Below, in pieces: positions 1 to 44,783 of a stretch of DNA of 44,783 bases. The DNA lies in assembly GCF_009863025.1 (NCBI RefSeq), contig NZ_WWIR01000314.1, positions 1-44,783 of the forward strand, read 5' to 3'. Below the pieces are notes generated by a model. The model saw only the letters and a list, made by a program, of their open reading frames with translations, was not told the DNA's origin and did no database searches. This DNA comes from Streptomyces sp. SID4985 (lineage in GTDB: Bacteria > Actinomycetota > Actinomycetes > Streptomycetales > Streptomycetaceae). How positions within the stretch are numbered: the stretch's first letter is position 1; each line of letters starts with the position of its first letter. A program made the position numbers and the translations under genes.

Positions 1-1129
1 CCGTGGTGGCGAGGGCCAGATGGCGGGCCCGCTCGATCGGGTCCGAGGCGGCCGTGGACAGTGCCGCGTGCGCGGCCCGCCGCTCGGGCGCCGGGGCCTC
101 GGCGTACAGCGCGGCGGAGATCAGCGGATGCGCGAACCGTACGGCCGGGGCCTCCGGTTCGGTGGCGAGCAGCCCGAGTTCGGCCGCCTGGGCGCACTCG
201 GCCTCGGCGTTCTCCCGGCCCGCCGCGTGCAGCAGCGCCGTGGTGGGCCGGGCGCCCGCGCTCGCCACGAGCAGGGTGCGGCGCGCCTCCACCGAGAGCA
301 TGTCCAGACGGCTGAGCACCAGCGCGCGCAGCGAGGTCGGCACCGGCAGTGGCTCGCCGGGGCGCGGCGGGGTCGGGCTGTCGGCGAGGGCACGGCCCAG
401 CTCCAGGGCGAACAGCGGATTGCCGCCGCTGGTGCGGTGGATCTCGCGCACCGTGGAGCGGGGCAGCGCGCCGTGACCCCGGTGGTCGAGCAGCCGGGCC
501 ACCTGGGCGCGGCCCAGTGGACCGAGCCGGAGCGCGGCGGTGCCCGGCGGACAGGCGCGCAGATGGCGGTCGTACTCCTGGGAGTCCGAGCCCTCCGTGC
601 GCACCGCGCACAGCATCTGCACCGGGGTGCCCTCCAGCCTGCGGGCGGCGAAGCCGAGCAGTTCCGCGCTGGCCGGGTCGAGCCACTGGAGGTCGTCGGC
701 GACCACCAGCACCGGGCCCTGCGTGGCGAGCGCGCGCAGCGCGGAGAGCACCGCGAGCCGCAGGGCGAGGCCGTCGCGCTGGAGGCTGGACTCGCCCCGT
801 CCGGTGAGCGCCGACTCCAGGGCGGTCAGCTGGGCCGCGGGCAGCCGGGGCGCGATCTCGTCGAGCACCAGTCCGAAGAGGTCGGCGAGGGCGAGGAAGG
901 GCAGATGCGATTCGGACTCCGTCGCCGAGCAGCGCAACACGGTGCGCGCGTGCGCCCCGTATTCCTCGGCCAATGCCCGCAGCACGGTCGACTTTCCTAT
1001 TCCGGCGGGGCCGTGCAGCAGCACACTGCCCCCGGAGCCGAGATGGTCCTTCGCGGCCGCGAACAGGTCCTCGTGGCCGATGACCAGGTCGGGGCGGCAT
1101 CGAGCAGGCTCCTGGAAGTCCCGTCGCAC
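1..1129 (-). CDS. LuxR/LAL-family AAA-ATPase transcriptional regulator, 3' end outside window
   Basis: Reading the minus strand from GTG at 1129 gives 376 open codons running off the left edge, so the C-terminal half is missing. Residues 40-48 form a Walker A loop (GPAGIGKST), preceded by an IGHEDL segment. A hydrophobic stretch ending in DDLQWLDP near residue 140 is a Walker B. This is the N-terminal ATPase module of large LAL regulators, whose LuxR-type helix-turn-helix lies at the far C-terminus, not seen here. The start is set by GAGGGGAG 8 nt upstream. A STAND ATPase of another class is possible without the C-terminus. No neighbour shares its strand, so a target cannot be inferred. Confidence 0.75.
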   Translation of the reverse strand, partial: MRRDFQEPARCRPDLVIGHEDLFAAAKDHLGSGGSVLLHGPAGIGKSTVLRALAEEYGAHARTVLRCSATESESHLPFLALADLFGLVLDEIAPRLPAAQLTALESALTGRGESSLQRDGLALRLAVLSALRALATQGPVLVVADDLQWLDPASAELLGFAARRLEGTPVQMLCAVRTEGSDSQEYDRHLRACPPGTAALRLGPLGRAQVARLLDHRGHGALPRSTVREIHRTSGGNPLFALELGRALADSPTPPRPGEPLPVPTSLRALVLSRLDMLSVEARRTLLVASAGARPTTALLHAAGRENAEAECAQAAELGLLATEPEAPAVRFAHPLISAALYAEAPAPERRAAHAALSTAASDPIERARHLALATT

Positions 1130-1436
1130 GGTCGCCGCTCCCCTCGTGTCGTGTCCTGGCCAAATTCTAGGCAACAGAGCCCCGAATTCGGCCGGAAGTG
1201 GAGGTGAGGGAAATTACAACTCACCCCAAATTCAAACAGGCCGGAGAACTTCCCCGAGGGTACTGCCGCAGGGCGCTCTGGGGGAGATGTCCCCTGGGGC
1301 CGCACTTGCGCCGGGTCACTGTCATCGCGTCTGCCGCCGCAGCGTTGCCCCTGCGGCCCGGCCCTTCGTGCCCGTTCACCTCGCAGGTGGGTTGTGGGGA
1401 ACAGGAGTTTGTGTGTCGAATGGGTGACCTTGGTGG
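1130..1436. other. Intergenic region between divergent regulator and TnpB-like gene
   Basis: No credible gene here. It holds a perfect 10-bp palindrome CCGAATTCGG at 1182-1191 and a 6-bp inverted repeat GGTGAG/CTCACC at 1203-1208 and 1220-1225, both upstream of the LuxR-type gene. A -10-like TAGAAT lies on the minus strand at 1169-1164. The part next to the TnpB-like gene (1230-1436) shows only short GC hairpins and no obvious IS end or TnpA-type terminal palindrome. Confidence 0.5.
1164..1191 (-). promoter_or_regulatory. Candidate promoter/operator of the LuxR-type gene
   Basis: On the minus strand TAGAAT (1169-1164) fits the actinobacterial TAnnnT -10 consensus and lies about 35 nt before the GTG start. 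The palindrome CCGAATTCGG (1182-1191) sits where a -35 or operator would be; no good -35 hexamer is visible. Inference only. Confidence 0.35.
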
Positions 1437-3227
1437 GTGATGGTCGTTGGGTGTAGTGGCGGTGACTTCGGGCCGGGAGGAGATGGGGTGGGCGGGCTGC
1501 GGGAGGTGGCTGCGCCGTTCGTGGTGCCCGCGCCCTCGGGTGTCGCGCTCCGGGATCGGCTCAAGCGCCTGAGCGCGGAGGACGAGAGGGTGCTGCGGCT
1601 GGTGGGTGACCATCTCGGCAGCCTTGCCTCGAGTGACCTGAAGGCGCGGTGTACGGCCGGGCTGGGCCACGCCAGTGATCGGTGGGCGGAGCGGAAGCGT
1701 GTGCTCACGGCGGAGTCGTCGTCGCGGTGGGCGGGGTCGCTCACGAAGGCCACGCACGATCAGTGGGCTCTGGCCCGGCGTGCCCAGCTCGCGCATGTGC
1801 GGGGTTTGGAGGCGGGGGCGCGTGCGGTCGCGCACCGGTTGTCTCTGCCGGTCGGGGAGAAGGGCAGCGGGCGGGCGCCGGGTGGTTACCGTTCGCGGCG
1901 GGAGTGGCATGCGAAGTCCCGTCGCCTGCGCGTGCTGGAGGACCGGCTGCGGTCGGCGCGGGCGGACTGGGAGGCGGGTGTGGTGCGGGTGGTGCGGGGC
2001 GGGAAACGGCTGCTGAACTCCCGCCACCACCTCGACGCGGCCGGTCTCACCGAGCAGGGGTGGCGGGAGCGGTGGCGGGCCGCACGCCGGTTTCTCGCCG
2101 CGGACGGGGAGTCGGGCAAGCGGTACGGCAACGAGACGATCCGCATCAGCCCGGACGGCGAGGTCAGCATCAAGCTTCCCGCGCCGCTCGCGCACCTGGC
2201 GAATGCCCCGCACGGCCGGTACGTGCTGAGCGCGCGGGTGGTGTACGCGCACCGGGGTGAGCAGTGGCGTGACCGTGTCACAGCGAACCGGGCGGTCGCC
2301 TACCGCATCCACGAGGACACCGTTCGCGGCCGCTGGTATCTCACCGCCTTGTGGAGCCTGCCCGCCGTGACGGTGCTGCCGCTGACCGCCGCCCGCACGC
2401 GCGGGCTGATCGGCGTGGACATGAACGCCGACCACCTTGCCGCCTGGCGGCTGGACGCCCACGGCAACCCGGTCGGGGCGCCGAGGACGTTCGGTTACGA
2501 CCTGTCCGGCACCGCCTCCCACCGCGACGCCCAACTCCGCCACGCGCTGATCCGGCTGGTGCACTGGGCCGAAGACAACGGTCTGGCGATCGCGGTCGAA
2601 GATCTCGACTTCACCGCCGAGACCACCCGCGAAAAGTACGGTCGCAAGAAGCGGTTTCGTCGGCTGGTCTCCGGGATGCCCACCTCCAGGCTGCGGGCCC
2701 GGCTCGTCGGCATGGCGGCCGAACGCGGCATCCCCCTGATCGCCGTCGACCCCGCCTACACCTCCCGGTGGGGTGCCCAGCACTGGCAGAAACCCCTCAC
2801 CAGCAAGAACCGCACACCCACGCGCCACCACGCGGCGGCGGTGGCGATCGGACGACGCGCTCTGGGGCACCCGATCCGGCGACGGAAGGCACCGCCCCGC
2901 CATCACCGGAGCGATGATGGCGGGCATCGGACCGTCCAGGCCGGACCAGGTGCCCCGGGGCGTGAGGAACCCCGCCCCCGCGTTCCCGGACCACGGACAC
3001 GATCCGTACGCGCCGGACGCGGAGCGAAAGCGGGCGACCAGCGTGCCCAACACCGTTCGGGACACGCGGCTGAGCACGAGACCTGGCAACAGGACTTACT
3101 CCCACTCAGTTTCCAGGAACGGTATCGAGACCCGCATCACGACAACGAGCCGCCCGGCAATGGCCCGGGACGCGGGAGTTCCGCCCGATTCGGCGGACGA
3201 CCGCAGCCGCGAGGAGGACACGGATGA
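1437..3227 (+). CDS. TnpB-related protein (IS200/IS605 OrfB-like), stand-alone
   Basis: 596 aa. RuvC-like core: GVDMNADHLA (first Asp) near residue 325, AVEDLDF (Glu) near 385, then DPAYTSRWG near 440. Canonical TnpB has a CxxC...CxxC zinc ribbon after YTS followed by DxNAA; here there are no cysteines and the last motif reads RHHAAAVAIGRR, so the third acidic residue appears replaced by His. Residues 60-200 are an Arg-rich helical region as in TnpB recognition lobes. The last ~110 residues are Arg/Pro/Gly/His-rich and may be RNA-coding rather than structured protein. There is no tnpA nearby. GTG 1437 or ATG 1440 could start it. Its stop overlaps the start of the next gene (GGATGA). Streptomyces genomes carry many such 'TnpB-related' singletons. 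Confidence 0.75.
   Translation: MMVVGCSGGDFGPGGDGVGGLREVAAPFVVPAPSGVALRDRLKRLSAEDERVLRLVGDHLGSLASSDLKARCTAGLGHASDRWAERKRVLTAESSSRWAGSLTKATHDQWALARRAQLAHVRGLEAGARAVAHRLSLPVGEKGSGRAPGGYRSRREWHAKSRRLRVLEDRLRSARADWEAGVVRVVRGGKRLLNSRHHLDAAGLTEQGWRERWRAARRFLAADGESGKRYGNETIRISPDGEVSIKLPAPLAHLANAPHGRYVLSARVVYAHRGEQWRDRVTANRAVAYRIHEDTVRGRWYLTALWSLPAVTVLPLTAARTRGLIGVDMNADHLAAWRLDAHGNPVGAPRTFGYDLSGTASHRDAQLRHALIRLVHWAEDNGLAIAVEDLDFTAETTREKYGRKKRFRRLVSGMPTSRLRARLVGMAAERGIPLIAVDPAYTSRWGAQHWQKPLTSKNRTPTRHHAAAVAIGRRALGHPIRRRKAPPRHHRSDDGGHRTVQAGPGAPGREEPRPRVPGPRTRSVRAGRGAKAGDQRAQHRSGHAAEHETWQQDLLPLSFQERYRDPHHDNEPPGNGPGRGSSARFGGRPQPRGGHG
3041..3067 (+). other. Hairpin within 3' part of TnpB-like gene (possible omega-RNA-type structure)
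   Basis: GCGTGCCC (3041-3048) pairs with GGG-a-CACGC (3059-3067) leaving one bulged A and a 10-nt loop. Upstream, GGGGCG/CGCCCC (about 2956-2980) and ACGGA/TCCGT (about 2994-3006) also pair. In TnpB systems the guide RNA overlaps the 3' end of the gene; a structured, low-complexity 3' region is what that predicts, but high GC alone also makes hairpins. Confidence 0.25.
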
Positions 3228-4897
3228 CGACGCCGACGGAGCTGTTCCGGAGCGCCCGCGATTTCCTGCTGGAGAACCGGGAGGACTACCAGGCCGCCTA
3301 CGAGGGCTTCCGCTGGCCCCGGCCCGAGCACTTCAACTGGGCCCTGGACTGGTTCGACGTGATCGCGGAGGGCAACGACCGCACCGCACTGCACATCGTC
3401 GAGGAGGACGGCACCGAGACCCGGCTCTCCTTCGCGGACCTGGCCACCCGCTCGTCCCGGGTGGCGAACCATCTGCGCGAGCGGGGCGTCGCCGCCGGTG
3501 ACCGTGTCCTCGTCATGCTCGGCAACCAGGCCGAGCTGTGGGAGACCATGCTCGCCGCGATGAAGCTGCGCGCGGTGGTCATCCCGGCCACCCCGCTGCT
3601 CGGCCCCGCCGACCTGCGCGACCGGGTCGGCCGCGGCGAGGTCAAGCATGTGGTCGTACGAGCCGCCGACACCGCCAAGTTCGCGGAGGTGCCCGGGACT
3701 TACACCCGGATCTCGGTCGGCGGGCTGCCCAAGGAGGGCTGGGAGCCGTACGAGGACGCGTACACCGCCACGCCCGAGTTCGTGCCGGACGGACCGACCC
3801 TCGCCGACGACCCGCTGATGCTGTACTTCACCTCGGGCACCACCGCCCAGCCCAAGCTGGTCGAGCACACCCACACCTCGTACCCGGTCGGCCACCTCGC
3901 CACCATGTACTGGATCGGCCTGAAGCCCGGCGACGTGCACCTCAACATCTCCTCGCCCGGCTGGGCCAAGCACGCCTGGTCCAACCTGTTCGCGCCGTGG
4001 AACGCCGAGGCGACCGTCTTCGTCGTCAACTACAGCCGTTTCGACGCCAGTCGGCTGATGACGGAGATGGACGGGGCCGGGGTCACCACCTTCTGCGCGC
4101 CGCCCACCGTGTGGCGGATGCTCATCCAGGCCGACCTCACCCAGCTCGCCACGAAGCCACGGGAGGCGGTCGCCGCCGGGGAACCCCTCAACCCCGAGGT
4201 CATCGAACAGGTGCGGCGCGCCTGGGGCGTCACCGTCCGGGACGGCTTCGGGCAGACCGAGACCGCCGTCCAGATCGCCAACAGCCCCGGCCAGGAACTG
4301 CGTTCGGGCTCGATGGGTCGCCCCGGACCCGGCTACCGCATCGAACTCCTCGACCCGGTGACCGGCGCCCCCGGCGCCACCGAGGGCGAGATCGCGCTCG
4401 ACCTGTCCGAGCGCCCGGTGGGCCTGATGACCGGCTACCACGGCGACCCGGAGCGCACGGACGAGGCGATGGCGGGCGGCTACTACCGCACGGGGGACAT
4501 CGGCTCGCGGGACAAAGACGGATATCTCACGTATGTCGGGCGCGCGGACGATGTTTTTAAAGCGTCGGACTACAAGATCAGCCCCTTCGAGCTGGAGAGC
4601 GCCCTCCTGGAGCACGAGGCGGTCGCCGAGGCCGCCGTGGTGCCCGCGCCGGACGAACTCCGGCTCGCCGTACCGAAGGCGTACATCGTGCTCGCCGAGG
4701 GCTGGGAGCCCGGACCCGGCACCGCGAAGGCCCTCTTCGAGCACTCCCGTGAGGTGCTCGCGCCCTACAAGCGGCTGCGCAGGCTGGAGTTCGGCGCGCT
4801 GCCCAAGACCATCTCCGGCAAGATCCGCCGCATCGAACTGCGCGAGGCCACGGCCGAGGGCTCGGAGAACGAGTACCGCGAGGAGGACTTCCGGTGA
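3224..4897 (+). CDS. AMP-binding acyl-CoA ligase, medium-chain (MACS-like) type
   Basis: 557 aa, adenylate-forming enzyme expected to activate a carboxylic acid with ATP and CoA. The N-terminus (RWPRPEHFNWALDWFD) resembles medium-chain acyl-CoA synthetases and benzoate-type ligases. The P-loop YFTSGTTAQPK is at about residues 203-213, the A5-like GFGQTE at about 343, the YRTGD motif at about 422 and the A10 lysine in PKTISGKIRRIEL near 530. Length is normal. GAGGAGG lies 7 nt before ATG 3224. The gene overlaps the upstream stop and its own stop overlaps the next ligase by 4 nt, so the two ligases are translationally coupled. Substrate cannot be told from sequence. Confidence 0.9.
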   Translation: MTTPTELFRSARDFLLENREDYQAAYEGFRWPRPEHFNWALDWFDVIAEGNDRTALHIVEEDGTETRLSFADLATRSSRVANHLRERGVAAGDRVLVMLGNQAELWETMLAAMKLRAVVIPATPLLGPADLRDRVGRGEVKHVVVRAADTAKFAEVPGTYTRISVGGLPKEGWEPYEDAYTATPEFVPDGPTLADDPLMLYFTSGTTAQPKLVEHTHTSYPVGHLATMYWIGLKPGDVHLNISSPGWAKHAWSNLFAPWNAEATVFVVNYSRFDASRLMTEMDGAGVTTFCAPPTVWRMLIQADLTQLATKPREAVAAGEPLNPEVIEQVRRAWGVTVRDGFGQTETAVQIANSPGQELRSGSMGRPGPGYRIELLDPVTGAPGATEGEIALDLSERPVGLMTGYHGDPERTDEAMAGGYYRTGDIGSRDKDGYLTYVGRADDVFKASDYKISPFELESALLEHEAVAEAAVVPAPDELRLAVPKAYIVLAEGWEPGPGTAKALFEHSREVLAPYKRLRRLEFGALPKTISGKIRRIELREATAEGSENEYREEDFR

Positions 4898-6531
4898 CCG
4901 CTGCCCTGTCGTACACGCACGGCTCGTACACGCACGGCACGGGCGACACCGCCCTGCTCGGCGACACCATCGGCGCGAACCTCCGCCGTACGGCGTCCAC
5001 GTGGCCGAACCGGGAAGCCCTGGTCGACGTGCCCTCCGGACGGCGCTGGACCTACGCCGAATTCACCGCCGACATCGACCGGTTGGCGTGCGCGCTGCTC
5101 GCGAGCGGGGTGGCCAAGGGCGACCGGGTCGGCGTCTGGGCGGTCAACTGCCCCGAGTGGATGCTCGTGCAGTACGCCACCGCCCGCATCGGTGCCGTGA
5201 TGGTCAACATCAACCCGGCCTACCGCACCCACGAGGTCGAGTACGTCCTCAACCAGGCGGGCATCTCGCTGCTGTTCGCGACCCCGGCCCACAAGACCAG
5301 CGACTACCGGGCCATGGTGGAGGAAGTGCGCGGCAGGTGCCCCGAGTTGCGGGAGGCGGTGTACTTCGGGGAGCCCGGGTGGGAGGAGTTCGCCGCGCGG
5401 GGCGAGCGGCTGGACGTGACCGAACTGGACGCCCGTGACGCCGAGTTGTCCTGCGACGACCCGATCAACATCCAGTACACCTCGGGCACGACCGGCTTCC
5501 CGAAGGGAGCCACCCTCTCCCACCACAACATCCTCAACAACGGTTATTTCGTGGGGGAGTCGATCTCCTACACGGAGCAGGACCGGGTCTGCGTGCCGGT
5601 GCCCTTCTACCACTGCTTCGGCATGGTGATGGGCAACCTGGCGGCCACCTCGCACGGCGCCTGCATCGTGATCCCGGCCCCGTCCTTCGAGCCGAAGGCC
5701 ACCCTGGAGGCGGTCCAGCGGGAGCGCTGCACGTCGCTGTACGGCGTACCCACCATGTTCATCGCCGAGTTGAACCTTCCGGACTTCGCGGAGTACGACC
5801 TCTCCACCCTGCGCACCGGCATCATGGCGGGCTCTCCCTGCCCGGTCGAGGTGATGAAGCGGGTCGTCGCGGAGATGCACATGGCCGAGGTCTCCATCTG
5901 CTACGGCATGACCGAGACCTCGCCCGTCTCCCTCCAGACCCGCGTGGACGACGACCTGGAGCACCGCTGCGGCACCGTCGGCCGCGTCCTGCCCCACCTG
6001 GAGGTGAAGGTCGTCGACCCGGCCAGGGGTGTCACCCAACCCCGGGGAACGGCCGGTGAGTTGTGCACCCGTGGCTACAGCGTGATGCTCGGCTACTGGG
6101 ACGAGCCCGAGCGCACCGCCGAGGCGATCGACGCGGGGCGCTGGATGCACACCGGGGACCTCGCGGTCATGCGGGAGGACGGGTACGTCGAGATCGTCGG
6201 CCGTATCAAGGACATGATCATCCGGGGCGGGGAGAACATCTACCCGCGCGAGATCGAGGAGTTCCTCTACGGTCACCCCAAGATCCGCGACGTCCAGGTG
6301 GTCGGCGTCCCCCACGAGCGTTACGGCGAGGAGGTCCTCGCGTGCGTCGTCCCGCACGACCCGGCGGACCCGCTCACCCTGGAGGAACTGCACGCGTACT
6401 GCCGGGACCGGCTCGCCCACTACAAGATCCCGAGCCGTCTCCAGATCCTGGAGGCGTTTCCGATGACCGTCTCGGGCAAGGTGCGGAAGGTGGAGCTGCG
6501 GGAGACGTACGGGGAGCTTCGCGGGGACTGA
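4894..6531 (+). CDS. AMP-binding fatty-acyl-CoA synthetase (FadD-like)
   Basis: 545 aa. Second adenylate-forming enzyme of the pair, beginning at GTG in a GTGA overlap with the previous stop. P-loop YTSGTTGFPKGA is at about residues 193-204, CYGMTETSP at about 336, HTGDLA near 420, GGENIYPREIEE near 445 and the catalytic lysine in TVSGKVRKVEL near 528. These are hallmarks of FadD/acyl-CoA synthetases that act on medium- or long-chain acids. The first residues contain a small duplication (YTHGSYTHG). Only about 33% identity-level resemblance is apparent between the two ligases by eye, so they are not a recent duplication. Twin hairpins follow the gene. Confidence 0.9.
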   Translation: MTAALSYTHGSYTHGTGDTALLGDTIGANLRRTASTWPNREALVDVPSGRRWTYAEFTADIDRLACALLASGVAKGDRVGVWAVNCPEWMLVQYATARIGAVMVNINPAYRTHEVEYVLNQAGISLLFATPAHKTSDYRAMVEEVRGRCPELREAVYFGEPGWEEFAARGERLDVTELDARDAELSCDDPINIQYTSGTTGFPKGATLSHHNILNNGYFVGESISYTEQDRVCVPVPFYHCFGMVMGNLAATSHGACIVIPAPSFEPKATLEAVQRERCTSLYGVPTMFIAELNLPDFAEYDLSTLRTGIMAGSPCPVEVMKRVVAEMHMAEVSICYGMTETSPVSLQTRVDDDLEHRCGTVGRVLPHLEVKVVDPARGVTQPRGTAGELCTRGYSVMLGYWDEPERTAEAIDAGRWMHTGDLAVMREDGYVEIVGRIKDMIIRGGENIYPREIEEFLYGHPKIRDVQVVGVPHERYGEEVLACVVPHDPADPLTLEELHAYCRDRLAHYKIPSRLQILEAFPMTVSGKVRKVELRETYGELRGD

Positions 6532-6542
6532 GCGGGGTCGTA

Positions 6543-6615
6543 CGGAGCGGTGTCGCTCCGGCATCCCGTGGGGCGCGGCCACCCCCGTGGCCCGACCGGC
6601 CGGGCCGCGCCCCAC
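6543..6615 (+). terminator. Tandem hairpins after acyl-CoA ligase pair
   Basis: CGGAGC/GCTCCG with a 6-nt loop at 6543-6560 is followed by a 13-bp perfect stem GTGGGGCGCGGCC (6568-6580) with its complement at 6603-6615. No U-tract follows, which is usual for Streptomyces terminators. Confidence 0.6.
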
Positions 6616-6760
6616 GAGTCCCCCGTGCGGGGCCTCGCCGCCCCCGTCCCGGCGGGCCCCGCGTGGTCGTAATCTGCCCGGCGCGGAGGGCGGTTGAAGC
6701 ATTCTCGGGCGGGTTCAGAGGTTGATTTGAGGTTGGCCCGGTCCGTCGTCGCGCGGGGCG

Positions 6761-6783
6761 TTGTCAGTGGCGTGTGTCACGCT
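6761..6783 (+). promoter_or_regulatory. PafBC/RecA-NDp-like promoter, leaderless
   Basis: TTGTCAGTG (6761-6769), 8 nt, then CACGCT (6778-6783), compared with the known actinobacterial DNA-damage promoter TTGTCRGTG-N8-TAnnnT; only the first base of the -10 differs. The -10 lies exactly 6 nt before ATG 6790, so the transcript probably begins at the start codon. This agrees with the lack of a Shine-Dalgarno sequence. Confidence 0.55.
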
Positions 6784-6789
6784 CCGCGC

Positions 6790-8556
6790 ATGGGATTCTT
6801 CGACGAGCTGGTCCTGCCGGAAGAGCCGGTCGAGGCGGGTGCCGTACTGGCCGGACTGCGGCCGCCGAACGCGGACGACGGGCGGTACGCCCCGCCCGTG
6901 GACCGGTATGCGCCGGTGCGCGTTCCCCAGGCCGAACCGGTCGGGTCCGGGCCGGAGACCCGGGTGCTGCTGACCGGCTGGTCCGTGTGGCCCCGGTCGG
7001 TCACCCTGCACCTGGCGGTCTTCCGCCGGACCCGACGGCAGGACGCGTCGGCACGACGGCAGTCCGGCCTCCGGGTGGGCCTGCTCCTGTCCGACGGGCG
7101 CCGGGTGACCTCCCTGGACGGCACCACGACGCGCCGGATCACCTACACCGGTCCGCAGGGCGAGACGCGAGTGGCCCAGACGGATCAGGCGATCGGCCTG
7201 ATACCGCTGGACCCGGGACTCCGCCCCTCCCTCTTCAAGACCGACGTGGACCTCTATCTGCCGGAGCTGCCGCCGCCCGGACAGACCGAGCTGGTGGTCG
7301 AGTGGCCCGACGAGGCGATACCGGAGACGCGCGTCGCCGTGGACACGGACGCGCTGCGCGCGGCCGCGACGGGGGTGGTGGAGGTGTGGCCGGACCTGGT
7401 GGAACCGGAGACCGTCGACCAGCCCGCCCTGCTGTGGACGGCGACGGGAGGTCCCGCGACCTTCCTGGCCCCGCCCCTGACCCGCGACCAGATCGAGCGT
7501 CTGCGCCGCGAGGAGGAGGCCCGGCAGCGCTACGTTCCCCGCGCCGACTGGGAGGGGCTGCGGTACGACGACTGGGCGGACGCGGCGCTGATCCGCGCCC
7601 GGCTCGACGGCGGGGCCCCGCTCACCGCCTCCACCGGGCGCACCGGCACGACTCCGCTGCACCTGGCGGCCGAATGGGGTTCGGCGGAAGCGGTCGAGGT
7701 GCTCCTGGACCGGCTGGGCGACGACGCGGACGTCGACGTGCGGGACGACGACGGTCACACCCCGCTCTGGCATGCCGTGTGCGGCATGGACGAGGACCGC
7801 ATCAGGCTGCTGCTCGCCGCCGGAGCGGATGCCTGGACACCCCAGTCCGGCCCCTGGTCCCCGGGCCGGCTGCTGCTGACGACGCCCCTCGCCCCGCTCG
7901 TCCGGGACCTCCCCGGCGCGGTGGAACTCTCCGAGCCGGAGAGCGCCGCCCAGCGAGCGGCGGACGCGCTGATCGCGGCCTTCGGCACGGAACCGCTGTG
8001 GACCGAGGGCCTCGGCGTCTGCTTCGTCCGCGACCTGACCGAGGACGAGGTGATCCGCCGCCTCGGCGCCGACCCCGCCGAGTGCCTCACGGAGAACCTG
8101 GACGAGGAGGACGAGGAAGAGGACGAGGAGGGGCTCGACGAACCGGACTGGGAGGAGTCCTTGCGGTACGTCGTCGTCCGGCACGTGGACGGCACCCCGG
8201 GCGGCTGCGTGATCACCCAGGACGGTTACCTGCCCAAGGACGACACGCTCCTGCGTGCCGTCTCGCCCGGCACCACCGCCTACGGCCTCTACTTCAACCC
8301 CAAGGGCGGCACGTTCGGCGCCCTGGCCCGCGACGGCGAGATCGTCCACACGGAGGAGACAGGCCACTGGCCCCTCGGCGCCGACCCGGCCCACTGGCCC
8401 TTCCGCTTCTGGCAGCTCGGCCGGACGTTCCCCTGGGGCGCCAACCATCTGGCCTACGCCTGCGCGGCGGCGGGCCTGACCATCACGGACGGCCGGAGCG
8501 CGACGGAGCGGGAAGCGCCGGGGCGGTGGGTGCGGTTGGGGTTGCCGGAGGGGTGA
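6790..8556 (+). CDS. Ankyrin-repeat protein with DUF6461-like C-terminal domain
   Basis: 588 aa from ATG 6790; the start is chosen from the promoter 6 nt upstream and the MGFFDELV N-terminus. Three parts are visible. Residues ~1-250 are a beta-rich domain of unknown type. Residues ~290-350 carry two ankyrin repeats (TTPLHLAAEWGSAEAVEVLL and HTPLWHAVCGMDEDRIRLLL...GADAW). Residues ~390-588 begin LGVCFVRDLTEDEVIRRLGA and resemble DUF6461-type domains common in Streptomyces, interrupted by an acidic run (EDEEEDEEG). No signal peptide or membrane segment, so probably cytosolic. A protein-interaction or immunity role would be a guess; the C-terminal family assignment is by pattern memory only. Confidence 0.75.
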   Translation: MGFFDELVLPEEPVEAGAVLAGLRPPNADDGRYAPPVDRYAPVRVPQAEPVGSGPETRVLLTGWSVWPRSVTLHLAVFRRTRRQDASARRQSGLRVGLLLSDGRRVTSLDGTTTRRITYTGPQGETRVAQTDQAIGLIPLDPGLRPSLFKTDVDLYLPELPPPGQTELVVEWPDEAIPETRVAVDTDALRAAATGVVEVWPDLVEPETVDQPALLWTATGGPATFLAPPLTRDQIERLRREEEARQRYVPRADWEGLRYDDWADAALIRARLDGGAPLTASTGRTGTTPLHLAAEWGSAEAVEVLLDRLGDDADVDVRDDDGHTPLWHAVCGMDEDRIRLLLAAGADAWTPQSGPWSPGRLLLTTPLAPLVRDLPGAVELSEPESAAQRAADALIAAFGTEPLWTEGLGVCFVRDLTEDEVIRRLGADPAECLTENLDEEDEEEDEEGLDEPDWEESLRYVVVRHVDGTPGGCVITQDGYLPKDDTLLRAVSPGTTAYGLYFNPKGGTFGALARDGEIVHTEETGHWPLGADPAHWPFRFWQLGRTFPWGANHLAYACAAAGLTITDGRSATEREAPGRWVRLGLPEG

Positions 8557-8612
8557 GGGGTGAAGGGGGAGGGGCGGGACGGGAGGGGTGAGACCGGAGG
8601 GAGAATGCCGTC

Positions 8613-9278
8613 ATGGCTTCCCCTTCTCCCGCGTCGCGGCTGGTGGCCGCGGCCGCCAGGACTCGGCTCCGCCCCCTGGGGCTCCAGCGGCGCGGCCGGT
8701 CCCGCATCTGGCTGGACGATCACGGCTGGTGGCTGGGGCTTGTCGAGTTCCCGTCGCCCTCGTGGAGCCAGGGCAGCGGGCTGCACGTCGGAGCCATGTG
8801 GCTGTGGCAGGATCTCGACCACTTCGCGTTCCACGTCAGCGAGGAGCTGAGCGGCTCCGAGCACTATCGCAGTGACCAGCAGTTCACGCCGGTGGCGGAC
8901 GAACTCGCCCTCCACGCGCAGGACGCCGTGCAAAAGCTCCGGGACCGCTTCCCCGACCTCGAATCGGTGGCGAGTGACCTGGCCGCCCAGCCGGTCAGAC
9001 GCGGGTGGTTCTGGGACGCATGGCACGCCGGGGTCGCCGCGGCGCTGGTCGGCAACGTCTCCCTCGCCCGGCAGCGGTTCGCCACGGTCCTCGCCGAGGA
9101 GCCGATCGCCCCCTGGATGGACGACGCCCAGCAGATCACGCGAGAACTCGTGGCCATGGTGGAAGACAGGAACGCCGTCAGGGCATGGGCGCTGAGCAGA
9201 ATCGCCTCGAGCCGGCAACGGCTGAGCCTGAGCCCGGAACCGATCGCGGAGAACTTCGGCGCCGCCGCGCGTGTGTGA
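8613..9278 (+). CDS. Conserved hypothetical protein, DUF4304-like N-terminus
   Basis: 221 aa, cytosolic. The start ATG 8613 lies 6 nt after GAGAAT (8601-8606), a -10-like box, so it may be translated from a leaderless message. The N-terminal ~70 residues (LRPLGLQRRGRSRIW...WWLGLVEF...GLHVGAMWLW) resemble DUF4304-type proteins, in which a basic turn is followed by beta strands. The C-terminal half is helical and contains a WFWDAWHAG segment. No catalytic motif is visible and I cannot assign a function. It follows the ankyrin gene on the same strand but has its own apparent promoter. Confidence 0.65.
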   Translation: MASPSPASRLVAAAARTRLRPLGLQRRGRSRIWLDDHGWWLGLVEFPSPSWSQGSGLHVGAMWLWQDLDHFAFHVSEELSGSEHYRSDQQFTPVADELALHAQDAVQKLRDRFPDLESVASDLAAQPVRRGWFWDAWHAGVAAALVGNVSLARQRFATVLAEEPIAPWMDDAQQITRELVAMVEDRNAVRAWALSRIASSRQRLSLSPEPIAENFGAAARV

Positions 9279-9333
9279 GGGTTCGTAGCCCCACTCCCAC
9301 GCACTCAGCTGGAGCCACCCCTCCCCGCCAGGG

Positions 9334-9564
9334 CTACGGCTCAGGCTCCGACAACCCCGGCCACTCGTCCGGCCCACCCCCCTGCCAGTCGATCAAGTCG
9401 CTCTCCTCGACCTCGATGCGGTCCAGGTCGGCCATGCGGAGGATCTCGATCACGTCGTCGAGGTGGGAGGCGAGGCCGAGGGTGACGTCGCCCTCGGTGA
9501 CTCGGCGGGAGCCGTCGAGTGCCGGGGCGTGGACGACGATGTGGGGGTAGTGAGGTTCGGCCAT
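9334..9564 (-). CDS. Small conserved hypothetical protein
   Basis: 76 aa, acidic, starting MAEPHYPHIVVHAP and ending in a Trp/Gly/Pro-rich tail (DWQGGGPDEWPG). The start at 9564 is supported by GGAGG 9 nt upstream; a longer frame upstream is Arg/Gly-rich and looks non-coding. The middle (GDVTLGLASHLDDVIEILRMADLDRIEVEE) predicts a helix-strand arrangement. No known domain recognised. It is convergent with the gene ending at 9278. An 8-bp inverted repeat, CGTAGCCC (9284-9291) with GGGCTACG (9331-9338), spans the gap and could help terminate both. Confidence 0.6.
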   Translation of the reverse strand: MAEPHYPHIVVHAPALDGSRRVTEGDVTLGLASHLDDVIEILRMADLDRIEVEESDLIDWQGGGPDEWPGLSEPEP

Positions 9565-9774
9565 GGGTCCAGCCTCCTGCCGACGGCGGGGCCGCGCACG
9601 TCGGCGCACCCCAGGCGGTGCACTCCCCGCCGCGACGGACACCGCGAGAGCGCGACGGCCACCGCAAGAGTTCGCCCAGGCTTCATCGTCCGCAGCCCCC
9701 GCACCCTTCCCTCGCACCCGCCGCCCCTCTAGCCTCGCGTCGCTCACTGTCCCTTCCGGAAAGGCAATTTGACG

Positions 9775-12189
9775 ATGCGTCACCTTTTAGCGCGCGCGGC
9801 GAGACGGCTCGGTACGCGCACGGCCGTGGCGGCGGTCACCACCGCCCTCGCCGCGGCGGCCCCCTTCCCGGCCGTGGCGGCGACCGGCCAGGAACCGCTG
9901 TCGCGGCTCGTGGACCCGCTCCTCGGCTCCGCCAACGGCGGCAACACCTTCCCCGGCGCCACCCTGCCCCAGGGCATGATCGCCTGGTCGCCGACCAGCA
10001 CCACCGGGGACCAGACCAACACCGCGGCCGCGAACGGGTACGCGTACAACACCACCCGGATACGCGGCCTGAGCCTCACGCACGTCAACGGTGCCGGATG
10101 CCACCCCGGCGCGGCGGGCGACGTACCGATCATGCCGTTCGTCGGGGACGTCACCTCCTCGCCGAGCGCCGACACCAGGGACGCGGTCTACGCGGCCAAC
10201 TTCTCCCACGCCGACGAGAAGGCCGTACCCGGCCGCTACACCCTCGGCCTCGCCTCCGGCGCCTCCGCCGACCTGGCCGTGAGTCAGCGCGCCGGGGTCG
10301 CCGACTTCAGTTTCCCGGCGGACCGTCCGGCCAGCCTGCTGTTCCGCGTGTCCAACTCCCTCAACGGCAGCGAGGACGCGCACGTCGACATCGACGCCGC
10401 CCACCGCAAGGTGACCGGCTGGGTGCTCACCGGTGCGTTCTGCGGCCGTCGCGCCAACGGCGGTACCAACAACCGCAAGAGCTACTACCGCCTCCACTTC
10501 AGCGCCACCTTCGACCGGGACTTCGCCACCACCGGCACCTGGCACGACGGCACGCTCTCACCGGGCGCCACCTCGACGGACGGCGGCGAGGGGTACGCCA
10601 CCGGCAACGACCGGGCCGGACGCGGCTCCGGCGGCTGGGTCGGCTTCGACACGCGCGCTGACAACGATGTCCACATGCGGATCGGCATCTCCTACGTCAG
10701 CCTCGCGGGCGCCGAGGCCAACCTCCGCCACGAGGTCGCCCCGCACGCGAGCGTGGCCGACGTGGCCGCCGCCGGGGCACGCGCCTGGGACCGCGAGCTG
10801 GGCACCGTACGAATCCAAGGCGGCACCACGGCCCGCCGTACCGCCTTCTACACGGCGCTCTACCACTCCCTCATGCAGCCCAACCTGATCAGCGACTCCG
10901 ATGGCCGCTACCCGGGCATGGACCAGGCCGTGCACCGGCTCGCGCGCGGACAGCGGGCGCAGTACGGCAACTTCTCCGGCTGGGACCAGTACCGCGCCCA
11001 GATCCAGTTGCTCGCGCTGCTACGGCCCACCGTGGCGGGCGACTTCGCGCAGTCGCTGTACAACTTCGCCCGGCAGAACGGGGGAGTGTGGGACCGCTGG
11101 GTGCACATCAGCGGTGCGACCCATGTGATGACCGGCGATCCCTCGGCCGCGACCCTGGCGACCTTCTACGCCATGGGCATAAGGAAATTCGACTACAACG
11201 GCGCCTATGCCTCGCTCGTCCGCCAGGCCACCGTGCCCACCCCCGCCGACCTCTCGGACGCGGGCTGCCCCGGCCAGTGCGAGGGCCAACGACCGAACCT
11301 GGGCCAGTACTTGACCTCGCACTACGCCGCCCAGGACGTGTGCCACTGCTGGGGCGGCGCCGCCGAGACCCTGGAGGACTCGGTCGCGGACTTCGGACTC
11401 GCGCGGTGGGCGACGCTGCTCGGCCGCGCCGAGGACGCCAAGTCCTTCACGGCGCGCGCCGGTTACTGGCGCAACGTCTTCAACCCGGACACCGGCTACA
11501 TCCAGGCCCGCCGCCTCGACGGCTCCTGGGTCACGCCGTTCAGTCCGGGCAGCGACCTCGGGTTCGCGCAGGGCACCAGCGCCACGTACACCTGGATGGT
11601 CCCGCAGGACGTCCAGGGTCTCGCCGAGGCGATGGGCGGCCGGAGCCAGGCCGAGGCCCGGCTCGACGGCTTCTTCCACAAGCCGGACGGCTCCTGGTCG
11701 GTACGCGGCGGCGACGCGCTGCGCTACGACCCCACCAACGAGCCCGGAATCCACGCTCCTTGGCTCTACAACGCCCTCGGCGCCCCCTGGAAGACCCAGG
11801 CCACCGTCCGCCAGATCCTCGACACCGTCTACACCACGGGCCCCGGCGGCCTCCCCGGCAACGACGACCTCGGCACCATGTCCGCCTGGTACGTCTTCTC
11901 CGCCCTCGGCATCTACCCCGAGACCCCGGGCCGCGCCACCCTTCTCCTCGGTGCCCCCCTCTTCCCGAAGGCGACCGTCGTCCGCCCGCACCACCGCGAC
12001 CTCGTCATCACCGCCCCCGACGCCGACGACACCCACCTCTACATCGACGCCGTACGCCGCGACGGGCACCCGCTCACCCGCTCCTGGCTCGGCCCGGACG
12101 TCCTCCGCTCCGGCGGCAGACTGGACTTCCGCCTGGCCACGGCACCCAACACCACCTGGGCGACCGACGAGAGCGAGCTGCCGAAGTGA
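9775..12189 (+). CDS. Secreted GH92 alpha-mannosidase
   Basis: 804 aa. An Arg-rich N-terminus plus a hydrophobic Ala/Val stretch ending near AVAA (residue ~37) forms a signal peptide. Family GH92 hallmarks follow: VDPLLGSANGGNTFPGATLP near residue 50, GWDQYRAQIQLLALLRP near 405, NEPGIHAPWLYNALG near 660 and DDLGTMSAWYVFSALG near 700. GH92 enzymes are calcium-dependent exo-alpha-mannosidases that trim mannans or N-glycans outside the cell. ATG 9775 is preferred over TTG 9769 because GGAAAGG (9758-9764) is better spaced; TAGCCT at 9730-9735 is a plausible -10. It is a single gene closed by a strong hairpin. Confidence 0.93.
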   Translation: MRHLLARAARRLGTRTAVAAVTTALAAAAPFPAVAATGQEPLSRLVDPLLGSANGGNTFPGATLPQGMIAWSPTSTTGDQTNTAAANGYAYNTTRIRGLSLTHVNGAGCHPGAAGDVPIMPFVGDVTSSPSADTRDAVYAANFSHADEKAVPGRYTLGLASGASADLAVSQRAGVADFSFPADRPASLLFRVSNSLNGSEDAHVDIDAAHRKVTGWVLTGAFCGRRANGGTNNRKSYYRLHFSATFDRDFATTGTWHDGTLSPGATSTDGGEGYATGNDRAGRGSGGWVGFDTRADNDVHMRIGISYVSLAGAEANLRHEVAPHASVADVAAAGARAWDRELGTVRIQGGTTARRTAFYTALYHSLMQPNLISDSDGRYPGMDQAVHRLARGQRAQYGNFSGWDQYRAQIQLLALLRPTVAGDFAQSLYNFARQNGGVWDRWVHISGATHVMTGDPSAATLATFYAMGIRKFDYNGAYASLVRQATVPTPADLSDAGCPGQCEGQRPNLGQYLTSHYAAQDVCHCWGGAAETLEDSVADFGLARWATLLGRAEDAKSFTARAGYWRNVFNPDTGYIQARRLDGSWVTPFSPGSDLGFAQGTSATYTWMVPQDVQGLAEAMGGRSQAEARLDGFFHKPDGSWSVRGGDALRYDPTNEPGIHAPWLYNALGAPWKTQATVRQILDTVYTTGPGGLPGNDDLGTMSAWYVFSALGIYPETPGRATLLLGAPLFPKATVVRPHHRDLVITAPDADDTHLYIDAVRRDGHPLTRSWLGPDVLRSGGRLDFRLATAPNTTWATDESELPK

Positions 12190-12193
12190 CATA

Positions 12194-12225
12194 CCGGCCC
12201 TGCGGAGTGCGGTCCGCAGGGCCGG
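12194..12225 (+). terminator. Strong hairpin terminator after GH92 gene
   Basis: Perfect 13-bp stem CCGGCCCTGCGGA (12194-12206) with its complement at 12213-12225 and a 6-nt loop, starting 4 nt after the stop codon. Confidence 0.75.
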
Positions 12226-12267
12226 ACGGTCCACAGCGACAGCCACTGGCCTCCGCCCCCGCACCCT

Positions 12268-12290
12268 CCGTTAAGGTCATGACCGAACGG
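12268..12290 (+). promoter_or_regulatory. Extended palindrome over a -10 box, upstream of purine-catabolism genes
   Basis: Core GGTCATGACC (12275-12284) is a perfect 10-bp palindrome. Outer arms CCGTT (12268-12272) and AACGG (12286-12290) also match, with one extra base on the left. TAAGGT (12272-12277) overlaps it as a possible -10. This looks like an operator for the following operon; the nearby HTH protein is one candidate ligand. Confidence 0.45.
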
Positions 12291-12348
12291 CAGGGGCACG
12301 CCACGCCGGCCGGCCGCACTGCGCGATCCACCACGTCAGGGGGCACCC

Positions 12349-12606
12349 GTGCGACTGAGAGCGGAGTTCACCACCGAACCCTTCGACCTGGACGAGGCCC
12401 CCGCGCACGCCGTGGTGGCCCGCGAGGTCATCGAGGGCGCCGGGCTCGACGCCGTCGACGTGGGGCCGTTCGGCAACACGGTCGAGGGCAGCGCCGACGG
12501 GGTGCTCGCCGCCCTGGACGAGGTGCTGCGCCGCACCCTCGGCGCGGGCGCCACCCGGATCTCCCTCCAGGTCAACGTGATCGGCGCCGAGGAGCAGGGC
12601 AGATGA
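12349..12606 (+). CDS. Thiamine-binding (MTH1187/DUF77-like) protein
   Basis: 85 aa, GTG start. Small ferredoxin-like-fold protein of the MTH1187 type. The pattern REVIEGAGLDAVDVGPFGNTVEG followed by a second helix and ISLQVNVIG matches the family, whose members bind thiamine or related ligands; what it does here is unknown. It overlaps the next gene by 4 nt (ATGA), so both are expressed together. It stands at the head of the urate-degradation block, where it could sense or buffer a heterocyclic ligand (inference). Confidence 0.75.
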   Translation: MRLRAEFTTEPFDLDEAPAHAVVAREVIEGAGLDAVDVGPFGNTVEGSADGVLAALDEVLRRTLGAGATRISLQVNVIGAEEQGR

Positions 12607-12971
12607 CCCCCGCCCCGGACGAGCCCTTCATCGCGGCCGTGAAACCGCTGGTCGACGCCATGGGCGGACGGCTCCTCCCGCCGGACGAGGCGGGCCCCGA
12701 CGACGTGGTCCTCGCCTGGGAGGGCGCCGACGTCGTCGCCGTACGGCTGCCGCAGCTCGCGGACTCCCTGGACCACATCCTCGCCGCCATGGAGCGCGCG
12801 CGGGGCTGCCCGCTGGCCGACCTGGACCGCAAGGCCAAGCAGGAGGTCGTACGGACACTGGAGGCGCGGGGTGCCTTCGCCGTACGGCACGGGGTGGAGA
12901 CCGTGGCCGGGGCGCTCGGCGTCAGCCGCTTCACCATCTACAACTACCTCAACCGGGAGAAGGGCCGCTGA
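12603..12971 (+). CDS. Helix-turn-helix domain protein, purine-cluster regulator candidate
   Basis: 122 aa. The last 30 residues, GVETVAGALGVSRFTIYNYLNR, form a helix-turn-helix with the recognition helix SRFTIYNYL, of the Fis/PucR C-terminal style. The first ~60 residues make a small alpha/beta sensor-like domain (DDVVLAWEGADVVAVRLPQLADSLDHIL). Coupled to the thiamine-binding-like gene by ATGA. The size and C-terminal HTH suggest a compact regulator. Candidate sites are the palindrome at 12268 and the TTCAACA operator at 13054; neither link can be proven from sequence. Confidence 0.8.
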   Translation: MTPAPDEPFIAAVKPLVDAMGGRLLPPDEAGPDDVVLAWEGADVVAVRLPQLADSLDHILAAMERARGCPLADLDRKAKQEVVRTLEARGAFAVRHGVETVAGALGVSRFTIYNYLNREKGR

Positions 12972-13053
12972 GGGCCTCGGGCGGAGAGGCTTGGGCAGAG
13001 GGGCACGGGCAGAAGGGCTCGGGCGGCCTTCCGGGCCCTGTTAACCCGGAATT

Positions 13054-13070
13054 TTCAACAAAGTGTTGAC
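13054..13070 (+). promoter_or_regulatory. Operator of the urate operon (TTCAACA-N3-TGTTGA)
   Basis: TCAACA-AAG-TGTTGA (13055-13069) is a perfect 6+3+6 inverted repeat. It overlaps the -35 region, which implies repression. Nearly the same site, TTCAACA-GAA-CGTTGA, lies before allantoinase at 30588; 13 of 17 positions are identical. In S. coelicolor the allantoin genes are controlled by the IclR-family AllR; this pair of sites would suit such a repressor. Confidence 0.65.
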
Positions 13071-13095
13071 GTGCCGTCGCCGTCAGGCGTTAGCT
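13066..13095 (+). promoter_or_regulatory. Promoter of the OHCU decarboxylase-urate oxidase operon
   Basis: -35 TTGACG (13066-13071), 18-bp spacer, -10 TTAGCT (13090-13095), about 49 nt before the GTG start at 13144. The operator half-site TGTTGA is inside the -35. Confidence 0.5.
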
Positions 13096-13143
13096 GACCG
13101 CACCTCGTCCGGCACGACGGCCCATGCGGCCACGGAGGCGCCC

Positions 13144-13656
13144 GTGACTTCGCCAGCGACACCCCCGGGCCTGGCCCGGTTCAACGCCCTGGAGGAACGC
13201 GCGGCCCGCGCCGCCCTCCACGAGGTCTGCGCCTCCGCCGAGTGGGGCCGCCGGCTGCTCGCCGCCCGGCCGTACGCCACCCCGGACGAGCTGTACGCCG
13301 CCGCCGACACCGCCCTCGCGGAGCTGGACGAGCCCGGCCTCACGGAGGCCATCGCGGGCCACCCCCCGATCGGCCGCCCCAAGCCCGGCGACCCCGCCTC
13401 CGCCCGGGAACAGCGCGGCATGGCGGGCGCCTCCGACGACCTGCGCGCGGAGATGCTGGACCTGAACCTCGCCTACCAGGAACGGTTCGGCCATGTCTTC
13501 CTCATCTGCGCCACCGGACTGACCGCCGAGCGGATGCGCGACGCGCTGAAGGAGCGGATCGGCAACGCTCCGGAGCGCGAGAGGGAGATCGCCCGCGCCG
13601 AACTGGGCAGGATCAACCGCATTCGGCTGACCCGCCTCGTCGCCAAGGACGCGTGA
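13144..13656 (+). CDS. uraD: OHCU decarboxylase (2-oxo-4-hydroxy-4-carboxy-5-ureidoimidazoline decarboxylase)
   Basis: 170 aa, the usual length. It converts OHCU to S-allantoin, the last step of urate oxidation. The family motif HPPIGRPK (catalytic His near residue 75), SAREQRGMAG and YQERFGHVFLICATG are present. GTG 13144 is chosen because GGAGG sits 5 nt upstream and the first residues (TSPATPPGLARFNAL) fit homologues; the frame extends upstream to 13063 but passes through the promoter. First gene of a tight operon with HIU hydrolase and urate oxidase (gaps of 3-4 nt), and carries the operator at 13054. Confidence 0.93.
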   Translation: MTSPATPPGLARFNALEERAARAALHEVCASAEWGRRLLAARPYATPDELYAAADTALAELDEPGLTEAIAGHPPIGRPKPGDPASAREQRGMAGASDDLRAEMLDLNLAYQERFGHVFLICATGLTAERMRDALKERIGNAPEREREIARAELGRINRIRLTRLVAKDA

Positions 13657-13659
13657 ACC

Positions 13660-14028
13660 ATGCCCACGACCTCCGTCTCCACCCATGTCCTCGACACCGC
13701 CGCGGGCCGTCCCGCCGCGGGCATCGCCGTACGGCTCCTCGCCCGCGCCGCGCCCGACGCCGACTGGCGGGAGGCGGGCACCGGGACCACCGACACCGAC
13801 GGCCGCTGCCGCGACCTGCCGGACCCGCCGGAGGGCACGGTGTGGGCGCGGCTGGACTTCGCCGTGGAGCCGTACCTCGCCGAAGCTCACGAACAAGCCG
13901 AAGCCCAGGAGCAAGAGGCCGCCTTCTTCCCCGAAGTGACCGTCACCTTCGCCGTACGACCCGGCGAGCACTACCACGTACCGCTGCTGCTCAGCCCGTT
14001 CGGCTACTCCGTATACCGAGGGAGTTAG
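13660..14028 (+). CDS. uraH: 5-Hydroxyisourate hydrolase (transthyretin-like)
   Basis: 122 aa. It hydrolyses 5-hydroxyisourate, the uricase product, to OHCU. STHVLDTAAGRPA at the N-terminus and the C-terminal YRGS tetrapeptide are the diagnostic ends of the transthyretin-like family; HYHVPLLLSPFGYSVYRGS provides the C-terminal active-site strand. Between the usual FxxxxY and FFPEVTV strands there is an extra Glu/Gln/Ala-rich segment (EAHEQAEAQEQE) that lengthens a loop by roughly 7 residues. Starts 3 nt after the previous stop. Confidence 0.93.
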   Translation: MPTTSVSTHVLDTAAGRPAAGIAVRLLARAAPDADWREAGTGTTDTDGRCRDLPDPPEGTVWARLDFAVEPYLAEAHEQAEAQEQEAAFFPEVTVTFAVRPGEHYHVPLLLSPFGYSVYRGS

Positions 14029-14032
14029 CACC

Positions 14033-14956
14033 ATGGCAGACGCATCCCGCCCCGCCGGTCCCGCCCTCCTGGGGCAGAACCAGTACGGCAAGGCCGAGAA
14101 CCGGGTCGTCCGGATCACCCGGGACGGCACCACCCACCACATCAAGGACCTCAACGTCTCCGTCACGCTCAGCGGCGAGATGGACGAGGTCCACTACTCC
14201 GGCTCCAACGCCAACGTCCTGCCGACCGACACCACCAAGAACACGGTGTACGCCTTCGCCAAGAAGCACGGCATCGAGTCCGCCGAGGCCTTCGGCATCC
14301 TCCTCGCCCGGCACTTCGTCACCTCGCAGGAGGCGATCGGCAGGGCGCGTATCCGTATCGAGGAGTACGCCTGGGAGCGGATCGCGCTGCCCGGCGCCCC
14401 CGAGGGCGGCCACTCCTTCGTCCGCAAGGGCCAGGAGACCCGGCTCGCCCAGATCACGTACGACGGCTCGGCGTGGGAGGTCGTCTCGGGCCTCGCGGAC
14501 CTGGTGGTGCTGAACTCCACCGACTCCGAGTTCTGGGGGTACGCCAAGGACGAGTACACCACCCTGCCCGAGGCCCACGACCGCGTGCTGGCGACCGAGG
14601 TCACCGCCCGCTGGCGGTACGGCTGGACCGGCGAGGGCAAGACCCCCGACTGGGACGTGTCGTACGAGGAGGCCCGGCGCCGGTTGCTGGAGGCATTCGC
14701 CGGGACGTACTCGTACTCCCTCCAGCAGACCTTGTTCGCCATGGGTTCCCGGGTGCTGGAGACGCGTGACGAGATCGACGAGATCCGGCTCTCCCTGCCG
14801 AACAAGCACCACTTCCTGGTCGACCTCGCACCCTTCGGGCTGACCAACGACAACGAGGTGTACCTCGCCGCCGACCGGCCCTACGGCCTCATCGAGGCGA
14901 CCGTCCTGCGGGAGGGGCGCGAGGCCGCGATCCCGGTGGACCTCACCAATCTCTGA
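14033..14956 (+). CDS. Urate oxidase (factor-independent uricase)
   Basis: 307 aa. It oxidises urate with O2 to 5-hydroxyisourate and H2O2. Family signatures: QNQYGKAENRVVRI (catalytic Lys near residue 17), VLPTDTTKNTVYAFAK (Thr/Asp pair near 62-66), and SLQQTLFAMGSRVLE near 227 with the urate-contacting Gln. Length is typical for the tunnel-fold enzyme. It begins 4 nt after the HIU hydrolase stop, so substrate channelling order in the operon is decarboxylase-hydrolase-oxidase, the reverse of the pathway. Confidence 0.96.
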   Translation: MADASRPAGPALLGQNQYGKAENRVVRITRDGTTHHIKDLNVSVTLSGEMDEVHYSGSNANVLPTDTTKNTVYAFAKKHGIESAEAFGILLARHFVTSQEAIGRARIRIEEYAWERIALPGAPEGGHSFVRKGQETRLAQITYDGSAWEVVSGLADLVVLNSTDSEFWGYAKDEYTTLPEAHDRVLATEVTARWRYGWTGEGKTPDWDVSYEEARRRLLEAFAGTYSYSLQQTLFAMGSRVLETRDEIDEIRLSLPNKHHFLVDLAPFGLTNDNEVYLAADRPYGLIEATVLREGREAAIPVDLTNL

Positions 14957-14985
14957 GCCGTCCCCGAGCCGTCTCTGAGCCACCC
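14953..14985. repeat. Short degenerate tandem repeat after urate oxidase
   Basis: Units of 11-12 bp (CTGAGCCGTC / CCGAGCCGTC / CTGAGCCACC) start at the urate oxidase stop codon; another GAGC lies at 14999. Probably slippage-type microduplication. Confidence 0.4.
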
Positions 14986-15027
14986 CCGACCCAACTTTGA
15001 GCAACCTCCGAGCGCAAAGGACGCACC

Positions 15028-16407
15028 GTGGCAGCAGTCGAGCGCATCGTCATCGAGAACTGCGCGATCGCGACCGTCGACGCGGACGGCACCGAGTACG
15101 CCTCGGGACACCTGGTCCTCGCGGGCGACCGGATCGAATCCGTCGGCGCGGGCCCGGCACCCGAGGGGCTGTCGGACGTCACCCGGCGCATCGACGCCAC
15201 CGGGCACCTGGCGACCCCCGGCCTGGTCAACACCCACCACCACTTCTACCAGTGGCTCACCCGGGGCCTGGCCACCGACCACAACCTCTTCGACTGGCTG
15301 GTCGCGCTCTACCCGACCTGGGCGTGCCTGGACGAGGACATGGTCCGTACGGCCGCTCAGGGCTCCCTCGCGATGATGGCGCGCGGGGGTGTCACCACGG
15401 CGATGGACCACCACTACGTGTATCCGCGCGGCACCGGCGACCTGTCCGGGGCGATCATCGGGGCCGCCCGCGAGACCGGCGTGCGCTTCACCCTGGCCCG
15501 GGGCTCGATGGACCGGGGCGAGTCGGACGGCGGACTGCCCCCGGACTTCGCGGTGGAGACCCTGGACGACGCGCTGGCGGCCACGGAGGCGACGGTGCGG
15601 GAGCACCACGACTCCTCCTTCGGCGCCCTGACCCAGGTCGCCGTGGCCCCCTGCTCCCCCTTCTCCGTGTCGACCGAACTGATGCGTCAGGGAGCCGAGT
15701 TGGCGCGCTCGCTCGGCGTGCGGCTGCACACCCACGGCTCGGAGACGGTGGAGGAGGAGAAGTTCTGCCACGAGCTGTTCGGGATGGGCCCGACCGACTA
15801 CTTCGAGTCCACCGGCTGGCTCGGCGAGGACGTGTGGATGGCGCACTGCGTCCACATGAACGACGCCGACATCGCCGCCTTCGCCCGCACCGGCACGGGC
15901 GTCGCCCACTGCCCCTCCTCCAACGCCCGCCTCGCGGCGGGCATCGCGCGCGTCCCCGACATGCTCCGGGCGGGCGTCCCGGTCGGCCTCGGCGTGGACG
16001 GAACGGCGTCCAACGAGTCCGGCGAACTCCACACCGAACTGCGCAACGCCCTCCTCGTCAACCGTCTCGGCCCCCACCGCGAGTCCGCCCTCACCGCCCG
16101 CCAGGCTCTGCGCCTGGGCACCTTCGGCGGTGCCCAGGTCCTGGGCCGCGCCGGGGAGATCGGCTCCCTGGAACCGGGCAAGCTGGCCGACCTGGTCCTG
16201 TGGCGCATGGACACCCTGGCCCACGCCTCCATCGCGGACCCGGTGGCGGCGCTGGTCCTCGGCGCGGCGGCCCCGGTCACGGCGTCGTTCGTGGGCGGAC
16301 GGCAGATCGTGGCGGACGGGCGGCTGGTGCACGTGGACGAGGAGGCTGTCGCCCGCGCGACCCGGGCCGAGGCGCGGCGCCTGGCGCGGATCGCCGGGCA
16401 GGCGTGA
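15028..16407 (+). CDS. 8-Oxoguanine deaminase (amidohydrolase superfamily)
   Basis: 459 aa. Expected to deaminate 8-oxoguanine to urate, directly feeding the preceding uricase; a guanine or other aminopurine deaminase is the alternative. Metal and active-site motifs: TPGLVNTHHHFYQ (~65-77), LHTHGSETVEEEKF (~232), VWMAHCVHM (~270) and GLGVDGTASNES (~320), as in the 8-oxoguanine deaminase/TrzN group. The C-terminal half ends in the usual beta-strand metal-dependent hydrolase extension. AAAGGA precedes the GTG start at 15028. It follows urate oxidase by 71 nt and is probably in the same operon. Confidence 0.88.
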   Translation: MAAVERIVIENCAIATVDADGTEYASGHLVLAGDRIESVGAGPAPEGLSDVTRRIDATGHLATPGLVNTHHHFYQWLTRGLATDHNLFDWLVALYPTWACLDEDMVRTAAQGSLAMMARGGVTTAMDHHYVYPRGTGDLSGAIIGAARETGVRFTLARGSMDRGESDGGLPPDFAVETLDDALAATEATVREHHDSSFGALTQVAVAPCSPFSVSTELMRQGAELARSLGVRLHTHGSETVEEEKFCHELFGMGPTDYFESTGWLGEDVWMAHCVHMNDADIAAFARTGTGVAHCPSSNARLAAGIARVPDMLRAGVPVGLGVDGTASNESGELHTELRNALLVNRLGPHRESALTARQALRLGTFGGAQVLGRAGEIGSLEPGKLADLVLWRMDTLAHASIADPVAALVLGAAAPVTASFVGGRQIVADGRLVHVDEEAVARATRAEARRLARIAGQA

Positions 16408-16436
16408 AGCGGGCTCCGACCTGCCGTCCCGCTCGG

Positions 16437-16605
16437 CTAGGGGGTGTCTCCCCGATCTTCGCGGGCCCGCGGCGTCTGGCACGGCACCTCGCCGCACGGC
16501 CGAACCGCCCAAGTACGTCCAGTACGAGGACGACTCGACCGCACACCGAGGCACCGCACCAGACGCCGCGGGCTGATCCACGAAGATCGAAGAGACACCC
16601 CCTAG
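16437..16605. mobile_element. MITE-like fold-back element, 169 bp
   Basis: Both ends read CTAGGGGGTGTCTC inward (16437-16450 and the complement at 16592-16605). The match continues through CGATCTTCG and, after a 4-nt gap, GCCCGCGGCGTCTGG and beyond, so about 65 nt of each arm can pair. The centre (16513-16526) holds GTAC-N5-GTAC. It encodes nothing. CTAG at both ends could be a target duplication. It fills the gap between two convergent genes and its right-hand CTAG supplies the TAG stop of the thioesterase gene. Confidence 0.7.
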
Positions 16606-17024
16606 AGCCCGAACAGGGCCGGGTCCGCGGCCAGTTCCTTGAACACCTCGCGCGGGTCCGTGACCAGCTTCCGCTTCTCCAAGTCCATCAGGCCGCCCAC
16701 GGCGGTGACTTCGGCGGCGAGGGTGCCGTCGAGCTTGCGTATCTCCTGGCGGATGCGGAAGGTCTTGCCGTCGGTCCACTCGAACGCGCAGGTGATGTCG
16801 ACCTCGTCCCCGGCGAGCAGTTCGCGCCGGAAGCGGATCGTGGTCTCCAGGGCGACCGGCCCTACGCCTCGGCCGACCAGCCGCGCCTGGCTGATACCGG
16901 CGGCGTGGAGCAGGGACCAGCGGGCGTGCTCGCCGTAGTTGAGGTAGACCGCCTGGTTGAGGTGGCCCTGGGTGTCGGTCTCGTAGCCTCGGACGGTCAC
17001 ACGGACGGAAAACGGTTCGGACAC
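16602..17024 (-). CDS. Acyl-CoA thioesterase, hotdog fold (YbgC/4HBT-like)
   Basis: 140 aa from GTG 17024, with GGGGAAG just upstream. The 4HBT-type signature is clear: VRGYETDTQGHLNQAVYLNYGEHARW at about residues 11-36, with the catalytic-region Asp/His (ETDTQGHLN). It probably hydrolyses an acyl-CoA or acyl-carrier thioester in the cytosol; substrate unknown. Its stop codon TAG lies within the terminal CTAG of the fold-back element. It is not obviously linked to the purine genes across the element. Confidence 0.88.
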   Translation of the reverse strand: MSEPFSVRVTVRGYETDTQGHLNQAVYLNYGEHARWSLLHAAGISQARLVGRGVGPVALETTIRFRRELLAGDEVDITCAFEWTDGKTFRIRQEIRKLDGTLAAEVTAVGGLMDLEKRKLVTDPREVFKELAADPALFGL

Positions 17025-17077
17025 TGCTTCCCCTTGTCGCGTCGCACTTCTCCGGTCACCCGATCTTGGCACGCGGC

Positions 17078-17752
17078 TCACACCCGGCGCGGGGATGCCA
17101 GCAGATAGCGCACGCGGGTACGGGGCTCGGTGCACACGCCGGGCTGCCAGCCCGCCTCTTCCAGCGTGGCCGCGCAGGCGCGCAGTGTCTCCTCGTCCGG
17201 GGCGTACACGGCGACCGCCTCCGGCTGCGGGGTGGCGCGCACCCGGTAGCCGGGTATCCCGTCGCCCTCGGGCCGGTGCCCGGCCGCCTCCAGGGCGAGC
17301 GCGGCAGCCCGCACGAGGTGACTCCGCTCCCACGCGCAGGGCCGGTCCGTCGCCCCGTCCCGGTTGGTCATCCGCCGCATCTCGAGCAGCCCCTGCCAGG
17401 CCCCGCGCACCTCGCGCAGCCGGGCGGGACCGGATGCGACGGTCCCGTTCTCACCCCCGACCCGGGCCGCGAAGACCCCGCCGGAAGCGGGCGCTTCCGG
17501 GGCCGCGGGCGGCTCCTTCTCCCGTATCCGCTGCCCCGCCGGAGTCAGGAAGTGATCGTGCGGCGGCCTCGGATGCCGGAAGGCCAGCCCCCGCTTCACC
17601 AGCGCGGCGAGCTGCGCCTCCGTCCCCCGCAGCCGCCCCGTCTCCGGATCGGCCCCCTCGACGAGCCGCCGCTGCGCGGCACTCGGCGGTCCTCCCACGA
17701 CCGGCTCCCTCCGCTCGCACCCGAACCGGACCCGCCCCCACGGCGGACCCAT
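17078..17752 (-). CDS. Hypothetical protein under a DNA-damage-type promoter
   Basis: 224 aa, Arg/Ala/Pro-rich, with two parts. The first ~75 residues (PPSAAQRRLVEGADPETGRLRGTEAQLAALVKRGLAFRHP...FLTPAGQRIRE) resemble a winged-helix/MarR-like module. The last ~75 (YRVRATPQPEAVAVYAPDEETLRACAATLEEAGW) look like a small alpha/beta domain. The ATG at 17752 lies exactly 6 nt after a -10 box, TACGCT, of a RecA-NDp-like promoter, which fixes the start and suggests leaderless translation. Function unknown; genotoxic-stress expression is inferred only from the promoter. Confidence 0.7.
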   Translation of the reverse strand: MGPPWGRVRFGCERREPVVGGPPSAAQRRLVEGADPETGRLRGTEAQLAALVKRGLAFRHPRPPHDHFLTPAGQRIREKEPPAAPEAPASGGVFAARVGGENGTVASGPARLREVRGAWQGLLEMRRMTNRDGATDRPCAWERSHLVRAAALALEAAGHRPEGDGIPGYRVRATPQPEAVAVYAPDEETLRACAATLEEAGWQPGVCTEPRTRVRYLLASPRRV

Positions 17753-17758
17753 TTCCGA

Positions 17759-17781
17759 AGCGTACGGCGGGGGTCTGACAA
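17759..17781 (-). promoter_or_regulatory. PafBC/RecA-NDp-like promoter, leaderless
   Basis: Minus strand: TTGTCAGAC (17781-17773), 8 nt, TACGCT (17764-17759), then 6 nt to ATG 17752. Motif and spacing match TTGTCRGnn-N8-TAnnnT. It sits beside a small duplication of GACAACGCTGAC (17776-17807). Confidence 0.65.
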
Positions 17782-17818
17782 CGCTGACGACGCCGACAAC
17801 GCTGACAGTGCCGCCCGG

Positions 17819-19027
17819 CTACTGCCGGTACCCGCTCAGGAACCGTCCGATCCGGCCGATCGCCGCCTCCAGGTCGTCCGCGTGGGGGAGGGTGAGGATG
17901 CGGAAGTGGTCGGGGGTGGGCCAGTTGAAGCCGGTGCCCTGGACCACCTGGATCTTCTCGCGGAGGAGGAGGTCGAGGACGAAGCGTTCGTCGTCGTGGA
18001 TCTTGTGGACCTTGGGGTCGAGGCGGGGGAAGGCGTACAGGGCGCCCTTGGGTTTCACGCAGGACACGCCGGGGATCTCGTTCAGCTTCTCCCAGGCGAC
18101 GTTGCGCTGCTCGTGGAGGCGCCCGCCGGGGGCGGTGAGGTCGCGGATGGACTGGCGGCCGCCGAGCGCGGCCTGGATGGCGTACTGCGCGGGCGCGTTG
18201 GCGCACAACCGCATGGAGGCCAGCATGGTCAGGCCCTCCAGGTAGTTCCTCGCGTGCTGCTTGGGTCCGGTGACCACCAGCCAGCCGGAGCGGAAACCCG
18301 CCACCCGGTAGGTCTTGGACAGGCCGCAGAAGGTGAGGACGACCAGGTCGGGGGCGAGGGCGGCGGCCGAGTGGTGCACGGCGCCGTCGTAGAGGATCTG
18401 GTCGTAGATCTCGTCGGCGAAGACCATGAGGCCGTGGCGGCGGGCCAGGTCGAGGACGCCCTCGACGATCTCCTTCGGGTACACCGCGCCGGTCGGGTTG
18501 TTCGGGTTGATGATGACCAGGGCCTTGGTGCGGTCCGTGATCTTGGATTCCATGTCGGCGAGATCGGGGGTCCAGTCGGCCTGCTCGTCGCAGATGTAGT
18601 GGACCGCCTTGCCGCCGGCCAGCGTGGTCACCGCCGTCCACAGCGGGAAGTCCGGGGCCGGGATCAGGATCTCGTCGCCGTCCTCGACCAGGGCCTGGAC
18701 AGCCATGGAGACCAGTTCCGAGACGCCGTTGCCGAGGAACACGTCGTCGACGTCCACCTCCAGGCCCAGGTCCTGGTAGCGCTGGGCGACGGCGCGGCGG
18801 GCGGAGAGGATGCCGCGCGAGTCCGTGTAGCCGTGCGCCTGCGGGAGCATCCGGATCATGTCCTGGAGGATCTCCTCCGGCGCCTCGAAGCCGAACACGG
18901 CCGGGTTGCCGGTGTTCAGACGCAGCACACTGTGCCCCGCCTCCTCCAGCGCGTCGGCGTGCTCTATCACCGGGCCACGGATCTCGTAGCAGACCTCACT
19001 GAGCTTGTTCGACTGCCGGAACTCCAT
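17819..19027 (-). CDS. Pyridoxal-phosphate aminotransferase, alanine-type (AlaA/AlaT-like)
   Basis: 402 aa. Class I aminotransferase, expected to interconvert alanine/glutamate and pyruvate/2-oxoglutarate. NTGNPAVFGFEAPEE and the LVIINPNNPTGAVYP segment (Asn/Pro signature) near 170 are present, as are FADEIYDQ (PLP Asp) near 200 and the PLP lysine in SKTYRVAGFRSGW near 240. The C-terminus has FRILTLP with the carboxylate-binding Arg. ATG 19027 is used: GAAGGG is 9 nt upstream, and homologues begin MEFRQSNKL. Divergent from the HxlR regulator, sharing the 19028-19113 control region. Confidence 0.93.
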   Translation of the reverse strand: MEFRQSNKLSEVCYEIRGPVIEHADALEEAGHSVLRLNTGNPAVFGFEAPEEILQDMIRMLPQAHGYTDSRGILSARRAVAQRYQDLGLEVDVDDVFLGNGVSELVSMAVQALVEDGDEILIPAPDFPLWTAVTTLAGGKAVHYICDEQADWTPDLADMESKITDRTKALVIINPNNPTGAVYPKEIVEGVLDLARRHGLMVFADEIYDQILYDGAVHHSAAALAPDLVVLTFCGLSKTYRVAGFRSGWLVVTGPKQHARNYLEGLTMLASMRLCANAPAQYAIQAALGGRQSIRDLTAPGGRLHEQRNVAWEKLNEIPGVSCVKPKGALYAFPRLDPKVHKIHDDERFVLDLLLREKIQVVQGTGFNWPTPDHFRILTLPHADDLEAAIGRIGRFLSGYRQ

Positions 19028-19056
19028 GCGCCGCAACCCTTCGCCGTCTGGTGTTA

Positions 19057-19071
19057 CTTGGTTTTACCAAG
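19057..19071. promoter_or_regulatory. Operator CTTGG-N5-CCAAG between aminotransferase and HxlR genes
   Basis: Perfect 5+5+5 inverted repeat CTTGGTTTTACCAAG at 19057-19071; another half-site CTTGG at 19078-19082 overlaps the -35 of the HxlR gene. This is the expected position for an autoregulatory site that may also affect the aminotransferase. Confidence 0.6.
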
Positions 19072-19078
19072 CAGGAGC

Positions 19079-19106
19079 TTGGAAAGTCCAACGAACTGTC
19101 TAGACT
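19079..19106 (+). promoter_or_regulatory. Promoter of HxlR-family gene, leaderless
   Basis: TTGGAA (19079-19084), 16-bp spacer, TAGACT (19101-19106), then 7 nt to ATG 19114. The near-perfect -10 and the short distance argue for a leaderless transcript. Confidence 0.6.
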
Positions 19107-19113
19107 GCGTCCC

Positions 19114-19758
19114 ATGCCACCTCGCCGACGCTACGACCAGTACTGCTCCGCGGCCCGCGCCCTCGACCTCGTCGGGGACCGCTGGACCCTGCTGATCGTC
19201 CGGGAACTGCTGGCCGGTCCGCGCCGCTACACCGATCTGCACGCCGACCTCCCCGGGGTGAGCACCGACGTACTCGCCTCCCGCCTGAAGGACATGGAGC
19301 GCGACGCCCTCGCCACCCGTCGCCGTCTCCGGCCGCCCGGCGCCGCCTACGTCTACGAACTCACCCCGCGCGGACGGGGGTTGCTGCCCGTGCTCCAGGC
19401 GCTGGGGGAGTGGGGCCGGGACGGTCTGGAGGAGCGGCGCCCCACCGACGCCGTACGCGCGCACTGGTTCGCGCTCCCTCTGCTGACCGCGCTGCGCGGA
19501 GTGAACACGGACACCGGGCCCGGAATCCTGGAAGTCGGCCTGGAGGAAGGGAACTTCCACCTGTTCATCGGTGCGGAGGACGGCCCGGTCTACGGCGAGG
19601 GACTCGCGCCCGGCGGCGCGGACGCGCGGCTCGTGATGGACGAGGGGACGTGCACGGCCGTCGTCCGGGGGGAGTTGACGGTTCCCGAGGGGATACGGGC
19701 CGGGCGGATCACCGTCACCGGCGACAGCCCGCTGGGCAAGGCGCTCCGGGAGGAGTGA
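19114..19758 (+). CDS. HxlR-family winged-helix regulator with SCP2-like C-terminal domain
   Basis: 214 aa. Residues ~5-100 are an HxlR-type winged helix: YDQYCSAARALDLVGDRWTLLIVRELLAGPRRYTDL, then STDVLASRLKDME as recognition helix, then the wing. Residues ~115-214 (LEVGLEEGNFHLFIGAEDGPVYGEG...VMDEGTCTAVVRGELTVPEGI) resemble an SCP2/sterol-carrier-like ligand domain, so it probably senses a small hydrophobic molecule. A frame extends upstream, but ATG 19114 follows the TAGACT box by 7 nt. Divergent from the aminotransferase, with an operator-like repeat between. Confidence 0.85.
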   Translation: MPPRRRYDQYCSAARALDLVGDRWTLLIVRELLAGPRRYTDLHADLPGVSTDVLASRLKDMERDALATRRRLRPPGAAYVYELTPRGRGLLPVLQALGEWGRDGLEERRPTDAVRAHWFALPLLTALRGVNTDTGPGILEVGLEEGNFHLFIGAEDGPVYGEGLAPGGADARLVMDEGTCTAVVRGELTVPEGIRAGRITVTGDSPLGKALREE

Positions 19759-19773
19759 GCCCCGGGAACGACC

Positions 19774-19800
19774 GAAGGCCCGCCACGGGGGCGGGCCTTC
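19774..19800. terminator. Bidirectional hairpin terminator
   Basis: Perfect 11-bp stem GAAGGCCCGCC (19774-19784) with its complement at 19790-19800 and loop ACGGG, between the convergent HxlR gene and the secreted protein gene at 19831. Confidence 0.85.
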
Positions 19801-19830
19801 AGCTCCAACAGCTGGTTGCTACTGGTGACT

Positions 19831-20631
19831 TCAGGCGCCCGGCGGCACCCGGTACGGCCGTCCCGAGCCGCGCGTCAGCGCGTACCCGCCGATACCGGCG
19901 AGCGCGGCCAGCACGCCGCCGATCGCGGTCCACACCCAGCGGTCGGACCACCAGTTGGAGGACCAGCCGTCGTCCGGCTCGATGCCGGAGAGCACGGCCG
20001 ACTTCGAACCGTCTTCCTCCGCCTGGGACTTGACCGCGATGCCCGGCACGAGCGGCTTCGACAGCGAGCCGTCGACCGCCGCCACGCCACCGATGTCCTT
20101 GGAGTCGGCGCGCACTTCGGCGTGCACCGGCTTGCCGAGGTCGGCGGAGGAGAGGTTCAGCACCGTCAGGCGGATGTAGTACGTGCCCGGCAGCGGGTCG
20201 TTCGCCCACGGGTCGGACCAGGCCCGCACCGTGCGCAGCACACAGGCCAGTTCGACCGAGGACGCGTCCTGCGCGGCGGTGCGCGAGGCCGCGCCGTACT
20301 GGCACGCCTGGCGGCGGCGCAGGCCGTCGTAGACGTCGATCTGCCAGGTCTGGGCGTCATGGGCCTGCGGCAGCTTCACCGTCGCCCGCACGGTGGGGCG
20401 CTGCCCCGCGTCCGCCGCGAACGACCAGTAGAAGTAGTCACTGGTGGAGCCGGACGCGGTGGCCGTCTGCCCCTGGTCCATCTCCGCCGCCGTACGGAAC
20501 GACGTGCCCGCCTGGGTGGGCGCCTTGGCGTCGGACGACGCGTTCGGCGAGGGGGAGGAGTCGGCCGCGGCCGGGGCGGCGGCGAGCCCGAGCGCCAGGG
20601 CGGCGACACTCAACACATGGGTGAAACGCAT
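19831..20631 (-). CDS. Secreted, C-terminally membrane-anchored hypothetical protein
   Basis: 266 aa. Signal peptide MRFTHVLSVAALALGLAAAPAAA, then a Ser/Pro-rich linker. A beta-rich extracellular domain of ~170 residues follows (SGSTSDYFYWSFAADAGQRPTV...WQIDVYDG...YYIRLTVLNLS). It ends in a transmembrane helix (WTAIGGVLAALAGIGGYAL) with a short basic tail. Its ATG overlaps the stop of the VWA gene (TGATG), so both are made from one message. The beta domain resembles the C-terminal part of its VWA partner, suggesting a surface complex. Specific function unknown. Confidence 0.8.
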   Translation of the reverse strand: MRFTHVLSVAALALGLAAAPAAADSSPSPNASSDAKAPTQAGTSFRTAAEMDQGQTATASGSTSDYFYWSFAADAGQRPTVRATVKLPQAHDAQTWQIDVYDGLRRRQACQYGAASRTAAQDASSVELACVLRTVRAWSDPWANDPLPGTYYIRLTVLNLSSADLGKPVHAEVRADSKDIGGVAAVDGSLSKPLVPGIAVKSQAEEDGSKSAVLSGIEPDDGWSSNWWSDRWVWTAIGGVLAALAGIGGYALTRGSGRPYRVPPGA

Positions 20632-21899
20632 CAGTTGGTCCTCCAGACCGCGACCCGCCAGCGCGACAGCCAGCCCCACAGCAGACCGGCGACGAAACCG
20701 GTGAGCACCAGCGCGCCCAGCAGCCACCAGCCGCGCCCGAGACCGAAGGCGGCGACGTCGTGCGCCGCGGACGGCCCGTCCACCACGTCCACCGTCAGCT
20801 CCAGCGGCAGACCCGGCGTGGTCTTCACACCCGGCGCCGCCGAGAAGGAGTTGGTGACCTGGAGGCACACCGACTCCGTGGTCGCGGTGTCGTCGTCGCT
20901 CTCCGGCTTGGGGTAGCGCAGTCCCGTGGAGACCACGTCCGTGCGGCCGGTACCGGCCGCCTCGCCGCGTACGATCTCGCGGCCGCTCGCGGTCACCGCG
21001 CGCAGCAGCACGCCGTAGTCGGGGGAGACGGCGCGGTCGTCCGCGACGCTCACCGAGGCGCGCAGCTCCTGGCCGGGCCGCACGTCGACCTTGTACCAGC
21101 GCTGCCGGCCGAACTCCTCGCGGTCGGTGAAGAGTCCGGACTTCAGCGTCGGGGCGGCGGAGCAGGAGTCGGCACCGCTGGCGGCCACCGGGGTCACCAC
21201 CGGGTCGGCCGCGCGGTCCACCAACTGGCCGACGCGGTCGGACAGTTCTTCCTTGTGCTGGATGGAGGTGTAGGTGCCGCCGGTGGCGTCCGCGATGCAG
21301 CTGAGCTGGTCACGGGTCTTGGCGTCCGGCACCAGGCCCAGGGTGTCGATGGTGAGCCCGATGCCCTTGGCGGCTATCTCGCGGGCCACCTCGCACGGGT
21401 CGAGCGGCTGACAGGTGTCCTCGCCGTCACTGATCAGGACGATCCGGCGGGTGCCCTCGCCGCCCTGGAGATCGTCGGCGGCCTTCAGCAGCGCGGGGCC
21501 GATCGGGGTCCAGCCGGTCGGCGAGAGCGTGGCCACCGCAGTCTTGGCGTCGGTCCGGTCCAGCGGGCCCACCGGGTAGAGCTGTGCGGTGTCCTTGCAG
21601 CCGGTCTTCCGGTCGTTGCCCCGGTAGTTGGCGCCCAGGGTGCGGATGCCGAGTTCCACCTCCTTGGGCGTCGCGTCGAGAACCTCGTCGAACGCCTGCT
21701 TCGCCGCCGCCATTCTGGTGCCGCCGTCGATGTCGCGCGCCCGCATGGAACCGCTGACGTCCAGGACGAGTTCGACCTTCGGGGCCGCCGTCTGTGGCTC
21801 CGTCTCGTCCGCCACAGCGCCGCCGGGAAACGCGATCCCGGCTCCCAGGGCCGCGAGCAGGGCGCAGACGCCCGTCGCCAGCCGATGTCTTCTGATCAT
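20631..21899 (-). CDS. Secreted VWA-domain protein, membrane anchored
   Basis: 422 aa. Signal peptide at residues 1-~31. A von Willebrand factor A domain follows: MIDAS DxSxS in LVLDVSGSM near residue 47, Thr in GWTPIGPALL near 130, Asp in LISDGEDTC near 158. Then a beta-rich region (TLKSGLFTDREEFGRQRWYKVDV...GQELRASVSVADD) and a C-terminal transmembrane helix (WWLLGALVLTGFVAGLLWGWL). It would face the cell exterior and bind a partner through a metal. Co-translated with the anchored protein downstream. Upstream, the NIS synthetase gene ends only 9 nt away on the same strand, so one operon is possible. Confidence 0.88.
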   Translation of the reverse strand: MIRRHRLATGVCALLAALGAGIAFPGGAVADETEPQTAAPKVELVLDVSGSMRARDIDGGTRMAAAKQAFDEVLDATPKEVELGIRTLGANYRGNDRKTGCKDTAQLYPVGPLDRTDAKTAVATLSPTGWTPIGPALLKAADDLQGGEGTRRIVLISDGEDTCQPLDPCEVAREIAAKGIGLTIDTLGLVPDAKTRDQLSCIADATGGTYTSIQHKEELSDRVGQLVDRAADPVVTPVAASGADSCSAAPTLKSGLFTDREEFGRQRWYKVDVRPGQELRASVSVADDRAVSPDYGVLLRAVTASGREIVRGEAAGTGRTDVVSTGLRYPKPESDDDTATTESVCLQVTNSFSAAPGVKTTPGLPLELTVDVVDGPSAAHDVAAFGLGRGWWLLGALVLTGFVAGLLWGWLSRWRVAVWRTN

Positions 21900-21908
21900 C
21901 GGCGGATC

Positions 21909-23426
21909 CTATTGACCGTATGCGTCGCGCTCCAAAACGAACGGGTGTGGCAGCGCCGCCCATTGGTCGCCCGGCGTCTCGGGCGAGAGCCGCATCAGCG
22001 TCAACGCCTTGGCGGGCAGCGGCTCGTCGCACAGGGCCGCCAGATCAGGCGTACGGGACAGGTGGGGCAACGCGCCCCGCAGCGCGGCGGCCAGCGCCGG
22101 ACCCGAACCGGCCGTCGCGGCCAGCGCACCCGCCACCAGCGAGCCGAATAGTTTGTGCCGCAACACGTTCACGTCGTCCGAAATCAGCCGCCCGGTCAGC
22201 GCGGGCGGTGTGATGCCGTGCCGGGCCAGCCGCTCGGGGCTGATCCGGATGTCCGCCAGATCGCGGTAGACCAGCCGCAGCGGGGCGCCGTCCGCGCCCA
22301 GCACCACGAGCAGGTTCTGTCCGTGCGCCTCCAGCGCGACGCCAAGGTCCAGCAGCCGCAGCCCGGTTGTCAGCGCGAGCCGGGTGAAGGCGGTCATCCA
22401 CTCGGCCGACCGGGGCAGTTCCGTCGCGGCCAGCGCCGCCACCGGCACCACACGCTCACCCGGACCCGCGTACGTCTCCGGGGACTCCCGCAACTGCGCG
22501 GCCAGGTCGGGGGAGCGGGCCGTGGCCGCGCCCAGCGCGCGGGTGACGTGCAGTAGACCGTCGGTCCGCGCGGCCAGCTCCGTCGCGAACGAGGACAGGG
22601 TGGCCGACGCCTTCACCGAGTACACGGAGATGTCCCGCACCGAGGAGGTCAGCCGGGCACTGAGCGCGGTCTTCACATGCGGGCCGCCCGGGACCGCCAG
22701 CGTGCGCAGCGCCATCAACGGGTGGGCCGCGCGCCAGGGTTCGGCCGACCGCTTCAGCACATGCGCCGCCTGCCAGGGATGCACCGGCAGCAACAGATCG
22801 CCCCCGGCCCGCAGTTCCTCGGGCCAGTCGCCCGACACCAGGCACTCCGAGGCTGGTACGGCCACCGTGCCCAGCCACACCACCGGCCGGTGCTCCGGGC
22901 CGTACGCCAGCTGGTCCGCCACCGAGAAGCCGGGCCGGGAACGGCAGTTGGGGTGGTACGGGTGGCCGTCGACCACGCGCTGCTCCCACTCCCAGTCGTG
23001 CGCGGGCCACTCCTCCCCGGACGCCTCGGCGTTCGCCCGCGACAGGGCCAGCGAGGCCACGCTGCCCGCGAGTTCGGTGGCGAAGGCGGCCGCGTGCGGC
23101 ACCGCGAGGTCGGTCATCAGGCGCGCGGGGTCGTCGTAGCGCTCGCGGTCCAGCCATAGCGTGCGGACGTGGTCGCCGGTGGCGTACGGATCGGAGTGCG
23201 GGCCGCGCAGCGCCCGGCCGTCGGCCAGGCGCAGGGTGCGCCCCTCGGCGTCCGCGGCGCGGCCGGTGATCCAGGGCAGCGGCTCGTGGACCAGCGCGCG
23301 CCACAGCCGGGTCAGCACCGCCGCCCGGGCTCCCTGCAGCGCGGCCGCGTATCTGCCGAGCAGGGCGGGCCGTACGGCGGTCAGCTCCTCGGCGATCTCG
23401 GCCTCGGCAGTGGGAGAGTGGTACAC
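21909..23426 (-). CDS. IucA/IucC-family NIS siderophore synthetase (A)
   Basis: 505 aa, GTG start with GAGGAG upstream. NRPS-independent siderophore synthetase that adenylates a carboxylate (citrate, succinate or similar) and joins it to an amine or alcohol. Motifs in order: DGHPYHPNCRSRPGFS (~160-175), LLPVHPWQ (~217), HVKTALSARLTSSVRDIS (~255), LEAHGQNLLV (~385) and YRDLADIRIS (~405), all typical of the family. About 80-100 residues shorter than IucA or DesD. Divergent from a second NIS synthetase at 23717. No amine-forming decarboxylase, monooxygenase or transporter lies beside it. Confidence 0.9.
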   Translation of the reverse strand: MYHSPTAEAEIAEELTAVRPALLGRYAAALQGARAAVLTRLWRALVHEPLPWITGRAADAEGRTLRLADGRALRGPHSDPYATGDHVRTLWLDRERYDDPARLMTDLAVPHAAAFATELAGSVASLALSRANAEASGEEWPAHDWEWEQRVVDGHPYHPNCRSRPGFSVADQLAYGPEHRPVVWLGTVAVPASECLVSGDWPEELRAGGDLLLPVHPWQAAHVLKRSAEPWRAAHPLMALRTLAVPGGPHVKTALSARLTSSVRDISVYSVKASATLSSFATELAARTDGLLHVTRALGAATARSPDLAAQLRESPETYAGPGERVVPVAALAATELPRSAEWMTAFTRLALTTGLRLLDLGVALEAHGQNLLVVLGADGAPLRLVYRDLADIRISPERLARHGITPPALTGRLISDDVNVLRHKLFGSLVAGALAATAGSGPALAAALRGALPHLSRTPDLAALCDEPLPAKALTLMRLSPETPGDQWAALPHPFVLERDAYGQ

Positions 23427-23716
23427 GTCGGCTCCTCGGGGACGGGCAGCTCAGAGCACGATTGTCGGATACGCGAGCCATACTGAACGCGACCGGCCCC
23501 CGCACGCGAACCGGCGGACGGCGCGGTCCGCCCTCCGTCCAGGACACCGGCGACGACGCCCGTGCCCTCCGCGAGGACACCGAAGCACAACGCCCGACCG
23601 GCGCCCGGAGCCGGGCCCGCACAGCCGCCCGGCGACGGCGCCCCGGCACGGGCCCCCGACGGGCCCGACGAGTACGACGAGCCCGACGGGCCGACGAGCC
23701 CGACGAGTACGAACGA
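23427..23716. other. Control region between divergent NIS synthetases; no iron box seen
   Basis: I looked for a DmdR/IdeR-type box (TTAGGTTAGGCTAACCTAA-like) and found none. CATACT (23479-23484) may be a -10. Nearer the plus-strand gene, 23659-23715 is built of degenerate 9-12 bp units GACGAGCCC/GACGAGTAC. The open frame upstream of ATG 23717 is Arg-rich and probably not translated. Confidence 0.45.
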
Positions 23717-25252
23717 ATGGATCGCGTGGACCTCCAGCCTCACACCGACGACGTCGGCCGGCGCGCCGACGCCTATGCGGCGGCGCCCCTGCTCAACTGC
23801 CTGCTCCGCGAGGTCGCCACGCCGCTCCCGGACCCCGACGAGTGGCCCGTCCACCGGCTGCCCGGCACCGGACGGCTGCTGCGCGTGCGCCCCGGCCGCC
23901 GCCCGGCCTGCCCCGAGGTGCGCACCGGAGACCAGTGGCAGCGCGTCGGCCACACCGAACTGGTCAAACTCGTCGCGGAGGAACTGCGTCGGCACACCGG
24001 ACTGACCGGCGGCGACCTGCCCGCCGAGATGATCGACAGCCGGGACACGGTCGCCGCGCTGCTCACCGCCCGCGCCCGCACCGTCGCGCCCGAGGACCCG
24101 TATCTGCGCTCCGAGCAGTCGCTGATCACCGGCCACCCCCACCACCCCGCCCCCAAGGCGCGCGGCGGCGGTCCGGCCGCCGCCTGGCTGCGCTACGCCC
24201 CCGAGGCCCATGGCCGCTTCCCACTGACCCTGCTCGGCGTCCGCGAGGACCAGGTGGCCGAGGAGGGCGACACCGGCGCCCTGGACGCCCTCGGCACCGC
24301 CCCGCCCGGCTACCGGCTGCTGCCCGCCCACCCCTGGCAGCTCGACCTCCTCGCCCGCGAACTGACCCCCGCCTTCGAGGACGGGCGCCTGGTCCGGCTC
24401 GGCGAGACGCCCTTCGTGGTGTGGCCGACGGCCGCCGTCCGCACGGTGTACGAGCCCGAGCGCGATCTGTTCCTGAAGTTCAGCCTCGACGTCCGCATCA
24501 CCAACGACATCCGCCGCCTGTGGCGCCACGACCTGGCCAGACTCCGCCGCACCGACGAGGCGGCCACCGGCGCCTTCGCGACCATGGACGGCCCCGCAGC
24601 CTGGCTGAGCGACCGCGGCTACCGCACCGCCGCCTTCGCCTTCGAGGAACTGGCCGTCCTCGTCCGCGACGGCCTGCGCGACCATGTGCTGCCCGGCGCC
24701 ACCCCGCTGCTCGCCGCCGGGCTCGCCGAGGGCTTCGACGGCGACCCGCTGGCTTCCACGCCCGACCCCGGCGCCTGGTGGACGGCCTACCTCCGCGCGG
24801 TCGTCCCGCCCGCGCTCACCGCCTTCGACACCCACGGCGTCGTCCTGGAGGCCCACCTCCAGAACACCCTGGTCGCCGTGGACGCCGCCGGTACACCCGT
24901 CCAGGCGCTGTTCCGCGACGCCGAGGGGGCGAAGCTCCTGCCGGAGGTCTCCCGCGCGGCGGGCTGGGAGCGGCTGGTGTACTGCCTGGTCGTCAACAAC
25001 CTCACCGAGATCGCCGCCGCCCTCGCCGAACGCCACCCCGGCTTCGACCCCTGGCCCGCCGTCCGCCGCGAACTGGCCCGCCACGCCCTGCCGGAGATCC
25101 CGGCCCTGCTGACGGCGCCCAGCCTGCCGGGCAAGACCAACCTGCTGCTGCGCTGGACCGGGGCGGACGGCGCCGACGCCCGCTATCTGCCGCTGCCCAA
25201 CCCGCTGGCCGACGGACACCCGCCACTGGCCGACGGGCACACCGACGCTTGA
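23717..25252 (+). CDS. IucA/IucC-family NIS siderophore synthetase (B)
   Basis: 511 aa. Second NIS synthetase. Motifs: LITGHPHHPAPKARGG (~135), LLPAHPWQLDLL (~202), LKFSLDVRITNDIRRL (~255, the K-x7-T/N-x2-R active-site segment), LEAHLQNTLV (~375) and LFRDAEGAKLLP (~395). ATG 23717 is preferred: the frame opens at TTG 23462, but those 85 residues are Arg-rich without family similarity. Its divergence from synthetase A suggests two successive condensations on one scaffold, or two substrate halves. The C-terminus carries a small repeat (LADGHPPLADGH). Confidence 0.9.
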   Translation: MDRVDLQPHTDDVGRRADAYAAAPLLNCLLREVATPLPDPDEWPVHRLPGTGRLLRVRPGRRPACPEVRTGDQWQRVGHTELVKLVAEELRRHTGLTGGDLPAEMIDSRDTVAALLTARARTVAPEDPYLRSEQSLITGHPHHPAPKARGGGPAAAWLRYAPEAHGRFPLTLLGVREDQVAEEGDTGALDALGTAPPGYRLLPAHPWQLDLLARELTPAFEDGRLVRLGETPFVVWPTAAVRTVYEPERDLFLKFSLDVRITNDIRRLWRHDLARLRRTDEAATGAFATMDGPAAWLSDRGYRTAAFAFEELAVLVRDGLRDHVLPGATPLLAAGLAEGFDGDPLASTPDPGAWWTAYLRAVVPPALTAFDTHGVVLEAHLQNTLVAVDAAGTPVQALFRDAEGAKLLPEVSRAAGWERLVYCLVVNNLTEIAAALAERHPGFDPWPAVRRELARHALPEIPALLTAPSLPGKTNLLLRWTGADGADARYLPLPNPLADGHPPLADGHTDA

Positions 25253-25254
25253 TC

Positions 25255-25260
25255 TAGGCT
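25255..25260 (+). promoter_or_regulatory. -10 box of HipA-like gene, leaderless
   Basis: TAGGCT lies 7 nt before GTG 25268 and only 2 nt after the upstream stop. The geometry equals the other leaderless starts in this window; no clear -35. Confidence 0.4.
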
Positions 25261-25267
25261 TGCCGGT

Positions 25268-26182
25268 GTGCTGCGCGAGGTGACCGCCGTCCGATACGTG
25301 ACCCCGTTGCGGTCCGGAGGCTCCGTACCCGGAGTCGTCGAGGCCGACGACCTGGGGACCTATGTCACGAAGTTCACCGGCTCCGCCCAGGGACACAAGG
25401 CCCTGGTCGCCGAGGTGATCGTCGGGGAGCTGGCCCGCGCGCTCGGGCTGCGCTTCCCCGAACTGGTCCTGGTGCACTTCGACCCGGCCATCGCCGCCGA
25501 CGAACCGCACCAGGAGGTACGCGAGCTGCACGGCGCCAGCGCGGGCGTGAACCTCGGCATGGACTACCTCTCCGGCGCCGTCGACCTCACCCCCGAGCTG
25601 GCCCGCGACTTCCCCGTGGACCCGCTGGAGGCGGGCCGGATCGTCTGGCTGGACGCGCTGACCGCCAACGTGGACCGCACCGTCCACAGCTCCAACCTGA
25701 TGCTCTGGCCCACCCGCGGTACCGTGCCCCCGCGCCTGTGGCTCATCGACCACGGTGCCGCCCTCGTCTTCCACCACCGCTGGGACACCACCGCGCCCGG
25801 CAAGAAGTACGACTTCCGCCACCACGCCCTCGGCTCCTACGGCCCCGACGTACGGGCCGCCGACGCCGAACTGGCCCCGCTGGTGACCGAGGAACTGCTG
25901 CGCCGCGTCGTCGCCGAGGTGCCCGACGCCTGGCTCGCCGAGGACGCGGGCTTCGCGACCCCGGACGACGTGCGCGCCGCCTACGTCGACTACCTCCTCG
26001 ACCGCGTCCGGCTGTCCGAGCAGTGGCTGCCCACCGACTTCCCCAGCCGCGAGGAGATCGCGGCCGAGGACGCCGCGCGCGCGGCACGTACCCAGCGGGG
26101 CCGTCCGGACTGGCTGAAGGCGGTTCCCGATCTGCACGGCAAACCGGCGGCGAAACAGGACTGGTCGGTGCATCTCCAATGA
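25268..26182 (+). CDS. HipA-like kinase family protein
   Basis: 304 aa, GTG start after a TAGGCT box. It resembles the short HipA-like family lacking the N-terminal HipA subdomain. TYVTKFTGSAQGHKALVAEVIVGELAR near residues 36-60 carries a likely ATP-binding Lys. LDALTANVDRTVHSSNLML near 130 matches the HipA catalytic loop (N-D-R-H-x-x-N), and LWLIDHGAALVF near 157 supplies the metal-binding Asp. True HipA pairs with HipB; no HipB-like HTH gene is adjacent, so a toxin-antitoxin role is doubtful. It is followed by a SelT/W/H-like gene. Confidence 0.82.
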   Translation: MLREVTAVRYVTPLRSGGSVPGVVEADDLGTYVTKFTGSAQGHKALVAEVIVGELARALGLRFPELVLVHFDPAIAADEPHQEVRELHGASAGVNLGMDYLSGAVDLTPELARDFPVDPLEAGRIVWLDALTANVDRTVHSSNLMLWPTRGTVPPRLWLIDHGAALVFHHRWDTTAPGKKYDFRHHALGSYGPDVRAADAELAPLVTEELLRRVVAEVPDAWLAEDAGFATPDDVRAAYVDYLLDRVRLSEQWLPTDFPSREEIAAEDAARAARTQRGRPDWLKAVPDLHGKPAAKQDWSVHLQ

Positions 26183-26190
26183 CCGGTTTG

Positions 26191-26237
26191 TCCGCAGCGA
26201 TCAGCGCGTCCGCAGTGATCGGCGCATCTGCGATGAG
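26191..26237. repeat. 18-bp tandem repeat before the SelT/W/H-like gene
   Basis: Two full units, 26191-26208 and 26209-26226 (TCCGCAGYGATCRGCGCR), and a partial third to 26237 that merges with the ribosome-binding GAGGGGG. The first two differ at three positions. Confidence 0.6.
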
Positions 26238-26246
26238 GGGGCCACG

Positions 26247-26555
26247 ATGAGCCGTGTCGTGATCGAGTACTGCACCCAGTGCCGCTGGCTGCCCCGCGCG
26301 GCCTGGCTGGCGCAGGAACTGCTCACCACCTTCGAGAGCGAGCTGACCGAGCTGGCCCTCAAGCCCGGCACCGGCGGCGTCTTCGTCGTCCGGGTCGACG
26401 ACGAGGTGGTCTGGGACCGCCGCGAGCAGGGCTTCCCCGAGCCCACGGCGGTCAAGCGGCTGGTCCGCGACCGGGTGGCCCCGGGCCGCTCCCTCGGCCA
26501 CTCGGACGGTCCCTCGGACAAGGGAGGCGACCCGGCCCCCGGGGTCAGCCCCTGA
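26247..26555 (+). CDS. SelT/SelW/SelH (Rdx) family protein, cysteine form
   Basis: 102 aa. Thioredoxin-like fold protein of the Rdx family with the redox motif CTQC (IEYCTQC-RWLPRAAWLAQELL) at residues 9-12; cysteine replaces the selenocysteine of animal members. GGVFVVRVDDEVVWDRREQGFPEP is the conserved second half. Likely a cytosolic redox or metal-handling protein with unknown partner. The last ~20 residues are a Ser/Gly/Pro tail. GAGGGGG precedes the start. Ends inside a 13-bp tandem repeat shared with the convergent malate synthase gene. Confidence 0.88.
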   Translation: MSRVVIEYCTQCRWLPRAAWLAQELLTTFESELTELALKPGTGGVFVVRVDDEVVWDRREQGFPEPTAVKRLVRDRVAPGRSLGHSDGPSDKGGDPAPGVSP

Positions 26556-26581
26556 GGCCAGCCTCTGGGGTCAGCCTCTGA
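26543..26581. repeat. 13-bp tandem repeat spanning both stop codons of convergent genes
   Basis: Three units GGTCAGCCCCTGA, GGCCAGCCTCTGG and GGTCAGCCTCTGA. The TGA of the SelT/W/H gene (26553-26555) is in the first unit, and the stop of malate synthase (26571-26573, read on the minus strand) in the third. Confidence 0.65.
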
Positions 26582-28196
26582 GGTGCCGGTAGGCGGGCAG
26601 CGTCAGGAAGTCCGCGTACTCCGCGTCCAGGGCCACCTGGAGGAAGAGGTCGTGCGCCTCCTGCCAGCGGCCCGCGGCGAACGCGTCCTCGCCCAACTCA
26701 TCCCGGATGGCGCCGAGTTCATCGGAGGCGATGGAGCGGACCAGCTCGGGCACGGCCCGCTCGCCGTTCTCGAACTCCACGCCCGCGTTGATCCACTGCC
26801 AGATCTGCGAGCGCGAGATCTCCGCCGTGGCCGCGTCCTCCATCAGGTTGAAGATGGCCACCGCGCCCAGACCGCGCAGCCACGCCTCGATGTAACGGAC
26901 GCCCACCTGAACGGCGTTGACGAGGCCGCCGTACGTCGGCCGCGCCTCCAGCGTGCCGACCGCGAGCAGGTCGCCCGCCGTCACCCGGACGTCCTCGCGC
27001 AGCCGGTCCTTCTGGTGCGGGCGGTCACCGAGCACCTTGTCGAAGGACTCCAGGGCGATCGGCACCAGGTCCGGATGCGCCACCCAGGAGCCGTCGAAAC
27101 CGTCCCCCGCCTCACGGTCCTTGTCCGCGCGCACCTTCTCGAAGGCGACCCGGTTGACCTCCGCGTCCTTGCGGGACGGGATGAACGCCGCCATCCCGCC
27201 GATCGCGTGCGCGCCCCGCTTGTGGCAGGTGCGGACGAGGAGTTCGGTGTACGCCCGCATGAACGGCGCGGTCATCGTGACCGCGTTGCGGTCCGGCAGC
27301 ACGAACTCCGGTCCCGCGTCACGGAAGTTCTTGATGAGGGAGAAGAGATAGTCCCAGCGGCCCGCGTTCAACCCCGAGGCGTGCTCGCGGAGTTCGTAGA
27401 GGATCTCCTCCATCTCGAACGCCGCCGTGATCGTCTCGATCAGCACGGTGGCCCGTACGGTGCCGCGCGGGACGCCGAGATACTCCTGTGCGAACACGAA
27501 CACGTCGTTCCACAGCCGGGCTTCGAGGTGCGACTCGGTCTTCGGCAGGTAGAAGTACGGCCCCTTGCCGAGCTCCAGCAGCCGCCGTGTGTTGTGGAAG
27601 AAGTACAGCCCGAAGTCCACGAGGGCGCCGGGCAGCGGAGTGCCGTCGGCGCCGACGAGATGCCGCTCGTCCAGATGCCAGCCGCGCGGCCGCATGACGA
27701 CGGTCGCCAACTCCTCGTCCGGGCGCAGCGCGTACGACTTCCCGGTGCGCTCGTCCGTGAAGTCGACCTGGCGCGCGTAGGCGTCCCTCAGGTTGAGCTG
27801 CCCGAGGACCACGTTCTCCCAGGTGGGCGCCGAGGCGTCCTCGAAGTCGGCCAGCCAGATCCGGGCGCCCGAGTTCAGCGCGTTCACCGTCATCCGGCGG
27901 TCGGTGGGGCCGGTGATCTCCACCCGCCGGTCCTCCAGCGCGGGCGGCGCCGGGGCGACCCGCCAGTCCTCGTCCGCGCGCACGTCCGCCGTCTCCGGCA
28001 GAAAGTCCAGCGTGCCCGTCCGCGCGATCTCGTCCCGCCGCCCGGCCCTCCGCGCCAGCAGCTCGTCCCGCCGGAGAGTGAAACGCCGGTGCAACTCCCC
28101 GAGAAACGCCAGCGCCTCCCCGGTCAGCACCTCCTCCTGCCGGGGCAGCGACGGAGCATCCACGACCGTGGGCGGGGACGACGCGGGTGCGGACAT
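26571..28196 (-). CDS. aceB: Malate synthase (A-type)
   Basis: 541 aa, the normal size of isoform A. Condenses glyoxylate with acetyl-CoA to malate in the cytosol. MTVNALNSGARIWLADFEDASAPTWENV (~95-122), MRPRGWHLDERHL (~165), DFGLYFFHNTRRLL, IETITAAFEMEEILYELREH (~255) and the C-terminal catalytic region GVEFENGE are conserved. GAGGAAG lies 9 nt before ATG 28196. No isocitrate lyase is nearby; the neighbouring allantoinase and allantoicase genes make glyoxylate from ureidoglycolate a likely source. I do not find the TTCAACA operator upstream of this gene. Confidence 0.96.
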   Translation of the reverse strand: MSAPASSPPTVVDAPSLPRQEEVLTGEALAFLGELHRRFTLRRDELLARRAGRRDEIARTGTLDFLPETADVRADEDWRVAPAPPALEDRRVEITGPTDRRMTVNALNSGARIWLADFEDASAPTWENVVLGQLNLRDAYARQVDFTDERTGKSYALRPDEELATVVMRPRGWHLDERHLVGADGTPLPGALVDFGLYFFHNTRRLLELGKGPYFYLPKTESHLEARLWNDVFVFAQEYLGVPRGTVRATVLIETITAAFEMEEILYELREHASGLNAGRWDYLFSLIKNFRDAGPEFVLPDRNAVTMTAPFMRAYTELLVRTCHKRGAHAIGGMAAFIPSRKDAEVNRVAFEKVRADKDREAGDGFDGSWVAHPDLVPIALESFDKVLGDRPHQKDRLREDVRVTAGDLLAVGTLEARPTYGGLVNAVQVGVRYIEAWLRGLGAVAIFNLMEDAATAEISRSQIWQWINAGVEFENGERAVPELVRSIASDELGAIRDELGEDAFAAGRWQEAHDLFLQVALDAEYADFLTLPAYRHLRG

Positions 28197-28312
28197 GAGC
28201 GGTCACTTCCTCAACTCACGGACGGTCGCTTCTGAGATGCGGATCGTAGGTTTTTCCCGGGGGAACCTCAACGGGTGGGGGATCTTCGGCGGGGCGTGAG
28301 ATCGTCGTGACC

Positions 28313-28690
28313 ATGATCGAGTCCTGGGTGATCGCCGACGACGGCACCGCTCCGGTGGCGGCCGAGACGGTTCGGGAGGCTCTCCGGGCGCGGATCGGCC
28401 GTGGACGCCTTGAGACGTGGCTGGTCGGTTCGTCCGGCCGGTCCTTGGCGGTGCTGACGAACACCGAGCGGGCCATGGTCATGCTGCTCGCGGAGGAGGG
28501 CGACCCCGGCGAGCACGCCGTGGACCCGGAAGCCCGGGGGTCGAGTGCGGGGTTCGTGTCGGCCAACGGGCAGCACGACGCGTACTCGAACGCGGACACC
28601 GTGCCCCTCGGGGAGGCGTTGCGCATCGTGGAGCACATCGTCCGCGCCGGGACGTGGCCCCCGGGCGCGCACCCGGTCTCCGATCGCTGA
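28313..28690 (+). CDS. Imm1-family immunity-like protein
   Basis: 125 aa from ATG 28313 (GTG 28307 also possible). The C-terminal half, GFVSANGQHDAYSNADTVPLGEALRIVEHIVRAGTWP, fits the Imm1 pattern of polymorphic-toxin immunity proteins, in which a beta hairpin is followed by a helix and a G-x-W/x-P end. The N-terminal half has a strand-rich LAVLTNTERAMVMLLAEEGDPGEHA segment. No toxin gene or secretion-linked N-terminus is adjacent, so it would be an orphan immunity gene. Imm1-like proteins are also widespread without toxins in Streptomyces. Confidence 0.72.
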   Translation: MIESWVIADDGTAPVAAETVREALRARIGRGRLETWLVGSSGRSLAVLTNTERAMVMLLAEEGDPGEHAVDPEARGSSAGFVSANGQHDAYSNADTVPLGEALRIVEHIVRAGTWPPGAHPVSDR

Positions 28691-28697
28691 TCGCCGA

Positions 28698-29309
28698 TCA
28701 CCGCAGCCGGTCCAAGTCCGCCTCGGTGTCGATGTCGTACGCCTCCGCCACGTCCCCGCACTCCACGAGCCGGATGTCCGCCGTGTGGTCCCGCAGATAG
28801 GCCCGCGCGCCCCGGTCGCCGGTGGCGGTCGCCGCGATGCCCGGCCAGTGCGCGGAGCCGAGGAGTACCGGGTGTCCTCGTACGCCGTCGTAGGCCGCCG
28901 ACGCGAGGGAGTGCTCGTCCTGGAACGCGGCCAGGACCCGCGCGGCCGCCACCGGGCCGATGCCCGGCTGGTCGACCAGGCTCACCAGGGCCGCACGCGC
29001 GCCCGTTCTCGCGAGGGAGCGGAGTCCGGCGCGGAGGGAGGAGCCCATGCCGTCGGGCCAGTCGGGGTTGTCGACGAGGACGCAGCCGTCGAGCCGGGCG
29101 CGCTCGCGGACCTCGGCCGCCTGTGCGCCGAGGACCACATGGACCGGCGTGCACCCGGCCGCGCGCAGTACCCCGGCCGCGTGCTCGACCAGGGGCCGCC
29201 CCCGGTACGGCAGCAGCGCCTTGGGACGGCCGCCGAGCCGGCTGCCCCCGCCGGCGGCGAGGAGCAGACCGGCGAGGTCGGCGTGGGAGGTCTGGGGGGT
29301 CCGGGTCAT
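28698..29309 (-). CDS. MobA/MocA-like nucleotidyltransferase
   Basis: 203 aa from ATG 29309. NTP-binding start LAGLLLAAGGGSRLGGRPKALLPYRG (consensus LAAGxGxRxGxxK) at residues ~12-37, VDNPDWPDGMGSSLRAGL near 83, LVSLVDQPGI near 108 and the C-terminal DIDTEADLDRL identify the molybdenum-cofactor cytidylyl/guanylyltransferase-like family. Such proteins mature the cofactor of xanthine dehydrogenase-type enzymes, which oxidise hypoxanthine and xanthine to urate. That fits the purine context, although no dehydrogenase genes lie in the window. Convergent with the Imm1-like gene (7-nt gap). Confidence 0.85.
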   Translation of the reverse strand: MTRTPQTSHADLAGLLLAAGGGSRLGGRPKALLPYRGRPLVEHAAGVLRAAGCTPVHVVLGAQAAEVRERARLDGCVLVDNPDWPDGMGSSLRAGLRSLARTGARAALVSLVDQPGIGPVAAARVLAAFQDEHSLASAAYDGVRGHPVLLGSAHWPGIAATATGDRGARAYLRDHTADIRLVECGDVAEAYDIDTEADLDRLR

Positions 29310-29613
29310 GCGTCCTGCATACCCGGCGTCCGGCATCCATGTCCCGTCCGGAGGATCGGATGTCCCCAGGAGTCACGGCCCACCCATCCTCCAAGTGATC
29401 ATTGTCACCGGGGCGTGTGCCGCCGACTCCTTGTAGCGTCGGCCCTCCGAAGTTGATCTTTGGGTGCTTCAGCCACAACGGGGTCGCTGGGGTGTGCGAC
29501 GAGTCCTGGCCCGCTGCTCGGCGGCGAATGCCCCGCCCCGCCAAGGCCACCCCCGCCACCCGGCCGACCGGTACCACCGCCCGGGTCCGGTCCGCCCACA
29601 CCGGGAGAAGTCC
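29310..29613. other. Intergenic region, divergent promoters; no gene seen
   Basis: 304 bases between the nucleotidyltransferase and the DMT transporter. Nothing coding is convincing in any frame; the frame running into the transporter is Arg/Pro-rich. TATGCA lies near the nucleotidyltransferase start. In S. coelicolor an IclR-type AllR gene is near this position in the allantoin locus; I find no helix-turn-helix coding sequence here. Confidence 0.45.
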
Positions 29614-30603
29614 ATGCCCACCACACCCGCCACCACCCCGGGCTCCCGCAGAGCCTGGCTGACCGACGGCCCCGTACTGCTGGTCGCCATCGTCTGGGGC
29701 TCCAGCTATCTGGCCACCAAGAACATCACGCGTGAAGACACCGTCATCACCCTGCTCCTGCTGCGCTTCCTCATCGCCGTCCCGCTCCTCGGCCTCGTGG
29801 CGCGACGCGCGATGCGGCGGCTGACGGTACGTGAGCTGGGCGGCGGAGGCGTCCTGGGGCTGATTCTCGCCGCCATCTTCCTGCTGGAGACCTACGGCGT
29901 CGTCCACACCTCGGCGACGAACGCCGGGCTGATCATCAGCCTCACCATGGTCTTCACCCCGCTCGCCGAAGCCGCCCTCAACCGCACCCCACCCAGCCGG
30001 TCCTTCCTGGCCGCGGCCGCGCTCTCCCTGCTCGGCGTCGCCCTGCTCACCCAGGGCACCGGCTTCACCGCGCCCTCCCTCGGCGACCTGCTCATGCTGC
30101 TGGCCGCCGTCGCCCGTACGGTCAACGTCCTGGTGATTCACCGACTCCCCGCCGTACGGGACACCGACGACGCGGCGCTCACCTTCGTCCAACTGTCCAC
30201 CGCCGTCGCCGTCTTCGCGCTCCTGTCCCCGATGAGCGGAACCGGCCCGTGGCAGCTGGCGACGTCCTTCACCGGTGCCCAGTGGGTCAACCTGCTCTAC
30301 CTGTCCGTCATGTGCACCCTGTTCGCCTTCTTCATCCAGCTCTGGGCCGTACGCCGAAGCTCCCCCTCCCGCGTCAGTCTCCTCCAGGGCACCGAACCCC
30401 TGTGGGCCGCAGTCATCGGCGTCGCCCTCGGCGGCGACCACCCCGGCGCCCTCGGCTACCTGGGTGCCGTCCTCGTGCTCGCCGGAACCACCTGGGGCCG
30501 CCGCGCGGCCGAACACCGCCCCGCGGCCGACGCGCGGTCGCCACACCCCCGCACCCTTGACGCCGCACCGCCCGCCATGAAGACTCCTTCAACAGAACGT
30601 TGA
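29614..30603 (+). CDS. DMT-superfamily (EamA) transporter
   Basis: 329 aa integral membrane protein with ~10 predicted helices in two EamA halves. The first starts GPVLLVAIVWGSSYLATKNITRED (~19-42), the second NLLYLSVMCTLFAFFIQLWAVRRSSPSRVSLLQGTEPLWAAVIGVALGG (~225-275). Drug/metabolite transporters export amino acids, purines or drugs; the substrate here is unknown. GGGAGAAG sits 4 nt before ATG 29614. The last ~30 residues are a Pro/Arg-rich cytoplasmic tail. Its stop codon lies within the operator of the next gene, so the two may be separately controlled. Confidence 0.88.
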   Translation: MPTTPATTPGSRRAWLTDGPVLLVAIVWGSSYLATKNITREDTVITLLLLRFLIAVPLLGLVARRAMRRLTVRELGGGGVLGLILAAIFLLETYGVVHTSATNAGLIISLTMVFTPLAEAALNRTPPSRSFLAAAALSLLGVALLTQGTGFTAPSLGDLLMLLAAVARTVNVLVIHRLPAVRDTDDAALTFVQLSTAVAVFALLSPMSGTGPWQLATSFTGAQWVNLLYLSVMCTLFAFFIQLWAVRRSSPSRVSLLQGTEPLWAAVIGVALGGDHPGALGYLGAVLVLAGTTWGRRAAEHRPAADARSPHPRTLDAAPPAMKTPSTER

Positions 30604-30604
30604 A
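30588..30604 (+). promoter_or_regulatory. Operator of the allantoinase-allantoicase genes
   Basis: TTCAAC-AGAAC-GTTGAA (30588-30604) is a perfect 6-bp inverted repeat, the partner of the site at 13054. It covers the TGA stop of the DMT gene (30601-30603) and ends 69 nt before the allantoinase start. Confidence 0.65.
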
Positions 30605-30673
30605 TTCCGTTACATGGGCGTAAATCCCGTTTCCGGAATGTGAACCGCCTGTCGACGGCCGAGAGGGGTCCGG

Positions 30674-32005
30674 GTGTCCGACGCCGAACTGGCGCTGCGT
30701 TCGACGCGCGTCGTCACGCCGGAGGGGGTGCGGGCCGCCACGGTCACCGTCGCCGCCGGGACCGTCACCGCGGTGCTGCCGCACGACGCGCCGCTCCCGG
30801 ACGCGACCCGGCTGGAGGAGCTGGGTGACCACGCGCTGCTGCCCGGCCTGGTCGACACCCATGTGCACGTCAATGATCCCGGCCGGGCGGAGTGGGAGGG
30901 CTTCCGCACCGCCACGCGCGCGGCGGCCGCCGGGGGCATCACCACCCTCGTGGACATGCCGCTCAACTCCCTGCCGCCGACAACGACTACGGCCCACCTG
31001 GACGTCAAAAGGGCCGCGGCGCACGGCCGTACGCACATCGACGTCGGCTTCTGGGGCGGCGCGCTGCCGGGCAACGTCAAGGACCTGCGCCCGCTGCACG
31101 AGGCGGGAGTCTTCGGGTTCAAGGCGTTCCTGTCGCCGTCCGGCGTGGACGAGTTCCCGCACCTGGAGCGGGAGCAACTGGCCCGCTCGCTCGCGGAGAT
31201 CGCCGGATTCGGTGGTCTGCTGATCGTGCACGCCGAGGACCCGACCCGGCTCGCCGACGCCCCCGCCGGGACGGCGTACGCGGGCTTCCTCGCCTCCCGG
31301 CCGCACGCGGCCGAGACCGAGGCCATCGCCCAACTCATCGAGCAGGCACGCCGCTTGGATGCACGGGTGCACGTACTCCACCTCTCCTCCGCCGCCGCGC
31401 TCCCGCTGATTGACGCCGCCAAGGCCGACGGCGTCCGCCTCACCGTGGAGACCTGCCCGCACTACCTCACCCTCACCGCCGAGGAAGTCCCGGACGGGGC
31501 AAGCGAGTTCAAGTGCTGCCCGCCCATCCGCGAGGCCGCCAACCAGGACCTGCTGTGGCAGGCGCTCGCCGACGGCACGATCGACTGCGTGGTGACCGAC
31601 CACTCGCCGTCCACCGCCGACCTCAAGACACCGGACTTCGCGACCGCCTGGGGTGGCATCTCCGGGCTCCAGTTGAGCCTTCCGGCGGTGTGGACGGAAG
31701 CGCGCCGCCGGGGCCACGGCCTCGCGGACGTGGTCCGCTGGATGTCCGCGCGCACCGCCGCCCTGGCGGGTCTCGACCGCAAGGGCGCCATCGCGCCCGG
31801 CCGCGACGCCGACTTCGCCGTCCTCGCCCCCGAGGAGACCTTCACCGTGGACCCGGCCCGGCTCCAGCACCGCAACCCGGTCACCGCGTACGCGGGCAGG
31901 ACGCTGCACGGCGTGGTGAAGTCGACCTGGCTGCGCGGCGAACGGGTGTACGCGAACGGTGAGTTCACCGAGCCGAGAGGCCGCCTCCTCACCCGCACTC
32001 GATGA
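30674..32005 (+). CDS. allB: Allantoinase
   Basis: 443 aa. Hydrolyses allantoin to allantoate. Amidohydrolase metal sites are all visible: [14 protein letters not shown] (HxH, ~57-70), the carbamylated Lys in [11 protein letters not shown] (~148), LLIVHAED (~183), HVLHLSS (~238) and the catalytic Asp in VVTDHSPST (~313). GTG 30674 is preceded by GAGAGGGG. Allantoicase follows after a tandem-repeat spacer. Regulated, by inference, through the operator at 30588, in step with the urate operon. Confidence 0.96.
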
Positions 32006-32113
32006 GCCCCCGCGTACTCGATGAGCCCCCGCGTACCGATGAGCCCTCGCGTCCACGACGAGCCCTCGCGTCCACGACGAGCCCCCGCGTTCACGTTGAG
32101 CCCCCGCGTCAGT
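32001..32113. repeat. Six-copy 18-19 bp tandem repeat between allantoinase and allantoicase
   Basis: Units start at 32001, 32020, 32038, 32057, 32076 and 32095, consensus GAYGAGCCCYCGCGTNCNC; the second is 18 bp, the others 19. The first includes the TGA stop of allantoinase. 19 bp is not a codon multiple, and the region is probably untranslated, ending just before the allantoicase ribosome-binding site. Confidence 0.88.
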
Positions 32114-32125
32114 GAAAGGAACCCA

Positions 32126-33247
32126 GTGACGGCGCCCCGATTCACCGGACCCGCAGCCCCGTTCGGCGGCGGCGACCCCTACGCCGACTACCGCACCGCC
32201 GACTTCCCCTTCACGACGTACACCGACCTCGCCGACCGGCGGCTCGGCGCGGGGGTCGTCGCGGCGAACGACGAGTTCTTCGCCGAGCGGGAGAACCTGC
32301 TCACGCCCGGCCGGGCCGTCTTCGACCCCGGGCACTTCGGCCACAAGGGCAAGGTGATGGACGGCTGGGAGACCCGGCGACGGCGCGGTACGGACGCCGG
32401 GCACCCGTGGCCCACCGCCGAGGACCACGACTGGGCGCTGATCCGCCTCGGCGCGCCCGGGGTGATCCGGGGGATCGTCGTGGACACCGCCCACTTCCGG
32501 GGCAACCACCCCGAGGCCGTCTCCGTCGAGGCCGCCTCGGTGCCCGGCACCCCGTCACCGGAGCAACTCCTCGGCGACGACGTGAAGTGGACGACGCTCG
32601 TCCCGCGCACCCCGGTCGGCGGCCACGCGGCCAACGGCTTCGAGGTGTCGGCACGGCAGCGCTTCACCCACCTGCGCCTCAACCAGCACCCCGACGGCGG
32701 AATCGCCCGGCTGCGGGTGTACGGCGAGGTCGCCCCGGACCCTGAATGGCTCGCGGCACTCGGCACCTTCGACGTCGTCGCCCTGGAGAACGGCGGCCGC
32801 GTCGAGGACGCCTCCGACCGCTTCTACTCCCCACCCGCCCACACCATCCTTCCGGGCAACTCCCGTCGTATGGACGAGGGTTGGGAGACGCGTCGGCGCC
32901 GCGACCGGGGCCACGACTGGATCACCTACCGCCTCACCGCCCAGTCGGAGATCCGGGCGGTCGAGATCGACACGGCGTGTCTGAAGGGCAACAGTGCGGG
33001 GTGGGCGTCGGTGTCGGTACGGGACGGCGAGGACAGCTCAGGCGCCGACTGGGTCGAACTCCTGCCCCGCACCCGCCTCCAGCCCGACACCCGCCACCGC
33101 TTCGTCCTCCCGGCCCCGGCCGTCGGCACGCACGCGCGGGTGGACATCTACCCCGACGGCGGCATCTCCCGGCTCCGTCTGTTCGGCTCGCTCACGGAGA
33201 CGGGGGCGTCCCAACTCGCGGCGCGCCACCGGGAACTGGGCGGCTGA
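32126..33247 (+). CDS. alc: Allantoicase
   Basis: 373 aa. Splits allantoate into ureidoglycolate and urea. Built from two similar jelly-roll halves: MDGWETRRRRGTD...DWALIRLGAPG...VDTAHFRGNHPE at ~75-135 and MDEGWETRRRRDRGHDWITYRL...IDTACLKGNSAGWASV at ~250-300, each followed by a HLRLNQHPDGGIARLRVYG or ARVDIYPDGGISRLRLFG strand. GTG 32126 is chosen because AAAGGA (32115-32120) precedes it; the frame is open back through the tandem repeat (MSPRV-type residues), which I take as non-coding. Confidence 0.95.
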   Translation: MTAPRFTGPAAPFGGGDPYADYRTADFPFTTYTDLADRRLGAGVVAANDEFFAERENLLTPGRAVFDPGHFGHKGKVMDGWETRRRRGTDAGHPWPTAEDHDWALIRLGAPGVIRGIVVDTAHFRGNHPEAVSVEAASVPGTPSPEQLLGDDVKWTTLVPRTPVGGHAANGFEVSARQRFTHLRLNQHPDGGIARLRVYGEVAPDPEWLAALGTFDVVALENGGRVEDASDRFYSPPAHTILPGNSRRMDEGWETRRRRDRGHDWITYRLTAQSEIRAVEIDTACLKGNSAGWASVSVRDGEDSSGADWVELLPRTRLQPDTRHRFVLPAPAVGTHARVDIYPDGGISRLRLFGSLTETGASQLAARHRELGG

Positions 33248-33338
33248 GCCGTACACCCTTGTATCGCCGCCCGGGAACGTCACTCCGCCGCGCTTCCACC
33301 TGAATCTCAGTCGTCACACGGTGATCATCGAAGGCAGG

Positions 33339-33721
33339 ATGACCCGCACGGCGAGTGTCGCCGCGGCAACTGACGAACTCGGACGACTTCTCACCTTCCA
33401 TGACCTCGACGCAGTGCAGGAATACTGTGATCGCAACGGCTGGGAGCTCGTCCGGGAGGACGGAGACCCGCTCGATCTGGAGATGGTGCGTTGGTGGGTC
33501 GTTCGACGGCCTCTCCCACAGCCTGAAGGCCGGACCCACCTCTGCCCCCGCAGGGGTCGATCCACGACAGCACCTACGAGAAGATCTTCGGCGGTGAGGC
33601 TCTGGAACCGGCCGCCGGGGACGGAGCGTGGACGGAGGAGGAGACCGAGGCCGTGCGTGAATTCCTTCGTGCGGGGCTGGACCTCTGGGAACAGGCCGTC
33701 ATTTCTTCGGCGGCATCGTAA
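33339..33721 (+). pseudogene. Frameshifted small hypothetical gene
   Basis: ATG 33339 opens a credible frame (MTRTASVAAATDELGRLLTF...YCDRNGWELVREDGDPLD...VRWWVV) for about 60 codons. A second reading frame, about 33501-33560, continues plausibly (GSFDGLSHSLKAGPTSAP). A third, to the TAA at 33719-33721, is clearly gene-like: QGSIHDSTYEKIFGGEALEP, then an acidic helix EEETEAVREFLRAGLDLWEQAV. No single frame joins them, so two frameshifts (or sequencing errors) are needed. Function unknown; possibly a ~125-aa protein originally. A hairpin follows the stop by 3 nt. Confidence 0.55.
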
Positions 33722-33723
33722 AA

Positions 33724-33745
33724 ATTCTCCGGCGGCACGGAGAAT
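33724..33745 (+). terminator. Hairpin terminator after frameshifted gene
   Basis: Perfect 8-bp stem ATTCTCCG/CGGAGAAT (33724-33731, 33738-33745) with a 6-nt loop, followed by GCTTGTTT. The stretch is unusually AT-rich for this window. Confidence 0.65.
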
Positions 33746-33796
33746 GCTTGTTTCGGAACATCAGTGACAGTTTTCGAATGTCCAGATAATTGTGCG

Positions 33797-34282
33797 CTAC
33801 ATCGGCCCCGTTCCCGCCGCGACGAGTCCCGCCACCGGGGCCACGTGACGGCGGCTGATGAGCCAGCGGCCGTCCTCCTGCTCGAAGTCGTCCTCCACGA
33901 GGCCGACCACGGTCCAGTCGGCGGGGCGGGGCCGGCCGTCGAGGGTGCGGGTGGCGTTCCAGTGCCAGACCGTGGCGTAAGCCTGCAGGTGGGGTCGCTT
34001 GTCGGTCCACTCGATGAGGGTCTGGCCGAGGACGTGGGCGACCGTGGGTTCCCACCGCCGGGACCGCCCCGCCGACATGAAGGCGGTGAATTCGTCGCGT
34101 CCATGGAAGCGCTGGGTGGGGCCGGGCATCACGTCGTACTCGATCAGGGCGTCCTTGGTGAAGCAGTCGACGAGCTGTTCGTACCGGCCCGTATCGACCA
34201 GCCGGAAGAACGTGTAGAAAGTCCGGTAGATCTCCCGCTCCGCCGCGATGGTGGCGAGAAGATCGTCGTTCATGGAGGCCAT
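33797..34282 (-). CDS. NTF2-like (SnoaL_4-type) protein
   Basis: 161 aa from ATG 34282, with GGAAAGGA 7 nt upstream; a longer frame and an internal ATG 34273 are less well placed. The NTF2 fold pattern is visible: three N-terminal helices (AEREIYRTFYTFFRLVDTGRYEQLVDCFTKDALIEYDV), a conserved FHGRDEFTAFM, and strands HVLGQTLIEWTD...ATVWHWNAT...WTVVGLVEDDFEQEDGRWLISRRHV. Members include SnoaL-like cyclases, dehydratases and small-molecule-binding proteins; the substrate is not predictable. Convergent with the frameshifted gene and divergent from the DHFR-like gene. Confidence 0.8.
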   Translation of the reverse strand: MASMNDDLLATIAAEREIYRTFYTFFRLVDTGRYEQLVDCFTKDALIEYDVMPGPTQRFHGRDEFTAFMSAGRSRRWEPTVAHVLGQTLIEWTDKRPHLQAYATVWHWNATRTLDGRPRPADWTVVGLVEDDFEQEDGRWLISRRHVAPVAGLVAAGTGPM

Positions 34283-34534
34283 GTCGGTCCTTTCCGGGCC
34301 GCCGGACGAGTTTCCGCTCATGATGCTACGGAATTTCCGGGCCGTGGGGCGCTATATCGGCCTTTCTTGGTGTGACTGGACACGGTGGGTGCGTTATCGG
34401 GGCCGTTGTTCTCCTCGGCCCTGCCGACATGCCCGCTCCGGCCACCGATGAGTTGCGCGCCGAGCCGGGGTCTGCACCGTTGACATGGGCGGCCCCCAGC
34501 CGCCGACGGCCCCGGCATCGGAAGAAGGCACCTC

Positions 34535-35161
34535 ATGGCCACGCTCGTCTCCACCGTCTTCGTCAGCCTGGACGGTGTGTACCAGGGGCCCGGCGGCCCG
34601 GAAGAGGACACCAGTGGCGGCTTCGCCCAGGGCGGCTGGACCGTACCGTTCTCCGACCCGGACTTCGGCGAGTTCATCACCGAGGTCTTCGCGGGCCCCG
34701 AGGCGTTCCTGCTCGGCCGTCACACCTACGACATCTTCGCCGCGTACTGGCCGCACGTGACCGACCCCGACCACCTGATCGCGGCGAAGCTCAACGGCCT
34801 CCCGAAGTACGTCGTTTCGGCCACCCTCCAGGACCCGTCCTGGCACCGCACCACTGTCCTCTCCGGCGATCTGGCCAAGGAGGTCCGCGCGCTCAAGGAG
34901 AGCACGGAGGGGCAGATCCAGATCCACGGCAGCGGCGCCCTGGTCCGCGCCCTGGTCAACCTCCGCCTCCTCGACACCCTCCACCTCGCGACCTTCCCGG
35001 TCGTGCTCGGCGCGGGCCGCCGCCTCTTCGCGGAGGGCGCCGTACCCACCCGCTTCCGCCACACCGCGGGCCGCGTCACCAGCACGGGTGTCTCCATCCA
35101 GACGTACGACGTGGCGGGCGACCCCGAGTACGGCAGCTTCGAGCTGTCCGACGAGGCGTGA
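34535..35161 (+). CDS. Dihydrofolate reductase-family (RibD C-terminal-like) protein
   Basis: 208 aa. The RibD C-terminal/DHFR-like fold is shown by STVFVSLDGVYQGPGGPEED at the start, AFLLGRHTYDIFAAYWP near 64, KYVVSATLQDPSWHRTTVL near 95, IQIHGSGALVRALVNLRLLDTLHLATFPVVLGAGRRLF near 128-165. NADPH binding at the IHGSG segment is typical. Such 'YyaP/YwjB-like' proteins are not housekeeping DHFR; their substrate is unknown. GAAGAAGG is 6 nt before ATG 34535; TTGACA (34480-34485) may be a -35. Confidence 0.85.
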   Translation: MATLVSTVFVSLDGVYQGPGGPEEDTSGGFAQGGWTVPFSDPDFGEFITEVFAGPEAFLLGRHTYDIFAAYWPHVTDPDHLIAAKLNGLPKYVVSATLQDPSWHRTTVLSGDLAKEVRALKESTEGQIQIHGSGALVRALVNLRLLDTLHLATFPVVLGAGRRLFAEGAVPTRFRHTAGRVTSTGVSIQTYDVAGDPEYGSFELSDEA

Positions 35162-35184
35162 GGCGCCGCCGCGCGAGGCGTGGG

Positions 35185-35204
35185 AGGGGGCCGAAAGGCC
35201 CTCT
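35185..35204 (+). terminator. Hairpin with GAAA tetraloop after DHFR-like gene
   Basis: AGGGGGCC (35185-35192) pairs with GGCCCTCT (35197-35204), one G-U pair, closing a GAAA tetraloop. Confidence 0.65.
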
Positions 35205-35265
35205 CTGGGCAGGTTAACTTCCCGAGAACTCATCGGACCTGACGGGAAAATCCACACCCTTGTCA

Positions 35266-35294
35266 TTGACATGCCCACGTCTACGCGCGTCATC
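35266..35294 (+). promoter_or_regulatory. Candidate promoter of secreted RNase gene
   Basis: TTGACA (35266-35271) is a consensus -35 ending about 31 nt before the ATG. The matching -10, 17 nt on (35289-35294, GTCATC), is weak. An 8-bp palindrome ACGCGCGT (35283-35290) overlaps the spacer. The ribosome-binding site ATGAGGG follows. Confidence 0.35.
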
Positions 35295-35302
35295 ATGAGG
35301 GC

Positions 35303-35698
35303 ATGAGATTCCCCCCACGAACGTCTCGCATCGGCGCCGCCGCCGCGCTGCTCTCGGCGCTCCTTGTCGGCGGCACGGTCGCCACCGGCACGGCGGACGC
35401 GGCCACCGCGTCCGTCGGCAGCATCTGCTACGGCGACCTGCCCTCGCAGGCCTACGACACCCTGGAACTCATCGACCAGGGCGGCCCGTTCCCCTACTCC
35501 CAGGACGGCGTCGTCTTCCAGAACCGAGAAGGCGTCCTGCCCAGCCAGTCGTCCGGCTACTACCACGAGTACACGGTCAAGACCCCGGGCGAATCCACCC
35601 GCGGCGCCCGACGCATCGTCACCGGCAAGGCGTACGAGGAGGACTACTACACCTCCGACCACTACGCCACGTTCGACCTGATCGACTTCGGCTGCTGA
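35303..35698 (+). CDS. Secreted guanyl-specific ribonuclease, RNase Sa-like
   Basis: 131 aa: signal peptide MRFPPRTSRIGAAAALLSALLVGG...ADA, then a ~96-aa mature enzyme closely resembling Streptomyces RNase Sa. Conserved blocks include DTLELIDQGGPFPYSQDGVVFQNRE, GYYHEYTV (catalytic Glu), TRGARRIVTG (catalytic Arg pair) and TSDHYATF (catalytic His). Two Cys (ICYGD and FGC at the C-terminus) would make the single disulfide of the family. Cleaves single-stranded RNA after guanosine outside the cell. No barstar-like inhibitor gene is adjacent; a DUF1963-like and a SUKH gene follow after a strong terminator. Confidence 0.94.
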   Translation: MRFPPRTSRIGAAAALLSALLVGGTVATGTADAATASVGSICYGDLPSQAYDTLELIDQGGPFPYSQDGVVFQNREGVLPSQSSGYYHEYTVKTPGESTRGARRIVTGKAYEEDYYTSDHYATFDLIDFGC

Positions 35699-35714
35699 CC
35701 TTCCCCCCTCACAC

Positions 35715-35763
35715 GACCCGCCCGGCGACCCCTCCCCCCACCCTTGGGGTCGCTGGGCGGGTC
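35715..35763 (+). terminator. Very long hairpin terminator after RNase gene
   Basis: 18-bp stem GACCCGCCCGGCGACCCC (35715-35732) against GGGGTCGCTGGGCGGGTC (35746-35763), with a single wobble, starting 16 nt after the stop. Confidence 0.85.
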
Positions 35764-35909
35764 TGCGTCCGGGGAGGGGCTGCGGCAGGCAGTTGGTGGC
35801 GCCTGCCGGACATCCGGCGAGGGTGAGACGGGCCGGTGGCCCTCGGTGACCAGGTACTCCTCGGCACGCTCGACCAGTTCGCAACTCCGCGCGCTCGTAG
35901 ACTTCGGTC

Positions 35910-36461
35910 ATGCTGCTGGTCAATGGCGGAGAAACCATGGTTGACGCTCCCGTACTGCGTACGGGTGGAGTGCCACTCGTCCCGGAGGGATTCGTGTGGC
36001 CGGACTGCCGTGAGTGTGGCGAGCCCATGCAGTTCCTCGCTCACCTGCCCCTCGACGCGGGGGTGGTCGCGGTCTTCTTCTGCCAGAACGACCCGGGCAT
36101 GTGTGACGACTGGGACGCTGCCGCCGGTGCCAACCGCGCCTTCGTGTTCACAGGTGGACTCTCGGCGGCCACCGTCCCCGCCGAGGGCGCCACGACGCTC
36201 GGTGCGGTGACCGCCCTGCGCCCCCACCCGGCCGACGTCCCCACCGCGGAGCCGGTTCTGGGGAGGCTGGGTGGCGAACCCGACTGGATCCAGAACGACG
36301 AGACCCCCGACTGTCCCTCCTGCGCGACCCGAATGACCTTCACGGCCGAACTCGAGGAGGGAGCCGACTTCGCGACCTCCGCCAACTTCGGCGGATGCGG
36401 CCGCGGCTACGTCTTTCACTGCCACCCCTGTAGCGAGGCCGCCTTCCTCTGGCAGAGATGA
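35910..36461 (+). CDS. DUF1963/YwqG-like protein with cysteine pairs
   Basis: 183 aa. The start is fixed by TAGACT (35898-35903) 6 nt before ATG, a leaderless arrangement. TGGVPLVPEGFVWPDCRECGEPMQFLAHL near residue 18 and the later VFHCHPCSEAAFLWQR resemble YwqG-type DUF1963 proteins. Three Cys pairs (CRECG, CPSCATRM and the HCHPC end) suggest zinc binding. PDWIQNDETPDCPSC near 130 is characteristic of the family. Cytosolic. DUF1963 proteins are often found in immunity neighbourhoods, but no toxin module is here; a SUKH-like gene follows 25 nt later. Confidence 0.75.
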   Translation: MLLVNGGETMVDAPVLRTGGVPLVPEGFVWPDCRECGEPMQFLAHLPLDAGVVAVFFCQNDPGMCDDWDAAAGANRAFVFTGGLSAATVPAEGATTLGAVTALRPHPADVPTAEPVLGRLGGEPDWIQNDETPDCPSCATRMTFTAELEEGADFATSANFGGCGRGYVFHCHPCSEAAFLWQR

Positions 36462-36486
36462 GGTCCGGCTGAAGTCGGCCTGGACG

Positions 36487-36846
36487 GTGGTGAGTCCCGT
36501 ACCGGCTGATCTGGTCACCTTCTACGACAGCATCGGCGACGTCACCTGGGCGGACGTCGGCAACGGCTACTTCCTCGACCCGGCGAGTGACGTACTCCTG
36601 CGACTCCAGGAGTACGGCGCTGTCGACGTCGGCGCGGATCAGGAGGCCCACGGTCTGGTCATCGGCTCGAACGGCGGCGGCCTCTGCTACGTCGTGGGCC
36701 CTGATGGGCAGGTTCACCGGATGCGGACGGCGTCGCTGGACGAACCGGAGCTCGACAAGGTGGCCGATGACCTGCGGCGGTTTCTGGAACTGCTGGAACG
36801 ATCCCTGACACGGTTCGTCGCCGACGGCGAGCCGGGATCTCTGTAG
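36487..36846 (+). CDS. SMI1/KNR4 (SUKH) family protein
   Basis: 119 aa, GTG start (36487 or 36490). PADLVTFYDSIGDVTWADVGNGYFLDPASDVLLRL then GLVIGSNGGGLCYVVGPDGQVHRMRTASLDEPE shows the SUKH pattern: helix-strand entry, a conserved G-x-x-x-G-N-G/G-S-N-G-G turn, and a final long helix (DKVADDLRRFLELLERSLTRFV). SUKH proteins often act as immunity to nuclease toxins or as adaptors. The only nuclease nearby is the secreted RNase at 35303. Short spacing to the DUF1963-like gene suggests co-transcription. Confidence 0.82.
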   Translation: MVSPVPADLVTFYDSIGDVTWADVGNGYFLDPASDVLLRLQEYGAVDVGADQEAHGLVIGSNGGGLCYVVGPDGQVHRMRTASLDEPELDKVADDLRRFLELLERSLTRFVADGEPGSL

Positions 36847-36897
36847 GCCGGTCCGCGGGGCCCGTTTGCGACCTGTACGGAGGCAGAACCGGCGGAG

Positions 36898-36937
36898 CCC
36901 CCTGGTCGCCGGTGCGACGAACCGTGGCATCAGGGGG
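36898..36937. terminator. Nested hairpins between convergent SUKH and dehydrogenase genes
   Basis: CCCCCTG (36898-36904) pairs with CAGGGGG (36931-36937), enclosing GTCGC-CGGT-GCGAC (36905-36918). Confidence 0.6.
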
Positions 36938-36950
36938 TCCGCCACGGGCT

Positions 36951-37991
36951 CTACACCCTGAGCGCGCTCCCCTCGTAAGGCGCCCCCAACCGGTCCGGCA
37001 CCTCCGCCAGCGCCACCGCCCGCCGCTCGCGTCGTGACGTCTCGCACGCCTCCGCGATCCGCAGGGCCTGGAGGGCCTCGCGGCCGTCGCACGGGTTGGG
37101 GAGTTCGCCCCGGACCACCTCCACGAAGGCGCGCAGTTCGGCCTCGTAGGCCGAGCCGAAGCGCTCGAAGAAGCCGCTCCACGGCTTGTCGCACGGGGGT
37201 GGTCCGGTCGGTTCCGTGGAGGCGACCGGGGTGCGGTCGTCCAGGCCGACCACGACCGTGTCGCGTTCCCCGGCCAGTTCCATGCGGACGTCGTAGCCCG
37301 CGCCGTTCAGGCGGGTCGCCGTCGCGGTGGCGAGGGTGCCGTCGTCCAGGGTGAGGACCGCCGCGCCGGTGTCGACGTCACCGGCGGCGCGGAACATGGG
37401 CGGCCCGGCGTCGGAGCCACTCGCGTAGACGTCGGTCACCTCGCGCCCGGTCACCCAGCGCAGGACGTCGAAGTCGTGGATCAGGGTGTCCCGGAACAGA
37501 CCGCCGGACAGCGGCAGCCATTCGGGCGGGGGAGGGGACTGGTCGGAGGTGAGCGCCCGCACGGTGTGCAGACGCCCGAGTCTGCCGGAGCGCACCGCCT
37601 CGCGCGCGCCCACGTAGCCCGCGTCGAAGCGCCGTTGGAAGCCCATCTGGAGCACCGTTCCGGCGGCCTCGACCTCCGCGAGGGCGCCCAGGGTGCCGGG
37701 CAGGTCGAGCGCGATCGGCTTCTCGCAGAACACCGGAAGACCCGAGCGGGCCGCCCGGCCGATCAGCTCGGCGTGCGCGGACGTCGCCGTGGTGATCACC
37801 ACCGCGTCCACGCCCCACTGGAAGACCTCGTCCACCCCGGGCGCCGCCGTCTCGCCGAGGCGGTGTGCCAACTCCTGTGCCCGTAACGGATTCGTGTCCG
37901 TCAGGATGAGCGATCCGACCTCCCTGTGGCGGCTGAGCGTGTTCGCGTGGATGGTGCCGATGCGGCCCGTACCGATGACCCCGATGCGCAT
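36951..37991 (-). CDS. Gfo/Idh/MocA-family dehydrogenase, inositol 2-dehydrogenase-like
   Basis: 346 aa from ATG 37991. NAD-binding Rossmann start MRIGVIGTGRIGTIHANTL (GxGxxG), catalytic-region Lys in VFCEKPIALD near 95, and DTLIHDFDVLRWVTG near 170 with the Asp/His pair, as in inositol and scyllo-inositol dehydrogenases. The start has no Shine-Dalgarno: TTGACA (minus strand, 38026-38021), 17 bp, CACTTT, then 6 nt to ATG, so it is probably leaderless. The GTATGTCCGGACAA operator lies 3 bp upstream of the -35, placing it under the divergent GntR regulator with the ABC operon. Confidence 0.9.
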   Translation of the reverse strand: MRIGVIGTGRIGTIHANTLSRHREVGSLILTDTNPLRAQELAHRLGETAAPGVDEVFQWGVDAVVITTATSAHAELIGRAARSGLPVFCEKPIALDLPGTLGALAEVEAAGTVLQMGFQRRFDAGYVGAREAVRSGRLGRLHTVRALTSDQSPPPPEWLPLSGGLFRDTLIHDFDVLRWVTGREVTDVYASGSDAGPPMFRAAGDVDTGAAVLTLDDGTLATATATRLNGAGYDVRMELAGERDTVVVGLDDRTPVASTEPTGPPPCDKPWSGFFERFGSAYEAELRAFVEVVRGELPNPCDGREALQALRIAEACETSRRERRAVALAEVPDRLGAPYEGSALRV

Positions 37992-38020
37992 GGAAACAAA
38001 GTGGAGGGCCGTCCTGTACT

Positions 38021-38043
38021 TGTCAATCAGTATGTCCGGACAA
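38021..38043 (-). promoter_or_regulatory. Dehydrogenase promoter -35 and GntR-type operator 1
   Basis: The operator GTATGTCCGGACAA (38030-38043) contains the perfect palindrome TGTCCGGACA (38033-38042). It adjoins TTGACA (38026-38021 on the minus strand), whose -10 is CACTTT at 38003-37998. It is identical over 14 bp to the site at 38888. Confidence 0.75.
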
Positions 38044-38093
38044 TCGGACTTCACGACTTCCCGTCAACCGGGCACCGGACTACTCTCGGGCCC

Positions 38094-38858
38094 GTGCCGA
38101 AACCAGATGTGGACCCGACCGTGGCGCTCGACCTCCGTGTGGACCGCGGCTCCCCGGTCCCGTTGTACTTCCAGCTCTCCCAGCAGCTGGAGGCCGCCAT
38201 CGAGCGCGGCGCGCTCACCCCGGGCAGCCTGCTCGGCAACGAGATCGAGCTGGCCGCGCGGCTCGGCCTGTCCCGGCCCACCGTCCGCCAGGCCATCCAG
38301 TCGCTGGTCGACAAGGGGCTCCTGGTGCGCCGCCGGGGCGTCGGCACCCAGGTCGTGCACAGCCAGGTCAAGCGCCCGCTGGAGCTGAGCAGCCTCTACG
38401 ACGACCTGGAGGCGGCCGGGCAGCGCCCCGCGACCAAGGTGCTCGTCAACACGACGGTGCCCGCGTCCACCGAGGTCGCCGCCTCGCTCGGGCTGCCCGA
38501 GGGCAGTGACGTCCACCGCGTCGAGCGGCTGCGGCTCGCACACGGCGAGCCGATGGCGTACCTCGTCAACCATCTGCCGCCCGGCCTGCTCGACCTCGAC
38601 ACCGCCCGCCTGGAGGCGACCGGCCTCTACCGGATGATGCGCGCGGCGGGGATCACCCTGCACAGCGCCCGCCAGTCGATCGGCGCGCGCGCCGCCGTCC
38701 CCGCCGAGGCGGAACGGCTCACCGAGGCCGAGGGTGCCCCCCTGCTCACCATGAGACGCACCACGTACGACGACACCGGCCGTGCCGTCGAGTACGGCGA
38801 CCACGTCTACCGTCCGGCCCGCTACTCCTTCGAATTCCAGCTCCTCGTCCGGTCCTGA
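38094..38858 (+). CDS. GntR/HutC-family transcriptional regulator
   Basis: 254 aa from GTG 38094. N-terminal winged helix: PLYFQLSQQLEAAIERGALTPGSLLGNEIELAARLGLSRPTVRQAIQSLVDKGLLVRRRGVGTQV at ~22-87. A UTRA ligand-binding domain of the HutC subfamily follows (ELSSLYDDLEAAGQRPATKVL...VHRVERLRLAHGEPMAYLVNHLP...YGDHVYRPARYSFEFQL). TACTCT (38081-38086) lies 7 nt before the GTG, indicating a leaderless message. It sits between two identical operators, so it most likely represses both the dehydrogenase and the ABC operon and is released by a sugar or polyol derivative. Confidence 0.93.
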   Translation: MPKPDVDPTVALDLRVDRGSPVPLYFQLSQQLEAAIERGALTPGSLLGNEIELAARLGLSRPTVRQAIQSLVDKGLLVRRRGVGTQVVHSQVKRPLELSSLYDDLEAAGQRPATKVLVNTTVPASTEVAASLGLPEGSDVHRVERLRLAHGEPMAYLVNHLPPGLLDLDTARLEATGLYRMMRAAGITLHSARQSIGARAAVPAEAERLTEAEGAPLLTMRRTTYDDTGRAVEYGDHVYRPARYSFEFQLLVRS

Positions 38859-38887
38859 GCGTCCGGATTTCGCGTGCGTATGTGTCC

Positions 38888-38901
38888 GTATGTCCGGACA
38901 A
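38888..38901 (+). promoter_or_regulatory. GntR-type operator 2, before ABC transporter operon
   Basis: GTATGTCCGGACAA at 38888-38901, with a duplicated half GTATGTGTCC just upstream (38878-38887). Same site as operator 1, 167 nt before the substrate-binding protein start. Confidence 0.75.
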
Positions 38902-39067
38902 AGTAACCGTAATGGGTGCCCCGGGCATGTAACGAGTGTTCCGTATGTTCGATACTGAAGTGTTTGGGGCAGGTGACGGCGCCGCCGGGACGAACCGACG
39001 GAGTCGCGCCCGCCCCTCTCGCACGTTGGAGCACGGTCAGTACGCACGCAAGAAGGAGCACGGCCTC

Positions 39068-40084
39068 GTGGCACGGTTTCGGACCCGGGTGGGCACGGCG
39101 ATGGCAGGGGCACTCGGTGTGATCGCCTGTCTGTCGCTCGCCGCTTGTAGCAGCACCGGCGGCAAGCGGGCCGAGGACGCCCGCAAGGCGGCGGCGGCCC
39201 AGGGCAGGTCGGCGGTGAACACCCCCCGCTGGACCTTCGCGATGATCACCCACTCCGGAGACGGCGACACCTTCTGGGACATCGTGCAGAGCGGCGCCAA
39301 GCAGGCCGCGATCAAGGACAACATCAACTTCCTGTACTCGCACGACGACGAGGCCCAGCAGCAGGCGCAGCTGGTCGACGCCGCCGTGGACAAGAAGGTC
39401 GACGGCATCATCGTCACCCTCGCCAAGCCCGACGCGCTCAAGGCGGCGGTCGCCCGCGCCGAGAAGGCCGGCATCCCGGTCGTCACGGTGAACTCCGGCT
39501 CCGCCGACTCCGAGAAGTTCGGCGCCCTCACCCACGTCGGCCAGGACGAGACCATCGCCGGTGAGGCTGTCGGCGACGAGCTGAACAAGCGCGGCCGCAA
39601 GAAGGCCCTGTGCATCCTGCACGAGCAGGGCAACGTCGGCCATGAACAGCGCTGTGACGGTGTCGCCAAGACCTTCCACGGCACCGTGCAGAAGCTCTAC
39701 GTCAACGGCACCAACATGCCCGACGTGCAGTCCGCGATCGGGGCCAAGCTCCAGGCCGACCGGTCCGTGGACGCCGTCGTCACCCTGGGCGCGCCGTACG
39801 CGGACACCGCCGCCAAGGCCAAGCAGGACGCGGGCAGCAAGGCCGAGATCGACACCTTCGACCTCAACGCCAAGGTCGCCGCCGAGCTGCAGGACGGCAC
39901 CCTCGGCTTCGCCGTCGACCAGCAGCCCTACCTCCAGGGCTACGAGGCGATCGACCTGCTCTGGCTGTACAAGTACAACGGCGACATGCTCGGCGGCGGC
40001 AAGCCCGTCCTGACCGGGCCGCAGATCATCACCAAGGACCAGGCCGCCGCGCTCGCCGAGTACACCGAGCGGGGCACCCGATGA
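39068..40084 (+). CDS. Sugar ABC transporter substrate-binding lipoprotein
   Basis: 338 aa from GTG 39068, with AAGGAG 9 nt upstream. Lipoprotein signal with lipobox LAAC ([15 protein letters not shown]) near residue 27. The mature part is a type I periplasmic-binding fold of the RbsB class: [104 protein letters not shown]. Captures a monosaccharide or inositol-like ligand at the membrane. Its stop overlaps the permease start (ATGA). First gene of the GntR-controlled operon. Confidence 0.95.
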
Positions 40085-41148
40085 GCGTGAACACCGCGGC
40101 CCCCGCGCCGCCCGGCCCCGACAGTCCGTCGGCCGACGAACGCCTGCTGCGGACCTCCCCGCTGCGCAAACTCCTCGCCCGCCCCGAGCTGGGCTCGGTC
40201 GTCGGCGCGCTCGCCGTCTTCGTGTTCTTCGCGTGCGTCGCCGGAGGGTTCCTGCACGCGTCGAGCCTCAGCACGGTCCTCTACGCCTCCTCGACCATCG
40301 GCATCATGGCGGTGCCCGTGGCCCTGCTGATGATCGGCGGCGAGTTCGACCTCTCGGCGGGCGTCATGGTGACGTCGTCCGCGCTGATCTCCTCGATGTT
40401 CAGCTACCAGATGACGGCGAACGTCTGGGTCGGCGCGGGCGTGTCCCTGCTGGTCACCCTCGCGATCGGCGCCTTCAACGGCTTCATGCTGACCCGCACC
40501 AAGCTGCCCAGCTTCATCGTCACGCTCGGCACGTTCCTGATGCTGACCGGCATGAACCTCGGCTTCACCAAGCTGATCGACGGCACCGTCTCCACCAAGA
40601 CCATCGCCGACATGGAGGGCTTCCCCAGCGCCCGCGCCCTCTTCGCCTCGACGCTCACCGTCGGCGGTGTCGGCTTCAAGGTGACGATCCTGTGGTGGCT
40701 CGCCCTCGTCGCCGTCGCCTCCTGGGTGCTGCTGCGCACCCGCGTCGGCAACTGGATCTTCGCCGTCGGCGGCAACGCGGACGCGGCCCGCGCGGTCGGC
40801 GTGCCCGTCGCCAAGACCAAGATCGGCCTCTACATGGGCGTCGCCTTCGGCGCCTGGATCTCCGGCCAGCACCTGCTCTTCTCCTTCGACGCCGTCCAGT
40901 CCGGCGAGGGCGTCGGCAACGAGCTGATCTACATCATCGCGGCCGTCATCGGCGGCTGCCTGATCACCGGCGGCTACGGCAGCGCGGTCGGCTCGGCGGT
41001 CGGCGCGCTCCTGTTCGGCATGACCAGCAAGGGCATCGTCTTCGCCGAGTGGAACCCCGACTGGTTCAAGTTCTTCCTCGGAGCGATGCTCCTCCTCGCG
41101 ACCCTGCTCAACACCTGGGTCCGCAAGCGTGCGGAGGCCACGAAATGA
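40081..41148 (+). CDS. Sugar ABC transporter permease (RbsC/XylH type)
   Basis: 355 aa, ~10 transmembrane helices. Conserved blocks of the branched-chain/ribose permease family: [21 protein letters not shown] near 80, [28 protein letters not shown] near 130, [26 protein letters not shown] near 230, and [34 protein letters not shown] near 285. A single permease gene implies a homodimer in the membrane. Starts in the stop of the binding protein and ends in the start of the ATPase, both by ATGA overlaps. Confidence 0.95.
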
Positions 41149-41936
41149 CCGTGACCGAGGAGCGCGTGCCGCTCGTCGAGCTGACCGACGTCAGCAAGCA
41201 CTACGGCAACGTCCGCGCCCTGGAGGGCGTCTCCCTGGAGGTCCACGCCGGAGAGATCACCTGCGTCCTCGGCGACAACGGCGCGGGCAAGTCCACCCTG
41301 ATCAAGATGATCGCGGGACTGCACCGCCACGACGGCGGCACCCTGCGCGTCGAGGGCGAGGAGACCCGGCTCACCTCCCCGCGCGACGCCCTGGACCGGG
41401 GCATCGCCACCGTCTACCAGGACCTCGCCGTCGTCTCCCTGATGCCGGTCTGGCGGAACTTCTTCCTCGGCTCCGAGCCGCGCAGGGGCCGGGGCCCCTT
41501 CCGCCGCCTCGACATCGAGCACATGCGCCGCACCACCCGCGCCGAACTGCTCCGCATGGGCATCGACCTGCGTGACGTGGACCAGCCCATCGGCACCCTC
41601 TCCGGCGGTGAGCGCCAGTGCGTCGCCATCGCCCGCGCCGTCCACTTCGGCGCCAAGGTCCTCGTCCTGGACGAGCCGACCGCCGCACTGGGCGTCAAGC
41701 AGTCCGGTGTGGTCCTCAAATATGTGGCCGCCGCCCGGGACGAGGGCCTGGGCGTTGTGCTGATCACCCACAACCCGCACCACGCGTACCTGGTCGGCGA
41801 CCGGTTCGTACTGCTGCGGCGCGGCACCATGGTGGGTAATCACACACGTGACGAGATCACCCTGGACGAGCTGACCAAGCAGATGGCGGGCGGCGCCGAC
41901 CTCGACGCCCTGGTGCACGAACTCCAGCGCGGCTGA
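41145..41936 (+). CDS. Sugar ABC transporter ATP-binding protein (single domain)
   Basis: 263 aa, one ABC domain, unlike the double-domain RbsA. Walker [10 protein letters not shown] near 45, Q-loop [12 protein letters not shown] near 92, signature LSGGERQ near 150, Walker [13 protein letters not shown] near 175 and switch His in LITHNP near 207. FrcA-type single-domain ATPases dimerise to drive sugar uptake. Coupled to the permease. A hairpin after it may separate it from the ROK kinase gene. Confidence 0.95.
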
Positions 41937-41944
41937 CGGGGGCG

Positions 41945-42004
41945 GGGAGCGCGTCCGAGACGTCCATGGCCGCTTCCGCGGCGTCCATGGTCACCCGCGC
42001 TCCC
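41945..42004 (+). terminator. Hairpin between ABC operon and ROK kinase
   Basis: GGGAGCGCG (41945-41953) pairs with CGCGCTCCC (41996-42004). The loop contains two copies of CGTCCATGG (41961-41969 and 41982-41990). Partial termination or RNA processing is possible. Confidence 0.5.
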
Positions 42005-42056
42005 TTATCCCGCCTTGACACCATGTACCTCGCCCGTTGAGGCAGAATCGACGACG

Positions 42057-43202
42057 ATGAGCACCTACCGCGACCTCACGGCCCCCATCGGTTCCCGCCG
42101 AGCGCCCGTACTGCGGACCGTCGGCACCCGGGAACGCCGTTCGCATCTCACGGCTCCCCGCGTGCCCACCGTCGGCATCGACATCGGCGGCACCAAGGTC
42201 ATGGCGGGCGTCGTGGACGCCGACGGCAACATCCTGGAGAAGCTCCGCACGGAGACCCCGGACAAGTCCAAGAGCCCCAAGGTCGTCGAGGACACCATCG
42301 TCGAACTGGTCCTGGACCTCTCCGACCGGCACGACGTGCACGCCGTCGGCATCGGCGCGGCCGGCTGGGTCGACGCCGACCGCAACCGGGTGCTCTTCGC
42401 GCCGCACCTGGCCTGGCGCAACGAACCGCTGAGGGACCGCATCTCCAGCCGTCTGTCGGTGCCCGTGCTCGTCGACAACGACGCCAACACCGCCGCCTGG
42501 GCCGAGTGGCGCTTCGGCGCCGGACGCGGCGAGGACCACCTCGTCATGATCACCCTCGGCACCGGCATCGGCGGCGCCATCCTGGAGGACGGCCAGGTCA
42601 AGCGCGGCAAGTTCGGCGTCGCGGGCGAGTTCGGCCATATGCAGGTCGTCCCCGGCGGACACCGCTGCCCCTGCGGCAACCGCGGCTGCTGGGAGCAGTA
42701 CAGCTCCGGCAACGCGCTCGTCCGCGAGGCCAAGGAGCTGGCCGCCGCGGACTCGCCCGTCGCCTACGGCATCATCGAGCACGTCAAGGGCCAGATCGGC
42801 GACATCTCCGGGCCCATGATCACGGAGCTGGCCCGCGAGGGCGACGCGATGTGCATCGAGCTGCTCCAGGACATCGGCCAGTGGCTCGGCGTCGGCATCG
42901 CCAACCTCGCCGCCGCCCTCGACCCCTCCTGCTTCGTCATCGGCGGCGGCGTCAGCGCCGCCGACGACCTGCTCATCGGCCCCGCGCGCGACGCCTTCAA
43001 GCGCCAGCTCACCGGGCGCGGCTACCGCCCCGAGGCCCGCATCGCCCGCGCCCAGCTCGGCCCCGAGGCCGGCATGGTCGGCGCCGCCGACCTCGCCCGC
43101 CTGGTCGCCCGCCGCTTCCGCCGCGCCAAGCGCCGCCGGGTCGAGCGGCACGAACGCTACGAGCGGTACGTCCAGGGCCGCCGGGACCAGGACACCGCAT
43201 GA
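42057..43202 (+). CDS. ROK-family sugar kinase
   Basis: 381 aa. ROK kinase, likely phosphorylating the imported sugar with ATP in the cytosol. VGIDIGGTKVMAGVVD near 41 (phosphate-binding), VLVDNDANTAAWAEWRFGAGRGEDHLVMITLGTGIGGAI near 140, AGEFGHMQV near 195 and the zinc signature CPCGNRGCWEQY near 204 are intact. The first ~35 residues (MSTYRDLTAPIGSRRAPVLRTVGTRERRSHLT) are an extension absent from glucokinase. It ends in a basic tail, RRAKRRRVERHERYERY. A TTGACA at 42015-42020 may serve its own promoter. No N-terminal HTH, so an enzyme rather than a repressor. Confidence 0.93.
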   Translation: MSTYRDLTAPIGSRRAPVLRTVGTRERRSHLTAPRVPTVGIDIGGTKVMAGVVDADGNILEKLRTETPDKSKSPKVVEDTIVELVLDLSDRHDVHAVGIGAAGWVDADRNRVLFAPHLAWRNEPLRDRISSRLSVPVLVDNDANTAAWAEWRFGAGRGEDHLVMITLGTGIGGAILEDGQVKRGKFGVAGEFGHMQVVPGGHRCPCGNRGCWEQYSSGNALVREAKELAAADSPVAYGIIEHVKGQIGDISGPMITELAREGDAMCIELLQDIGQWLGVGIANLAAALDPSCFVIGGGVSAADDLLIGPARDAFKRQLTGRGYRPEARIARAQLGPEAGMVGAADLARLVARRFRRAKRRRVERHERYERYVQGRRDQDTA

Positions 43203-43780
43203 CCACCTCGCTGCCGCACCAGGCGGCGCCACCGGACACCCCGCACGCCCCCGCCGAGGACCCCGGCCACCGCGTCCGCCGCCGCGCGCTCACGCTGCTG
43301 ATCATCGTGCTGCTCATCGGCGTACCGGCGGGCTATCTGGTGATCTCCGCCAACCAGAGCCGCGACAGCGGCAAGGACAAGGAGGCGAAGTACTCGGCCA
43401 CCGGCCTCACCCCGGGCTGGCCCTCCAAGGTGCAGCGCCGCCTCTACCAGGTCGCCGTCCCGCGCCCCGCCGACTACCTCGCCTACTACGAGACCAACAA
43501 CTGGAAGACCAGCCGCCTCTACGTGCAGTTCCGCACCAACGACGCGGGCCTGGACAGCTTCCTCGCCACCATGGGCCTGCGCCGCGACGAACTGAAGAAG
43601 GGCGACCTCACCATCGGCGCCCGCGACCGCAAGGTCTCCGGCTGGAACTTCGCGGGCCCCGGCCCCTGGGTCGGCGTGAGCCGCACCCAGAAGAACCCGG
43701 CGCCCACCCAGGACGTGGTCGTCAACCTCTCCGACCCGCGGTTCCCGATGGTCTACGCGGTCTCCCGCACGGTGCCGTGA
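43199..43780 (+). CDS. Membrane-anchored hypothetical protein
   Basis: 193 aa. One N-terminal transmembrane segment (ALTLLIIVLLIGVPAGYLVI, ~30-50) after a Pro/His-rich, basic cytoplasmic start, and a ~140-residue extracellular domain (YSATGLTPGWPSKVQRRLYQVAVPRPADYLAYYETNNWKTSRLYVQFRT...VSGWNFAGPGPWVGVSRTQ...VNLSDPRFPMVYAVSRTVP). Coupled to the ROK kinase by ATGA, so it is part of this operon. No known domain recognised; common beside this kinase in Streptomyces by memory only. Confidence 0.8.
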   Translation: MTTSLPHQAAPPDTPHAPAEDPGHRVRRRALTLLIIVLLIGVPAGYLVISANQSRDSGKDKEAKYSATGLTPGWPSKVQRRLYQVAVPRPADYLAYYETNNWKTSRLYVQFRTNDAGLDSFLATMGLRRDELKKGDLTIGARDRKVSGWNFAGPGPWVGVSRTQKNPAPTQDVVVNLSDPRFPMVYAVSRTVP

Positions 43781-43807
43781 CAGGGCCCCGGCCCTCGCCG
43801 GAGCCGA

Positions 43808-43830
43808 TTGTCAGACCCCGCCCGTACAGT
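43808..43830 (+). promoter_or_regulatory. PafBC/RecA-NDp-like promoter of helicase gene
   Basis: TTGTCAGAC (43808-43816), 8 nt CCCGCCCG, TACAGT (43825-43830). Full match to TTGTCRGnn-N8-TAnnnT. Predicted transcription start near 43837, giving a ~40-nt leader that contains GGGAGGTG. Confidence 0.65.
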
Positions 43831-43874
43831 CGGAGACAACTGGTCCGACACACGGGCGGGAGGTGACAGGACGT

Positions 43875-44783
43875 ATGGACGGCGGCACGGCCGTGCTGAG
43901 CGAGCGCGCGTACTCCGAGGCGATCGGGGGCCGGATTCCGGCGTACCTCGCCACCCTCTACCTGCCCGCGCCCCTGCCCCGCGAGGGCCGGATCGCCCTC
44001 TGGTCGCCCGACGGCACCCCGCTCCCCGAGCCGGACGGCTCCAGCGGGACGATCACTGAGCTCACTGTCGTACGCCGCCATGGCGCGACCGTACGGCGCC
44101 GCCAGGTCCCCGCGCTGACCCTGCCGCTCATGGACGCGCTGCCCCTGCTCGCCAACGCCCGGCACGACGCCGCCGCCCACCCCGCCACCGTCTGCTGGGG
44201 CGCCGCCGCGCTGCACGCCCTGCGCCTGGCCGCCCGGGGACGACTGCTGCCCGGCCTCACCCCGAGCGGCCACGACGCCTGGCGCGCGGGCCCGCTGGAG
44301 CCCGACGACATCGCGCACCTGCGCGCGGTCGCCGCCGCCCTGCCCGCCGAGGGCCACGCGGTGCCGCTGCCCGGCGAGGGCCCGCTCCGGCTGCCCGAAC
44401 CCGAGGCCCTGGTCCGCTCCTTCCTGGACGCGGTCGCCGACACCCTGCCCCGCACCCCCGCCGCCCCGCATACGGGCGGCCGCCCCTTCGCCGCCCGCGA
44501 ACCCCAGCCGCTGCCCGGCGCCCACGACTGGGCGGCCGAGGTCGCCGCGGGCATGGACGCGGGCGTACGGATCTCGCTGCGCCTGGACCTCTCGGCGTAC
44601 GCGGTCTTCGACGCGGGCGACGACAGCGGCTCGCGCGCGGCGGGCGCGGCCGTCGTCCAGGTGCACAGCCTCGCCGACCCCACCCTGGTCACGGACGCGG
44701 CCGCCCTGTGGGCGGGGGAGGCCGACACCGCCTTCGGACCCCGCGCGCGTGTGGACGCCGCCCTCGCCGTACGGCGCGCGGCG
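43875..44783 (+). CDS. SNF2-type DEAD/DEAH helicase, N-terminal part only
   Basis: 303 open codons run to the right edge. ATG 43875 follows GGGAGGTGACAGG by a normal distance. The visible region resembles the N-terminal accessory domain (DUF3670/SNF2_assoc type) of actinobacterial SNF2 helicases, with ALTLPLMDALPLLANAR and TVCWGAAALHALRLAARGRLLPGLTPSGHDAWRAGPLEPDD near residues 85-145. The ATPase motifs would lie beyond the window, so the family call rests on the N-terminus. A DNA-damage-type promoter precedes it, which fits a repair or restart role (inference). Confidence 0.72.
   Translation, partial: MDGGTAVLSERAYSEAIGGRIPAYLATLYLPAPLPREGRIALWSPDGTPLPEPDGSSGTITELTVVRRHGATVRRRQVPALTLPLMDALPLLANARHDAAAHPATVCWGAAALHALRLAARGRLLPGLTPSGHDAWRAGPLEPDDIAHLRAVAAALPAEGHAVPLPGEGPLRLPEPEALVRSFLDAVADTLPRTPAAPHTGGRPFAAREPQPLPGAHDWAAEVAAGMDAGVRISLRLDLSAYAVFDAGDDSGSRAAGAAVVQVHSLADPTLVTDAAALWAGEADTAFGPRARVDAALAVRRAA

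Follow-up and report, generated by a model that had tools for sequence, protein, structure and literature searches.

A conserved inverted repeat before the urate and allantoin operons of a Streptomyces genome that lacks allR

Two near-identical inverted repeats precede the urate and allantoin operons in the window analyzed here, a stretch of 44,783 nucleotides from Streptomyces sp. SID4985: TTCAACAAAGTGTTGAC at 13054-13070, before uraD, and TTCAACAGAACGTTGAA at 30588-30604, before allB. They follow the pattern TTCAAC-N5-GTTGAA (hereafter motif A) and represent an operator that is real, conserved and specific to the pathway. As far as the sequences allow a choice, we give close to an even chance to the reading that motif A is the operator of a dedicated purine regulator other than AllR, most likely the HTH_22 protein encoded next to uraD, with AllR probably acting on a second palindrome (motif B, see below). 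The features on which the argument draws are as follows:

12349..12606, forward strand: gene of a small thiamine-binding-like protein (PF01910, 3.4e-5, slightly under the curated cut-off)
12603..12971, forward strand: HTH_22-domain protein of 122 aa, the proposed binder of motif A (PF13309, 4.2e-20)
13054..13070, forward strand: motif A operator before uraD, TTCAACAAAGTGTTGAC (pattern scan; 22 of 24 uraD loci match at 11 of the 12 fixed letters)
13066..13071, forward strand: likely -35 element TTGACG of the uraD promoter (by eye; kept in an alignment of six genomes)
13090-13095, forward strand: candidate -10 element TTAGCT of the uraD promoter, with an 18-nt spacer (by eye; a strict scan does not find the promoter)
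13144..13656, forward strand: uraD, OHCU decarboxylase (profile match)
13660..14028, forward strand: uraH, 5-hydroxyisourate hydrolase (profile match)
14033..14956, forward strand: uricase (profile match)
15028..16407, forward strand: 8-oxoguanine deaminase-like amidohydrolase (NF006055, over the cut-off)
26571..28196, reverse strand: malate synthase A (TIGR01344, over the cut-off)
28267..28283, reverse strand: degenerate copy of motif A in the malate synthase promoter, without its left arm and with the right arm surviving as the -35 (GTTGAG)
29393..30532, forward strand: segment covering the greater part of an EamA transporter gene (29464-30603), occupying the place of allR in other species
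30588..30604, forward strand: motif A operator before allB, TTCAACAGAACGTTGAA (overlapping the EamA stop codon)
30674..32005, forward strand: allB, allantoinase (TIGR03178, over the cut-off)
32021..33247, forward strand: allantoicase (TIGR02961, over the cut-off)

The small HTH_22 gene lies upstream of the first site, which is followed by the genes in the order uraD-uraH-uricase-8-oxoguanine deaminase, and the second site precedes allB-allantoicase. The EamA reading frame ends within the allB operator, its stop codon (TGA, 30601-30603) being inside the second site. The region between the two purine operons also contains divergent IucA/IucC siderophore synthetase genes (21909-23426 and 23717-25252) and a HipA-like kinase gene (25268-26182), present in 71 of the 80 allB loci (best 80 of 579), then an Rdx-family gene (26247-26555). 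An open frame at 28307-28690, between malate synthase and a nucleotidyltransferase gene, had no match in Pfam or in the best 80 of the 579 allB loci, and the gene at 35303-35698 carries the Pfam ribonuclease domain PF00545.

Both 17-mers are located where the original prediction had placed them, and they were the only perfect matches to the pattern TTCAACANNNYGTTGA in the whole genome, a 6.6-Mb draft of 731 contigs that is 99.16% complete. That the perfect site occurs exactly twice, each time before purine genes, argues for a dedicated regulator. When up to two mismatches were allowed, the window gave 7 rows against 0.25 expected, a number that none of 100 shuffles attained; four of these rows are the sites at 13054 and 30588, each read on both strands, and, in line with the prediction, the scan shows no second site of this kind ahead of either operon. 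Genome-wide, 13 rows had one mismatch, two of them being the known sites on the other strand and the rest representing 9 further places, 6 within predicted genes and 3 outside (contigs C139, C225 and C666). The C139 site, TTGAACAGATTGTTGAT, begins 75 bp upstream of a xanthine permease gene on that other contig. At up to two mismatches the genome contained 232 matches, compared with 77 for a reversed control pattern, these being counts only.

Conservation of motif A was followed in two sets of Streptomyces sequences: i) the best 80 of 579 confirmed loci, a set that leans to close relatives, and ii) 30 genomes designated by G numbers, comprising 12 without allR and 18 picked by hand. The motif is found upstream of allB in all of the best 80 of the 579 loci, 78 of which have all 12 fixed letters. 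The G-numbered genomes carry it at 20 of 22 allB loci; the two misses are the second allB copy of G098 and a G073 locus ending at a contig edge. Upstream of uraD it reads TTCAACAAASTGTTGAC in 22 of 24 loci of the G-numbered genomes, the two misses being G031 and a G050 locus that also ends at a contig edge. None of 240 control windows inside allB scored above 10 of 14 letters. Orthologues of the xanthine permease (E<=1e-150) are present in only 6 of the 30 genomes, with motif A matching at 12 of 14 letters in five of the six loci and at 10 of 14 in G151. At malate synthase, 10 of the 12 letters are found in 69 of 72 loci (from the best 80 of 579). No motif A was detected before gcl in the 15 promoters examined (best score 8/12); the gcl gene of G130, a sixteenth that scores above the cut-off, was left out because it starts at a contig edge. 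One palindrome before several genes of the pathway across species is what characterizes a purine regulon with a shared operator, and the predicted common control site of urate oxidation and ureide breakdown is thereby borne out. Since the sequence conservation at allB stretches past the palindrome, the promoter may account for part of it.

AllR, a member of the IclR family, is reportedly the repressor of the Streptomyces allantoin genes, as published for S. coelicolor. In 79 of the best 80 of 579 loci, allR lies 164-610 bp before allB in divergent orientation, with an identity of at least 87% to the allR of locus L086; the contig of the 80th is too short to show it. Of 392 genomes in the genus, including the one studied here (G000), 380 have an orthologue (E<=1e-60). 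No allR orthologue was identified in G000: the closest IclR protein genome-wide shares 39% identity with AllR, and in the window the EamA transporter gene takes the place of allR. The gene is also missing from G206, G176 and G369, in which the region upstream of allB borders on the nucleotidyltransferase gene; G206 and G176 have the EamA counterpart on a different contig, and its insertion at the allR place was seen in G000 only. These four genomes form one clade (support 1.000), so that a single loss of allR, with insertion of the EamA gene afterwards in G000, is the simplest account. A chimeric contig is an unlikely cause of the missing gene, since the other three genomes lack allR at the same place without having the EamA gene there. 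The IclR protein at the end of contig C57 was considered as AllR and ruled out, being only 36% identical. The gcl gene (TIGR01504 over the cut-off) is absent from the same four genomes, as it is from the AllR-bearing G151, G031, G037, G043 and G340. In the drafts G168, G130 and G073 no allR was found and motif A is kept at uraD. As far as the draft assembly shows, AllR cannot read motif A in G000, and the IclR-type AllR homologue put forward in the original prediction had to be discarded as the protein that binds here; where AllR is present, its box is better sought in motif B, and AllR is probably not the reader of motif A in other genomes either.

Motif B, TTCC-N7-GGAA, is a second palindrome in the AllR-bearing genomes. 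Among the best 80 of the 579 loci it is exact at 74 of 80 allB and 72 of 72 malate synthase promoters (72 of 73 loci, L138 having been dropped), counts that are inflated relative to the wider set of genomes by the bias of these loci to close relatives. It is also exact at 12 of 15 gcl promoters, in 13 of 1718 background windows and at none of 24 uraD promoters; a score of at least 7/8 was found in 107 of the 1718 background windows. For 20 AllR-bearing genomes of the G-numbered set, exact copies are present at 9 of 19 allB and 12 of 16 malate synthase promoters, and most others retain 7 of 8 letters; an exact copy is thus missing at allB in 10 of the 19. In the AllR-less clade, 6-7 of the 8 letters remain at allB and malate synthase, with none exact, and the best scores in G000 are 6/8 at uraD, 7/8 at allB and 6/8 at malate synthase, so that this genome has neither the allR orthologue nor the exact boxes of an AllR regulon. 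G168, without a detected allR, keeps an exact motif B at gcl. Motif B is probably the AllR box, albeit not an exact one in every AllR-bearing genome; its inexact copies in the wider set and the gcl site of G168 leave this assignment likely rather than proven. The same architecture, as expected for a box of the IclR family, is seen in ATTCC-N7(5)-GGAAT, the box of the IclR-family protein GenR of Corynebacterium glutamicum, according to an excerpt of PMC8222616. GenR belongs to a different pathway, and motif A is not of the GenR box type.

Either motif can be found alone: gcl has motif B only, and uraD has motif A but no exact motif B. In AllR-bearing species the malate synthase promoter often contains both, with motif A over the -35 and motif B in the 17-nt spacer. 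The allantoin pathway is the same as in the AllR regulon of S. coelicolor, and allB and malate synthase of AllR-bearing species have motifs B and A; G000 differs in lacking allR and in having a urate operon with motif A but no exact motif B.

The HTH protein at 12603 had been named in the original prediction as the other possible binder. Its HTH_22 domain (PF13309) scores 72.0 bits against a cut-off of 29.6, and no other Pfam family, including any PAS-type sensor domain, matched the 122-aa protein at E<=0.001. Full-length YheO/DauR regulators consist of an N-terminal PAS-type YheO domain plus HTH_22. The 12603 protein has the C-terminal HTH_22 in common with them but is only 122 aa long and without the PAS-type domain. 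In 23 of 24 loci the HTH_22 gene precedes uraD. It shares 4 bases with the thiamine-binding-like gene (12349..12606), the pair being together in 23 of the 24. HTH_22 orthologues (E<=1e-40) are found in 23 of the 24 genomes that have uraD and in none of the 6 that do not, one of which, G356, has merely a weak match (2e-7). The helix GVSRFTxYNYLNR is invariant in the 23 HTH_22 sequences save for one I/V position. Co-occurrence was compared for two regulators, AllR and HTH_22, and AllR does not track uraD, being present in two genomes devoid of both uraD and allB, G043 and G340, and absent from the uraD-bearing G000, G206, G176 and G369. Because the HTH_22 gene and uraD are adjacent, linkage alone could explain their joint loss.

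Individual genomes bear on the HTH_22 protein in different ways. G031 has HTH_22 and no motif A at uraD, and the HTH_22 genes of G031 and G037 are unbroken, though their malate synthase promoters lack motif A. In G010 the HTH_22 reading frame is broken, perhaps through an assembly error, the uraD site is altered and allB is without motif A; for G035 the sequence covered does not reach the HTH_22 position. Autoregulation of the HTH_22 unit through motif A was considered and dropped, as there is no such site upstream of the unit. Structure prediction for the protein was moderate (pLDDT 84, pTM 0.54); Foldseek gave no match to the model below E 1, and a sequence search of the PDB yielded nothing convincing (best E 0.33). 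A search of the literature, with the AllR work of Navone et al. (2015) outside its coverage, returned no account of motif A or of a purine role for HTH_22. By its gene distribution, a correlative kind of evidence, the HTH_22 protein is the leading candidate for the reader of motif A, with roughly even prospects of being so.

The predicted overlap of the site with the -35 was upheld in part. At uraD the right arm forms TTGACG, and the elements TTGACG-N18-TTAGCT are conserved in the six-genome alignment, but a strict sigma-70 scan found no promoter at the uraD or the allB site, and the -10 of allB is uncertain. For malate synthase of AllR-bearing genomes the right arm of motif A makes a good -35, for example TTGAAC-N17-TAGTAT in L103. 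The position of motif A over or beside the -35 suggests that its binder acts as a repressor. In a dispersed-growth strain of S. coelicolor, SCO6209 (OHCU decarboxylase), SCO6247, SCO6248 and SCO4972 (xanthine dehydrogenase) rise together, as stated in an excerpt of PMC6629963, and such a joint rise is what shared control would give. HbpS-SenS-SenR is reported in an excerpt of PMC4991794 to lower SCO6209-6211, which would mean that further inputs exist.

Three other explanations of motif A were weighed. The similarity of the sites might reflect a conserved -35 region or chance, given the -35-like hexamer within the right arm (GTTGAC/GTTGAA); we consider this very improbable, since the left arm is conserved as well, at allB in all of the best 80 of 579 loci and at uraD in 22 of 24, and since shuffles and random windows fall short of the conservation observed. 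A further possibility is that motif A is the operator of AllR and that its copies in G000 are relics yet to decay after the loss of allR. The reported role of AllR as repressor of the allantoin genes, the position of allR divergent from allB and near motif A in 79 of the best 80 of 579 loci, and the inexact motif B of part of the AllR-bearing genomes would all fit this. So would malate synthase, where motif A has gone from the AllR-less clade, its -35 half alone being left in 3 of the 4 genomes; this decay is the behaviour expected of an AllR site and counts against the reading that we prefer. The other promoters speak differently: none of the 17 letters of motif A at uraD, allB and the permease gene varies among the 4 genomes of the AllR-less clade, despite 14-33% divergence at the four-fold sites of allB and uraD among the same genomes. 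Moreover, at gcl motif B stands with no motif A beside it, comparison with the GenR box (excerpt of PMC8222616) places motif B in the IclR-family type, and AllR occurs in G043 and G340 without uraD and allB. With both sides considered, an AllR operator appears unlikely. Motif A is also missing at malate synthase in G043, a single genome with AllR and no HTH_22 in which motif B is exact at that promoter, and this fits the reading that we prefer; on the other side, G031, G035, G037 and G010 lack it there too. The malate synthase promoter of G340 was outside the comparison, the allR of this genome not having been located in 52 stretches.

It is also possible, if rather doubtful, that an unlinked regulator (e.g. 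one of nitrogen or general purine control) binds motif A and that the HTH_22 protein is a mere neighbour. Linkage explains the co-occurrence of HTH_22 with uraD, the analysis does not give the binder directly, and G031 has HTH_22 yet no motif A at uraD; against such a regulator stands the occurrence of the perfect site only twice in the genome, both times before purine genes. The co-occurrence comparison, which covers AllR and HTH_22, tests this explanation weakly.

Purine or urate regulators with dedicated control of urate and allantoin genes are represented by PucR of Bacillus subtilis and HucR of Deinococcus, which belong to protein families other than HTH_22. In the reading that we prefer, a protein bound to motif A over or near the -35, most likely the small HTH_22 protein at 12603, would block uraD-uraH-uricase, allB-allantoicase and, where present, the xanthine permease gene, and a metabolite of the purine pathway would release the block. 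Most Streptomyces would have AllR as a second lock, probably on motif B at allB, malate synthase and gcl, so that a promoter with both motifs would hold HTH_22 on motif A over the -35 and AllR on motif B in the spacer. The ancestor of G000 lost allR, and gcl is absent too; the purine operators were kept, and motif A of malate synthase decayed. The clade that deleted allR would run on the first lock alone. It is conceivable, although we put it at somewhat below an even chance, that the PAS-less HTH_22 protein is an undescribed master repressor of the urate, allantoin and xanthine genes across Streptomyces.

Control of allantoin metabolism in Streptomyces has so far been attributed to AllR. The present data separate two palindromes that are neighbours in the allB and malate synthase promoters, assign to each a distinct set of genes, and show that a natural deletion of allR leaves one of them intact. 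The question of which protein reads motif A has thereby become testable, and, if the HTH_22 protein proves to be the reader, an uncharacterised regulator would gain both a pathway and a site.
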